Shown one piece after another: positions 1 through 50,364 of a stretch of DNA of 50,364 nucleotides. Under the pieces are notes generated by a model that was not told the origin of the DNA, made no database searches, and saw only the letters and a program-made list of their open reading frames with translations. The DNA lies in contig JAILMH010000058.1 of the NCBI GenBank assembly GCA_024692715.1, forward strand, positions 1-50,364. The letters run 5' to 3'. Positions within the stretch are counted from its first letter, which is position 1. The number at the start of each line of letters is the position of its first letter. The stretch comes from Lachnospiraceae bacterium (lineage in GTDB: Bacteria > Bacillota > Clostridia > Lachnospirales > Lachnospiraceae). The position numbers were made by a program, and so were the translations under genes.

Positions 1-76
1 AACGTTGAATGCATGTGAAAATCGGCTGTTATCATTAAAAGAAATCCTCTCAGGTGTTAAATTTTTATCAAAAGTC

Positions 77-105
77 TTGAATTTTAAATGCTGACAAGTT
101 ACAAT
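77..105 (+). promoter_or_regulatory. Probable sigma-A promoter of the glycolytic operon
   Basis: A -35 TTGAAT (77-82) and a -10 TACAAT (100-105) are separated by 17 bp. The transcript would carry a leader of about 110 nt before gap. That leader has a stem-loop near 112-151, with outer arms GCTGAC/GTTAGC and inner arms CGGAA/TTCCG. Confidence 0.6.
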
Positions 106-221
106 AGATACGCTGACTGAGCGTGCGGAATTACTCCTTCCGTCGTTAGCAGTCTAAAAATGGTTACTAAATACAGTTTACCAATTCAATTCATATTTTT
201 CAATTTCAGGAGGATTTTCAA

Positions 222-1250
222 ATGGCAGTAAGAGTAGCAATTAATGGTTTTGGTCGTATCGGCCGTCTTGCATTCCGTCAGATGTTCCAGGCAGAGGGTT
301 ATGAAGTTGTAGCAATCAACGATCTTACAACACCTCACATGCTTGCACACCTTCTTAAGTACGATTCATCACAGGGCCGTTATGTTGAAATCGGTCACGA
401 GAACGAAGTAACAGCTGATGATGAGGCTGGTACAATCACAGTTAAGGGCAAGACCATCAAGATCTACAAAGAGCCTGATGCAAATAACTGCCCATGGGGC
501 GAGATCGGTGTAGACGTTGTTCTTGAGTGTTCTGGATTCTATACATCTAAGGACAAGGCTCAGGCACACATCAACGCTGGTGCTAAGAAGGTTGTTATTT
601 CTGCTCCTGCAGGAAACGATCTTAAGACTATCGTTTACAATGTAAACCACCAGACACTTACAGCTGATGATAAGATCATCTCTGCTGCATCATGCACAAC
701 AAACTGCCTTGCACCTATGGCTAAGGCACTTAACGACCTTGCTCCAATCGAGTCAGGTATCATGTGCACAATCCACGCTTACACAGGTGATCAGATGATC
801 CTCGATGGTCCTCAGAGAAAGGGTGACCTCAGAAGATCTAGAGCAGGTGCTTGCAACATCGTTCCTAACAGCACAGGTGCTGCTAAGGCTATCGGTCTTG
901 TTATCCCTGAGCTTAACGGAAAGCTCATCGGCGCTGCTCAGCGTGTACCTACCCCTACAGGTTCTACAACACTTCTTTTCGCAGTTGTTGATAAGACTGT
1001 AACAAAGGAAGAGGTTAACGCAGCTATGAAGGCAGCAGCTACAGAGTCATTCGGATACAACGAAGAGCAGATCGTTTCTAGCGATATCGTTGGTATGAGA
1101 TTTGGTTCTCTCTTCGATGCTACACAGACAATGGTTAGCCCACTTGCTGATGGCAAGACTCAGGTTGAGGTTGTTTCATGGTACGATAACGAGAACTCTT
1201 ACACATCTCAGATGGTTCGTACAATCAAGTACTTCGCAGAGCTTGGCTAA
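222..1250 (+). CDS. gap: Glyceraldehyde-3-phosphate dehydrogenase, type I
   Basis: This cytoplasmic glycolytic enzyme oxidises glyceraldehyde-3-phosphate with NAD and phosphate to 1,3-bisphosphoglycerate. The 342-residue protein has the usual length. The N-terminal Rossmann motif INGFGRIGR is at residues 7-15. The catalytic cysteine is C158 in SCTTNC, and the partner histidine is in CTIHAYT near residue 185. The start is set by AGGAGG eight bases upstream. It is first in a gap-pgk-tpiA cluster with its own promoter. Codon use is strongly biased (AAG, CTT, GTT, ACA), as in the other central-metabolism genes here, which suggests very high expression. Confidence 0.98.
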
Positions 1251-1336
1251 TTACCAGTCCTGAAGAAGGAAAGTGTAAGAACGTTTATAAACGTAACAGC
1301 ACGACCGTAATGTTCGAATAGAACAGAAAAAGACGA

Positions 1337-1370
1337 GGTCCGGAGCCTACAAAGGGCCCCGGACCTTGTT
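1337..1370 (+). terminator. Stem-loop between gap and pgk, possible partial terminator
   Basis: Arms GGTCCGGAGCC and GGCCCCGGACC form an 11-bp stem with one mismatch and a 7-nt loop, followed by TTGTTTAG. The weak T-tract suggests partial termination or an mRNA 3'-end stabiliser that sets gap and pgk levels apart. No separate pgk promoter is obvious. Confidence 0.55.
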
Positions 1371-1390
1371 TAGTTAAAAGGAGGCCTATC

Positions 1391-2626
1391 ATGGCATTAA
1401 ATAAAAAGACTGTTGATGATTTCAACGCAGCAGGAAGAAGAGTCCTTGTAAGATGTGACTTTAATGTACCTCTTAAGGACGGTAAGATCACTGATGAGAC
1501 ACGTATCAAGGCTGCACTTCCTACAATCGAGAAGCTTGTTAAGGATGGCGCTAAGGTTATCCTTTGCTCACACCTTGGTAAGGTAAAGAACGGCCCTAAC
1601 GAAGGTGAGTCTCTTGCACCAGTTGCAAAGGCACTTTCAGAGAAGCTCGGCAAGGAAGTTAACTTCGTTGCTGACTACAATGTAACAGGCGAAGCTGCAA
1701 CTAAGGCTGTAGCTGATATGAAGGCAGGAGATGTTGTTCTTCTTCAGAATACTCGTTTCAGAGGTAAAGAAGAGACAAAGCCTCAGGATGCCGGTGAAGC
1801 TTTCGCAAAAGAGCTTGCAGATCTCTGCGATGACTATGTTTGTGATGCTTTTGGTTCTGCTCACAGAGCACACGCTTCTGTAGCTGTAGTTACAAAGTAT
1901 GTTCGTGAAAAGGGCGGAAACTGTGCAGTAGGTTACCTTATGCAGAAGGAGATCAAGTTCCTTGGCAACGCTGTTGAGAACCCTGTTCGTCCTTTCGTAG
2001 CTATCCTTGGTGGCGCTAAGGTTGCTGATAAGCTTGCAGTTATCGATAACCTCCTTTCAAAGTGTGATACTCTTATCATCGGTGGTGGTATGGCTTACAC
2101 ATTTGTTAAGGCTCAGGGCGGAAAGATCGGTAACTCACTTGTTGACGATACAAAGCTTGACTACTGTAAGGAAATGATCGCTAAGGCTGAGAAGCTTGGT
2201 AAGAAGCTTCTTCTTCCTGAGGATACAGTTGTAGCTGATGGATTCCCGAATCCTATCGACGATCCTAACCTTAAGGTTGAGGTTTGCGCTTCAAATGCTA
2301 TCCCTGACGGCAAGGAAGGTCTTGATATCGGACCTAAGACAAGAGACGTATTTGCAGAGGCTGTAAGAAGCGCTAAGACAGTTGTTTGGAACGGACCTAT
2401 GGGCGTTTCGGAGAACCCTGTTCTTGCTGATGGTACAATCGCTGTTGCTAAGGCTCTTGCTGAGACAGATGCTACAACAATCATCGGTGGTGGTGATTCA
2501 GCAGCTGCTGTAAACAACCTTGGTTTTGGTGATAAGATGAGCCACATCTCAACAGGTGGCGGTGCATCACTTGAGTTCCTTGAGGGTAAGGAGCTTCCAG
2601 GCGTTTACGCTGCAGATGATATGTAA
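1391..2626 (+). CDS. pgk: Phosphoglycerate kinase
   Basis: It transfers the acyl phosphate of 1,3-bisphosphoglycerate to ADP in the first ATP-yielding step of glycolysis. The 411-residue protein is slightly longer than the common ~395. Recognisable blocks are the N-terminal substrate region (VRCDFNVPL and SHLGK), the hinge-side LGGAKVADK, and the C-terminal nucleotide region ([10 protein letters not shown] and GGGDSAAAV). AAGGAGG lies six bases before the ATG. It sits between gap and tpiA, so three consecutive glycolytic steps are encoded together. Codon bias matches gap. Confidence 0.98.
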
Positions 2627-2648
2627 TAAATGAGGTGAGAAGACCATA

Positions 2649-2676
2649 ATCTGAGTCTGCTTATGCAGATTCAGAT
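2649..2676 (+). other. Intercistronic stem-loop between pgk and tpiA
   Basis: A 12-bp stem (2649-2660 with 2665-2676, one G-U pair) closes a TTAT loop. No T-run follows, so it is more likely an mRNA stability or processing element than a terminator. Confidence 0.5.
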
Positions 2677-2725
2677 CTGTGGCTTTTATCCTAATGTTTT
2701 GTGATTAGTGAAAGGAAATATTAAA

Positions 2726-3472
2726 ATGGCAAGAAGAAGAATTATTGCTGGTAACTGGAAGATGAACATGACTCCAAGCCAGGCAGTTGAGCTTTGCGCA
2801 ACACTTAAGGACCTTGTAAAGAACGATGCAGTTGACGTAGTATACTGCGTACCTGCAATCGATATCGTTCCTGTAGCAGAGGCAATCAAGGGAACAAACG
2901 TAAACCTTGGTGCTGAGAACTTCTACATCGAGGACAAGGGTGCTTTCACAGGTGAGATCTCAGCTCCTATGCTTAAGGATGCTGGCGTTAAGTACATCAT
3001 CATCGGTCACTCTGAGAGAAGAGATATCTTCGGTGAGAATGATATCCTCATCAATCAGAAGGTTAAGAAGGCATTTGCTGCCGGCCTTACACCTATTCTT
3101 TGCTGTGGTGAGTCACTTGCTCTTCGTGAGGCAGGAACATATGCTGAGTGGATCAAGAGACAGATCTCTTGGGCTCTTACAGATGTAACAGCTGATCAGG
3201 TTAAGGAACTTGTTATCGCTTACGAGCCAATTTGGGCTATCGGAACAGGTAAGACAGCTACAGCTGATCAGGCTCAGGAAGTATGTAAGCTCATCCGTGA
3301 TCACATCGCTGCTATGTATGATACAGATACAGCTGAGGCTGTTCGTATCCAGTACGGCGGATCTATGAACGCAGGTAACGCTGCTGAGCTTCTCAGCAAG
3401 CCTGATATCGATGGCGGTCTTATCGGTGGTGCTTCACTTAAGGCTGACTTCGGCAAGATTGTTAACGCTTAA
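2726..3472 (+). CDS. tpiA: Triosephosphate isomerase
   Basis: It interconverts dihydroxyacetone phosphate and glyceraldehyde-3-phosphate. The 248-residue protein is the normal TIM-barrel length. The catalytic set is visible: NWKMN near residue 10 (lysine), IGHSERR near 95 (histidine), [11 protein letters not shown] near 165 (glutamate), and the phosphate-binding YGGSM and GGASL segments near the end. I chose the ATG at 2726 because GAAAGGA lies just upstream; an in-frame GTG at 2708 lacks a ribosome site and would add six unusual residues. It is last in the glycolytic cluster and is followed by a good terminator. Confidence 0.97.
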
Positions 3473-3539
3473 TTTTTATTAAGATTATCGTAGCCGGGAA
3501 TTATCCCGAATAAATTAATTGTGTCCAGACGTAAAGAAA

Positions 3540-3571
3540 GCGGGAATCCATACAGGGTTCCCGCTTTTTTG
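3540..3571 (+). terminator. Intrinsic terminator after tpiA
   Basis: GCGGGAA pairs with TTCCCGC around an 11-nt loop and is followed at once by TTTTTT. Confidence 0.85.
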
Positions 3572-3667
3572 TGGAAGATTGGGAGCGTATATATGGTGTA
3601 TTTAGCAGGATTTCAGAAAGACGATAGTGAAAATATAAATTTTTTTTAATAAAATTCATCAAAAGTA

Positions 3668-3697
3668 TTGACACATATGTTATATAAGTGGTATATT
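3668..3697 (+). promoter_or_regulatory. Promoter of the tRNA cluster
   Basis: A perfect -35 TTGACA (3668-3673) and a -10 TATATT (3692-3697) are separated by 18 bp, about 50 nt before the first tRNA. Confidence 0.75.
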
Positions 3698-3750
3698 ATC
3701 ACCGTTGCGTCGCACGAAAGAAACCCAGAGCGATAAGACATTAAAGATAT

Positions 3751-3823
3751 GGGATCTTAGCTCAGCTGGGAGAGCATCTGCCTTACAAGCAGAGGGTCAC
3801 AGGTTCGAGCCCTGTAGGTCCCA
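3751..3823 (+). tRNA. tRNA-Val (anticodon TAC), copy 1
   Basis: A 73-nt cloverleaf. The acceptor arms GGGATCT/AGGTCCC pair with one G-U. The anticodon loop CTTACAA carries TAC, the T-loop is GGTTCGAGCC, and the discriminator is A. CCA is not encoded, so it must be added after transcription. Confidence 0.96.
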
Positions 3824-3835
3824 TCAATTAAATAT

Positions 3836-3909
3836 GGCGAAGTAGCTCAGTTGGCTAGAGCACACGGTTCATACCCGTGGTGTCGAGAGTTCGAATCTCC
3901 CCTTCGCTA
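3836..3909 (+). tRNA. tRNA-Met (anticodon CAT), elongator type, copy 1
   Basis: A 74-nt cloverleaf with acceptor arms GGCGAAG/CTTCGCT, anticodon loop TTCATAC and T-loop GTTCGAATC. The anticodon arm resembles Bacillus elongator tRNA-Met rather than the initiator, which would carry a GGG/CCC anticodon stem. A lysidine-modified tRNA-Ile2 also reads CAT and is a less likely alternative. CCA is not encoded. Confidence 0.9.
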
Positions 3910-3913
3910 TTAT

Positions 3914-3986
3914 GGGATCTTAGCTCAGCTGGGAGAGCATCTGCCTTACAAGCAGAGGGTCACAGGTTCGAGCCCTGTAGGTCCCA
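3914..3986 (+). tRNA. tRNA-Val (anticodon TAC), copy 2
   Basis: Identical over the tRNA body to the copy at 3751-3823. It is the first half of a tandem duplication of the Val-Met pair. Confidence 0.96.
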
Positions 3987-3999
3987 TTTAACTAAATAT

Positions 4000-4073
4000 G
4001 GCGAAGTAGCTCAGTTGGCTAGAGCACACGGTTCATACCCGTGGTGTCGAGAGTTCGAATCTCCCCTTCGCTA
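4000..4073 (+). tRNA. tRNA-Met (anticodon CAT), elongator type, copy 2
   Basis: Identical over the tRNA body to the copy at 3836-3909. It ends the tRNA operon and is followed by a terminator. Confidence 0.9.
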
Positions 4074-4080
4074 CTTAAAG

Positions 4081-4107
4081 AGGATATCCAATCGGATATC
4101 CTTTTTT
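4081..4107 (+). terminator. Terminator of the tRNA operon
   Basis: AGGATATCC, loop AATC, GGATATCCT, then TTTTTT. Confidence 0.85.
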
Positions 4108-4165
4108 TATCGCCATTAAAGGAAACTGTAAATTTCGATATATAGATTTTTAGAATAAACTGTAG

Positions 4166-4345
4166 TACAATAAAATCGCCTTCTGATTCTGGGGAGGAGT
4201 ATTGTGTCAGCAATGGCACGGTATAGGAAGTGTCCGGACTCAAAACTACTTATCCCGCGAACACATTCCTGTCGGGAGGTGTTAAAAAAATAAGATTACC
4301 TCGGAGCACCAGTGTTATGGCGCTTCGGGGTTTAATTTTGCATTA
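4166..4345 (+). promoter_or_regulatory. Candidate promoter and attenuator-like leader of the murL operon, with a possible 29-codon leader peptide
   Basis: A -10 TACAAT (4166-4171) with a weak -35 starts a leader of about 190 nt. GGAGGA (4193-4198) precedes a GTG at 4204 that opens 29 codons ending at 4293. Three competing stems are visible: TCCCG/CGGGA (4253-4257 with 4273-4277), GAGGT/ACCTC (4276-4280 with 4298-4302), and CCTCGGAGC/GCTTCGGGG (4299-4307 with 4322-4330). The last is followed by TTTAATTTT, as in a terminator. The 5' arm of the terminator overlaps the second stem, so the two exclude each other. The inducing signal is unknown; a stand-alone small RNA is the alternative. Confidence 0.4.
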
Positions 4346-4369
4346 TAAGCAATATAGAAAGGCTATACT

Positions 4370-5728
4370 GTGAGTAAATTCGACGAGTTTAGAGAGAGTT
4401 ATAAAACATTTGAGTACAGAGATTATCATTGGAAGCTTGAAGATGGCGTATGTAAAGTGGTCTTTGACTTTGCTATTCCCGGCCTCAGCGAGTTTCATCC
4501 TACATGGGAGTTTCCTGTAGGAAGGGCTGATCTGGATAAAAAGAATATCGCTGATGTTCTTGATGTACTTGTATTTAATCTTGGAATGACAGAAACGATA
4601 AGCTATTACAAGATAACATGTGCGCCTAAGGCAATCGTTAAGTGCGGATATTTAAGTGATTCTGCAGCAGAATGGTGGAGAAAGCTTTATTATAACGGGC
4701 TAGGTGAGTTCATGTACAGAAATGGGATCGAGGTTTCTGAGGATGAGCTTGTGGAAATCGTAAGCGAGGGTGAAAGTTTTCAGAAAATAGAGGACAATAC
4801 TGAATATAAGGGCTTTTTGATTCCTGTCGGCGGTGGAAAAGATTCTGTAGTTTCTCTTGAAGTGCTCAAGGATGAGGATGTTTCGACATACCATATAAAC
4901 AATAATAGTTCGACATTGAATGTGATCGAGGTATTTAATGGCGGAAAGACAGATCTTTGTGCGAAGAGAACACTTGACCAGAATATGCTCGATCTGAATA
5001 AACAGGGATTCCTTAATGGTCATACACCGTTCTCTGCCATAGTGGCATTTTCGTCGTATATTACTGCATTTCTCAATGGTAAGAAGTATATTGCTCTTTC
5101 GAATGAAACAAGTGCAAATGAGTCTACAGTCAAAGGTTCATTCGTAAACCATCAGTATTCAAAGAGCTATGAGTTTGAAAAGGATTTTGACAATTATGTT
5201 CATTCACTTGTATCAAGTGATATCATGTATTTCAGCTTTCTCAGACCACTCGCGGAAATACAGATCGCGGCACTTTTCTCGCAGTATAAGAAATATCACA
5301 GTGTATTCAGAAGCTGCAATGTTGGAAGCAAAAAAGGAATATGGTGCTGTGACTGTCCTAAATGCCTGTTTGTTTATATAATTCTCTCTCCGTTTCTTAA
5401 GGATGAAGAACTTGTAGACATATTTGGTGAAAATCTGCTTGAAAAAGAATCTCTTGATAAGGATTTCAGGGAGCTTTCCGGAATAGATGAAAATAAACCG
5501 TTTGAGTGTGTCGGAACACGCAGTGAGGTGGTTTCGGCTCTTGATAATTTCGTTGAAAAGGGAAGAAAGAGTCTTCTTACTGAGAGATATAAGTCACAGC
5601 TTTCAGGAGATATGTCATCTGTTGCATTATTCCTGAACCGTTGGGAATCAATGAACTATGTACCTGAAGAATATCAGAATAAATTAAGAGAGGCGCTTAA
5701 AAGATGTATCGTGAGCATGAATACCTGA
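4370..5728 (+). CDS. murL: MurL-like UDP-MurNAc-L-Ala-L-Glu epimerase
   Basis: The family, known from Xanthomonas, epimerises the terminal L-Glu of UDP-MurNAc-L-Ala-L-Glu to D-Glu in an ATP-dependent reaction. The 452 residues contain a PP-loop-like ATP motif PVGGGKDSVV at 152-161, NGHTPFSAI at 216-224, SNETSANEST at 244-253 and a cysteine-rich WCCDCPKC at 325-332. A GTG start with AAAGG seven bases upstream is preferred. The 3' end overlaps a MurD-like gene by 25 bp, which is the expected partner. The family call comes from the motif order, length and neighbour. A generic PP-loop ATP pyrophosphatase of other function is the alternative. Confidence 0.85.
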   Translation: MSKFDEFRESYKTFEYRDYHWKLEDGVCKVVFDFAIPGLSEFHPTWEFPVGRADLDKKNIADVLDVLVFNLGMTETISYYKITCAPKAIVKCGYLSDSAAEWWRKLYYNGLGEFMYRNGIEVSEDELVEIVSEGESFQKIEDNTEYKGFLIPVGGGKDSVVSLEVLKDEDVSTYHINNNSSTLNVIEVFNGGKTDLCAKRTLDQNMLDLNKQGFLNGHTPFSAIVAFSSYITAFLNGKKYIALSNETSANESTVKGSFVNHQYSKSYEFEKDFDNYVHSLVSSDIMYFSFLRPLAEIQIAALFSQYKKYHSVFRSCNVGSKKGIWCCDCPKCLFVYIILSPFLKDEELVDIFGENLLEKESLDKDFRELSGIDENKPFECVGTRSEVVSALDNFVEKGRKSLLTERYKSQLSGDMSSVALFLNRWESMNYVPEEYQNKLREALKRCIVSMNT

Positions 5729-6900
5729 ACGGAAAGAAAATTTTAATTTGGGGATATGGAAGAGAGGGTAGAGCTACTGAGCGTTTTTTAAAGAAATTCT
5801 GCCCGGACTCAAGTTATGACATTTTTGAAGGAAAGCGTGAGGAAGTAAAAGCCGACGAGTATGATTATATATTTGTCAGCCCGGGTATCCCTTTTGAAGA
5901 AGAAAATCCTAAGTTCACTTCTGAAACCCAGGTATTTCTTGAGGCTTTCAGGGACAGGACAGTTGGAATAACAGGTACAAAGGGAAAGAGCACAACGAGC
6001 TCTCTTCTTTATACTGCGCTTAAGAAATGCCTCAAGGGTAAGGCATGTCTTGTTGGAAATATTTCAGTTCCGTGCCTTGATTACTATGAGGAGATGCTCG
6101 AAAATCCGGAAGAAGTTGCAGTGTTTGAACTTTCATGTCATCAGTGTGACCGTTTGACGGTTTCTCCGCATGTTGCTGTTTTCTTAAATCTTTATGAAGA
6201 TCATCTCGACAGATATAAGACAGAAGAGCGCTACTTTCAGGCAAAAAAGGGCATTACAAGGAATCAGAAAACAGAGGATGTTTTTTATGTTGGCGAAGAA
6301 GTTCCAAATTATACTGTAAATTCGCTTAAAAAAGTAATATCATTTAATGATGTCGGAAAATTTGAGCTTGGAATACCGGGTGAACACAACCAGTATAATG
6401 CAGAATTTGTGAAGAGAATCGCATGCGATGAGTTTGGATGCGATGAAGCTGAAGTCAGAGAAGCATTGAAGAGCTTTAACGGACTTCCTCACAGACTCGA
6501 GTTCGCCGGAGAATATAATGGCATTCGCTATTATGATGATTCAATTTCGACAATTCCCGAAGCTGCCATCAGTGCATGCGAAAGTATACCTGATGTAAAG
6601 ACTATTCTTCTTGGAGGAATGGACCGACATATAGATTATAACGTACTGACGAGATTTATCCCTAAACATCCGGAGATCAATTTTATATGCTCTTACGATG
6701 CCGGAAGACGTATATATGATGAGACAAAGATGTGTCCAAACCTGTATTACAAACCCGATCTTGCTGAGGCAGTAGCACTTGCAAAAAAGATAACTCCTAA
6801 AGGAGGCGCATGTGTACTTTCTCCTGCAGCGGCTTCTTATGGTTATTTTAAGAACTTTGAGGAGCGTGGTGATGTATTTAAAGGGTTGGTTGCCAATTGA
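5704..6900 (+). CDS. murD2: MurD2-like UDP-MurNAc-L-alanine--L-glutamate ligase
   Basis: A Mur ligase of 398 residues, shorter than the usual ~450 of MurD. The N-terminal dinucleotide-like fold has IWGYGREGR at 15-23. The ATP loop GTKGKSTT is at 91-98 and LYEDHLDRY at 163-171. Lysines 181-182 are in the place of the carbamylated lysine, and GLPHRLE is at 260-266. The usual MurD substrate motif DSKATN, whose lysine contacts D-Glu, is replaced by DSISTI (279-284). That fits a ligase that accepts L-Glu, as in the MurD2 subfamily. It overlaps murL upstream, and its stop codon overlaps the next start. Whether a classical murD and murI also exist in the genome cannot be seen. Confidence 0.85.
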   Translation: MYREHEYLNGKKILIWGYGREGRATERFLKKFCPDSSYDIFEGKREEVKADEYDYIFVSPGIPFEEENPKFTSETQVFLEAFRDRTVGITGTKGKSTTSSLLYTALKKCLKGKACLVGNISVPCLDYYEEMLENPEEVAVFELSCHQCDRLTVSPHVAVFLNLYEDHLDRYKTEERYFQAKKGITRNQKTEDVFYVGEEVPNYTVNSLKKVISFNDVGKFELGIPGEHNQYNAEFVKRIACDEFGCDEAEVREALKSFNGLPHRLEFAGEYNGIRYYDDSISTIPEAAISACESIPDVKTILLGGMDRHIDYNVLTRFIPKHPEINFICSYDAGRRIYDETKMCPNLYYKPDLAEAVALAKKITPKGGACVLSPAAASYGYFKNFEERGDVFKGLVAN

Positions 6901-8495
6901 GTGCTAAGAGCGTATTAAAACAAATTTTTGGTTATGATAGTTTTAGAAATGGTCAGGAACAGCTTGTAAACGCGGTAAATGAGGGCAAAGATGTACTGGC
7001 TGTCATGCCGACAGGCGCCGGAAAGTCTATCTGCTTTCAGGTTCCGGCACTTATGTCAGATGGCATTACGCTGGTGATCTCACCGCTGATATCGCTGATG
7101 AGAGATCAGGTCAGTGCTCTTAATGCAGCAGGCGTACATGCAGCATATTTTAATAGCTCACTTACTCCTGGTCAGTATACAAAAGCACTTGGAATAGCAA
7201 AGACCGGATTATATAAGCTTATCTATGTGGCACCGGAGAGGCTTGATACGGAAAGATTTCTTGACTTTGCCCTTGATCCGGGTGTCAAGATATCGTTTGT
7301 TGCTGTAGATGAGGCACACTGCGTATCGCAGTGGGGACAGGATTTCAGACCAAGTTATCTGAAAATTGCAGATTTTGTCAGAAAATTTAAGAAAAGACCT
7401 GTGGTCGGAGCTTATACCGCTACTGCAACTGCTGCAGTAAAGGAGGATATAGTCAAATTGCTTGAGTTGGATTCTCCGGTATCGGTAACTACAGGCTTTG
7501 ACAGAGATAATCTGTATTTTGCGGTGAAAAAGCCCAGAGATAAATATGCGGCTCTTAAGTTTTATCTGCAGGATAAAGAAGAGGCGATGCCGGGAGCATC
7601 CGGAATAGTCTATTGTCTGACGAGAAAGAATGTAAATCAGGTGGCAGACAGGCTTGAACAGGATGGATTTTCGGTAACAAGGTATCATGCCGGACTTGAT
7701 GAAAAAGTAAGACATGCAAATCAGGAAGATTTCATATCGGGAAATAAGCAGATAATGGTTGCGACAAATGCCTTTGGAATGGGAATTGATAAATCTGATG
7801 TCAGATACGTTGTCCACTATAATATGCCAAAGGATATGGAAAGCTATTATCAGGAGGCCGGAAGAGCAGGACGTGATGGAGACATGGCAGAATGTATCCT
7901 GCTTTATGGAAAAAATGATGTCGGGCTCAATAATTTCCTGATAGAACACAGCAGTGATGATAATGAAGACCTTACAGATGAAGAAAAGAATGTAATACGC
8001 GAACGAGATAAGGAACGACTTAAAAAGATGACATTTTATTGTCACACAAAGTATTGCCTTAGAAGTTATATTCTTAACTATTTTGGAGAAAAAGGTCCTA
8101 AGAATTGCGGTAACTGCTCTGTCTGCCTTAACGAAGCAGAAACTGTAGAGGAACCGCTGTATGTGCCTGAAAATGTTGATGAACCGTATGAAAGAGGATA
8201 CGGCAGCAGAAATATCAGGAAAACCTATGTTTCAGGAAGAAGGAAAAGTGCGGCTGAGAGCCTTGAAGAAGGCGATAAGAGGATATTTGAAAATCTTCGT
8301 GCACTCAGAACGCAGATCGCAAAGGAAAGCAGGTTGCATCCATATATCATTTTTTCTGACAGAACACTTGCATATATGGCTGTCGAAAGGCCCCGTACAA
8401 AGGAAGAAATGCTTAAAATAAGCGGAGTAGGCCAGTATAAATACGAGAAGTACGGCGACCGTTTTTTGAAAGTGTTAAATGAAGCTTATTATTAA
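6897..8495 (+). CDS. recQ: ATP-dependent DNA helicase RecQ
   Basis: A 3'-5' superfamily 2 helicase of recombination and fork repair. The 532 residues contain Walker A MPTGAGKSICFQ near 39-50, the DEAH box VDEAHCVSQWG near 138-148, motif VI YYQEAGRAGRDG near 320, a zinc-binding RQC segment with four cysteines around 385-410, and a C-terminal HRDC-like region from about 455. It is shorter than E. coli RecQ (about 610) because the middle RQC part is compact. The TTG start shares bases with the murD2 stop (TTGA), so translation is probably coupled. The link to cell-wall genes looks positional only. Confidence 0.93.
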   Translation: MSAKSVLKQIFGYDSFRNGQEQLVNAVNEGKDVLAVMPTGAGKSICFQVPALMSDGITLVISPLISLMRDQVSALNAAGVHAAYFNSSLTPGQYTKALGIAKTGLYKLIYVAPERLDTERFLDFALDPGVKISFVAVDEAHCVSQWGQDFRPSYLKIADFVRKFKKRPVVGAYTATATAAVKEDIVKLLELDSPVSVTTGFDRDNLYFAVKKPRDKYAALKFYLQDKEEAMPGASGIVYCLTRKNVNQVADRLEQDGFSVTRYHAGLDEKVRHANQEDFISGNKQIMVATNAFGMGIDKSDVRYVVHYNMPKDMESYYQEAGRAGRDGDMAECILLYGKNDVGLNNFLIEHSSDDNEDLTDEEKNVIRERDKERLKKMTFYCHTKYCLRSYILNYFGEKGPKNCGNCSVCLNEAETVEEPLYVPENVDEPYERGYGSRNIRKTYVSGRRKSAAESLEEGDKRIFENLRALRTQIAKESRLHPYIIFSDRTLAYMAVERPRTKEEMLKISGVGQYKYEKYGDRFLKVLNEAYY

Positions 8496-8515
8496 ATTAA
8501 GCTTATTTAAAAGAT

Positions 8516-8545
8516 ATTCACATGAGTGAATGAGTGTGTTATAAT
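8516..8545 (+). promoter_or_regulatory. Promoter of pyk with an inverted repeat over the -35
   Basis: -35 TTCACA (8517-8522), 17 bp, -10 TATAAT (8540-8545). ATTCAC and GTGAAT form an inverted repeat with a 4-bp spacer at 8516-8531, covering the -35. This is a candidate operator for an unknown regulator. Confidence 0.55.
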
Positions 8546-8595
8546 GATTCGGTTTGATTTAGAACGGATTTGTTTGTTTAATGAAAGGATTAGTA

Positions 8596-10029
8596 ATGAG
8601 AAAGACCAAAATCGTATGTACCATAGGACCAGCAAGCCAGAGCGAGGATATGCTTCGTAAGCTCATTAAGGCAGGAATGAATGTTGGACGTTTTAACTTT
8701 TCGCATGGTGATTACGAAGAGCATAAGGCAAAGTTTTTGAATCTTAAGAAGATCAGAGTTGAGCTTAACAAGCCAATCGCTACACTTCTTGATACAAAGG
8801 GACCAGAAATTCGTCTTGGTGATTTCAAGGATCACAAGATTCAGCTTAAGCGTGGACAGGAGTTCACTCTTACAACAGACGATATTCTTGGAGATGAGAC
8901 AAAAGCTTCAGTTACTTACAAGGGTCTTGTAAATGACGTTAAAGCCGGCGGAACAATTCTTATTGATGATGGTCTTATCGAACTTCATATTGACAAAGTA
9001 GGTTCAACAGATATCGTATGTACAGTTCTTAATGATGGTCCTGTTTCTGATAAAAAGGGCGTTAACGTACCGGGAACAGATCTTTCAATGCCATTTATCA
9101 GCGAGAAGGACAGACAGGATATCATCTTCGGATGCCGTCTTGGATTTGATATGATCGCTGCTTCATTCACAAGAACAGCTGAAGATATCGTTGAAGTTAG
9201 AAAGCTTATCGAGTCACAGGGCGCAAGCATGAAGATCATTGCTAAGATCGAAAGTGTGCAGGGTGTTAGAAATGTTGAGGAGATCCTCAAGGTTGCTGAT
9301 GGTGTAATGGTTGCTCGTGGAGACCTCGGTGTTGAGATTCCTCTTGAGGAAGTTCCTTCAGTACAGAAGCAGATTATCAAGCTTGCTGAGAAGGCTGGTA
9401 AGCAGGTAATCACAGCTACACAGATGCTTGATTCAATGATCCACAATCCAAGACCTACAAGAGCTGAGACCACTGACGTAGCTAACGCTATCTATGATGG
9501 TACAACAGCGATCATGCTTTCAGGTGAGACTGCTAACGGTGCATACCCTGTTGAAGCTGTTGAGATCATGTCAAGAATCGCTGAGCGTACAGAGAGAGAT
9601 ATCGATTATAAGGAGCGTATGATCAAGCGTTTTGCAGATGTTAATCTTTCAGAGACAACTGATGCAATCTCACACGCAGCTTGCACAATCGCTCAGGATA
9701 TCGATGCTGCAGCAATCATAACAGTAACAATGTCAGGCTTCACAGCTGAGAAGCTTTCAAGATATAAGCCAACATGCCCTATCCTTGCATGTTCACCAGA
9801 GTACAAGGTTGCATGTCAGTCAAATCTTTTATTCGATACATTCGCACTTGTTATTGAGAAGCAGACAAACAGTGCTGATGAACTTATCGATACGGCTGTT
9901 CGCCAGGCTGAGATCTCTGGATATATCAAGGCTGGTGATAAGATCGTTCTTACAGCAGGTATGCCTCTTGGCGTAACTGGAAGAACTAACATGATCCGTG
10001 TTATCGAAGTTGGTAAGGATTTCGGCTGA
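8596..10029 (+). CDS. pyk: Pyruvate kinase
   Basis: It converts PEP and ADP to pyruvate and ATP. The 477-residue form has the A, B and C domains but lacks the extra PEP-utiliser domain found in Bacillus and some Clostridia. Visible motifs are RKTKIVCTIGPAS at the start, NFSHG, LDTKGPEIRLG near 70, the catalytic IAKIESVQG near 220 and the MVARGDLGVE segment near 240. The ATG at 8596 follows GAAAGGA; an upstream in-frame ATG at 8581 lacks a ribosome site. Codon bias is of the highly expressed type. It supplies pyruvate to the PFOR encoded further downstream. Confidence 0.97.
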   Translation: MRKTKIVCTIGPASQSEDMLRKLIKAGMNVGRFNFSHGDYEEHKAKFLNLKKIRVELNKPIATLLDTKGPEIRLGDFKDHKIQLKRGQEFTLTTDDILGDETKASVTYKGLVNDVKAGGTILIDDGLIELHIDKVGSTDIVCTVLNDGPVSDKKGVNVPGTDLSMPFISEKDRQDIIFGCRLGFDMIAASFTRTAEDIVEVRKLIESQGASMKIIAKIESVQGVRNVEEILKVADGVMVARGDLGVEIPLEEVPSVQKQIIKLAEKAGKQVITATQMLDSMIHNPRPTRAETTDVANAIYDGTTAIMLSGETANGAYPVEAVEIMSRIAERTERDIDYKERMIKRFADVNLSETTDAISHAACTIAQDIDAAAIITVTMSGFTAEKLSRYKPTCPILACSPEYKVACQSNLLFDTFALVIEKQTNSADELIDTAVRQAEISGYIKAGDKIVLTAGMPLGVTGRTNMIRVIEVGKDFG

Positions 10030-10052
10030 GAAATCAGAACAGAGGATGATCA

Positions 10053-10226
10053 ATGACAAACTGTGATTCTTGTGTCAATTATGTCTATGATGACGAAGAT
10101 GAAACCTACTATTGTGAGGTAGATCTTGATCAGGATGAAATGTATAAGTTCCTGACAGGAGCGAATTTTGCGTGCCCATACTATCGAAATGATGATGAGT
10201 ATGAGGTTGTAAGACATCAGATTTAA
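10053..10226 (+). CDS. DUF6472 family miniprotein
   Basis: A 57-residue acidic protein. It has an N-terminal NCDSCVNY pair of cysteines, a YYCEVDLDQDEMYKFL core, a single later cysteine in FACPYY and a C-terminal VVRHQI. This pattern matches the small cysteine-containing DUF6472 family of Clostridia, whose function is unknown; the four cysteines could bind a metal. AGAGGAT lies upstream. It starts 24 bp after pyk and shares its terminator, so it is probably co-transcribed. Confidence 0.85.
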   Translation: MTNCDSCVNYVYDDEDETYYCEVDLDQDEMYKFLTGANFACPYYRNDDEYEVVRHQI

Positions 10227-10230
10227 AAGC

Positions 10231-10266
10231 AAACACCTGCTGCATTTTGCAGCAGGTGTTTTTTTA
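10231..10266 (+). terminator. Terminator after pyk and the DUF6472 gene
   Basis: AACACCTGCTGCA pairs with TGCAGCAGGTGTT around a tiny loop, followed by a T-run. It is symmetric and could also work from the other side. Confidence 0.9.
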
Positions 10267-10316
10267 TTTAAAAAAGTGTCGAAAGCCTTGATTTTACTTA
10301 ATTAATTCAAAATCTA

Positions 10317-10345
10317 TTGACTTACTAGGAATTAAGTGCTATTTT
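10317..10345 (+). promoter_or_regulatory. Promoter of the suf operon with a symmetric site in the spacer
   Basis: -35 TTGACT (10317-10322), 17 bp, -10 TATTTT (10340-10345) with an extended TG. Between and overlapping the elements lies an inverted repeat ACTTA-N8-TAAGT. The placement suits a repressor, for example an Rrf2/IscR-type iron-sulfur sensor; this is inference, as no such gene is in the window. Confidence 0.55.
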
Positions 10346-10424
10346 ATTCTATAGCAATTTGGTATGAATTGAAAAAGATTCTTATTTTTATTTGTAAAAA
10401 TAAAATACCCTACGGAGGTGTCGT

Positions 10425-11159
10425 ATGTCATTACTAGATGTTAGAAATCTTTCAGTATCCGTGGAGGACTTAGAAATACTTCATGGAATTGATCTGAAAA
10501 TAAATAAAGGCGAAACACATGTGCTCATGGGACCTAATGGTGCAGGTAAATCCACACTTGGATATGCACTTATGGGAAATCCGGGCTATTCGATAACAGG
10601 AGGTCAGATTTACTTTAATGGCCTTGAAATAAGTAACGATTCTGCAGATAAGCGTGCAAAAGCCGGTATGTTCCTTTCATTCCAAAATCCTTTGGAAGTG
10701 CCGGGGATTTCACTTTCAAGCTTTATACGGAACGCAATTGTTCAGAAGACCGGTGAAAGTATAAAGTATTCTGAATTCAAAAAAGAGTTAAAAAAGAATA
10801 TGGAACTACTGTCATTTGATGATTCATATAAGGACAGGGATTTGAATGTTGGATTTTCGGGCGGCGAGAAAAAGAAGGCTGAAATACTTCAGATGCTTAT
10901 GTTGAAGCCAAGTCTGGCTATACTTGATGAGACTGATTCGGGACTGGATGTTGATGCTGTTCGTACTGTTTCTAAAGGTGTTGAAGAGTATCAGAAAAAT
11001 CAGGATGGAGCTTTGCTTATCATCACGCATTCAACCAGAATTCTTGAATCACTTCATGTCGATTATACACATGTTCTTGTTAAAGGAAAGCTGATAACAA
11101 CGGGTGACAGTTCCCTTGTGGATGAAATCAACGAACATGGTTTTGAAAGATTTATGTAA
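10425..11159 (+). CDS. sufC: SUF Fe-S assembly ATPase SufC
   Basis: The cytosolic ABC-type ATPase of the SufBCD scaffold complex, which drives the conformational change needed for Fe-S cluster assembly. The 244 residues contain Walker A MGPNGAGKSTLG near 36-47, the signature FSGGEKKKAEIL near 149, Walker B LAILDETDSGLD near 168 and a switch histidine in ITHSTR near 205. GGAGG precedes the ATG. It is first in sufC-B-D-S-U, the usual Firmicutes set without sufA or sufE. Confidence 0.97.
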   Translation: MSLLDVRNLSVSVEDLEILHGIDLKINKGETHVLMGPNGAGKSTLGYALMGNPGYSITGGQIYFNGLEISNDSADKRAKAGMFLSFQNPLEVPGISLSSFIRNAIVQKTGESIKYSEFKKELKKNMELLSFDDSYKDRDLNVGFSGGEKKKAEILQMLMLKPSLAILDETDSGLDVDAVRTVSKGVEEYQKNQDGALLIITHSTRILESLHVDYTHVLVKGKLITTGDSSLVDEINEHGFERFM

Positions 11160-11180
11160 GACTTAGATGAGGAGTGAATA

Positions 11181-12587
11181 ATGGCTGGAAAAAGATCGCA
11201 GGTCAAAGATATAGACCGAAGTATATATGATTTTCGTTATAAAGAGGACGGATTTTATAAGGTCGATGAAGGCCTTACAGAAGATATTGTAAAGCAGATA
11301 TCGAAGGAGAAGCATGATCCTGAATGGATGACAGAATTCCGTCTTAGATCGCTGGAAATATATAATGAACTGAAAGTCCCGGATTGGGGACCTGATATAT
11401 CAGGGCTCAATATGAATGATATTGTTACGTATGTGAGACCTAATACAAATATGAAAGCAAAATGGGAAGATGTACCTGATGATATCAAGAATACATTTGA
11501 CAGACTTGGTATTCCGGAAGCGGAAAGAACCTCACTTGCAGGAGTGGGAGCCCAGTATGATTCGGAACTTGTGTATCACAATGTTAAAGATGAAGTTCTG
11601 AAGCAGGGAGTTGTCTATACCGATATGGAAAGTGCATTGAGAGATCATGAAGATCTTGTCCGGACGCACTTTATGAAACTTGTTCCTCCGTCAGATCACA
11701 AGTTTGCAGCGCTGCATGGCGCAGTCTGGTCAGGTGGTTCGTTTGTATATGTTCCGGCTGGAGTAAAAGTTGAGATTCCGCTTCAGTCATATTTCAGACT
11801 TAATGCACCGGGAGCCGGTCAGTTTGAGCATACATTGATAATAGTAGAAGAAGGCGCGGATCTGCATTTTATAGAAGGTTGTTCGGCACCGAAATATAAT
11901 GTTGCAAATCTTCATGCAGGCTGTGTTGAGCTTTATGTCGGGAAAAATGCTAGACTTCGATACTCTACCATAGAGAACTGGTCTAAAAATATGTATAACC
12001 TGAATACAAAGAGAGCAATCTGTGAAGAAGGAGCTTCTATGGAGTGGGTATCCGGTTCATTTGGCTCGCATGTAAGCTATCTCTATCCGACAACGATCCT
12101 TAAAGGCGATAATTCCCATATGCAGTTTAATGGAATTACATTTGCCGGAAAGGGGCAGAACCTTGATACAGGTGCAAAGGTAATACAGATAGGCAAGAAT
12201 ACATCGACTGTCATTGATACGAAATCAATTTCAAAAGATGGGGGAGTGAGCACCTACAGGAGCTCTGTAACGGTTAACAAGGAGGCTAAAAATGCGAAGG
12301 CATCTGTGTCGTGTGCTTCTTTGATGCTTGATGATATTTCACGCTCTGATACGGTTCCTGCCATGGATATAAAAACAGATGACTGTGATATAGGACATGA
12401 AGCAAAGATAGGCAGAATCAGTGATGAGGCTATTTTTTATCTCATGAGCCGCGGGATTTCGGAAAGTGAGGCCAAGGCAATGATAGTGAGCGGTTTTGCG
12501 GATCCTGTAGCAAAGGAACTTCCGCTTGAGTATGCGGTTGAGATGAATAATTTGATCAATCTGGAAATGGAAGGAGCGATTGGCTGA
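11181..12587 (+). CDS. sufB: Fe-S cluster scaffold SufB
   Basis: The scaffold subunit on which nascent clusters are built, in complex with SufC and SufD. The 468 residues match the family length. The C-terminal beta-helix core is recognised by VPAGVKVEIPLQSYFRLN near 190, FIEGCSAPKY near 230 and SLMLDDISRSDTVPAMD near 380, followed by the helical EAKIGRISDEAIFYLMSRGIS. GAGGAG lies eight bases before the ATG. It overlaps sufD at a TGATG junction. Confidence 0.97.
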   Translation: MAGKRSQVKDIDRSIYDFRYKEDGFYKVDEGLTEDIVKQISKEKHDPEWMTEFRLRSLEIYNELKVPDWGPDISGLNMNDIVTYVRPNTNMKAKWEDVPDDIKNTFDRLGIPEAERTSLAGVGAQYDSELVYHNVKDEVLKQGVVYTDMESALRDHEDLVRTHFMKLVPPSDHKFAALHGAVWSGGSFVYVPAGVKVEIPLQSYFRLNAPGAGQFEHTLIIVEEGADLHFIEGCSAPKYNVANLHAGCVELYVGKNARLRYSTIENWSKNMYNLNTKRAICEEGASMEWVSGSFGSHVSYLYPTTILKGDNSHMQFNGITFAGKGQNLDTGAKVIQIGKNTSTVIDTKSISKDGGVSTYRSSVTVNKEAKNAKASVSCASLMLDDISRSDTVPAMDIKTDDCDIGHEAKIGRISDEAIFYLMSRGISESEAKAMIVSGFADPVAKELPLEYAVEMNNLINLEMEGAIG

Positions 12588-13657
12588 TGAAAATGAATAT
12601 GACGATCAATCAACTTCCTACATTGACATGGAATTTCTTAAAGTTAAATTCAGTAAATATTGATGAAGAAGTTGCACTTAATAATCGTGGAAATCTTAAT
12701 GTTGAGGATATTCCGGCCGGTATGACCGTTGAACGTGACGGGAAGCTTCTGGCTAACGTTAAGACAGGGATGGGCCCGGCGCTTGATGAGATGATGGATG
12801 AGAGAAATGTTGAAACGCTCGTAGTTCGTTCACGCGCAGGTGCAATTATAGAAAAACCGCTGATACTCAGATACTCGCTCGGTGAAGGTGATGGTACGCT
12901 TCGAAGGCAGGAGATAATTGCAGAAGAGGGCAGTGAGCTTACGGTGATAATGGATTATTCTGCAGGAAGGCATGAGAGCGGTTTTTTTGGAATTCAGACA
13001 AAGCTTTATGCAAAGGCCGGAGCTGTTATCCATATAGTAAAAACAAATCTTCTGGGTGATAAATATCTTCACTTTGATGCAATCGGAGCTGAGGCTGAGG
13101 ATGATGGAGTTATCGATGTAACGCAGCTGGAACTTGGCGGAGGAAGAAATTATGTTGGTCTTGAGGCTGACCTTAGGGGGAGGAAGAGCAGCTATAACGG
13201 AAATGTTGGATATCTTCAGCGCAAAGGGCAGTTGCTGGACATGAATTATTACATACGTCATCTGGGAAGAAAATCGAACTGTGAACTTAATGTCAAGGGA
13301 GCACTCGATGATGACGCAGTAAAAAATTTCAGAGGAACGATAGATCTGGTACATGGTGCCAAAGGAGCAGTCGGGCATGAACTTGAGGATACGCTGCTTT
13401 TGAGTAAGAATGTGCATAATAACACACTTCCGATAATTCTTTGCGATGAGGATGATGTTGAAGGAACTCATGGAGCATCTATCGGACGGCTTTCAGAAGA
13501 TGTGCTTTTCTACATGAGATCCAGAGGTATTTCGGAAAAAGCGGCAGAGGTGCTTATGACGAAGGCCAAGCTCAATAGTGTTCAGCGTTTGATCAATGAC
13601 GAAGGGACTGTTGGAAGAATTCAGAAGTATATTGAGGAGGCCTTTGGCGAAAGATGA
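12587..13657 (+). CDS. sufD: Fe-S cluster assembly protein SufD
   Basis: A paralogue of SufB that forms the SufB-SufD heterodimer bound by SufC. The 356 residues are short for SufD (about 420), with a reduced N-terminal region. The C-terminal HGASIGRLSEDVLFYMRSRGIS segment near 295-316 is typical of the SufBD family. The start overlaps the sufB stop by one base; alternative in-frame ATGs follow two and four codons later. The stop overlaps the sufS start (ATGA). Confidence 0.93.
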   Translation: MKMNMTINQLPTLTWNFLKLNSVNIDEEVALNNRGNLNVEDIPAGMTVERDGKLLANVKTGMGPALDEMMDERNVETLVVRSRAGAIIEKPLILRYSLGEGDGTLRRQEIIAEEGSELTVIMDYSAGRHESGFFGIQTKLYAKAGAVIHIVKTNLLGDKYLHFDAIGAEAEDDGVIDVTQLELGGGRNYVGLEADLRGRKSSYNGNVGYLQRKGQLLDMNYYIRHLGRKSNCELNVKGALDDDAVKNFRGTIDLVHGAKGAVGHELEDTLLLSKNVHNNTLPIILCDEDDVEGTHGASIGRLSEDVLFYMRSRGISEKAAEVLMTKAKLNSVQRLINDEGTVGRIQKYIEEAFGER

Positions 13658-14871
13658 CAGAAAAAGATTTTAGAAATGATTTTCCGGTATTCAGGAAGGC
13701 GGATTACGTATATCTTGATACTGCAGCAACTGCACAGCGCCCGGATGCGGTAATTCAGGCAGAAAAGACATTTTATGAAAAAATGAATGCCAATCCGCTA
13801 AGAGGCTTATATGAACTTTCAGCCGAAGCAACAGAGGCATATGAAGATGCCAGAAAGACAGTTAGAGAATTTATAGGAGCTGACTCTGAAAAGGAGATCA
13901 TTTTTACAAGGAATGCGACAGAGTCGCTTAATCTGGTGGCATATAGCTATGGACTCAGCGTTTTGAAGCCCGGGGATGAAGTTGTCACAACGGTTATGGA
14001 ACATCACTCCAATATGCTTCCGTGGCAGATGGCGGCAGAAAAAACAGGTGCAAAGCTGGTTTATCTTGTACCTGATAAAGATGGAAATTTTTCGGACGAC
14101 GAAATAGAAACAAAAATAAATAAAAATACAAAAATCGTATGTATTACCCATGTTTCAAATGTTCTCGGCTGTATAAATCCGGTAAGGAAAATTGCAGACA
14201 GGGCTCACGCGGTGGGAGCAAAAGTTGTTGTTGACGGAGCTCAGTCTACACCTCATATGAAAGTGAATGTGAAAGAGCTTGGAGCGGACTTTTTCGCATT
14301 TTCAGGGCATAAGCTCATGGGACCGTTTGGAATCGGTGTTCTGTATGGCAAAGAGGAATTGCTTGAAGAGATGCCGCCGTTTATGAGAGGCGGCGAAATG
14401 ATAGAGTCGGTTTCGCTTAATGGCGCAAAATGGGCAGAACTTCCTCATAAATTTGAAGCAGGTACAGTTAATGCGGCCGGAGCGTATGGACTGGCGGCGG
14501 CGATAAAATATCTTGAAAGTGTTGGATTCGACTATATAAGGGAGAAAGAAGACCGACTTACGAAAATAATATTTGAAGAGGCTGAGAAGTATCCATATAT
14601 GCATATCTGCGGTTCAGATGATCCACTTAAGCATAATGGGATAGTCACTTTTATAATAGATGATGTCCATCCGCATGACATAGCGTCTATTCTTGATGAA
14701 AGTCATATATGTATACGTGCCGGGCATCACTGCGCGGAACCGCTGATGAAGCACCTTGGGGTTTCATCGACAGCGAGGGCAAGTCTTTATTTTTATAATA
14801 ATGAAAAGGATGTCCGCTTTTTTATGGAAAAGCTGAAAGAAATAAGGAGGTACATGGGCCTTGCAGAGTAA
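13654..14871 (+). CDS. sufS: Cysteine desulfurase SufS
   Basis: A PLP-dependent group II desulfurase that makes a protein-bound persulfide from cysteine for SufU and SufBCD. The 405 residues include the PLP-binding FSGHKLMGP lysine near 224, MEHHSNMLPWQ near 114, and the active-site cysteine in AGHHCAEP near 356. The N-terminal DFPVF and LDTAATAQRP segments are typical. It overlaps sufD by 4 bp and sufU by 11 bp, so the whole operon appears translationally coupled. Confidence 0.96.
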   Translation: MTEKDFRNDFPVFRKADYVYLDTAATAQRPDAVIQAEKTFYEKMNANPLRGLYELSAEATEAYEDARKTVREFIGADSEKEIIFTRNATESLNLVAYSYGLSVLKPGDEVVTTVMEHHSNMLPWQMAAEKTGAKLVYLVPDKDGNFSDDEIETKINKNTKIVCITHVSNVLGCINPVRKIADRAHAVGAKVVVDGAQSTPHMKVNVKELGADFFAFSGHKLMGPFGIGVLYGKEELLEEMPPFMRGGEMIESVSLNGAKWAELPHKFEAGTVNAAGAYGLAAAIKYLESVGFDYIREKEDRLTKIIFEEAEKYPYMHICGSDDPLKHNGIVTFIIDDVHPHDIASILDESHICIRAGHHCAEPLMKHLGVSSTARASLYFYNNEKDVRFFMEKLKEIRRYMGLAE

Positions 14872-15337
14872 CGGGATTTATGGAAGCAGTATATTAAATG
14901 AGCATAATCTGAGGCCGTCGCATAAAAAACCTATAAAGGACCCGACAATAGTTTTGGAAGGGGTAAACCCTACCTGTGGAGATGATATTTTTCTGCAGCT
15001 TAAGGTTAAAGACGGTATTATTGAGGATGGCTCTTTCAGCGGATCAGGATGTGCAATCTCTCAGGCGTCATGTGATATGATGCTCGATCTTGTAATTGGT
15101 GAAAATGTACAAACGGCTGTAGAATATATCAATAAATTTTTTAAAATGATACATGGAGAAGCTACCGAAGAAGAAATTGACGAGCTCGATGAAGCCGGTA
15201 TATTAAAGGATATTTCTCATATGCCGGCAAGGGTCAAATGTGCGCTTTTGGGTTGGAGAACACTTAAAGATATCATAGAAAACGGCACAGATTCGGCGGC
15301 TGCACATGCAGAGCACCCGGAATGCAGCGGGATGTAA
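14861..15337 (+). CDS. sufU: SufU, zinc-dependent sulfur transfer protein
   Basis: It accepts persulfide sulfur from SufS in Firmicutes. The 158 residues have the conserved metal and sulfur ligands C39 and D41 (NPTCGDD), C64 (GSGCAIS) and C127 (RVKCALLGW). The TTG start is supported by AAGGAGG about ten bases upstream, lying inside the sufS coding end. It is last in the operon. There is a slightly extended tail with one further Cys and His residues. Confidence 0.93.
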   Translation: MQSNGIYGSSILNEHNLRPSHKKPIKDPTIVLEGVNPTCGDDIFLQLKVKDGIIEDGSFSGSGCAISQASCDMMLDLVIGENVQTAVEYINKFFKMIHGEATEEEIDELDEAGILKDISHMPARVKCALLGWRTLKDIIENGTDSAAAHAEHPECSGM

Positions 15338-15390
15338 ATAATAAAAATTTTCATTAAATCTGTATACTTGGAATGTACGGTTTTTTTACT

Positions 15391-15423
15391 AAAAAAGCAC
15401 AGCGTTAGCCTGTGCTTTTTGTT
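15391..15423 (+). terminator. Terminator of the suf operon
   Basis: AAAAAGCACAG pairs with CTGTGCTTTTT, with a 7-nt loop. It ends where the next promoter begins. Confidence 0.85.
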
Positions 15424-15450
15424 TACTTTAACAGTTAAGTGTGATAGAAT
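15422..15450 (+). promoter_or_regulatory. Probable promoter of nifJ with a long structured leader
   Basis: -35 TTTACT (15422-15427), 17 bp, -10 TAGAAT (15445-15450). The ~155-nt leader contains two stems: GAAAGGA with TCCTTTC (about 15467-15510), and an 8-bp stem with one G-U pair formed by CGGAGTTA and TAATTCCG (about 15530-15566). No known riboswitch is recognised. Confidence 0.5.
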
Positions 15451-15612
15451 TTAGATTGCGAAAGCATGAAAGGACTGGCTCAGAAATTTATCAATTTATC
15501 CTTTCAAACATGAAGTGTGTATTATTTTCGGAGTTACTTGTCGCTCTTTGATAGGATAATTCCGATTTAATATTGCTTTTAAACAACCAAATAAGGTAGG
15601 AGGAATTACAAA

Positions 15613-18600
15613 ATGGCAAGATTTAAAAAGACCATGGATGGTAATGAAGCAGCTGCACATGCAGCGTATATCTTTACTGATACAGCTGCTATTTACCCAA
15701 TCACCCCTTCTTCACCGATGGCAGAGCACACCGATGAATGGGCAACTCAGGGTAGAAAGAACATCTTTGGCAACACTGTTAAGATGGTAGAAATGGAATC
15801 AGAGGCTGGTGCAGCTGGTGCAGTACATGGCTCACTCGTAGCTGGTGCTCTTACATCAACTTATACAGCATCTCAGGGACTTCTTCTTATGATCCCTAAC
15901 CTTTACAAGGTTGCAGGTGAGAGACTTCCGGGCGTATTCAACGTATCAGCTCGTTGCGTAGCTTCTCACGCACTCAACATTTTCGGCGACCACTCTGACG
16001 TTTACGCTTGTCGTCAGACAGGCTGTGCTATGCTTTGTGAGTCTTCTGTACAGGAAGTTATGGATCTCACACCTGTAGCATATCTTGCAGCTATCGAGGG
16101 AAGAATTCCATTCATTAACTTCTTCGATGGTTTCCGTACATCACACGAAATTCAGAAGATTGACTGCTGGTCAAACGAAGACTTCGAGGATATCCTTCCT
16201 AAGGAAGCAATCCAGAAGTTCAGATCCGAGGCTCTTAACCCGAACCATCCTTGTCAGATGGGTTCAGCACAGAATCCGGATGTATTCTTCCAGACACGTG
16301 AGTCTTGTAATACAGCTTATAACGACCTTCCTGCAATCGTTGAGAAGTACATGAACGAGATCAACAAGAAGATCGGTACAGATTATAAGCTCTTCAACTA
16401 TTACGGTGCAGCTGATGCTGAGCACGTAATCGTTGCTATGGGTTCTGTAAATGACACAATCGAAGAGACAATCGATTACCTTGCAGCTCAGGGTGAGAAG
16501 GTTGGTCTTGTTAAGGTTAGACTTTACAGACCATTCAAGGTTGATGCATTCATCAACACAATTCCTTCTACAGTTAAGAAGATCACAGTTCTTGACCGTA
16601 CAAAGGAGCCAGGTTCTATCGGCGAGCCTCTTGCACTTGATGTTATGGCTGCAGTTCGTGGAACACAGTTCGCAGATTGCGAGATCTTCTCAGGACGTTA
16701 TGGTCTTGGTTCTAAGGATACAACTCCTAACCAGATCGTTGCAGTTTACCACAACACAGAGAAGAAAGAGTTCACAATCGGTATTATCGATGATGTTACT
16801 CATCTTTCACTTGATGCAGGTAAGGATCTTGTTACAACTCCTGAAGGAACAGTTTGCTGTAAGTTCTGGGGTCTCGGTGCCGACGGTACTGTAGGTGCTA
16901 ACAAGAACTCTATCAAGATCATTGGTGATAACACAGACATGTACGTTCAGGCTTACTTTGACTATGATTCAAAGAAGTCAGGCGGTATTACAATGTCTCA
17001 CCTTAGATTTGGTAAGAGCCCTATCAAGTCAACATACCTTATCCATCAGGCTAACTTCGTAGCTTGCCACAATGCAGCTTACGTAAGAAAGTACAACATG
17101 GTTCAGGAACTTGTTGATGGTGGTACATTCCTCCTTAACTGCCCATGGTCAGATGAGGAACTTGGAAAGCATCTTCCAGGACAGGTTAAGAAGTACATCG
17201 CTGATCACAAGATCAAGCTTGTTACAATCGACGGTGTAAAGTGTGGTATCGAGTCAGGCATGGGTCCTACACGAATCAACACAATCCTTCAGTCAGCATT
17301 CTTCTGCCTCACAGGAATCATTCCTAAGGACAAGGCTATCGAGCTCATGAAGGCTGCCGCTAAGAAGACATATGGTCTTAAGGGTGATGACGTAGTTCAG
17401 AAGAACTGGAACGCTATCGATCTTGGTGCTAAGAACTTCCACGAAGTTGAAGTACCTGCTGATTGGTCAAATGGTGTTGATGAAGGTCTTGATTATCCTA
17501 AGGCTACAAAGGGACGTCAGGAAGTTATCGACTTCGTTAACGATATCCAGATCAAGGTATCTGCTCAGGAAGGTAACTCAATCCCTGTATCTGTAGTTGC
17601 TAAGTATACAGATGGTTCTACACCTTCAGGTGCAGCTGCATACGAGAAGCGTGGAGTTTCAGTTGCAGTTCCTGTATGGAATCCTGATAACTGTATCCAG
17701 TGTGGTTTCTGTTCATATGTATGTCCTCACGCAGCTATCCGTCTTAACGCTATGACAGAGGCCGAGGCTGCTGCAGCTCCAGAAGGAATGCAGTGCAAGG
17801 ATATGACAGGTGCTCCAGGATACAAGTTCTCAATCGTTGTATCTGATATGGACTGCCTTGGATGTGGTTCTTGTGCAAATGTATGTCCTGGTATGAAGGG
17901 CAACAAGGCTCTTGAGATGAAGACACTTGATGATTCTCTTAAGGCTGAGCAGAAGTACTTCGACTATGCTGTAGAGCTTCCTGATAAGGAAGACCTCATC
18001 GAGAAGTTCAAGATCGCATCTGTTAAGGGCTCACAGCTCAGACAGCCACTCCTTGAGTTCTCAGGCGCTTGTGCAGGTTGTGGTGAGACACCATATGCTA
18101 AGCTTATTACTCAGCTCTTTGGTGATAGAATGTATGTTGCAAACGCAACAGGATGTTCTTCAATTTGGGGTAACTCTTCACCTTCTACACCTTACACAGT
18201 TAACAAGGAAGGTCATGGTCCTGCATGGGATAACTCACTCTTCGAGGATAACGCAGAGTTCGGATTTGGTATGCATCTTGCACAGAAGACTCTTCGTTCT
18301 AACCTTAAGGATCAGATCCTCAAGATCGCTGAGAGCGATGCTGATGTAAAGGCAGCTGCTGATAAGTGGATCGAGACATATGATTCAACAGCACTCAACA
18401 CAGAAGCTACAAAGCCTCTTGTTGCTGCTCTTGAGAAGAATGGTTCTGCTGACGCTAAGGCTGTTCTTGACAACAAGGACTTCCTTGCTAAGAAGTCACA
18501 GTGGATCTTCGGTGGTGACGGATGGTCATACGATATCGGATTCGGTGGACTTGATCACGTTCTTGCTTCAGGTGAGGATGTTAACGTATTCGTATTCAAC

Positions 18601-19143
18601 ACTGAGGTTTACTCTAATACAGGCGGACAGTCATCTAAGGCTACTCCTACAGGTGCTGTTGCTCAGTTCGCTGCCGGCGGTAAGGAGATCAAGCAGAAGG
18701 ATCTCGCAGCAATCGCAATGAGCTATGGTTATGTATATGTTGCTCAGGTTTCTATGGGTGCTAACATGAACCAGCTTGTTAAGGTTCTTGCTGAGGCTGA
18801 AGCTTACAACGGACCTTCACTTATCATCGGTTATGCTCCATGTATCAACCACAGAATCAGAACTGGTATGGGTACAGCTATGGCTGAGGAGAAGAAGGCT
18901 GTTGATGCAGGATATTGGAACCTGTTCCACTTCAATCCTGCTGCAGAGAAGAAGTTCTCTCTTGACTCTAAGGCTGCTACAATTCCATATATGGACTTCA
19001 TCAATGGTGAAGCTCGTTACACAGCTCTTAAGAAGGTTAATGCTGAAAAGGCTGATAAGCTCTTCGAGAAGGCTGCAGAGAATGCTCAGAAGCACTTCGA
19101 GTACCTCAATGGTCTTGTAGATCTTTACGATAATAAGGATTGA
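15613..19143 (+). CDS. nifJ: Pyruvate:ferredoxin (flavodoxin) oxidoreductase, homodimeric
   Basis: It oxidatively decarboxylates pyruvate to acetyl-CoA and CO2 and reduces ferredoxin. The 1176 residues are the full fused length. They begin with the KPOR-like pyrimidine domain (TAAIYPITPSSPMAE). Two [4Fe-4S] ferredoxin-like motifs follow in the middle (CIQCGFCSYVCP near 695 and CLGCGSCANVCPG near 755). The C-terminal TPP-binding domain has GACAGCGETPY near 818, GCSSIWG, GDGWSYDIGFGGLDH and NTEVYSNTGGQSSKA. AGGAGG lies upstream. Codon use is the most biased of the window. It is followed by the hydrogenase that can use its electrons. Confidence 0.98.
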   Translation: MARFKKTMDGNEAAAHAAYIFTDTAAIYPITPSSPMAEHTDEWATQGRKNIFGNTVKMVEMESEAGAAGAVHGSLVAGALTSTYTASQGLLLMIPNLYKVAGERLPGVFNVSARCVASHALNIFGDHSDVYACRQTGCAMLCESSVQEVMDLTPVAYLAAIEGRIPFINFFDGFRTSHEIQKIDCWSNEDFEDILPKEAIQKFRSEALNPNHPCQMGSAQNPDVFFQTRESCNTAYNDLPAIVEKYMNEINKKIGTDYKLFNYYGAADAEHVIVAMGSVNDTIEETIDYLAAQGEKVGLVKVRLYRPFKVDAFINTIPSTVKKITVLDRTKEPGSIGEPLALDVMAAVRGTQFADCEIFSGRYGLGSKDTTPNQIVAVYHNTEKKEFTIGIIDDVTHLSLDAGKDLVTTPEGTVCCKFWGLGADGTVGANKNSIKIIGDNTDMYVQAYFDYDSKKSGGITMSHLRFGKSPIKSTYLIHQANFVACHNAAYVRKYNMVQELVDGGTFLLNCPWSDEELGKHLPGQVKKYIADHKIKLVTIDGVKCGIESGMGPTRINTILQSAFFCLTGIIPKDKAIELMKAAAKKTYGLKGDDVVQKNWNAIDLGAKNFHEVEVPADWSNGVDEGLDYPKATKGRQEVIDFVNDIQIKVSAQEGNSIPVSVVAKYTDGSTPSGAAAYEKRGVSVAVPVWNPDNCIQCGFCSYVCPHAAIRLNAMTEAEAAAAPEGMQCKDMTGAPGYKFSIVVSDMDCLGCGSCANVCPGMKGNKALEMKTLDDSLKAEQKYFDYAVELPDKEDLIEKFKIASVKGSQLRQPLLEFSGACAGCGETPYAKLITQLFGDRMYVANATGCSSIWGNSSPSTPYTVNKEGHGPAWDNSLFEDNAEFGFGMHLAQKTLRSNLKDQILKIAESDADVKAAADKWIETYDSTALNTEATKPLVAALEKNGSADAKAVLDNKDFLAKKSQWIFGGDGWSYDIGFGGLDHVLASGEDVNVFVFNTEVYSNTGGQSSKATPTGAVAQFAAGGKEIKQKDLAAIAMSYGYVYVAQVSMGANMNQLVKVLAEAEAYNGPSLIIGYAPCINHRIRTGMGTAMAEEKKAVDAGYWNLFHFNPAAEKKFSLDSKAATIPYMDFINGEARYTALKKVNAEKADKLFEKAAENAQKHFEYLNGLVDLYDNKD

Positions 19144-19189
19144 TAAATAGTCGATCTTTGTACGAAGTAATTCGTATAGTTTTATAAAA

Positions 19190-19225
19190 ACGATAAGTAC
19201 CTTTTGCGCAAAGGGTACTTATCGT
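19190..19225. terminator. Stem-loop after nifJ
   Basis: ACGATAAGTACC pairs with GGTACTTATCGT nearly perfectly. No T-run follows on the + strand, so it is a 3'-end stabiliser or a weak terminator. Confidence 0.55.
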
Positions 19226-19299
19226 AATAAAATGGATTTGTACAAATTCAACAAAAAATTAGTATTTTTTTAAAAGTTGTCGTGAGTTTTATGTAAAAA

Positions 19300-19340
19300 A
19301 GATCTCTGGCGCGAAAAAAAGCTCCAGAGGTCTTTATTTT
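19300..19340 (+). terminator. Second terminator downstream of nifJ
   Basis: AGATCTCTGG pairs with CCAGAGGTCT (one wobble) around a loop rich in A, followed by TTTATTTTT. Confidence 0.75.
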
Positions 19341-19393
19341 TACCGAAGATTGTGAAATAATAAACAAGGCTTGAAATTATTCTTTTTATGAAT

Positions 19394-19509
19394 TTGTTGA
19401 AAGAATAATAAAATTATATTTTCTATATATGGGAGAAAGCGGTACTGTTCGATGCAGGAGAGTAGTCAGCCTGTGGCGGTAAAGGCAGTTCCAATCTGAA
19501 AGGAGTTTT
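19394..19509 (+). promoter_or_regulatory. Promoter and structured 5' leader of the hydrogenase gene
   Basis: The 366-bp gap after nifJ holds two stem-loops and this region. A -35 TTGTTG (19394-19399) and a -10 TATTTT (19417-19422) are 17 bp apart. The following ~80 nt fold around GGTACTG with CAGTTCC (one mismatch) enclosing a GCAGG/CCTGT hairpin, just before the ribosome site AAAGGAG. A GGAGAGTAG run recalls the tetrahydrofolate riboswitch start, but the rest of that consensus is missing. Function unknown. Confidence 0.4.
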
Positions 19510-20991
19510 ATGTTAAGCGGAGATGTAACAGTATTAAACATCAAGCATGCCATTCTTACAAGGGTTGCGGAGCTTGCTTATGAAGGAAAGCTTGAAGAGG
19601 GTAGAGATGCGATTCCTTATGAGATCTCTCCGGGACCAAAATCAAAGTTTCGTTGTTGTGTCTATAGAGAAAGAGAAATCGTTAAGGAAAGAGTGAGACT
19701 TGCAGAAGGTCTTGATGCTAATCCTAGCAATAAGTCTCATAACGTAGTACAGGTTATTAAAGCAGCGTGTGATGACTGTCAGATCTCACGTTACACAGTT
19801 ACAGATAACTGTCGAGGATGTCTGCAGCATGCATGTCGTTCAGCTTGTAAGTTCAATGCGATCACAATTGGTAAGGGAAATCGTTCTTACATCGATCCTT
19901 CGCTCTGTAAAGAGTGTGGACAGTGTGCAAAGGCTTGCCCTTATAACGCTATTGCTGAGCTGGTACGTCCATGTAAGCAGAGTTGTCCTACAGGCGCTAT
20001 TACAATGGATGAGAACGGTATCTGTGTAATCGATGAGTCAAAGTGTGTACAGTGCGGACGCTGTGTTCACTCTTGCCCGTTTGGTGCGATCGGAACAAAG
20101 ACATCAATTGTTGATATCATTAAGGCTATGAAAGCTGGTAAGAAGGTTTATGCAATGCTTGCTCCTTCATGGGAAGGTCAGTTTGGCGCTGATATAACTA
20201 TCGACAGCTGGAAGCCGGCAATGAAGGCAATTGGTTTTACAGATTGTCTTGAGGTTGCACTTGGCGGAGATCTTACTGCTGCTGCTGAGGCTGCTGAGTG
20301 GGCTGAAGCATACAAGGCTGGTAAGAAGATGACAACTTCATGCTGTCCTGCATTTGTAAGCTATATTAAAAAGCACTTCCCTGAGTTTACAGACAATATT
20401 TCGACATCTGTATCTCCTATGTGCGCAATGTCAAGAATGCTTAAGGCAAAAGAGCCAGATTGCGTTGTAGTATTTATCGGACCTTGTGTTGCCAAGAAGG
20501 CAGAGGTTAGAGATTCTGAGCTTGAGGGAAATGCAGATTATGCACTTACATTTGGAGAGATCCGTGCGATGATGAGAGCTAAGAAGGTTCAGCTTGAGCC
20601 TGCAGAGTACTCAACACAGCAGGGTTCTGTATTCGGTAAGAGATTTGGTAACAGCGGCGGTGTTACTAATGCTGTACTTCAGAGATTTAAGGAAACAGAC
20701 GTTGATGCAACTAACATTAAGGTTGCTAAATGTAATGGCCTTGAAGAATGCAAGAAGACACTTACTCTTTGGAAGTTTGGCAGATTTACAGATGACTTCA
20801 TTGAAGGAATGTCTTGTATCGGCGGCTGTGTAGGCGGTCCTTCATCACACAGAAAGGAAATGCTTGCAAAGAAGGATAGAGATAATCTTATCAAGAAGGC
20901 TGATGACAGAAACATCGAACAGGCAATTGAGATGGAGAAGATCGATCTTAAGAGCTTTTCAATGCATAAAGGTTCTCACAGCGAGGCATAA
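19510..20991 (+). CDS. [FeFe] hydrogenase, group B type
   Basis: It most likely produces H2 from reduced ferredoxin, or senses redox state. The 493 residues carry N-terminal iron-sulfur motifs: CRGCLQHACRSAC at 101-113, CKECGQCAKACP at 133-144 and CVQCGRCVHSCP at 179-190, with an extra CKQSCPTGAI. The H-cluster domain follows: L1 TSCCPAFV at 276-283, L2 PCVAKK at 325-330 and L3 SCIGGCVGG at 435-443. The L1 (A for G after P) and L3 forms differ from group A enzymes and fit group B of Clostridia. There is no HydB/HydC-like bifurcating subunit nearby. It follows PFOR, its probable electron source. Maturases HydEFG are not in the window. Confidence 0.92.
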   Translation: MLSGDVTVLNIKHAILTRVAELAYEGKLEEGRDAIPYEISPGPKSKFRCCVYREREIVKERVRLAEGLDANPSNKSHNVVQVIKAACDDCQISRYTVTDNCRGCLQHACRSACKFNAITIGKGNRSYIDPSLCKECGQCAKACPYNAIAELVRPCKQSCPTGAITMDENGICVIDESKCVQCGRCVHSCPFGAIGTKTSIVDIIKAMKAGKKVYAMLAPSWEGQFGADITIDSWKPAMKAIGFTDCLEVALGGDLTAAAEAAEWAEAYKAGKKMTTSCCPAFVSYIKKHFPEFTDNISTSVSPMCAMSRMLKAKEPDCVVVFIGPCVAKKAEVRDSELEGNADYALTFGEIRAMMRAKKVQLEPAEYSTQQGSVFGKRFGNSGGVTNAVLQRFKETDVDATNIKVAKCNGLEECKKTLTLWKFGRFTDDFIEGMSCIGGCVGGPSSHRKEMLAKKDRDNLIKKADDRNIEQAIEMEKIDLKSFSMHKGSHSEA

Positions 20992-21028
20992 AAAAATTCC
21001 GGTGGTTGATTCCACCGGAATTTTTTTA
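20992..21028. terminator. Bidirectional terminator between hydrogenase and FliD-like gene
   Basis: AAATTCCGGTGG pairs with CCACCGGAATTT, flanked by A-run and T-run, so it serves both convergent genes. It touches the stop codon of the minus-strand gene. Confidence 0.88.
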
Positions 21029-22231
21029 TACAGTCGTCGAGAAAAGACTGCTTGTGCTTGTAGATGAGAAAGAACCATTTGAAGAATAGATGGTCGTATC
21101 TGCAAGCTTATTTGATGCTATGCTTTCGAGTGTCTGCGCTTTGACATCGATCTGGTAGCCATAGCTTGAATTGTCATCTGCAAATAATGCTTTAATGTCG
21201 TCGATATCTGCATCGTTGACCTTAGACTTATCGATGGAAAGGACTCCATCCTCATCAACAGATATTCCGATGTTTTCGAGATTTCGATAATTTCCGCCGG
21301 TTGAAGTGACGAGCTTCAATGCGGCTGAATTTGCAGCGGCTGCATCCTCGGAAACACCTGCAGAGAGCAACGTGTTGTAATCCTTTACAAAGCTGCTTAG
21401 AGCTGTGTAGATGGATGTAGAATTCTGATAAGTCGAATCATCTCTTAATGCATCGATATCAGACTGAACCTTAGATGCACTTGATTTGATAGTAGAGTAA
21501 ACATTTTCACTCTCTTCTTCGTCACTTGAGCTCTCAACAATGCTTGAAACGTAAGAATTAGTTTTGGAAATTGTTGCCTTTCCAAGCTTTTCAAGCTTAG
21601 AAGCTGCTGTGTTGCTTATAATGCTTGCCTTACTTGAAATGGTACTTCCGTATGAATTTGTACTTGTGAAAAGATTCTTTATATCAGAAAGATCTGAACT
21701 CTTGAAAGCCTCTTCATCAATTGAAAGTGTACCATCACTGCTTACGCTGATTCCTACTTTTGAAAGCTGTTTAATGCTTTTTGCGGTGGCTGAAGCCATA
21801 TTCAGAGCGGTTTTGTTTGTGGCAGATGCTTCATCAGATCCTGCTGCATTAAGTGTTGAATTATAACTGCTTACAAAATCAGAAACCTTTTCGTATAATG
21901 TATCGATATTTTCTGATGTGTAAAGGCTGGAATCATCCAGAGCATCTGAAGCGTCTTTGAGGTTATCAGCAGCAGTCTGAACCTTTGTATAAGCTGATTT
22001 TGAACTTGCTGCCTCTTCTTCTGTGAGTGAGTTGGAATCCTGTTGACTGTAATAAGCCTTTAACAGATTGTAATAAGTTCCGCTTTTGATATTGTGGCTC
22101 TCTGTAAGATTCGAATATATAGCGCCTAACCCGTCAGAAGTTGTTGTAGAACTTGTCTGGGTTGATGAAAGGCTTGAAAATAATGTCGAATAATATGAAG
22201 AGCTGTTGCTTAGTGAGCCGATTGATGACAT
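21026..22231 (-). CDS. FliD-like protein with two copies of a FliD C-terminal module
   Basis: A 401-residue Ser/Thr-rich protein in which I see no Cys, Trp or Pro and no signal peptide. Residues about 80-214 and 248-376 are two copies of one module. Each has a helical lead-in, then LYEKVSDFVSSYN or IYTALSSFVKDYN, then a stretch ending in VGISVSSDGTLSID or IGISVDEDGVLSID, then DIKNLF or DIKALF, and ends in an SKL or NKL helix. The module resembles the C-terminal domain of flagellar cap protein FliD. The FliD N-terminal domain is missing. No flagellar gene is adjacent. AAAGGAG precedes the ATG. Export through the flagellar system is inference. Confidence 0.65.
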   Translation of the reverse strand: MSSIGSLSNSSSYYSTLFSSLSSTQTSSTTTSDGLGAIYSNLTESHNIKSGTYYNLLKAYYSQQDSNSLTEEEAASSKSAYTKVQTAADNLKDASDALDDSSLYTSENIDTLYEKVSDFVSSYNSTLNAAGSDEASATNKTALNMASATAKSIKQLSKVGISVSSDGTLSIDEEAFKSSDLSDIKNLFTSTNSYGSTISSKASIISNTAASKLEKLGKATISKTNSYVSSIVESSSDEEESENVYSTIKSSASKVQSDIDALRDDSTYQNSTSIYTALSSFVKDYNTLLSAGVSEDAAAANSAALKLVTSTGGNYRNLENIGISVDEDGVLSIDKSKVNDADIDDIKALFADDNSSYGYQIDVKAQTLESIASNKLADTTIYSSNGSFSSTSTSSLFSTTV

Positions 22232-22299
22232 ATATGATCACACTCCTTTGAAAGCTGATAGGACATCCGTGTCCAATTCTCATATGTATACCTAGTACA

Positions 22300-22328
22300 A
22301 TTGTATGGCAAATTTATGCAAAAAACAA
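22300..22328 (-). promoter_or_regulatory. Probable promoter of the FliD-like gene
   Basis: On the minus strand -35 TTGTTT (22323-22328), 17 bp, -10 TACAAT (22300-22305). No sigma-28 type TAAA/GCCGATAA pair is seen. A small GGACA/TGTCC hairpin lies in the leader. Confidence 0.45.
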
Positions 22329-22449
22329 GGAATATTCTGACGAATTTTGGGCCTAAAATAAGTGCATTTTATCTATTGTATAAAGTTTAAAATAATCCGA
22401 TAAAAGCAATAGGAGAATGGTTATTATACGTCAATTTGGAGGTAATAAA

Positions 22450-22743
22450 ATGAAATGCAAGAGAAAAGGTCTTCTGAGTAACGTTGTAAAATATGAGATG
22501 GGAAAGGGCCTGGAGGATGGCTATGAACTTTTTACAGATATAGTAACAAAGGGATGGTTTGTCACAGATAATCTTGTTAAGGTTACGAGAGAAAATGGTC
22601 AGCTTGTATCTCCATATATAACCCATCGCAGAGGAAGAACCTTTATTTGTGAAGGCGATTATATCATTATAGATGAGGATGGTTCTAAGCATGTAGTCGG
22701 AGAAGACAAGGTTTGGAACAGATATGAAAAAATTGAAGATTAA
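22450..22743 (+). CDS. Conserved-looking hypothetical protein, 97 residues
   Basis: I do not recognise the family. The protein is basic at the start (MKCKRKG) and reads as mostly beta strand: a WFVTDNLVKVTRENGQLVSPYITHRRGRTF middle, a CEGDYIIIDEDGSKHVV strand-turn-strand, and an acidic tail. The size and strand pattern suggest a small single-domain fold. GGAGG is seven bases before the ATG at 22450; an earlier in-frame ATG at 22417 has no ribosome site. It is 112 bp upstream of rpsU, which has its own promoter. Confidence 0.7.
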   Translation: MKCKRKGLLSNVVKYEMGKGLEDGYELFTDIVTKGWFVTDNLVKVTRENGQLVSPYITHRRGRTFICEGDYIIIDEDGSKHVVGEDKVWNRYEKIED

Positions 22744-22746
22744 TAC

Positions 22747-22774
22747 TTGACGAGCAGAAAAATTCTGTTATAAT
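22747..22774 (+). promoter_or_regulatory. Promoter of rpsU
   Basis: -35 TTGACG, 16 bp, -10 TATAAT with an extended TGT. The leader carries a GCATGTT/AACATGC hairpin before the ribosome site. Confidence 0.75.
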
Positions 22775-22855
22775 AATTAATGCATGTTAATGAAGAACAT
22801 GCAAATACCCATTCAGCCTAAGTCTGTTGGTCTGAAGGGAGGTTAGGTGCGAGCT

Positions 22856-23032
22856 ATGTCAAATGTCATTGTAAAAGAAAATGAATCTCTTGACAGCGCT
22901 TTACGCCGTTTCAAAAGAAACTGCGCTAAAGCAGGTATCCAGCAGGAAATCCGCAAGAGAGAGCATTATGAGAAACCAAGCGTAAGACGTAAGAAGAAGT
23001 CAGAAGCTGCTCGTAAGCGCAAATATAACTAA
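22856..23032 (+). CDS. rpsU: Ribosomal protein bS21
   Basis: A small-subunit protein of 58 residues involved in initiation. The [20 protein letters not shown]-terminus and the very basic tail are diagnostic. The ATG at 22856 is placed eight to ten bases after GGGAGG; an upstream GTG at 22847 lies too close to that site. It has its own promoter and terminator, so it is probably monocistronic. Confidence 0.97.
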
Positions 23033-23039
23033 TGATGTC

Positions 23040-23078
23040 AAGCCTTGGCGTTAATTTCGCCAGGGCTTATTTCATTTA
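23040..23078 (+). terminator. Terminator after rpsU
   Basis: AAGCCTTGGCG pairs with CGCCAGGGCTT (one wobble) around TTAATTT, followed by ATTTCATTT. Confidence 0.75.
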
Positions 23079-23165
23079 GTTATATTTGAACTTAATAATT
23101 AGAATCCTTTATGTTTATATAAATATAAACGGATTTAGTTTACGACAGCAATGGAGGAAACGCTT

Positions 23166-23771
23166 ATGTGGAATATGCCTATTTTAGATACGGATGCATA
23201 TCATGTAATAATGTGGTTTATTATGTACAGTATTCTCGGTTGGTTTCTTGAAAGTGTGTACATGTCGTTCTGCAATAAACGTATAACAAATCGCGGGTTT
23301 GTTAAAGGTCCATTCTGCCCCATTTATGGGATCGGATTTGTCGGTGCATGGTTCATGTTCCGGCCAATTGCTTCACATCACGTTCTGTTGTATATTACAG
23401 CGGCAATTATAGCTACGGCATTCGAGTATGCAGTAGGTGAGCTCATGATCAAAATCTTTGGCGAGCTCTGGTGGGATTATAACGAGAAACCTTTCAATTA
23501 CAAAGGAATAATCTGCCTGGAAAGTACCCTTGGCTGGGGATTTTATGCATTGTGCCTTTTCGGATTTGTGCACAGGCATGTGGCGGCACTTGCTGACAGT
23601 ATAGCGCCGACAATGGGAAGAAAGTTCTGTAGTATAATTTTCATAATATTTGCTCTTGATTTCTGCACTCAGCTTGCAAGAGCATTACATATTAGTGAAA
23701 GTGAAAGATTTATTAAGATGAAAGATAGATACACGAAACTGAGGGCAAAGTTCTATGATGAAGAAAATTGA
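23166..23771 (+). CDS. Putative ABC-transporter type IV membrane protein (CmpB family)
   Basis: A 201-residue integral membrane protein. Four hydrophobic segments are visible, near 12-28, 55-72, 74-95 and 125-145, with a further one near 165-185. The motifs LGWFLESVYMSFCNKRITNRGFVKGPFCPIYGIG and WWDYNEKPFNYKGIICLESTLGWG are typical of the PF06541-type family, whose transported substrate is unknown. The ATG at 23166 follows GGAGG by eight bases; an in-frame ATG at 23151 overlaps that site. It overlaps the next gene by 17 bp. Confidence 0.82.
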   Translation: MWNMPILDTDAYHVIMWFIMYSILGWFLESVYMSFCNKRITNRGFVKGPFCPIYGIGFVGAWFMFRPIASHHVLLYITAAIIATAFEYAVGELMIKIFGELWWDYNEKPFNYKGIICLESTLGWGFYALCLFGFVHRHVAALADSIAPTMGRKFCSIIFIIFALDFCTQLARALHISESERFIKMKDRYTKLRAKFYDEEN

Positions 23772-24123
23772 TTGGATAATACCGGGCGCGGCCATTGCAG
23801 CCGCGCTCGTTTGGTTTACAGTGCAGAATTTCACGGCTAAAGAAGGCAAAATGGTCGTGGTCAGCATTGATGGTGCTGTTTCAGGCACATTTGATCTTGA
23901 AAAAGATGATGAAATTGAGATTGAAGGAGCTTATGGGATAGTTGATAAGCTTGTTATCAAGGATGGCAAGGCTAATATGGTCGAGGCGGGATGTCCGGAT
24001 AAGGTATGCGTGAATATGCCGGAGATATCTGAGGTCGGAGAAACTATAGTCTGTCTTCCAGGAAGAATAGTTGTAGAGATAACAGACGGGAAGGAGTCTG
24101 AATATGACTCAATTGCGGACTGA
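23755..24123 (+). CDS. NusG domain II-containing membrane-anchored protein
   Basis: A 122-residue protein with an N-terminal membrane anchor (residues about 6-24) and an extracellular NusG_II-like beta domain. The family signature CPDKVCVNMPEISEVGETIVCLPGR is split here as CPDKVCV near 81-87 and IVCLPGRIVVEI near 98-109, giving two conserved cysteines and a third. Its function is unknown. It is commonly encoded next to Gx transporter genes, as here. The ATG at 23755 or 23758 could start it. It overlaps both neighbours. Confidence 0.85.
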   Translation: MMKKIDWIIPGAAIAAALVWFTVQNFTAKEGKMVVVSIDGAVSGTFDLEKDDEIEIEGAYGIVDKLVIKDGKANMVEAGCPDKVCVNMPEISEVGETIVCLPGRIVVEITDGKESEYDSIAD

Positions 24124-24607
24124 GAGAATAGCAGTTGGAGCTGTGTTTACAGCTCTGGCACTTATTCTTTCTTATGTTGAAAGCATGATTCCGGTAATTT
24201 TTCCGGTCCCCGGGATGAAGCTTGGATTGACCAATCTGCTTATTGTTTTTGCCCTGTATTATTGGGACGGTAAGCAGGCTTTTGTAATTAACGTAATGCG
24301 TATACTTTTGGTCGGTTTTCTCTTTGGAAATGCCTTTAGTATAGTGTATAGCTTGTGTGGTGGTGTTCTTAGCTTTATAATTATGATGCTTATGAAACGA
24401 TCTGGTAAGTTTTCCATGGTTGGAGTAAGCATGGCCGGAGGAATTTTTCATAATGTAGGACAGCTTATAGCTGCTATTATCGCGGTATCTAATACAAAGC
24501 TGATCTATTATCTGCCGCCGCTTCTTGTCAGCGGTGTCGTTACAGGATTTCTGATCGGAATCCTTTCTTCCGAGATTTATAAAAGAATAAAAAAGATTAG
24601 AGGATAA
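24104..24607 (+). CDS. Gx transporter family protein (Hpre_diP_synt_I)
   Basis: A 167-residue polytopic membrane protein with about five hydrophobic segments. Its signature regions are MKLGLTNLLIVFALYYWDGKQAF near 38-60 and GNAFSIVYSLCGGVLSFI near 76-93. The family was once named heptaprenyl diphosphate synthase component I but is now thought to be a small ECF/Gx-type transporter. AAGGAG lies upstream. The NusG_II-Gx pair recurs in Clostridia, sometimes near flavin-transfer or Rnf genes; none are here. Confidence 0.85.
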   Translation: MTQLRTERIAVGAVFTALALILSYVESMIPVIFPVPGMKLGLTNLLIVFALYYWDGKQAFVINVMRILLVGFLFGNAFSIVYSLCGGVLSFIIMMLMKRSGKFSMVGVSMAGGIFHNVGQLIAAIIAVSNTKLIYYLPPLLVSGVVTGFLIGILSSEIYKRIKKIRG

Positions 24608-24612
24608 AGTCT

Positions 24613-25221
24613 GTGATAGGATTTTTAAGGGGAACCATCGAAGGATATGATAATGCACATCTTTATCTGGATGTGAATGGTGTTGGCTACGAAGTAAATA
24701 TTACAGAGGGAATTGCTTCAGAGCTTCCGCCGATAGGAGATGAGCTTAAAGTTTATACCCATCTTGTATTTAAGGAAGATGATATAAGACTTTTTGGATT
24801 CTTGAGAAAAGATGATCTGTCGATCTTTAAGCAGTTGATTCAGGTAAGTGGAATAGGACCTAAAGGTGCGCAGGCTATTTTGTCTGTACTATCGCCGGAT
24901 GAGCTCAGGTTTGCAATCCTTGCAGGAGATGCCAAGGCTATTGCCAAGGCACCGGGAGTTGGTGCAAAGACAGCTCAAAGAGTTATAATCGATCTCAAGG
25001 ATAAGATATCACTTGAAGATACTTTCGAGCATGCATTTAATGCGGGAGGAAAGGTAGAACCTCCGGCGCCTGAAACATCAGGGGCTCGAGAAGAGGCGAT
25101 AGAAGCACTTACTGCACTTGGATATTCATCTTCGGATGCTTATAAAGCAGTTCGTGCTGCGGATGATGGTACAATTACGGATTCAAATCTGCTGTTAAAG
25201 GCAGCTTTAAAATATATTTAA
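24613..25221 (+). CDS. ruvA: Holliday junction branch migration protein RuvA
   Basis: It binds four-way junctions as a tetramer and loads RuvB. The 202 residues show the N-terminal OB fold (MIGFLRGTIEGY), helix-hairpin-helix motifs VSGIGPKGAQAIL near 78 and APGVGAKTAQRVIIDLK near 113, and a C-terminal RuvB-binding domain (AIEALTALGYSSSDAYKAV). GTG is the start, just after the Gx stop. ruvB follows 15 bp later. Confidence 0.96.
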   Translation: MIGFLRGTIEGYDNAHLYLDVNGVGYEVNITEGIASELPPIGDELKVYTHLVFKEDDIRLFGFLRKDDLSIFKQLIQVSGIGPKGAQAILSVLSPDELRFAILAGDAKAIAKAPGVGAKTAQRVIIDLKDKISLEDTFEHAFNAGGKVEPPAPETSGAREEAIEALTALGYSSSDAYKAVRAADDGTITDSNLLLKAALKYI

Positions 25222-25236
25222 CAATAGGTGCAGCAT

Positions 25237-26238
25237 ATGGAAAGACGTGTCATAGAGACTAAGGTGACAGAAGAGGATGTTCATATTGAAGGTTCTCTCA
25301 GACCAAAGAATCTGGATGATTACATCGGACAGGAAAAAATTAAAAAGACATTAAAGATATATATCGATGCGGCGAAAAAGCGTGAGGAAGCGCTGGATCA
25401 TGTGCTTTTTTACGGCCCGCCGGGACTTGGAAAAACTACTTTGGCAGGAATCATAGCTGAAGAAATGGGAGCAAGGCTTAAGATAACGTCAGGCCCTGCG
25501 ATTGAGAGACCTGGAGATATTGCCGCTATTCTAAATAATCTGCAGGACGGAGATGTTCTGTTCCTTGATGAGATCCACAGGATCAACAGGCAGGTGGAGG
25601 AAGTTCTTTATCCTGCAATGGAGGATTTTGCAATTGATATTATGATCGGCAAGGGACCTACAGCGAAGTCGTTGAGGCTTCCTCTGCCGCATTTTACACT
25701 TATCGGTGCCACAACAAGGGCAGGACTTCTTTCGGCTCCGCTCAGAGACAGATTCGGTATCATAAATCATCTTGAGTTTTATTCGGTAGAGGAGCTTGCT
25801 GTCATAATTAAGAATTCAGCAGGAAGATTAGGAGTTGAGATCGAGGATAAAGCTGCTATTGAGATGGGAAGAAGAGCAAGAGGTACACCGAGAATTGCAA
25901 ACAGGCTTTTGAAACGTGTCAGAGATTTTGCAGAAATTAAATATGATGGAAAAATTACGGAAGAGATCGCCAATCAGGCGCTTGATCTTTTGAAAGTTGA
26001 TAAATATGGACTCGATGAGCTGGACAGAAATATTCTTGGAACTATGATAGATAAGTTTTCAGGAGGTCCGGTCGGCCTGGATACTCTGGCTGCGGCTGTA
26101 GGAGAGGATGCAGGAACGATCGAAGATGTCTATGAGCCGTATCTTATTAAAAACGGTCTTATAAACAGGACTCCGAGAGGAAGAGTTGTGACGGAGCTTG
26201 CAATGCAGCATATGCTTGAAATAAAGGATATGGAGTGA
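25237..26238 (+). CDS. ruvB: Holliday junction DNA helicase RuvB
   Basis: The hexameric AAA+ motor of branch migration. The 333 residues contain [13 protein letters not shown], Walker [10 protein letters not shown] near 61-69, Walker B LFLDEIHR near 108, the sensor [18 protein letters not shown] near 155-172, and a C-terminal winged helix ([12 protein letters not shown]). I prefer ATG 25237 with AGGTG six bases upstream over GTG 25228, which falls inside that site. Confidence 0.97.
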
Positions 26239-26249
26239 CCCCGGTTATT

Positions 26250-26278
26250 TTGACGCTTATAATTGAATCTGATATAAT
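26250..26278 (+). promoter_or_regulatory. Strong promoter before the zapA-like gene
   Basis: -35 TTGACG, 17 bp, -10 TATAAT. It begins a likely operon reaching at least to the U32 genes. Confidence 0.75.
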
Positions 26279-26347
26279 TAACCTAAATTGTTGAGGTATT
26301 TGTACCTTTGAACAAAGATGCGCGTAGAACGCGTGGGGAGGCACTGT

Positions 26348-27157
26348 ATGGCAAAGAAGACCGATACAGAGGTACTTATTGGAGGTAAAGTATTAACTCT
26401 TTCAGGATATGAGAGCGAAGAATATATGCAGCGTGTCGCAGCTTATATCAATGGAAAAATTTCTGAGTTCAGCAAAGTTGACGGCTATAAGAGGCAATCG
26501 CTCGATACTCAGAATATGCTGCTGGAGCTAAATATTGCCGATGATTATTTCAAGGCAAAGGAGCAGATGGAAAGGCTTCAGTCTGAGGCAGACAGAAGAG
26601 ATAAAGAACTTTACGATATAAAACATGACTTAATTACTGCAGAGTTAAAGCTCAAGAGTACGGAAGAGACTCTTGAGCAGATGCAGAATTCAAATACAGA
26701 GCTTCAGAAAAGAGTAGTTCAGCTTGAAGCAGAGCTTAAGAACAGTCGAAATAATGAGTATTCTTTTAATAAGGCAGAGGAGAGTGCGGAAAATGTGCCT
26801 GAAGAAAAGTTTGCTTCAAAAGAATACGAAGAAGATGACGATTACGAAGAGGCTGAAAGGTATGCAGAGCCGGAGGACTACGACAGATATGAAGAACTCG
26901 ATAAGCATATCGAAAATGAGTTTGACGATGAAATGATATTTTCTTCGGGTATGTATGAACATGTGAATGATGACGCCGAGGTCGTTGATTCGGATGAGTA
27001 CGAAGAAAAACATAAACAGCTTGTAAATGAAGATGATTTTGTTCAAACTATTGATGGTGAAGCTGAGTTTGTAGGAAGTGCGGTATATGGTCATGAGGAT
27101 ACGGTACCTCAAAGTCAGACACGTCACAAAAAGAAGCACTACGGAAGAAGAAGATAG
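26348..27157 (+). CDS. zapA: ZapA-like cell division protein with coiled coil and long acidic tail
   Basis: Residues 1-75 look like ZapA, which binds and bundles FtsZ (VLIGGKVLTLSGYESEEYMQRVAAYINGKI, then NMLLELNIADDYFK). Residues about 75-140 are a continuous coiled coil rich in E, K, L and Q. Residues about 145-255 are strongly acidic with many Tyr (EEDDDYEEAERY, YDRYEELDKHIENEFDD) and probably disordered. A short basic end follows (RHKKKHYGRRR). The total of 269 is about three times the usual ZapA. GGGAGG precedes ATG 26348; an in-frame ATG at 26318 lacks one. Divisome and cell-wall genes follow. Confidence 0.85.
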   Translation: MAKKTDTEVLIGGKVLTLSGYESEEYMQRVAAYINGKISEFSKVDGYKRQSLDTQNMLLELNIADDYFKAKEQMERLQSEADRRDKELYDIKHDLITAELKLKSTEETLEQMQNSNTELQKRVVQLEAELKNSRNNEYSFNKAEESAENVPEEKFASKEYEEDDDYEEAERYAEPEDYDRYEELDKHIENEFDDEMIFSSGMYEHVNDDAEVVDSDEYEEKHKQLVNEDDFVQTIDGEAEFVGSAVYGHEDTVPQSQTRHKKKHYGRRR

Positions 27158-27162
27158 AAAAT

Positions 27163-27190
27163 AAGGGCTGCTGTAAAGCGGCTCTTTTTT
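27163..27190 (+). terminator. Terminator or attenuator after the zapA-like gene
   Basis: An 8-bp stem, AGGGCTGC with GCGGCTCT (two wobbles), is followed by TTTTTT. It lies only 16 bp before the next start, so partial read-through is likely. Confidence 0.65.
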
Positions 27191-27205
27191 GTGAAAGGAA
27201 TTAAT

Positions 27206-28459
27206 TTGGCAGAATTACTAATTCCGGCAGGAAATATGGAATGCTTTTATGCAGCAGTAGCTGCCGGAGCAGATGCGATTTATGCGGGAGGTCCGCGGTT
27301 TGGTGCAAGGGCATATGCCGGAAATTTTACAGAAGAAGAATATGTTCAGGCGATAAATTATGCTCACCTATTTGGAAAGAAGATGTATATGACGCTTAAC
27401 ATCCTTATGAAAGAGGATGAAATGGCGCAGATACATGATTTTCTTGTGCCTTATTATGAGGCCGGACTTGATGGTGTTATCGTACAGGATGTTGGGCTTA
27501 TCAGGTACATAAGACGTGAATTTCCGAAACTTCCGGTTCATGCAAGCACACAGATGGCTCTTACGGGAGTTCATGGGGCGAGATATCTTCAAAGCCTTGG
27601 AGCTGAAAGAATTGTTCCTGCAAGAGAGCTTTCTCTTGCTGAGATAAAGAAGATACATGATGAGACCGGTATGGAAGTTGAAGTCTTTATACATGGGGCT
27701 ATGTGCTATTCCTATTCGGGAATGTGTCTTATGTCTTCATTTCTCGGCGGAAGAAGCGGAAACCGCGGAAGATGTGCCGGGCCATGCAGACAGCCGTATG
27801 AAAAGGACGGAAGATATATCCTTTCAATGAAGGATCTCTGCACGTTGGAACTGCTGCCAGATATTCTGGAGGCAGGAGGCTACTCCCTTAAGGTAGAGGG
27901 AAGGATGAAGGCACCTGAATATGTGGCAGGCGTTGCGGCAATGTATCGAAAGTATCTTGATCTTTATTACGAAAAAGGCAGAGAAGGCTATAAAGTAAAC
28001 AAAAAAGATCTTGAGAAGCTTCTTAATCTTTATTCAAGAAGCGGAAGAAACACAGGATATTTTACAAAGCATAACGGTTATGAAATGGTGACCATTGAAA
28101 GAGGCAGTTATGCAACTGATCTTCCTAAGGATTTTGTGAATGAGAAAAAGCAGCTTCCGATAAAGGGCAGTGTTGTGGCTTATCCTGGAAAACCTGTTGT
28201 TATAGAGGTTATGCGCGGAGATAAAAGCTTTAAGGTGACCGGTGAATTGGCTCAGGAAGCCTCAAAACGTCCTATGGGCGAGGAGGACTTCAGAAAACAG
28301 ATGGAAAAGACCGGAAATACGTCATTCTTTTTTGAGAATCTGCGATTTGATCTGGGAAATAATGTTTTTGTACCTGTGAAACAGCTCAATGAACTTAGAC
28401 GTTCAGCCTTAGCAGGTCTTGAAGAGGAGATTTTAAGTGAATATAAACGTACTTTGTGA
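27206..28459 (+). CDS. U32 family peptidase-like protein
   Basis: U32 proteins include collagenase-like proteases and the tRNA and ubiquinone hydroxylation factors TrhP and UbiU/V. The 417 residues begin with the barrel segment ELLIPAGNMECFYAAVAAGADAIYAGG and contain the family block with conserved cysteines (EVFIHGAMCYSYSGMCLMS near 160, NRGRCAGPCRQPY near 190). These can hold an Fe-S cluster. The TTG start at 27206 is chosen because GAAAGGA lies eight bases upstream; GTG 27191 overlaps that site. A second U32-like gene overlaps the end by 23 bp. A tRNA-modification role (TrhP-like) is the likelier of the alternatives. Confidence 0.88.
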   Translation: MAELLIPAGNMECFYAAVAAGADAIYAGGPRFGARAYAGNFTEEEYVQAINYAHLFGKKMYMTLNILMKEDEMAQIHDFLVPYYEAGLDGVIVQDVGLIRYIRREFPKLPVHASTQMALTGVHGARYLQSLGAERIVPARELSLAEIKKIHDETGMEVEVFIHGAMCYSYSGMCLMSSFLGGRSGNRGRCAGPCRQPYEKDGRYILSMKDLCTLELLPDILEAGGYSLKVEGRMKAPEYVAGVAAMYRKYLDLYYEKGREGYKVNKKDLEKLLNLYSRSGRNTGYFTKHNGYEMVTIERGSYATDLPKDFVNEKKQLPIKGSVVAYPGKPVVIEVMRGDKSFKVTGELAQEASKRPMGEEDFRKQMEKTGNTSFFFENLRFDLGNNVFVPVKQLNELRRSALAGLEEEILSEYKRTL

Positions 28460-29201
28460 GAAATCTGATCAGGCTGAAAGATTATCTCAGTTTGAGGCTG
28501 TCAATGCTGTTTACAGTAAAGATCGTCCAAAAGGATGTCGTAAAACATGGGTTCAGGTCATGCCCTATGTAATGAGAGATGAACCAAAGGCTGAGAAAGT
28601 ACAGATTGTTAAAGGTGCAAATGGTGTACTGATCAGAAATTATGAAGAATTGGGATTTGTTAAGGAATCGGATTTTCACGGAAGTGTGATAGCAGATGCT
28701 TCGCTTTATTCGTTTAATTCAGAGGCGGCAGAGGCTTTAAGAGAAGCTGGGGTCACAAAAGAGACGATACCACTTGAGCTTAATGTTCATGAGATCAGGA
28801 AAAGAGGATCTAAGGGAACTGAGCTGGTAGTCTATGGAAGAGCTCCGCTGATGATAACGGCAAATTGTCTGTACCTTACAGAAAATCATAAATGCGGAAG
28901 AAATATTCCGGATGGACATGATATGACGCTTACAGATAGAAAAAATGTTAAATTTCCTGCAGTGTGTGAATGCAGATACTGCTACAATGTGATCTATAAT
29001 TCAGTACCGGTTTCGCTTCATAAGGAAATTGAAGCTATCGAGGCTTTGGGACTTGATTCTGTAAGACTGAATTTTACTACAGAGAGTCCGGAAGAAGCCG
29101 AGAGGATCACTGCATATTATGTCGATCTTTTCAATGGGGTACAGGACGAACCTCCGTTTAGAGAATATACGAGAGGACACTTCAGAAAGGGAGTCGAATG
29201 A
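28437..29201 (+). CDS. U32-like partner protein
   Basis: A 254-residue protein that resembles the C-terminal portion of long U32 proteins. It contains GRAPLMITANCLYLTENHKCG near 137-157 and VCECRYCYNVIYNS near 178-191, giving four conserved-looking cysteines that may bind an iron-sulfur cluster. It begins with GTG after GAGGAG, overlapping the preceding U32 gene, and the two probably work as a pair. It could be a split of the ~700-residue fused U32 seen in other Clostridia. Confidence 0.75.
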   Translation: MNINVLCEKSDQAERLSQFEAVNAVYSKDRPKGCRKTWVQVMPYVMRDEPKAEKVQIVKGANGVLIRNYEELGFVKESDFHGSVIADASLYSFNSEAAEALREAGVTKETIPLELNVHEIRKRGSKGTELVVYGRAPLMITANCLYLTENHKCGRNIPDGHDMTLTDRKNVKFPAVCECRYCYNVIYNSVPVSLHKEIEAIEALGLDSVRLNFTTESPEEAERITAYYVDLFNGVQDEPPFREYTRGHFRKGVE

Positions 29202-29211
29202 CGTCTGATTT

Positions 29212-30585
29212 ATGAGTACAGCTATAGTTGGTTTATCACGATATGTTTTGATCTTTTTTGGAGCAATGTATGCATTTCATTGCTTTATGGCATTTGTGAT
29301 AGGCAAAGGCAGTGACAAGAACTGGTTTTATATCACACAGGAGGCTTTTATGATCCTGTTTCATATGACCAGCTTTCTTGTGCTTGCGATCACATCTAAG
29401 AATGTAGAAATTTTTACATTAGGAGCTTTTCAGGAAGTAATGCTCATAGCGATAATAGTTCTTTATAGAATTTTATATCCTGAGTGTTCCAGACTTCTTG
29501 TAAATAATATGTGCATGCTTTTGGCGATAGGTTTTGTGATACTTACAAGACTTGATCAGACAAAGGCATTAAAACAGTTTTTTATTGTCGCAGTTTCACT
29601 TGCGGTTACGATGTTTATACCGTATCTGATGATAAGATTTAGAGAACTCAGGCGATATACCTATGTTTTTGGAGGTATCGGACTTGCGGCGATAGCAGCT
29701 GTTATGGTTTCAGGAGCAGTGACAAATGGTTCAAAGCTTTCGTGGCAGATCGCAGGAATAACGTTCCAGCCGTCAGAGTTTGTAAAGCTTTTATATGTTG
29801 TGTTTCTGGCAGGAATGCTTACAGAAGAGGATGAGGACACGGGCAGGATAATGCTCAAACCTTCGCTTCAAAGATTGATAATCGGAGGTGCTGCAGCATT
29901 TGCCCATGTTGCGATACTTGTGTTTTCAAAGGATCTCGGAAGTGCATTGATCTTTTTTATAGTGTATGTTTTCATGCTTTATGCATCAGTGAAGGCACCT
30001 GTAGTGCTTGCTGGCGGAGCGGCAGCAGGAGTTGTCGGTTCGTTGATAGGCTATAAACTTTTTGCACATGTAAGAGTTAGAGTTACGGCGTGGCTTGATC
30101 CGTTTAAGGTCATTGAAGGTCAGGGATATCAGATAACCCAATCTCTTTTCGCTATCGGAACAGGCAGCTGGTTTGGAATGGGATTAAATATGGGAAGCCC
30201 GAATAAAATCCCTGTTGTTGAGCAGGACTTTATATTTGCAGCAGTATCGGAGGAGTTAGGCTGTATCTTTGGAATATGCCTGATCCTTATCTGCATGAGT
30301 ACCTTTTTGATGATAATTAATATGGCAATGACTGCAAATGATCCTTATTACAGGCTAATGGCACTTGGATTTGCAGTATATTATGCGTTCCAGATACTTC
30401 TTACAGTAGGAGGAACGATTAAATTTATCCCGATGACAGGAGTTACACTTCCGCTTGTCAGTTATGGAGGGTCTTCTGTGCTATCAACACTTATAATGCT
30501 TGCGATAGTTCAGGGAATATACCTGATACATGATACAGAGGGAAGAACTGTGTCATATGAAATGAGAGGCGGATATGCGGGATAA
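29212..30585 (+). CDS. SEDS family peptidoglycan glycosyltransferase (FtsW/RodA/SpoVE)
   Basis: A polytopic membrane protein of 457 residues with about ten to twelve hydrophobic segments. It would polymerise lipid II in the membrane. The signature is seen in SWQIAGITFQPSEFVKLLYV near 174-193, FSKDLGSALIFF near 240, and the C-terminal PNKIPVVEQDFIFAAVSEELG and PLVSYGGSSVLST. The ribosome site is weak for ATG 29212. It overlaps the penicillin-binding protein gene by 11 bp, the usual SEDS-bPBP pairing. It cannot be assigned to division or elongation from sequence alone; the ZapA-like gene in the same run favours division. Confidence 0.93.
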   Translation: MSTAIVGLSRYVLIFFGAMYAFHCFMAFVIGKGSDKNWFYITQEAFMILFHMTSFLVLAITSKNVEIFTLGAFQEVMLIAIIVLYRILYPECSRLLVNNMCMLLAIGFVILTRLDQTKALKQFFIVAVSLAVTMFIPYLMIRFRELRRYTYVFGGIGLAAIAAVMVSGAVTNGSKLSWQIAGITFQPSEFVKLLYVVFLAGMLTEEDEDTGRIMLKPSLQRLIIGGAAAFAHVAILVFSKDLGSALIFFIVYVFMLYASVKAPVVLAGGAAAGVVGSLIGYKLFAHVRVRVTAWLDPFKVIEGQGYQITQSLFAIGTGSWFGMGLNMGSPNKIPVVEQDFIFAAVSEELGCIFGICLILICMSTFLMIINMAMTANDPYYRLMALGFAVYYAFQILLTVGGTIKFIPMTGVTLPLVSYGGSSVLSTLIMLAIVQGIYLIHDTEGRTVSYEMRGGYAG

Positions 30586-32005
30586 AGGAAAGAAGCTGGC
30601 AAAACGCAATAACGAAATGTCGGTTGTTATGTATTTTTTTGCTGCTGTTTTTATGGCAATGATGTGCTATTTTTTCTATTATGTTCAGTTTAAGGCACCT
30701 ACTGAGATAAATTCATCGTATAACATGCGTCAGCAGAATCTTGCAAAGAAGGTCATCAGAGGAAATATTTATGCAGCTGATGGTTCTATACTTGCAGAGC
30801 AGGCGATGAACTCAGATAATGAAGAGGTCAGGTATTATCCGTTTAAGGAGGTTTTTGCGCATGCTGTCGGTTATGACTCCCATGGATGCGCAGGAGTTGA
30901 ACATGCGGCCAATATAGATCTTTTGACATCTGATTCACCGGTGAATGAGAAATTACAGAAAGAAATGGCCGGAGTCAGAAACTATGGAGATAACGTATAT
31001 ACTTCATATGATGTGAACCTGCAGGAAACGGCCTACGAAGCACTTGGAGCATATAAAGGTGCGATAGTGGTGATGGATGCTAAGACAGCGAAGATACTTG
31101 CAATGGTTTCGAAGCCTGATTATGATCCGAATACGGTTTCTGATAACTGGGCTTCGATCAGTGCAGATACCGAGGATTCTCCGCTGGTCAACAGAGCTAC
31201 TCAGGGGCTTTACCCGCCGGGATCGACCTTTAAGATAGTCACTCTTTTAGAGTATCTTAAAGAACATTCAGATGACTATCAGGATTATAGGTTTAACTGT
31301 AAGGGAAGCATAACATTTGATGATGTGACGGTAGAATGTTATCATGGATCTGTGCATGGAAATCTGGATCTAAAAGAGTCATTCGCTAAATCCTGCAATA
31401 GTTCTTTTGCAAATATCGGTATGCAGCTTAATCTTAAAAAATATGCAAATACATGTAATGAACTGCTTTTTAATACGGATCTTCCTACAGATCTATATTA
31501 TTCGAAAAGCTCATTTACATTAAAGAGCGGTGCAGACACAGAAGAGATAATGCATACAGCGATGGGACAGGGAAATACACTTATGTCTCCGCTTCATATG
31601 GCCATGATAACTCAGGCTATAGCGAATAATGGAGTAATGATGAAACCGTATGAGATCCTCAAGAAGACTAATTATCTGGGAACGGTTATAGAATCTTATG
31701 AACCTCAGAAGGTTAAGAGTATAATGACTGAAAATGAAGCGAAGATAGAGCAGGAATTCATGGAAGAGGTTGTAAATACCGGAACAGGTAAGAAGCTTTC
31801 AAAGCTTGCCTATACTGCAGCAGGAAAGACCGGTTCGGCTGAATTTGGTAATGTCAAAGGACAGAGTCATGCATGGTTTACAGGATATTCGAATATCAGT
31901 GATCCTGATATAGTTGTTACAGTAATTGTGGAGGGTGCAGGCAGTGGAAGTGATTATGCTGTACCCATGGCTAAGCGTATTTTTGATGCTTATTATGGAG
32001 AGTAA
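30575..32005 (+). CDS. Class B penicillin-binding protein (transpeptidase)
   Basis: It crosslinks peptidoglycan outside the membrane. One N-terminal membrane segment is at residues about 15-38. The transpeptidase motifs are STFK at 217-220 (acylated serine), SCN at 273-275, and KTG in AAGKTGSAEFG near 417. At 476 residues it is compact, lacking PASTA domains and with a short pedestal, much like PbpA of FtsW-PbpA pairs. GAGAGG lies upstream, within the SEDS gene end. Confidence 0.94.
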   Translation: MRDKGKKLAKRNNEMSVVMYFFAAVFMAMMCYFFYYVQFKAPTEINSSYNMRQQNLAKKVIRGNIYAADGSILAEQAMNSDNEEVRYYPFKEVFAHAVGYDSHGCAGVEHAANIDLLTSDSPVNEKLQKEMAGVRNYGDNVYTSYDVNLQETAYEALGAYKGAIVVMDAKTAKILAMVSKPDYDPNTVSDNWASISADTEDSPLVNRATQGLYPPGSTFKIVTLLEYLKEHSDDYQDYRFNCKGSITFDDVTVECYHGSVHGNLDLKESFAKSCNSSFANIGMQLNLKKYANTCNELLFNTDLPTDLYYSKSSFTLKSGADTEEIMHTAMGQGNTLMSPLHMAMITQAIANNGVMMKPYEILKKTNYLGTVIESYEPQKVKSIMTENEAKIEQEFMEEVVNTGTGKKLSKLAYTAAGKTGSAEFGNVKGQSHAWFTGYSNISDPDIVVTVIVEGAGSGSDYAVPMAKRIFDAYYGE

Positions 32006-32013
32006 GAGCTTAC

Positions 32014-32343
32014 ATGAGATTTGCAAAACATCTCTATATCGGAGAGGGTTTAAAAAAGAATAATGCGCTTGTGAGATGGAAGATATCACACGGAGCAGGA
32101 CTTTTGGACACATACTGTATAGTTGTGCCTAAGTATGGTGATGATCCGCTTGTTATATACCATAATTTTGTTTTTAAGCAAAAAATATATCATAAGCTGC
32201 CGATATATATCGTTGGAATCGCTTCGGGATATGAAGAGGCGGCAAAACTTTCGTGGAAAATCCTCTGTGATGTGCATGAAGAAGATGGTAGTTATGATAC
32301 CAGAAATTATTTTCAAAGGATGGAGGACAGAAAGCTATGGTGA
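32014..32343 (+). CDS. Hypothetical protein, 109 residues
   Basis: I do not recognise the family. It is basic, without membrane segments. It opens with MRFAKHLYIGEGLKKN and has a VRWKISHGAGLLDTYCIVVP strand pair, a hydrophobic YIVGIASGYEEAAKLSWKIL stretch and a charged end. It starts nine bases after the penicillin-binding protein stop and overlaps the DUF2953 gene by 7 bp, so it is co-transcribed with cell-envelope genes. Confidence 0.7.
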   Translation: MRFAKHLYIGEGLKKNNALVRWKISHGAGLLDTYCIVVPKYGDDPLVIYHNFVFKQKIYHKLPIYIVGIASGYEEAAKLSWKILCDVHEEDGSYDTRNYFQRMEDRKLW

Positions 32344-33356
32344 TACTGCTTACCATCCTTAAGGTAATAGGAATTGCCCTATTATGTGTTTTAGGTTTGC
32401 TCATTCTTGCGATCTTAGCAGTGCTTTTTGTGCCGGTGAGGTATCAGATAAAGTTTGATTTTGACAGGGAAGAGAGCAGATATAATGCAGATGTGAGCAT
32501 CACATGGTTTCTGCATATACTGAAGGCTTACTTAACCTATAGCAGCTCTGATTCCGGTGGAATTGATTATGGAGCAAAACTTTTTGGAAGAAAAGTTTAT
32601 CCAAAGGACTCTGAAGATGAAGCTATAGAAGAAAGCGAGATTGAAGATTACAGCATTCAAGTCAATAATGAAGCTGAGCCCGTATCTTCTGAAATGCCAA
32701 AGAAAGAAGAAAATTCAGAGGTAAAGGCTTATGTGAGTGAGTCGACAGATTCTATTGAGACTGAAAAGGAAGAAAAGCCTGAAAGAAACATTGAAGATGG
32801 TTTGTATGCAAATGCTGCTGATGGTGAACCTTATATTGAAGATGATCTTGAAAGTGACACGTTTGAAAAGACGGAAACTTTGTTTGAGAAGATCATTTGC
32901 AGGGTGAGACTTATTATTGAGAAGATTTCATCAGCATTGGATAATATTTCACACACAATCTCTTCGCTATGTGATAAAATAAAAAATGTTTATGAGAAGG
33001 CAGAATATTATAAAAGTCTTTGGGAACGCCCTTCAACGCAGCGGGCGTATGAACATATTAAAAAAGAACTTGGGTGGCTTTTGATTAAGATAAAGCCGAA
33101 GAAGATCCTGATAGACGTGTGTTGTGGACAGGAAGATCCGGCAGATACCGGAAAGGTATACGGTCTGTACTGTTCGTTTTCACCGTGGATCGGAGATTCA
33201 GTTCGTTTTGAGCCGGATTTTGAGAAAACAGTGCTCAACGGAAATGGAAGTATTAAAGGTAATTTAAGAATCTATGTGCTTGTGCTGATAGCAATACGGG
33301 TATATAGAGACAGAGACATTAAAAAAACTTTGAAGGGAATCAGAAGACATGGCTGA
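32337..33356 (+). CDS. DUF2953 domain protein (YtfI-like)
   Basis: A 339-residue protein with an N-terminal membrane segment (residues about 5-33) followed by FVPVRYQIKFDFD. The middle, about 85-190, is a highly acidic low-complexity insert. The C-terminal part (LGWLLIKIKPKKILIDVCCGQEDPADTGKVYG) is the recognisable DUF2953 core. In Bacillus the homologue YtfI is encoded beside YtfJ, as here. GGAGG lies upstream; it overlaps the following gene by 8 bp. Confidence 0.82.
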   Translation: MVILLTILKVIGIALLCVLGLLILAILAVLFVPVRYQIKFDFDREESRYNADVSITWFLHILKAYLTYSSSDSGGIDYGAKLFGRKVYPKDSEDEAIEESEIEDYSIQVNNEAEPVSSEMPKKEENSEVKAYVSESTDSIETEKEEKPERNIEDGLYANAADGEPYIEDDLESDTFEKTETLFEKIICRVRLIIEKISSALDNISHTISSLCDKIKNVYEKAEYYKSLWERPSTQRAYEHIKKELGWLLIKIKPKKILIDVCCGQEDPADTGKVYGLYCSFSPWIGDSVRFEPDFEKTVLNGNGSIKGNLRIYVLVLIAIRVYRDRDIKKTLKGIRRHG

Positions 33357-33753
33357 TAAGAATAACAGCGAAGTTATCGATAAGCTGATGCAGGGAATGA
33401 GCTCATTTCTTTCAACGAAAACAGTCGTTGGAGAGCCGATCAGCTTAGGAGATACTGTTATAATTCCGCTCGTGGAAGTGTCGTTCGGCATGGGAGCAGG
33501 CAGCGGAAGTAATGATAAAAAAGATAAGAATGCTGGCGGAATAGGTGGAAAAATGGCACCTTCAGCAGTCCTTGTCATTAGAAATGGCGTTACAAAACTA
33601 GTTAATATTAAGAATCAGGATTCAGTAACAAAAATACTTGATATGGTTCCGGATATTGTCAGCAAATTCGCAGAGAAAAAGGGCGAGCCCGGTCCTGATA
33701 TCGATGATGAAGAGGCTGTTGATATTGCTTTTGAAGGCACTGAAAATAATTAA
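33349..33753 (+). CDS. YtfJ/GerW family protein
   Basis: In Bacillus YtfJ (GerW) is a sporulation-associated protein needed for proper germination; distant homologues exist in non-sporulating bacteria. The 134 residues show VIDKLMQGMSSFLSTKTVVGEPI, then VSFGMGAGSGS and GGKMAPSAVLVIRNG, the family core. A Lys/Asp-rich loop interrupts the middle. The pairing with a DUF2953 gene is the Bacillus ytfI-ytfJ order. Whether this organism sporulates cannot be told from the window. Confidence 0.87.
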   Translation: MADKNNSEVIDKLMQGMSSFLSTKTVVGEPISLGDTVIIPLVEVSFGMGAGSGSNDKKDKNAGGIGGKMAPSAVLVIRNGVTKLVNIKNQDSVTKILDMVPDIVSKFAEKKGEPGPDIDDEEAVDIAFEGTENN

Positions 33754-33765
33754 GATAAAAAAGTG

Positions 33766-33794
33766 TTGCATTAACGGTGAAATTCTGTTAAACT
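33766..33794 (+). promoter_or_regulatory. Promoter of rpmB
   Basis: -35 TTGCAT, 17 bp, -10 TAAACT with an extended TGT, just after the preceding stop codon. Confidence 0.65.
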
Positions 33795-33851
33795 GTTAAT
33801 GTTGCGGGCTTGGATAGCAGGGCCCAGTACGGTTTGCAAGGAGGTGTTATA

Positions 33852-34037
33852 ATGGCAAAATGTGCAGTTTGTGGTAAGGACGTTCACTTTGGTAACAACG
33901 TCAGCCATTCTCATAGACGGTCGAATCACATTTATAAGTCAAATATCAGACACGTGAAGTGTAAGGTAAACGGCGTTCCGAAGAGACTTTATGTTTGCAG
34001 CCGCTGCCTGCGTTCAGGAGCAGTTGAGCGTGCATAA
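33852..34037 (+). CDS. rpmB: Ribosomal protein bL28
   Basis: A large-subunit protein of 61 residues. It is the zinc-ribbon form, with CAVC at 4-7 and CSRC near 51-54. NNVSHSHRRSNHIYKSN is the family signature. ATG 33852 follows AGGAGG by eight bases. It is separately promoted and terminated. In Bacillus rpmB also lies next to the Asp23-like yloU and the DAK2-like yloV genes. Confidence 0.97.
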   Translation: MAKCAVCGKDVHFGNNVSHSHRRSNHIYKSNIRHVKCKVNGVPKRLYVCSRCLRSGAVERA

Positions 34038-34070
34038 TATCAATGCTCGCTAATGAGAATTGTAAATGAG

Positions 34071-34104
34071 GAGTCAGGGCATATTTGCCCTGGCTCTTTT
34101 TTGT
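34071..34104 (+). terminator. Terminator after rpmB
   Basis: GAGTCAGGGCA pairs with TGCCCTGGCTC around TATT, followed by TTTTTT. Confidence 0.88.
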
Positions 34105-34162
34105 GTTTTATAACTGAAATAGATAAGTATTAAAATGTTTTGACCGCGAAAAGGAGTTAGAC

Positions 34163-35686
34163 ATGCTCAGAAAGAAGAATTTAATATTTTTGCTTTTAGC
34201 GGTCGTTGTGTTCTGCGCAGCTGTTTTTACATTTGTTGTTTTTTTAGAAACCGGGAATGCAAGAGAGACAGTTGGATATACTGATGCGGAGGATTTTGAA
34301 GGGATTTTTATCCCATCGGATGAAAATAACGGCCTGTTTTTCGATACTGAAGGCTATGCTGTAGATGATGGAATCTGTATTTTCCTTCCAAGTACAGCAG
34401 ATGCTAGTAAGCTGGTATTTTACTCTGTGGGGAAAGATGGCAGTTATCTGGAACGTTTTCAGCATGACTTTTCTTTGGAAGATATGGAGATACAGGGAAC
34501 GCGTGTGTACGTGATGAAATCTGAGAATCCTGCGATTAATCTGCAGATATCTTCAAATGCTCCGTCACTTAATGATATTGAGGCATCAGAAGATCATGAT
34601 CTATATACAAGTGGTATAATGGAATTGCAGACAGTAAGCGGTGACCGGGTCCAGCAGAGGATGAAGATGCGTGGACGTGGAAATATTACCTGGCTTGCTG
34701 ACAAAAAAAGCTATCAGATAACATTGGATAAAAGAGAAAATTTGCTGGGAATGGGCAGTGCCAAGAAATGGGCACTCGTTGCGAACTCGGGAGATTATTC
34801 GCTTTTGAGAAATGAAGTATTTCTTTCATTGGCAGCGGATATGGGACTTCCATATCCTGCAAAAATACAGGAAGTTGATTTGTTCATAAATGGTGAGTAC
34901 CATGGCGAATATTCACTTTGTACAAAGGTAGAAGTTGGGGAGAACAGAGTCAATATTGAGAAAAATGACTATTTATATTGTCTTCTTGATGCGAAGGAAA
35001 ATAATACTCAGATAGTTTATGATGATCCTTCTCTTACAGGTGATGGAGATTATAAGCATATGTTTGCTGAGCTTCGGGATTGTGATGATATAAATGTTAT
35101 TGAAAAATCAATGAAATATGTTCAGAATGTAATTAATGAGTTTTATGATCCGACCTCGGATCTGGCTGATGTGGACTTGATTTCATTGGCAAAATATTAT
35201 TGGCTGCAGGAATTTTCAAAGACGACCGATCCGACGGTGAGAAGCGTCTATCTTTACTGGAACAGCGGAGAACAAAAAATGTATACAGGCCCGGCATGGG
35301 ATTATGATCGTACTGCCGGGATCATAGAAATGCCATTCCTTGAAGAGGATTATATCTGGCCTTCAGGATGGACGGCGCGTAAGCGCGATTATTATAACAG
35401 GTTGTTTGAGAATCCTGTATTTACGGATGCAGTTAAAGATGTGTATGAGAACTATGGAGTCAAGGAGGCCTTCAGAAAGGCCGCAGATGAAGTAGATGAA
35501 CGCATAGAAAGAAATGATGCTGCAGCACGTATGAATTTTGTTCGCTGGAGTATTCCTGAAGAACAAAGCAATAAAGTATTACAGACCTATCAGGATAATT
35601 CATATGACAGTCAGGTGAGGTGGCTCAGTGAATGGCTTACAATGCGTGCTGACTGGATAGAAGAGGAAATGGAGGGACAGGAATGA
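34163..35686 (+). CDS. CotH-type protein kinase-like, membrane anchored
   Basis: CotH proteins are atypical kinases, first known as spore-coat kinases. The 507 residues start with a signal anchor (about 5-28), so the body is outside the membrane. The CotH core has MKMRGRGNITW near 167-177 with KKSYQITL, then KWALVANSGDYSLLRNEV near 204-221, EYSLCTKVEVGENRVNIEK near 250, and a metal-binding GPAWDYDRTAG near 378-388. AAGGAG precedes the ATG. The stop overlaps the Asp23 gene start (ATGA), so it is probably expressed with that gene. Substrate unknown; a cell-surface role rather than a spore role fits the anchor. Confidence 0.85.
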   Translation: MLRKKNLIFLLLAVVVFCAAVFTFVVFLETGNARETVGYTDAEDFEGIFIPSDENNGLFFDTEGYAVDDGICIFLPSTADASKLVFYSVGKDGSYLERFQHDFSLEDMEIQGTRVYVMKSENPAINLQISSNAPSLNDIEASEDHDLYTSGIMELQTVSGDRVQQRMKMRGRGNITWLADKKSYQITLDKRENLLGMGSAKKWALVANSGDYSLLRNEVFLSLAADMGLPYPAKIQEVDLFINGEYHGEYSLCTKVEVGENRVNIEKNDYLYCLLDAKENNTQIVYDDPSLTGDGDYKHMFAELRDCDDINVIEKSMKYVQNVINEFYDPTSDLADVDLISLAKYYWLQEFSKTTDPTVRSVYLYWNSGEQKMYTGPAWDYDRTAGIIEMPFLEEDYIWPSGWTARKRDYYNRLFENPVFTDAVKDVYENYGVKEAFRKAADEVDERIERNDAAARMNFVRWSIPEEQSNKVLQTYQDNSYDSQVRWLSEWLTMRADWIEEEMEGQE

Positions 35687-36039
35687 AAGGAAGAATGAGT
35701 ACCGAGTACGGCAGCGTGGAGATTGACAACATGGCGATCGCTCAGTATGCCGGGTCAGAGGCGATGGAGTGCTTTGGCATTGTTGGTATGGCTTCAGTTT
35801 CTGTTAAAGATGGCTTGGTAAAGCTGCTGCAGAAAAATAATCTTAATCACGGAATAAATGTAACTGTCAATGACAATAAGCTTACAGTTGATTTTCATAT
35901 CATAGTTGCGTATGGAGTAAGTATTCAGACTGTTGCGAGAAATCTTATTGATTCGGTTACATACAAACTTGAAAAGTATACCGGTTTTAAGGTTGAAAAA
36001 ATCAACATTTACGTTGAAGACGTAAGAGTAATTGATTAA
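35683..36039 (+). CDS. Asp23/Gls24 family protein (YloU-like)
   Basis: A 118-residue cytoplasmic protein of an envelope-stress-linked family. The core is VEIDNMAIAQYAGSEAMECFGIVGM near the start, followed by NVTVNDNKLTVDFHIIVAYG and the C-terminal VEKINIYVEDVRV. GGAGG supports ATG 35683; ATG 35695 is an in-frame alternative. It sits directly before the DAK2 gene, as yloU does before yloV in Bacillus. Confidence 0.92.
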   Translation: MKGRMSTEYGSVEIDNMAIAQYAGSEAMECFGIVGMASVSVKDGLVKLLQKNNLNHGINVTVNDNKLTVDFHIIVAYGVSIQTVARNLIDSVTYKLEKYTGFKVEKINIYVEDVRVID

Positions 36040-36055
36040 AAGGAAGGATTTAGAT

Positions 36056-37768
36056 TTGGCAATTCAAATAATTAATGCCCAGGCTGTACGCAGCTGCTTT
36101 CTTGCAGCAGCAGAGAACCTGAGCGCTAATCAGGAAATTATAAATGAACTGAATGTTTTTCCTGTTCCGGATGGTGACACAGGTACCAATATGACCATGA
36201 CTATACAGTCAGCAGCAAGAGAAGTTGCTGCACTTGGCGATGACTGCACAATGGCAGATGTATGTCGTGCGATTTCAATGGGTTCATTAAGAGGAGCCCG
36301 TGGTAACTCTGGAGTTATCCTTTCACAGCTTCTCAGAGGTTTTGCAAAGACAGCGGCTGAATATGAGGAGCTTACTCCTAATGTTGTAGCTGTTGCTTTT
36401 GAAAAAGGTACAGAGACAGCTTATAAAGCTGTAATGAAGCCTAAAGAGGGAACGATCCTTACTGTAGCACATGGCATTTCAGCAAAGGCTGCAGAACTTG
36501 TTAAAACAAAGCACCTTTCAGTACAGGATTTTGCAGATGAGATTCTTCATCATGCAGAGTATGTACTTTCACAGACCCCTGAAATGCTGCCTGTTCTTAA
36601 AGAAGCAGGTGTTGTGGATTCCGGCGGACGTGGCCTTGTGGAAGTTATCAGAGGCGCTGCTGATCTGCTCAATGGCAGAAGAAGTGAGGTTAAAGAGGCA
36701 CCTGAAGCTGCTCCGAAGGTTAAACTTGATGCATCAGGCATTAATGAAGAGGTCGTTGCTTCTGCGGATATTAAATTTGGATACTGCACAGAATTTATCC
36801 TTGAAGCTGACAAGCCCTTTAATGCCAATGATGAGGCAAATTTAAAGAGATTTCTTGAGTCGATAGGTGATTCTATTGTGTGTGTTGCCATGGATGAAAT
36901 TGTAAAGGTACATGTACACACAAATCATCCGGGTTCAGTATTTGAGGAAGCACTTAAGTATGGTGCTCTTACTTCTGTTAAGGTTGACAATATGCGTAAG
37001 GAGCATAATGAGAGGCTTTTTAAGCTCCAGAATGGCACTTATGAAGAGTTGAGTAAAGAAAATGAAGCACAGGCTGAGCCGGAAGCAGAAAAAGCTGAAG
37101 CAGAGCACAAGGCTTATGGATTTGTTGCTGTTTCTGCCGGTGATGGACTTTCTGAGGTTTTTGAGCAGCTAGGAGTAGATTATGTGATTTCAGGCGGCCA
37201 GACAATGAACCCTTCAACAGAGGACATTCTTAAAGCTGTTGAAGCTATAAATGCAGATACTGTTTTTGTGCTTCCGAATAACAAGAATATCGTGCTTGCT
37301 GCAAATCAGGCCGCTGAGCTTGTGGAGAATAAAAAGGTTATCGTTATCCCTTCAAAGACTGTTCCTCAGGGAATTGCTGCAATGATCTCATTTATAGGGG
37401 AAAATTCTGTTGAAGAAAATGAAGAGGCAATGAAAGAGGCGCTTGGAACAGTCAAGACAGGCGAGATCACATATGCTGTTCGTGATACAGAGATCGATGG
37501 TAAAAAGATCGCTTCAGGTGATTTTATTGGAATAGATGATGATGGAATCGCTGCAGTCGGTCAGTCGATTGATTCCACAGCATTGGAGCTGATTGCTGCA
37601 ATGGCGGATGAAGACTCTGAAGTTATCGGTGTTTACTACGGTTCAGAGCTTGACGAAAAAAGCGCAAATGCACTTGCTGCAAAGATCGAAGCAAAATACC
37701 CTGACGTTGAAGTCGATGTGACTGCAGGTGGACAGCCGGTATATTACTACATAATATCAGTTGAATAA
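36056..37768 (+). CDS. DAK2 domain protein, fatty acid kinase FakA/YloV-like
   Basis: FakA phosphorylates fatty acids held by FakB proteins, for phospholipid synthesis. The 570 residues show the nucleotide-binding DhaL domain, with VFPVPDGDTGTNMTMT near 34-49 and RGARGNSGVILSQLLRG near 83. A middle domain and a C-terminal DegV-like region (SGGQTMNPSTEDILKAV near 380, FVLPNNKNI) follow. An Ala/Glu-rich linker lies near 340. The TTG start at 36056 is chosen because AAGGAAGGA lies seven bases upstream. No fakB gene is adjacent. Confidence 0.92.
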   Translation: MAIQIINAQAVRSCFLAAAENLSANQEIINELNVFPVPDGDTGTNMTMTIQSAAREVAALGDDCTMADVCRAISMGSLRGARGNSGVILSQLLRGFAKTAAEYEELTPNVVAVAFEKGTETAYKAVMKPKEGTILTVAHGISAKAAELVKTKHLSVQDFADEILHHAEYVLSQTPEMLPVLKEAGVVDSGGRGLVEVIRGAADLLNGRRSEVKEAPEAAPKVKLDASGINEEVVASADIKFGYCTEFILEADKPFNANDEANLKRFLESIGDSIVCVAMDEIVKVHVHTNHPGSVFEEALKYGALTSVKVDNMRKEHNERLFKLQNGTYEELSKENEAQAEPEAEKAEAEHKAYGFVAVSAGDGLSEVFEQLGVDYVISGGQTMNPSTEDILKAVEAINADTVFVLPNNKNIVLAANQAAELVENKKVIVIPSKTVPQGIAAMISFIGENSVEENEEAMKEALGTVKTGEITYAVRDTEIDGKKIASGDFIGIDDDGIAAVGQSIDSTALELIAAMADEDSEVIGVYYGSELDEKSANALAAKIEAKYPDVEVDVTAGGQPVYYYIISVE

Positions 37769-39825
37769 TGAATATGAAATTAAGTGAAAATATAAAAAAC
37801 TTAAAGGGCATAGGAGAGAAGACATCGGCTTTGTTTGGCAAAGTCGGCGTCTTTTCTTTATGGGATCTAATGCTCTATATTCCAAGAGATTTTGTCAGAT
37901 ATCCTGAATTGACAAAGGTTTCCGAGCTGAAGGTCGGGCAGACAGTGGCTGCAGCCCTTACAGTGCAGACTGATCCGACACTTGCCAAAGCACCGCGGCT
38001 TACGATACTTTCGGCTAAGGCGGCAGATGATACCGGGAGTATCCGTATGGTATGGTTCAACATGCCATATATGAAAAAATCAGTGATTCCGGGATTAACA
38101 CGCGTGTTTTACGGAAAAGTCGGATTATATAGAAATCAGCCGGTACTTGAGCATCCAAAGATGTTTGAAAAAGCCGAGTACGAAAAGATGAAAAATGTCC
38201 TTGAGCCTGTATATCCGCTCACAAAGGGCCTTGGTACTGAGAGGATTAAAAAGACAGTAAGTCAGGTATTTGAGCTTTGCTTTCCGATAAAGGACTATCT
38301 TCCGGAGGAGGATGTCCGTAAACTGGGGCTGATGGACCTTTCAGAAGCCATCAGGACAGTTCATTCTCCGGCAGAAGAAGAGATAATGAAAAGGGCAAGA
38401 AAAAGGCTTGCCTTTGATGAATATCTGGCTTTCCTGATCTCTGTAAAGGAGATGAAAGAGGAAAATCTTAATGCTGTAAATAATTTCCCTATAAAAGAAT
38501 CTGATGGTTCAAAGAAAATTATTGAAAGTCTTCCTTATAAACTTACAAATGCGCAGCTCAACACTTATCATGAAATAATTAATGATATGTCAGGTAAAAG
38601 GGCTATGAATAGACTGGTTCAGGGGGACGTGGGCTCAGGAAAGACGATAGTTGCTCTGTTGGCTATGGTAAGTGCTGTGGAAAATGGATATCAGGCTGCT
38701 ATGATGGCCCCAACAGAGGTTCTTGCAGCTCAGCATGCTTCAAAGATCAAGGCCATGCTCGAAGAGTATGAACTTCCGATAAAAACTGTTTTGCTCTCAG
38801 GTTCCTTGACAGCAAAAGAGAAGAGAGAGGCAAAAGCTCAAATAGCAACAGGAGAGGCACGAATAATTGTCGGAACTCAGGCTCTGATACAGGATGGGGT
38901 TGAGTTTGATAAGCTTGCTCTTGTGGTCACAGATGAGCAGCACAGGTTTGGCGTTAAACAGAGAGAAACGCTGGCAGAAAAGGCCGGGACTGAGGACGGA
39001 GAACTTAAGTCACCTCATGTGTTAGTCATGTCTGCAACGCCGATACCAAGGACGTTGGCTATAATTTTATATGGTGACCTTGATATTTCTGTTATGAATG
39101 AACTTCCAAATGCCAGACTTCCGATCAAAAATTGTGTAGTCGGTCCTGAATTCAGAAAAAAGGCATATGAATTCATTGAAAAGGAGACTGCAGCGGGTCA
39201 TCAGGCATATGTTATATGCCCGCAGGTTGAGGAGTCAGAGGTTACAGAGTCAGAAAATGTTATTGAATATACTGAACGCCTGAAGAGCATATTTGGTTCA
39301 AGAGTAAGGGTGGAAATGCTCCACGGAAAAATGAAGCCTAAAGAAAAGAATCAGATAATGGAGCGTTTCGCAGCACATGAAATAGATGTACTTGTTTCAA
39401 CTACGGTCATTGAAGTAGGTGTTGATGTGCCGAATTCCACTGTTATGATGATAGAAAATGCTGAAAAATTCGGGCTTGCACAGCTGCATCAGATTCGTGG
39501 AAGAGTCGGAAGAGGTACTGCACAGGGATATTGTATATTCTTAAATACTTCAAAGAGTAAAGAAGACAATAAACGTCTTAAAATATTGAATGAATCCAAT
39601 GACGGTTTTAAGATCGCATCAGAAGACCTTAAACTTAGAGGACCGGGAGACTTTTTTGGAATAAGGCAGTCGGGCCTTATGAATTTTAGGATCGCAGATG
39701 TCTATAATGATGCAGATATGTTAAAAGCTGCTTCAGAGTATGTGAAAGAGATCAGCGACGATACAAAAGAAGCATTGAATGAATTGGCGGCAATGGATTC
39801 ACATGCGAATCAGGTTACGCTATAA
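37768..39825 (+). CDS. recG: ATP-dependent DNA helicase RecG
   Basis: A fork-reversing helicase. The 685 residues have the N-terminal wedge OB fold (LKGIGEKTSALFGKVG, then LTILSAKAADDTGSIRMVWFN), Walker A QGDVGSGKTIVALL near 287, DEQH in VVTDEQHRFG near 390, and motif VI LHQIRGRVGRG near 572. The stop of the DAK2 gene overlaps the ATG. The TRG region ends in GPGDFFGIRQSG. recG downstream of yloUV is also seen in Bacillus. Confidence 0.97.
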   Translation: MNMKLSENIKNLKGIGEKTSALFGKVGVFSLWDLMLYIPRDFVRYPELTKVSELKVGQTVAAALTVQTDPTLAKAPRLTILSAKAADDTGSIRMVWFNMPYMKKSVIPGLTRVFYGKVGLYRNQPVLEHPKMFEKAEYEKMKNVLEPVYPLTKGLGTERIKKTVSQVFELCFPIKDYLPEEDVRKLGLMDLSEAIRTVHSPAEEEIMKRARKRLAFDEYLAFLISVKEMKEENLNAVNNFPIKESDGSKKIIESLPYKLTNAQLNTYHEIINDMSGKRAMNRLVQGDVGSGKTIVALLAMVSAVENGYQAAMMAPTEVLAAQHASKIKAMLEEYELPIKTVLLSGSLTAKEKREAKAQIATGEARIIVGTQALIQDGVEFDKLALVVTDEQHRFGVKQRETLAEKAGTEDGELKSPHVLVMSATPIPRTLAIILYGDLDISVMNELPNARLPIKNCVVGPEFRKKAYEFIEKETAAGHQAYVICPQVEESEVTESENVIEYTERLKSIFGSRVRVEMLHGKMKPKEKNQIMERFAAHEIDVLVSTTVIEVGVDVPNSTVMMIENAEKFGLAQLHQIRGRVGRGTAQGYCIFLNTSKSKEDNKRLKILNESNDGFKIASEDLKLRGPGDFFGIRQSGLMNFRIADVYNDADMLKAASEYVKEISDDTKEALNELAAMDSHANQVTL

Positions 39826-39826
39826 T
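39798..39826 (+). promoter_or_regulatory. Probable promoter of the aminopeptidase gene, inside the recG end
   Basis: -35 TTCACA, 17 bp, -10 TATAAT lies across the last recG codons and the stop. Confidence 0.55.
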
Positions 39827-39896
39827 GTGATATAAGTGTCAAAGGGGCTGAGACAGATTTGTAAAAGGTTTTAGATCCCTTTTATGGAGGTATAAG

Positions 39897-41687
39897 ATGA
39901 GCGCAGAAGAAATCAGATCACGACTCAAAGAACTCAGACGAAATATGAAAGAAGCGGGAGTTACAGCTTATTACATTAATACTGCGGATTTTCATAATTC
40001 AGAGTATGTAAATGATTATTTTAAGGTAAGAGAATTTTTCTCCGGATTTACAGGATCTAACGGCAGTCTTGTCGTTATGGATAATGAAGCCGGACTCTGG
40101 ACAGATGGCAGATATTTTGTTCAGGCAGAAAGAGAAATAGAGAATACCGGTATCACACTTTACAGAATGGGTGAAGAAGGAGTTCCGACAATTCAGGAAT
40201 TCATTGCTGAAAAGCTTCATGAAGGTGACGTTTTCGGGTTTGATGGAAGAACAGTCACAGCGGCAGCCGGTAAAGAATTTAAGAAGATCGCAAAGAAAAA
40301 CGGTTTTAAGCTTTCTATAAAAGACGATCTAAGCGAAGGCATTTTTGTGCGCCCGGATTTTCCGGTGAGCGAGGCTGAGATCCTTTCAACTGATCTTGTG
40401 GGTGAGAGTGTTTCTTCAAAGCTTAAAAGACTCAGAGAAAAGCTTGAAAAGGCTGGGGCCGGAAGCATTTTACTTACATCACTTGATGATATCATGTGGC
40501 TTTTTAACATCCGTGGAAACGATGTACAGTATAATCCTGTTCTTATGAGTTATGCGTATATCACTCTGGATAAGGCGATTCTTTTTGTTCAGAAAAAAGC
40601 AGCGACGATGGAGCTTAGAACAGCTATGGACAAAGCTGGCGTCATGCTCAGTGACTATGGATTTATCCGTAAGTTTCTGAAAAATGTTCTTTTTGATACC
40701 GGAGCTGTCATGCTTGATATGAATCAGGTCAATTATGCTTGCTACAAGCAGATCAAGAAGCGTGCAGAAGTCATTACACGCAGAAATCCTACAGAAGAAA
40801 TGAAAGCGGTGAAAAATCCTGTAGAACTTGCAAATATGCGTAAGATCTATTTAAAGGACAGCATCGCACTTACAAAGTTCATACATGAAGTTGTTTCAAA
40901 TGTCGGTAAGGAAACTATGACAGAGATGTCAGCTTCAGACAGGCTTGAAGAATACAGGAGAGAAATTCCGGAATTTAGAGATCTTTCCTTCACGACCATC
41001 AGTGCTTATGGAGCAAATGCTGCTATGATGCACTATCAGCCAAGTCATGAGAGACCGGTTGAGCTTAAAGCAGAGCACATGCTTCTAGTGGACTCAGGGG
41101 CACAGTATAATGGAGGAACCACAGATGTCACAAGGACTATAGTTCTTGGTGATCTCACAGAAGAAGAGAAGCACGGATTTACGCTTACGGCAATTTCAAT
41201 GCTTAAGCTTTTGAATGCAAAATTCTTATATGGATGTACAGGAAGAAATCTTGATATTCTTGCCAGAGAGCGCATGTGGAATGAAGGAATGGATTATAAA
41301 TGCGGAACCGGACACGGAGTAGGCTATATCCTTAATGTGCATGAAGGCCCGCAGGGAATCCGCTGGAAAGCACTGGAAAATGAAGCTGTTCTTGAAGCAG
41401 GTATGGATATTTCTGATGAGCCCGGAGTATATAAAGCAGGTAAGTTCGGAATACGTACAGAGAATATACTGGTGGTAAAGCAGGGCGCACATACAGATGA
41501 CGGTCAGTTTATGGAGTTTGAAAACCTCACGGTCGTTCCTATTGATGATAAAGGAATTGATCGCAGCATAATGACGGAAAATGAATTGGCTCAGTACGTT
41601 TCTTATCAGACATTTGTATACAACACCCTGAAACCACATTTGAGTACTGAAGAGGCTGAATGGCTCAAGGAATATTCAGGTATTTGA
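39897..41687 (+). CDS. Xaa-Pro aminopeptidase (M24B family)
   Basis: A metallopeptidase that releases N-terminal residues before proline. The 596 residues have two creatinase-like N-terminal domains (ITTSLDD-like DDIMWLFNIRGNDVQYNPV near 200) and a C-terminal pita-bread domain. The metal ligands are in LLVDSGAQYNGGTTDVTRT near 402, TGHGVGYILNVHEGP near 471 and the late GIRTENIL near 525. The three-domain length matches the eukaryote-type XPNPEP1-like branch common in Clostridia. GGAGG precedes the ATG. No signal peptide is seen, so it is cytosolic. Confidence 0.94.
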   Translation: MSAEEIRSRLKELRRNMKEAGVTAYYINTADFHNSEYVNDYFKVREFFSGFTGSNGSLVVMDNEAGLWTDGRYFVQAEREIENTGITLYRMGEEGVPTIQEFIAEKLHEGDVFGFDGRTVTAAAGKEFKKIAKKNGFKLSIKDDLSEGIFVRPDFPVSEAEILSTDLVGESVSSKLKRLREKLEKAGAGSILLTSLDDIMWLFNIRGNDVQYNPVLMSYAYITLDKAILFVQKKAATMELRTAMDKAGVMLSDYGFIRKFLKNVLFDTGAVMLDMNQVNYACYKQIKKRAEVITRRNPTEEMKAVKNPVELANMRKIYLKDSIALTKFIHEVVSNVGKETMTEMSASDRLEEYRREIPEFRDLSFTTISAYGANAAMMHYQPSHERPVELKAEHMLLVDSGAQYNGGTTDVTRTIVLGDLTEEEKHGFTLTAISMLKLLNAKFLYGCTGRNLDILARERMWNEGMDYKCGTGHGVGYILNVHEGPQGIRWKALENEAVLEAGMDISDEPGVYKAGKFGIRTENILVVKQGAHTDDGQFMEFENLTVVPIDDKGIDRSIMTENELAQYVSYQTFVYNTLKPHLSTEEAEWLKEYSGI

Positions 41688-41771
41688 GTTTAAACGCGAT
41701 GAACTTGGGATTTCAAAAAAGTTTAAAAATAAAAATAATCCCAAAAAAGTGTTAAATATTTCACATTTTCC

Positions 41772-41800
41772 TTGTGAAATCATCAGAAAAGTAGTATAAA
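41772..41800 (+). promoter_or_regulatory. Promoter region of pckA
   Basis: -35 TTGTGA (41772-41777), 17 bp, -10 TATAAA (41795-41800). An inverted repeat, ATTTCACA with TGTGAAAT and a 7-nt spacer, overlaps the -35. A second one, GTGTTAA with TTAACAC, spans the leader. Either could be an operator or an RNA hairpin. Confidence 0.5.
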
Positions 41801-41884
41801 TAATAGTGGCTGTGTTAAACTATATTGCAAATTGCATAAATGCTTAACACACAACTTTCAACTTTAACAAGGAGGATTTTAAAA

Positions 41885-43489
41885 ATGGCAAACATTGATT
41901 TAACCAAGTACGGTATTACCGGAACAACTGAAATCGTGTACAACCCTTCTTACGAGGAGTTATTCGCAGAAGAGACAAAGCCTGAGCTGGAGGGCTACGA
42001 GAAAGGTCAGGTAACCGAACTCGGTGCTGTCAACGTTATGACAGGAATCTATACTGGCCGTTCACCTAAAGATAAGTTTATCGTTATGGACGAGAACTCT
42101 AAGGACACTGTTTGGTGGACTTCAGATGAGTATAAGAACGATAACCACCCAGCTACAAAAGAAGCTTGGGAGGCAGTTAAGAAGATCGCTAAAGAAGAGC
42201 TCTGCAATAAGAGACTTTTCGTAGTTGATGCTTTCTGCGGTGCTAATAAAGATACTCGCATGGCTGTTCGTTTCATCATGGAAGTAGCTTGGCAGGCACA
42301 TTTCATCAGAAATATGTTCATTAAGCCAACTGCTGAAGAGGAAGCAAACTTCGAGCCTGATTTCGTTGTTTACAATGCTTCAAAGGCTAAGGTTGAGAAC
42401 TACAAGGAGCTTGGACTTAACTCTGAGACAGCTGTAGTATTCAATATCACAAGCCGTGAGCAGGTTATCATCAATACATGGTATGGCGGAGAGATGAAGA
42501 AGGGTATGTTCTCTATGATGAACTACTACCTTCCACTCAAGGGCATCGCAGCAATGCACTGCTCAGCTAATACAGACATGGATGGAAAGAACACAGCTAT
42601 CTTCTTTGGCCTTTCAGGAACAGGTAAGACAACTCTTTCAACAGATCCTAAGAGACTTCTTATCGGTGATGATGAGCATGGTTGGGACGACAACGGAGTA
42701 TTTAACTTCGAGGGCGGCTGCTATGCAAAGGTTATCGGTCTTGACAAAGAGTCTGAGCCTGATATCTACAATGCAATCAAGAGAAACGCTCTTCTTGAGA
42801 ACGTTACTGTTGATGCTTCAGGAAAGATCGATTTCGCTGATAAGAGCGTAACAGAGAATACTCGTGTATCTTATCCTATCGACCATATTAAGAATATCGT
42901 ACGTCCTATCTCTTCAGCTCCGGAAGCTAAGAACGTTATCTTCCTTTCAGCTGATGCATTCGGCGTACTTCCTCCTGTTTCAATCCTTACACCGGAGCAG
43001 ACACAGTACTACTTCCTTTCAGGATTCACAGCTAAGCTTGCTGGTACAGAGCGTGGTATCACAGAGCCTACACCTACATTCTCAGCTTGCTTCGGACAGG
43101 CATTCCTTGAGCTTCACCCAACAAAGTATGCTAAGGAACTTGTAAAGAAGATGGAGAAGTCTGGCGCTAAGGCATATCTTGTTAACACAGGATGGAACGG
43201 CACAGGCAAGAGAATTTCTATTAAGGATACTCGTGGTATCATCGATGCTATCCTTAGCGGAGATGTTCTTAAGGCTCCTACAAAGCAGATTCCTCTCTTT
43301 GACTTCACAGTACCTACAGAGCTTCCAGGCGTTGACACAGGTATCCTTGATCCTCGTGATACATACGCTGATGCTTCTGAGTGGGAGACAAAGGCTAAGG
43401 ATCTTGCTGAGAGATTCATCAAGAACTTCAAGAAGTATGAGACAAACGAGGCTGGTAAGGCACTTGTTGCTGCAGGCCCTAAGCTTTAA
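41885..43489 (+). CDS. pckA: Phosphoenolpyruvate carboxykinase (ATP)
   Basis: It interconverts oxaloacetate plus ATP and PEP plus CO2 plus ADP; in rumen-type anaerobes it often runs toward oxaloacetate. The 534 residues carry [12 protein letters not shown] near 54, the kinase-1a loop [12 protein letters not shown] near 240, and the metal-binding [10 protein letters not shown] near 260. ATG 41885 follows AAGGAGG; the earlier ATG at 41840 would put that site inside the gene. Codon use is the highly expressed type, like the glycolytic genes. Confidence 0.97.
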
Positions 43490-43523
43490 TTCTTTTTGAA
43501 ATAAATAGTGTAAGAACGTAAAG

Positions 43524-43556
43524 AAGCAGTCGGTGAATTTTCATCGGCTGCTTTTT
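43524..43556 (+). terminator. Terminator after pckA
   Basis: AAGCAGTCGGTG pairs with CATCGGCTGCTT (two wobbles) around AATTTT, followed by TTT. Confidence 0.8.
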
Positions 43557-43614
43557 GAATGGTCTGATATAATTTTAGATTGAGAAACAGATTGTTTAAA
43601 ATTTCTTATATGTA

Positions 43615-43642
43615 TTGACTTATACGATAAAAATTGTATAAT
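43615..43642 (+). promoter_or_regulatory. Strong promoter of the structured RNA
   Basis: -35 TTGACT, 16 bp, -10 TATAAT. There is no ribosome site or open frame behind it. Confidence 0.75.
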
Positions 43643-43649
43643 GTAGTCA

Positions 43650-43910
43650 ACAAATAAAAAACCTGGGAAGTGCGACAGCTTCTGTTATTATTGAACCTAC
43701 ATTTACTTTAAACGGGATTCCGATAGTCACAAAGTTCGATGCCAGGCCATCGCCGTTATACGGACACAAAGCATGCTTTGCGTAGGAGTGGAAGGCAGAA
43801 AACGCGTTGAGGTAACCCACCTAGCGGACGCTAGGAGTCATTTGGCAGGGGAACGGCTTATCTGGGCAACAGATGAAGAGGGACAGCAATTTATTGCTGT
43901 CCCTCTTTCG
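43650..43910 (+). ncRNA. ssrS: Probable 6S RNA
   Basis: About 260 nt between a near-consensus promoter and a strong terminator, with no coding potential. Paired elements include CCTAC (near 43690) with GTAGG (near 43785), a CGATG/CATCG hairpin, a palindromic AAAGC/GCTTT hairpin, and CCTAGC/GCTAGG near 43840. The text GAACCTACA followed by the ACGCGTTGAGG and CCCACCTAGC segments matches my memory of Lachnospiraceae 6S RNA, which would bind RNA polymerase holoenzyme in slow growth. RNase P, tmRNA and SRP signatures are absent. The 6S call rests on remembered similarity, not a search. Confidence 0.6.
43876..43910. terminator. Terminator of the structured RNA, probably shared
   Basis: A 14-bp perfect stem, AAGAGGGACAGCAA with its complement, and a TTTA loop. 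The convergent HTH gene ends 18 bp further on, so it may end both transcripts. Confidence 0.8.
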
Positions 43911-43927
43911 TTATAAATTTAATTTGT

Positions 43928-45394
43928 TTATTGCAGCTTTGCTATACATTCGTCAATGAAATTTATAGTTTTGTCCTTTGAACATACTATATTTGCGCAG
44001 AGGAAAGGACTGTTTGCTGCGTATTCAAGAAAGTCTGTAAATGATTCCATCAATGTTGGCTCATCCATAAAGAAAGCTTTGTAAGTAGTGTTTTCATCAT
44101 TTACGATAGTGATTCCAAGGTGATTATCCTGAGTAACCTGTATGGATATATTGCTTATCATAGGGAACGTTGTTTCGTTCATTACCCGGATAATATATCC
44201 GTCACGTTCACATTCACATTTTAAATGCTCAAGTGCTTTTAACCGTTGATCAGGCGGTACTATACGCACATATTCCTGAGGATATCCTGTCAGTACTCCT
44301 TTTTCCGTAAAATCCAACAGACCACTCTTTGAAAAGAAGCTTATATGAGCGTCGATTTTCTTACCGGAAACCGGGGCATGCTTTGATATCTCTTCGACCA
44401 GTTCACGTGTCTGCTCGTTAGAAGGCAGGGTTTTAAGTGCATCTTTGAGCTCAAACATTGAGAGCAGCCAGGGTTGTGTTCCAAATTTACAGAATCCGGA
44501 ACGCTTTATGACCGTTGGTGGGAAGAACTCAATGAGATCATGGAGGTTATTTCCATAACGGATCAATGGATATGCATTCTCTATGTTTTTGTTAAATGTA
44601 CGTTTGTATTCTGCGACAAGTTCGGGATCATTGATCAATATCGCATTTTCAAAATCCTGAGAGAATTGAGCAAGTATATCTCCGATTATTATGTAATATG
44701 GATAAGGTATTTGTGCTTCACATATTAACGGAGTTGTAACATAAGTAAAATATGCATTGTAATCTATTGAATTTGCAAAACCCAACGGAAGTACATGAGA
44801 GAGAATATTAATGTTGAAATTAATATCTCCCGGACGATCAGGATTTTTTATGAAATGCATTGCATGACGAATATGAACTGTAGAAGATTTATTGCTTGCA
44901 AGATGTTTAAAAAAATCAGATATATAATCGACAGTGAATGGAGCGTATATGCAAATATCATTATCAGGCTGAGTAAGCATTGAAACTGTAATTGCATTTG
45001 CTACTTCATAACGTCCGTGTAAAATTGAACAGATCTTGTTGTGGTCCAGCTTTATAGATGGATTTCCACTATCCATGCGATTGTCTATCGCTTCCTCTGT
45101 ATTAAAAAAAGGATTGAAAATTTCTTTCATCATACGGAGGATAAATTGACGTCTTTCATAGAGATGTTCGCCTACAGACATAACCTCATAGGTTCGCCAT
45201 AGATCTTCGCGCTGTGACACTGTGAGCTTAAGATATGGTATAAGCTTTTCTATATTGTGTTGTTCGGGAAGCCTATTGGCATTTATCATTCGAACGATAG
45301 AAGTTCGATTTACGCCAGAAAGCATTGCTAATTTATTGACGGAATAACCGCTTTCGTCTATATATTGTGTTAATTTGTCACCTAGGATTGACAT
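43928..45394 (-). CDS. HTH-domain transcriptional regulator with large unknown C-terminal domain
   Basis: A 488-residue protein. Residues about 15-45 form a helix-turn-helix of the Xre/LacI kind (GYSVNKLAMLSGVNRTSIVRMINANRLP), followed by a helical TVSQREDLWRTYEVMSVGEHLYERRQFI segment. The remaining ~400 residues contain no domain I can name and no membrane segment; they may sense a ligand or oligomerise. The ATG at 45394 follows GGAGGGA closely; an in-frame ATG four codons earlier overlaps that site. Codon use is of the ordinary type. It is transcribed away from a candidate small RNA, and both promoters carry the same repeat box. Confidence 0.82.
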   Translation of the reverse strand: MSILGDKLTQYIDESGYSVNKLAMLSGVNRTSIVRMINANRLPEQHNIEKLIPYLKLTVSQREDLWRTYEVMSVGEHLYERRQFILRMMKEIFNPFFNTEEAIDNRMDSGNPSIKLDHNKICSILHGRYEVANAITVSMLTQPDNDICIYAPFTVDYISDFFKHLASNKSSTVHIRHAMHFIKNPDRPGDINFNINILSHVLPLGFANSIDYNAYFTYVTTPLICEAQIPYPYYIIIGDILAQFSQDFENAILINDPELVAEYKRTFNKNIENAYPLIRYGNNLHDLIEFFPPTVIKRSGFCKFGTQPWLLSMFELKDALKTLPSNEQTRELVEEISKHAPVSGKKIDAHISFFSKSGLLDFTEKGVLTGYPQEYVRIVPPDQRLKALEHLKCECERDGYIIRVMNETTFPMISNISIQVTQDNHLGITIVNDENTTYKAFFMDEPTLMESFTDFLEYAANSPFLCANIVCSKDKTINFIDECIAKLQ

Positions 45395-45421
45395 AGCTCC
45401 CTCCATTATTATTCTGAACTT

Positions 45422-45450
45422 ATTTTAGTTTATGGTGAGCACAGTTGCAA
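45422..45450 (-). promoter_or_regulatory. Promoter of the HTH gene
   Basis: On the minus strand -35 TTGCAA (45445-45450), 17 bp, -10 TAAAAT (45422-45427). The repeat box at 45437-45458 covers the -35. Confidence 0.5.
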
Positions 45451-45458
45451 GCACATGT
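45437..45458 (+). repeat. Direct-repeat box, copy 1 (candidate operator)
   Basis: Contains AGCACA-N6-AGCACATGT. It is 18 of 22 bases identical to copy 2 at 45568-45589, and overlaps the -35 of the HTH gene. The 12-bp repeat period suits two protein subunits on about the same DNA face. Confidence 0.6.
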
Positions 45459-45567
45459 GGCACTAAGATTGTATTTTATAAAGTACAAAATGTGCAATTT
45501 TACAAGAATGCCCATTTTATGCGGGTTTGCGGGCTTAAAAAACGTGTGCGCATAAAGTTTTTGACAG

Positions 45568-45589
45568 GAGCACAACCGCGAGCACATGT
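45568..45589 (+). repeat. Direct-repeat box, copy 2 (candidate operator)
   Basis: Same AGCACA-N6-AGCACATGT layout as copy 1. A TTGACA hexamer stands just before it, and its end overlaps the -35 of the next promoter. Confidence 0.6.
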
Positions 45590-45617
45590 TGAAAAAATCT
45601 TAAGAAATTGGTAAGAT
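45589..45617 (+). promoter_or_regulatory. Probable promoter of the candidate small RNA
   Basis: -35 TTGAAA (45589-45594), 17 bp, -10 TAAGAT (45612-45617). The -35 begins at the end of repeat box copy 2. Confidence 0.45.
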
Positions 45618-45623
45618 TTATTT

Positions 45624-45779
45624 CGTATTAAGGGTATAGCTTTTATATACATAAGACCGTAAGCGAAGGGGAATGCTGACGGTTGGGGAGATCCAAAACA
45701 CTGAGGGGTGTATATTGGACGTTATATATATGAGAATCGCCTGGAAGATAGGGGAAATCTTCCAGGTGATTTTCATTTT
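45624..45779 (+). ncRNA. Candidate small RNA with GGGG-loop hairpins
   Basis: About 155 nt that do not code for a recognisable protein. Hairpin 1 (45657-45682) pairs CCGTAAGC with GCTGACGG (one mismatch) around GAAGGGGAAT. A free TTGGGGAG follows. Hairpin 2 (45692-45719) pairs TCCAA with TTGGA and ACAC with GTGT around a loop of TGAGGG. Hairpin 3 is the terminator, with loop AGGGGAA. Repeated purine loops of this kind occur in RNAs that titrate CsrA-type proteins (GGA in loops) or that pair with C-rich targets. Function is inference. It ends before the pheS promoter, so it is a separate transcript. Confidence 0.45.
45735..45779 (+). terminator. Terminator of the candidate small RNA
   Basis: A 15-bp stem with one wobble (45735-45749 with 45757-45771), loop AGGGGAA, followed by TTTCATTTT. 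Confidence 0.85.
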
Positions 45780-45832
45780 AAATAAAAATAAGACAATATT
45801 TGTGCACATGGCAGTGGAGATAGATTTTTTCA

Positions 45833-45861
45833 TTGACATATTTCGACAAGATGGCTAAAAT
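45833..45861 (+). promoter_or_regulatory. Promoter of the pheST operon
   Basis: -35 TTGACA (45833-45838), 17 bp, -10 TAAAAT (45856-45861). Confidence 0.75.
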
Positions 45862-45867
45862 GAATAA

Positions 45868-46110
45868 AGATTAATACATGCTAAAGGCTATGACGTATCA
45901 TTAAGAGCCTTCGGTAAAAGTGTTTATGAGAGAGAAGAATCACCGGTTGAGAGTTCTTCAGATACTTCGAAGGAAGATTTTCAGATAAAGAGCTGCCGCT
46001 TTGGCGGACGTTTCGTGCGCGTTAAGCATTAGAGAGCTTCTATTTTAGAGGAAACAAGGGTGGTACCGCGGAGATTACTTCGTCCCTGGCGGTGCCGCCC
46101 TTTTCTGGTT
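45868..46110 (+). promoter_or_regulatory. T-box leader of pheST
   Basis: Uncharged tRNA-Phe should bind this leader and prevent termination. The T-box AGGGTGGTACCGCG is at 46057-46070. The distal stem I module is at about 45930-45960, with AGAGAGAAGAA and its partner TTCTT around a GGTTG loop. The T-box itself forms the 5' arm of a terminator whose 3' arm is GCGGTGCCGCCC (about 46090-46101), followed by TTTT. A TTC at 45966-45968 is a candidate specifier codon for Phe, consistent with the genes behind it. Confidence 0.93.
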
Positions 46111-46141
46111 TTAAAAAGATTTATAAATGGAGGAACTTCAA

Positions 46142-47164
46142 ATGATGAAGGAGAAACTGGAGCAGATCAGACAGCAGGCGCTTTCAGCTATTGGCGGAAG
46201 TGATACACTTGATAAGCTCAATGATGTAAGAGTATCTGTCTTTGGTAAAAAAGGAGAACTTACTGCAGTCCTTAAGGGTATGAAAGATGTAGCACCTGAG
46301 GATAGACCGAAGGTTGGAGCAATTGTCAATGAGACAAGGGCTGAGATTGAAAAGGCACTTGAGGATGCTAAGAAAAAGCTTGACAGAGCTGTAAGAGAAG
46401 CTCAGATGAAAGCTGAGACGATTGATGTAACTCTTCCTGCAAAGAAGCCTGTACTTGGACATCGTCATCCAAATCAGATCGCACTTGAAGAAATGGAGAG
46501 AATTTTTACAGGTCTTGGTTATGAGGTTATTGAAAGCCCTGAAGTAGAGTATGACTACTACAATTTCGAGGCCCTTAATATCCCGGCAGATCATCCGGCA
46601 AAGGATGAGCAGGATACATTTTATGTAAATAAAGATATTCTTCTTCGTACACAGACATCAGGCGCACAGGTTCATGAAATGGAGAAGGGAAGACTTCCTA
46701 TACGTATGATCTGTCCTGGTCGTGTATATCGTTCAGATGAAGTTGATGCTACACATTCACCGGTATTCCATCAGGTAGAGGGAATGGTAGTTGATGAAAC
46801 TACAACATTTGCTGACCTCAAGGGAACACTTACCGAGTTTGCCAAGGAACTGTTTGGAGAGGATACAAAGGTTAAGTTCCGTCCTCATCATTTCCCATTT
46901 ACAGAGCCATCAGCTGAGATGGATGTTTCATGCTTTAAGTGCGGCGGAAAGGGATGTCGTTTCTGTAAGGGTGAAGGCTGGATAGAGATCCTTGGCTGTG
47001 GAATGGTTCATCCTCATGTTCTTGAAATGAGTAAGATCGATCCTATCAAGTATCGTGGATTCGCTTTTGGTGTAGGCCTTGAGCGTATCGCACTTCTTAA
47101 ATACGAGATCGATGATATGCGTCTTATGTATGAGAATGATGCAAGATTTCTGGAGCAGTTCTAA
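46142..47164 (+). CDS. pheS: Phenylalanyl-tRNA synthetase alpha subunit
   Basis: The catalytic subunit of the (alpha-beta)2 enzyme charging tRNA-Phe. The 340 residues begin with the coiled-coil tRNA-binding arm. The class II core follows, with motif 2 ICPGRVYRSDEVDATHSPVFHQ near 195-216, FRPHHFPFTEPSAEMD near 248, and motif 3 GFAFGVGLERIALLKY near 305-320. A four-cysteine insert (CFKCGGKGCRFCKG near 266-279) is common in Clostridia and may bind zinc. ATG 46142 is eight bases after GGAGG; ATG 46127 overlaps that site. Regulated by the T-box. Confidence 0.97.
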   Translation: MMKEKLEQIRQQALSAIGGSDTLDKLNDVRVSVFGKKGELTAVLKGMKDVAPEDRPKVGAIVNETRAEIEKALEDAKKKLDRAVREAQMKAETIDVTLPAKKPVLGHRHPNQIALEEMERIFTGLGYEVIESPEVEYDYYNFEALNIPADHPAKDEQDTFYVNKDILLRTQTSGAQVHEMEKGRLPIRMICPGRVYRSDEVDATHSPVFHQVEGMVVDETTTFADLKGTLTEFAKELFGEDTKVKFRPHHFPFTEPSAEMDVSCFKCGGKGCRFCKGEGWIEILGCGMVHPHVLEMSKIDPIKYRGFAFGVGLERIALLKYEIDDMRLMYENDARFLEQF

Positions 47165-47181
47165 GAGGAGGCTAAAATAAA

Positions 47182-49614
47182 ATGAATACATCTTTTAATT
47201 GGATCAAAGACCTTGTGCCAGGGCTTGACTGCAGCGCACAGGAATATATGGATGCAATGACACTCTCAGGTACAAAGGGAGAGGGCTTTGTAACTTTAGA
47301 TAAAAATCTTGAGAAAATCGTAGTGGGTGAAGTTGAGTCTATGGAGAAGCATCCGGACTCAGATCATCTTTGGATCTGCCAGGTAAATATCGGAGCCGAG
47401 AAGATTCAGATCGTTACAGGTGCTCAGAATCTTAAGGTTGGAGACCGTGTACCTACTGTTCTTGATGGTGGTAAGGTTGCCGGAGGACATGACGGAAGTC
47501 CGCTTCCTGAAAACGGTATCGAGATTAAGGCAGGTAAACTCAGAGGAGTTGAGTCAAACGGAATGATGTGCGGAATCGAAGAGCTTGGAAGCTCAAGAGA
47601 AGTATTCCCTGATGCTCCGGAGAACGGAATCTATGTATTTCCTAAGGATGCTGATGTGAAGCCAGGCGATGATGCTGTTCATGCACTCGGACTTGATGAT
47701 ACTATCCATGAGTATGAAGTAACTTCAAATCGTGTAGACTGTTATTCGGTTCTCGGTATCGCAAGAGAGGCTGCAGCAACTTTCCGCCTTCCGTTCAAGC
47801 CGCCTGTAGTTCCTGAGACAGGTGCAAATGCCTCAGAGAAGTCATCAGATTACATTAAGGTTTCCATCGAGGCAGACGACCTTTGCACACGTTATGTTGG
47901 CCGTGTTGTCAAGGATATTAAGATCGCAGAGTCACCGGAATGGATGAAGAAGAGACTCAGAGCTTCCGGAATCCGTCCTATCAATAATCTTGTAGATATT
48001 ACAAACTACGTTATGATCGAATATGGTCAGCCTATGCATGCTTACGATCTTTCAACTGTAGCCGGAAACGAGATCATCGTCCGCAGAGCAAAGGATGGAG
48101 AGACTTTCGTAACACTTGATGGTCAGGAGAGAAAGCTTGACAGCGATGTTCTTATGATCTGTGACGGTGAGAAAGAAATCGGACTTGCAGGAATTATGGG
48201 CGGACAGAACTCAATGATCACTGAGGATGTAAAGACAGTTCTCTTTGAAGCAGCTACATTTAACGGACCAAATATCCGTAAGGCAGCTAAGAGGATCGGA
48301 ATTCGTACAGATGCTTCAGGTATCTTTGAAAAGGGCCTTGATGCGAACAATGCCATCGAAGCAATGAATCGTGCATGTGCTCTTGTTGAGGAGCTTGGCT
48401 GCGGTACTGTTCTTAACGGTGCTGTAGACGTACACAGTGAGCTTCCACAGCCTGTACATATCACATTTGAGCCGGAACGTACAAATGAATTCCTTGGAAC
48501 AGATATCTCAAGAGAAGATATGCTCAGCTATTTCAAGCCGCTTGAGATCGTTTATGATGAAGCTAAGAATGAACTTATCTGCCCTACATTCCGTCAGGAT
48601 CTTAAGAGCTTTGCAGATATTTCAGAAGAGGTTGCAAGATTCTTTGGATACGATAAGATACCTACAACTCTTCCTAAGAGTGGAGCAACAGCCGGAAAGC
48701 TTTCATTTAAGATGAGAGTTGAGGGTGTTGCAAGAGATGTTGTTGAGTTTGCCGGATATTCTGAGGCTATGTGCTACTCATTTGAGAGCCCGAAGGTATT
48801 CGATAAGCTTCTTCTTCCGGAAGATGCTAAAGAGCGTCAGGTAATTAAGATCTCTAATCCGCTCGGAGAGGATTTCTCTGTTATGAGAACCCTTACTCTT
48901 AACGGAATGCTCAATTCACTTGCACTTAACTACAATCGACGTAATAAGAACGTTAAGCTCTATGAGCTTGGTTCAGTATATCTTCCTAAGGCTCTTCCTC
49001 TTACAGAGCTTCCTGATGAGAGAGAAAAGCTTACCCTTGGTTTCTATGGCGAAGGAGATTTCTTCACTCTTAAGGGAGTAGTTGAAGAAGTGCTTTCAAG
49101 AGCAGGACTTAAGCTCAAGCCGGAGTATGATCCTAATGCAGGTCTTCCATACATGCATCCGGGACGTCAGGCAAACATCATCTATGATGGAAAGGTCATC
49201 GGCTTCCTCGGTGAAGTTCATCCTGAAGTATGCGATAATTATGACCTTGATACAAAGGCATATGTCGCAGTCATCGATATGCTTGATGTTGTTGAGAAAG
49301 CTACATTCGCACGCCACTTTAACGGTATTGCAAAGTTCCCTGCAGTGACTCGTGATATTTCAATGCTCGTTCCGAAGAGCGTTCTTGCAGGACAGATCGA
49401 GGCTATGCTCGCACAGCGTGGAGGAAAGATCCTTGAAAACTATGCACTTTTCGATATCTACGAAGGAGCACAGGTCAAGGCAGGCTTTAAGTCTATCGCC
49501 TATACTCTTAGCTTCAGAGATAAGGAAAAGACGCTTGCTGATGATGAAGTAAATTCAGCAATGAAGAAGATCCTTAATGGACTTGAAAGCCTTGGAATAG
49601 AGCTTCGTTCATAA
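47182..49614 (+). CDS. pheT: Phenylalanyl-tRNA synthetase beta subunit
   Basis: The 810-residue beta subunit edits and positions tRNA-Phe. The EMAP-like tRNA-binding domain is near 40-150 (HPDSDHLWICQVN and IVTGAQNL). The B3/B4 editing domain follows near 210-380. The B5 domain is near 405-480, the catalytic-like core to about 690, and a C-terminal FDX-ACB anticodon domain (FPAVTRDISMLVPKSV) after about 715. GAGGAGG lies upstream. Codon use is highly expressed in type, like pheS. Confidence 0.98.
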   Translation: MNTSFNWIKDLVPGLDCSAQEYMDAMTLSGTKGEGFVTLDKNLEKIVVGEVESMEKHPDSDHLWICQVNIGAEKIQIVTGAQNLKVGDRVPTVLDGGKVAGGHDGSPLPENGIEIKAGKLRGVESNGMMCGIEELGSSREVFPDAPENGIYVFPKDADVKPGDDAVHALGLDDTIHEYEVTSNRVDCYSVLGIAREAAATFRLPFKPPVVPETGANASEKSSDYIKVSIEADDLCTRYVGRVVKDIKIAESPEWMKKRLRASGIRPINNLVDITNYVMIEYGQPMHAYDLSTVAGNEIIVRRAKDGETFVTLDGQERKLDSDVLMICDGEKEIGLAGIMGGQNSMITEDVKTVLFEAATFNGPNIRKAAKRIGIRTDASGIFEKGLDANNAIEAMNRACALVEELGCGTVLNGAVDVHSELPQPVHITFEPERTNEFLGTDISREDMLSYFKPLEIVYDEAKNELICPTFRQDLKSFADISEEVARFFGYDKIPTTLPKSGATAGKLSFKMRVEGVARDVVEFAGYSEAMCYSFESPKVFDKLLLPEDAKERQVIKISNPLGEDFSVMRTLTLNGMLNSLALNYNRRNKNVKLYELGSVYLPKALPLTELPDEREKLTLGFYGEGDFFTLKGVVEEVLSRAGLKLKPEYDPNAGLPYMHPGRQANIIYDGKVIGFLGEVHPEVCDNYDLDTKAYVAVIDMLDVVEKATFARHFNGIAKFPAVTRDISMLVPKSVLAGQIEAMLAQRGGKILENYALFDIYEGAQVKAGFKSIAYTLSFRDKEKTLADDEVNSAMKKILNGLESLGIELRS

Positions 49615-49640
49615 ACTCAGGTAATATAATGATGAAGAGA

Positions 49641-49891
49641 GCGTTACTGTTCACTCGCTTCTAGCTCGCTCACGTAACGGATTTTGCCAATTAAATCGCC
49701 TCCGGCGATGGGCAAAATCCAATGGCCTTTCATCTTTCTTGGTCGTAAACTCCGCAGCGTAGTGCTCCGTTTACGTGTGAACTGTTACGAGGATTGAGAC
49801 CTTTGGACCCGCAAAACTCGAGCAAGTAGCGTTATTACGCGGAATGCGAGTGTTTTAGGATTGCGGGAATTGCGTAGCAATGAAGCAATCC
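49641..49891. repeat. Array of five hairpins, candidate mobile or repeated palindromic element
   Basis: The 416-bp gap after pheT holds no gene; it holds this array and a terminator. Stems: CGTTAC/GTAACG (49642-49679); GGATTTTGCC/GGCAAAATCC enclosing ATCGCC/GGCGAT (49679-49720); CGTAAAC/GTTTACG enclosing GCA/TGC (49744-49775); AAAACTCG with CGAGTGTTTT enclosing GCGT/ACGC (49813-49856); and GGATTGC/GCAATCC enclosing ATTGC/GCAAT (49858-49891). Nested perfect arms without coding capacity suggest a repeated palindromic element or a structured RNA. I see no clear target-site duplication. Confidence 0.5.
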
Positions 49892-49913
49892 GTGACATCA
49901 AATAGGTAAGAAC

Positions 49914-49956
49914 AAAAGAGCTTTGCAGGATTTGATTTCCTGTAAAGCTCTTTTTG
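49914..49956. terminator. Terminator between pheT and the minus-strand dehydrogenase
   Basis: AAAGAGCTTTGCAGGA pairs with TCCTGTAAAGCTCTTT (one G-U), with T-rich flanks on both strands, so it can act in both directions. Confidence 0.85.
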
Positions 49957-50030
49957 TTATCAGTGTAGCTGATTTTTAATTTACAGGATATTTCGTTGAA
50001 ATACCTGAAGGTTATAAAGTCGGATTCTTT

Positions 50031-50364
50031 TTAGATCATCATGCGATAAATCTTTGTGCAGTCATCTTTATTAAGAGTGACAAAACCTGAGATACTGCCC
50101 GGTCTGCCGTCTCCATCGCAAAGTGCATCAACAAGTTTTGGAATGTCTTCCTCTTTTGCACCGAGTTCAGCAAAACTAAGCGGCATGCCGATGCCCTTCA
50201 GGAAGTTTTTGAGTGCTTCTATTCCGGCAAGTGCGGTAGATTCCGGATTGTCGAAATCCATCTGACATCCCCACACACGAACTGCCAGCTTGGCAAATCT
50301 CATGACATCGTGCTTGTAAACATACTTAAATACAGCAGGCATTGTGACTGCCAGACCTGCGCCG
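50031..50364 (-). CDS. Iron-containing alcohol dehydrogenase, C-terminal part (partial)
   Basis: Only the last ~111 residues are in the window; the gene continues beyond the right edge on the minus strand. The visible part reads GAGLAVTMPAVFKYVYKHDV and later FAKLAVRVWG, GIEALKNFLKGIGMPLSFAELGAKEEDI, and ends in a LNKDDCTKIYRMM segment. This matches the C-terminal helical domain of NADH-dependent butanol/alcohol dehydrogenases of the BdhA/YqhD type. A methionine inside the fragment is not the start, since conserved sequence precedes it. Confidence 0.88.
   Translation of the reverse strand, partial: GAGLAVTMPAVFKYVYKHDVMRFAKLAVRVWGCQMDFDNPESTALAGIEALKNFLKGIGMPLSFAELGAKEEDIPKLVDALCDGDGRPGSISGFVTLNKDDCTKIYRMMI

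Follow-up and report, generated by a model that had tools for sequence, protein, structure and literature searches.

In Xanthomonas, the ligase MurD2 joins L-Glu to UDP-MurNAc-L-Ala and a second enzyme, MurL, then epimerises the attached residue, so that glutamate racemase is bypassed. The reactions of both enzymes, and the conversion of ATP to AMP by MurL, have been measured for Xanthomonas, the intervening adenylate being a hypothesis, and the relevant passages of two reviews describe MurL as an ATP-requiring, AMP-forming protein with no known domain (PMC8788868, PMC5808125). The hosts of MurL named in those passages are Gamma- and Alphaproteobacteria and Actinobacteria, with orthologues of low similarity in a fungus, cyanobacteria and an amoeba (PMC8788868, PMC5808125). 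The name 'murL' also occurs in a Brachyspira genome paper, where the relevant passage uses it for a glutamate racemase (PMC2650404).

The window, by which we mean the whole stretch of DNA analysed (50,364 nucleotides, contig JAILMH010000058.1 of assembly GCA_024692715.1), comes from a bacterium of the Lachnospiraceae. A preliminary description made from the sequence alone had reported a MurL-type ORF overlapping a MurD-type ORF by 25 bp, and the ORF coordinates bear this out, the shared bases being 5704–5728. As with XOO_1320/XOO_1319 of Xanthomonas oryzae, the genes are adjacent with murL first, in a genome without MurI. The features to which we refer below are as follows.

4370–5728, forward strand: murL, GTG start, 452 aa, a full-length MurL homologue by the NCBIfam MurL model
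4829–4846, forward strand: GGGKDS, the proposed PP-loop, residues 154–159 of MurL, unchanged across the 81 MurLs compared, as well as in X. sacchari
5315–5365, forward strand: C316 and the WCxxCxKC cysteines (C326, C329, C332) of MurL, a proposed metal site
5704–6900, forward strand: murD2-type ligase gene, ATG start, 398 aa, over the TIGR01087 cut-off
6199–6201, forward strand: Asp166 of the ligase, at the site of E. coli D182 and X. oryzae E197, the classical residue being kept
6538–6555, forward strand: DSISTI, ligase residues 279–284, with Ile281 at the K319 site of E. coli MurD
6625–6627, forward strand: Arg308 of the ligase, at the site of E. coli K348 and X. oryzae R358
6897–8495, forward strand: recQ, TIGR00614 at 449 bits against a cut-off of 219.8

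Upstream of murL lies gap-pgk-tpi, followed by a tRNA-Val/tRNA-Met pair that is repeated once in tandem, the name pgk resting on a bifunctional pgk/tpi model with a score below its cut-off. Downstream of murD2 the order is recQ, pyk and a suf-like cluster; recQ and pyk were named with NCBIfam and the suf-like cluster by reading only. The recQ gene follows murD2 directly, with no gap, and to our knowledge has no known role in the D-Glu pathway. No RNA element was matched 5' of murL in Rfam up to E 1.

The assignment of the first protein to MurL holds at the level of the family profile, NF041275 matching residues 8–439 over nearly the whole model (267 bits, E 2.2e-79). The curated cut-off of this model is 700 bits and defines an equivalog of the Xanthomonadales; the window MurL falls short of it, and is therefore classed as a homologue within the wider family rather than as an NF041275 equivalog. 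The annotated MurL of X. sacchari, to which the window protein is 32% identical over 85% of the query, scores 836 bits, and relatives of the window protein score 266 (Lachnospiraceae KH1T2), 243 (Butyrivibrio fibrisolvens 16/4) and 248 (a Bacteroidales MAG). A homologue on a Pseudonocardia plasmid, a putative MurL with no assigned function, is likewise under the cut-off at 323 bits. Across 81 MurLs (the 80 named loci introduced below and the window) 70 residues are invariant, and 57 of these are identical in X. sacchari MurL, including the loop, the cysteines and a PFECVG motif. The GGGKDS loop noticed at the outset is thus present and invariant. The CCDCPKC cluster described with it (residues 326–332, 5345–5365) is present too, only in part as a conserved unit: C326 and C332, like C316, are found in 81/81 proteins and C329 in 80/81, and C327 lies outside the invariant set. 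All four of C316, C326, C329 and C332 are carried by the X. sacchari and Pseudonocardia proteins, and they would presumably bind a metal. Another PP-loop family was also considered as the identity of this protein; Pfam (up to E 10), NCBIfam and PADLOC gave no such match.

The AlphaFold model of MurL is confident (pLDDT 92.9) and places GGGKDS between a strand (149–152) and a helix (157–165). The top PDB match in Foldseek is chain B of the QatB–QatC complex 9y02 (E 2.7e-3, probability 1.00, TM 0.41/0.43), no match being as low as E 0.001; we take this chain to be QatC, a QueC-like protein. TtuA follows, then TrmU at rank 17, and a profile search gave TtuA PH0300 at E 6e-4 for the whole chain and 0.011 for the GGGKDS stretch itself. 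On this model MurL is a candidate PP-loop protein. With TtuA, TrmU and 9y02 chain B it would share its predicted fold and a GGxDS-type loop, but the likeness is weak (best E 2.7e-3), there is no match at the level of sequence family and the substrate is another one. A PP-loop fits an enzyme that needs ATP and yields AMP, and for which the reviews propose an adenylate; we infer that the loop would carry out this adenylation.

The second protein is a MurD by profile (TIGR01087, 248.5 bits against a cut-off of 211.95) and by predicted fold, its AlphaFold model (pLDDT 94.9) being nearest to E. coli MurD (2uag, E 8.3e-28). What sets it apart from the canonical MurI and MurD route is the absence of MurI from its genome and the change of K319 to Ile and of K348 to Arg. 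The preliminary description had pointed to the replacement of the MurD motif DSKATN by DSISTI, and so it proved: DSKATN is the E. coli sequence, and in the alignment with E. coli MurD, from which all site correspondences are taken, K319 pairs with Ile281. Ile at the K319 site and Arg at the K348 site occur together in 79/79 named MurL-linked ligases, in 11/11 others from the family, in the window and in X. sacchari (the two sets overlap, with G116/L069 and G135/L080 among the genomes counted twice), whereas classical MurDs have Lys at both sites in 9/9 cases. The third site, that of E197, varies among the 79 named MurL-linked ligases (Glu in 53, Asp in 26); X. sacchari has Glu there and the window Asp.

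The experimental background to these sites comes from the passages of one review that treat MurD specificity (PMC8788868). There, E197D and R358K are each reported to alter the specificity of X. oryzae MurD2 and together to turn it into a D-Glu ligase; E. coli MurD accepts L-Glu after the change K319T; and D-Glu is the substrate of Streptococcus mutans MurD although Arg stands at its K348 site (PMC8788868). Ile281 and Arg308 match MurD2 and Asp166 does not, so that two of the three sites fit the use of L-Glu. The best reading of the residues is that the window ligase works like MurD2, adding L-Glu, with the E197 mark absent. As an obligatory mark of MurD2, E197 was rejected, since it fails in the window and in 26/79 named relatives. 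The Xanthomonas pair thus has the loop, the cysteines and Ile/Arg at K319/K348 in common with the window pair (as checked in X. sacchari), and differs in its Glu at the E197 site and in its host, that of the window being a member of the Lachnospiraceae.

The genome of the window (G000) comprises 2.09 Mb on 79 contigs and is 90.5% complete. It encodes five proteins of Mur-ligase type, namely MurF, MurE, MurC and FolC (NCBIfam, over cut-off) and the window ligase, which alone in this 90.5% complete genome passes the murD cut-off. At the same completeness it holds no Asp/Glu racemase of any kind by PF01177 and no MurI by TIGR00067, and no D-amino-acid transaminase passes the cut-off of 277, the lone aminotransferase-IV protein being a branched-chain aminotransferase over its own cut-off, with 23 bits for the D-amino-acid transaminase model. 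The genome that carries the window MurL gene beside that of an L-Glu-type ligase is thus devoid of MurI, and the MurD2–MurL pair is well supported, from gene content, as the only visible route to D-Glu. The proposal that the organism uses this route gains from the same survey, in which neither murI nor a second, classical murD was found. A further suggestion, that the pair serves a condition-specific wall pathway, is unlikely because the window ligase is the only MurD seen.

How far the pattern extends was examined in 150 genomes of the family, representing 149 genera. MurL occurs in 12 of these and MurI (TIGR00067 over cut-off) in 126, never both; MurI is thus found in 0/12 MurL genomes against 126/138 others (Fisher p 1.6e-11). 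Two MurL genomes, G116 and G135, have TIGR00067 matches far under the cut-off. The split is weaker for the broader PF01177 (p 3.8e-5), which is present in 5/12 MurL genomes (G029, G094, G116, G135 and G137); as the MurI cut-off is not reached, these proteins may be aspartate-type racemases. Beyond the family sample, relatives are encoded in at least 579 stretches of named genomes, so that the copy in the window is not an isolated oddity. The best 80 of these at least 579 stretches form our named loci, a choice that favours close relatives. The search for MurI took in 50 of the 80, the other 30 being mostly Lachnospiraceae MAGs, and found it over the cut-off of 146.65 bits in 0/50 of the genomes; 21/50 have matches below it, the strongest at 108 bits in the genome of L125. 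No D-amino-acid transaminase over the cut-off of 277 was found in 25 genomes, this cut-off being strict enough that only 1/14 control genomes passed it.

The two genes also occur together. In 79/80 named loci murD lies downstream of murL on the same strand, and in the remaining one, L073, the contig ends 45 bases past murL. Judged by estimated start codons, the genes overlap in 45 of the 78 unfused pairs and lie no more than 40 nt apart in 62. In L074 the two form a single ORF of 859 aa, which is either a genuine gene fusion or the product of a sequencing error where the genes overlap. In L069, L071 and L072 they stand 2.7 kb apart with two ORFs between them, one of which presumably encodes an L,D-transpeptidase. 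In the family sample each of the 12 MurL genomes has a neighbouring murD over cut-off, at a distance of 3 kb in G116.

We consider it highly probable, on gene content and conserved residues, that the MurD2–MurL route is the organism's only visible source of D-Glu for its wall. MurD2 would attach L-Glu to the wall precursor, MurL, with its predicted PP-loop fold, would epimerise the attached L-Glu, and MurE and MurF would complete the precursor. By analogy, the Bacillota MurD2 and MurL would catalyse the same reactions as the Xanthomonas enzymes, and the pair appears to take the place of glutamate racemase in this organism as well as in many gut bacteria related to it. A different account would make the ligase a MurD specific for D-Glu or of dual specificity, supplied with D-Glu by neighbouring organisms, and give the MurL-like protein some other job. 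Asp166 is the classical residue at one chirality site, S. mutans MurD shows that Arg at the K348 site is compatible with D-Glu use, DSIST-type ligases are found without MurL, and exogenous D-Glu (or an altered wall) has been suggested, in the relevant passage, for Roseburia intestinalis, a Roseburia species without murI (PMC7478625). We nevertheless regard this account as improbable, as it leaves unexplained the pairing in 79/80 loci, the universal Ile at the K319 site of the examined MurL-linked ligases and the exclusion of MurI. A MurL-based explanation of R. intestinalis itself was rejected in turn, since in this family six genomes that have a classical MurD but no MurI (G001, G042, G047, G091, G132 and G146) are without MurL as well.

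Within the genus, the DNA of window positions 1391–10029 was searched against 48 genomes, with six candidate stretches scored per genome. The murL region was matched, among the matches listed, in seven of the 48 (G000, G153, G171, G172, G177, G187 and G188), its absence from the rest of the genus being provisional; KH1T2 (G177/L060) and MA2020 (G153/L061) are counted in both the genus and the named sets. Thirty genomes were tested for MurI, which was over cut-off in 0/7 MurL genomes against 20/23 others (p 5.9e-5), with G158, G186 and G189 showing neither protein. In a pgk+tpi tree of 21 chosen genomes, with midpoint root, the seven MurL genomes form one clade (100/100), beside which stands a clade of MurI genomes, G150, G152, G178 and G195 (99.4/97). 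The simplest history is that MurI was replaced once by MurL at the base of the seven-genome clade; we infer rather than observe this, because it depends on two genes, a midpoint root and genomes such as G158 and G189. The order murL-murD2-recQ-pyk is common to the window and four congeners, G153 (MA2020), G172, G177 (KH1T2) and G188, whereas G150, a MurI genome, has recQ and pyk on separate contigs. As regards the earlier idea of transfer, what can be observed is an exchange of routes within the genus, its direction being an interpretation.

These congeners also bear on whether the pair could be an extra copy, condition-specific or serving to escape inhibitors, with the main MurI and MurD encoded in the missing tenth or so of the genome. 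A completeness of 90.5% leaves room for this, and in G111 and G119 the MurL-linked MurD is accompanied by another of the classical kind. Against it, MurI is also absent from G177 (98% complete), G153 (100%) and G172 (99%, three contigs), members of the same clade (a classical MurD was sought in G000, not in these three), and G111 and G119, despite their second MurD, have no PF01177 and no TIGR00067 match. We judge an extra copy to be very unlikely, and a MurI hidden in the missing part of the genome was set aside given congeners up to 100% complete that are equally without it. That MurL merely happens to be encoded beside murD and, as a PP-loop enzyme, serves a different purpose such as nucleotide or tRNA modification is scarcely credible: its closest solved folds are indeed the QatB–QatC complex and the sulfur transferase TtuA, but only MurL profiles match the protein, with no PP-loop family matched in Pfam or NCBIfam, and such a task does not sit with 57/70 residues common to Xanthomonas MurL, the conserved pairing and the fused ORF of L074.

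Several observations count against the MurD2–MurL reading in general: the score of the window MurL under the 700-bit cut-off, the Asp at the E197 site, the incompleteness of the genome, PF01177 in 5/12 MurL genomes, the TIGR00067 matches under cut-off in 21/50 named ones, the DSIST-type ligases without intact MurL and the weak Foldseek matches.

A MurL tree of 82 rows, with phylum labels taken from submitters' titles, contains 71 sequences from Bacillota, seven from Bacteroidota that form one clade (100/99), two labelled Mycoplasmatota, the window and X. sacchari. Among the matches listed, no paper on MurL in Bacillota or Bacteroidota was found in the open PMC literature. The pathway is known, and what is new relative to the reviews, as far as their relevant passages go, is its spread in Bacillota and Bacteroidota (PMC8788868, PMC5808125); it is common where the searched literature does not place it. 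Plasmids were considered as carriers and set aside: four plasmid records carry MurL, none of them from Bacillota. If the MurD2–MurL reading is true, many Bacillota and some Bacteroidota, including numerous inhabitants of gut and rumen, would depend for their D-Glu solely on a step that the relevant part of PMC8788868 assigns to a handful of genera of proteobacteria and actinobacteria. The absence of murI would then cease to indicate D-Glu auxotrophy, and inhibitors of MurD2 or MurL would also hit commensals. The predicted PP-loop offers a testable active site for MurL chemistry, and two sister clades of one genus that differ by the swap open the replacement of an essential pathway to study.

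There remain 12 family genomes in which MurL is missing and MurI does not reach its cut-off; ten of them gave a MurD. The six named above have the classical form. A DSIST-type ligase without an intact MurL was found in G025 (99% complete), G086 (100%), G089 (95%) and G128 (69%); with the MurL profile, G086 showed, next to its ligase, a truncated MurL that has no loop, and G025 an unrelated-looking SGGKDS ORF at E 0.014. All 12 lack a D-amino-acid transaminase that passes the cut-off, G128 having a strong match below it (200 bits against 277). A congener, G176 (80% complete), was matched only in the ligase part of the genus query. Its ligase (L191) is 56% identical, has the motifs DSISTI and GGMDRG, and is extended in the same frame by a PGA_cap/CapA domain (PF09587, E 8.4e-44), giving an ORF of 731 aa that is open at the contig end. 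No MurL lies on the 4.5 kb of G176 examined around it. Searched against the ORFs of 191 loci, the CapA-like domain matched nothing but itself, and coverage of 80% of the fused protein was reached by no viral contig and no plasmid record.

It is conceivable, if somewhat doubtful, that a third route to wall D-Glu exists, in which L-Glu-type ligases without MurL use another epimerase: the CapA/MslH-like fusion in G176 and, in G025, G086 and G089, a similar enzyme encoded elsewhere, unless their walls contain L-Glu. The fused ligase would be a direct test case. MslH is described, in the relevant passage, as a metal-dependent epimerase acting on the C-terminus of a lasso peptide, with His88, Asp91 and His295 as catalytic residues (PMC10406935), and as epimerising a C-terminal peptide residue is the same task, the fused domain is a candidate epimerase. 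The likeness to MslH is limited to this domain of L191, is unrelated to MurL and is absent from the window; NF038314 matches at E 1.1e-11, far under its cut-off, and PDB 8gq9 at E 4.5e-9. In the alignment His88, Asp91 and His295 are identical, Asp11 lies outside and the metal-site His261 is replaced by Gly, a residue match that is only suggestive because such residues are probably common in calcineurin-like folds.

Relatives carry the pairing of MurL, which would epimerise the glutamate, with the MurD2-type ligase that would add it as L-Glu in several arrangements, and related genes are found in other settings, as follows:

L074 3180-5756: MurL and MurD2 as a single open frame of 859 amino acids, sheep rumen MAG
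L027 1393-2874: MurD2 with a cysteine-rich CPCC stretch in its C-terminal extension, family genome G052
L086 2-2339: MurF-like and D-Ala-D-Ala-ligase-like genes, Butyrivibrio fibrisolvens 16/4
L191 2281-4473: DSIST-type MurD ligase and PGA_cap/CapA domain in one frame, end of contig C19 of congener G176
L056 3060-3809 and L167 9289-10038: locus with DSIST-type ligase and shortened MurL, family genome G086
L057, L058 and L059: DSIST-type ligase, family genomes G025, G089 and G128, respectively
L145 3001-4401: MurL-like gene, Pseudonocardia alni plasmid pPaSha1

In B. fibrisolvens 16/4 the murL–murD2 pair lies less than 6 kb from the MurF-like and D-Ala-D-Ala-ligase-like genes, which we named by reading their sequence.

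DSIST-type ligases, which have Ile at the site of E. coli K319 where classical MurD has Lys, are also found apart from an intact MurL. This is the case in G086, G025, G089 and G128, all of which also lack a MurI (the usual glutamate racemase) over the cut-off, and in G086 the ligase is adjoined by a shortened MurL without the GGGKDS motif. In the G176 fusion, the PGA_cap/CapA domain resembles MslH, the lasso-peptide C-terminal epimerase, and murL was not found in this genome among the matches listed in a DNA search of genus genomes with the murL region of the window.

Six genomes of the family (G001, G042, G047, G091, G132 and G146) possess a classical MurD, and genome searches found in them no MurL and neither MurI nor D-amino-acid transaminase over the cut-off; completeness is 74% for G001 and 68% for G146. 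Within the window's own genus, MurI was not found in G158 and G189, nor was a murL DNA match among the matches listed, and the two form a single clade in a pgk and tpi tree of 21 chosen genomes. Outside the family, pPaSha1 has no murD adjoining its MurL-like gene, and two further Pseudonocardia plasmids also carry such genes.

Three non-coding features of the window are:

3750-4074: tRNA-Val(tac)/tRNA-Met(cat) pair, present twice in tandem in the interval from tpi to murL
4200-4328: non-coding stretch immediately 5' of murL
49783-49900: Clostridiales-1 RNA

About 110 bases of the stretch before murL are near-identical in the congener KH1T2 (L060, approximately 5795-5925), with flanks that diverge between the two. 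Rfam gave no match to it up to an E-value of 1, and its fold z-score is -2.1 in the window versus -0.35 in KH1T2; it may represent a leader or a small RNA that is not yet listed. The Clostridiales-1 RNA scores 63 bits, exceeding the gathering score of 48.
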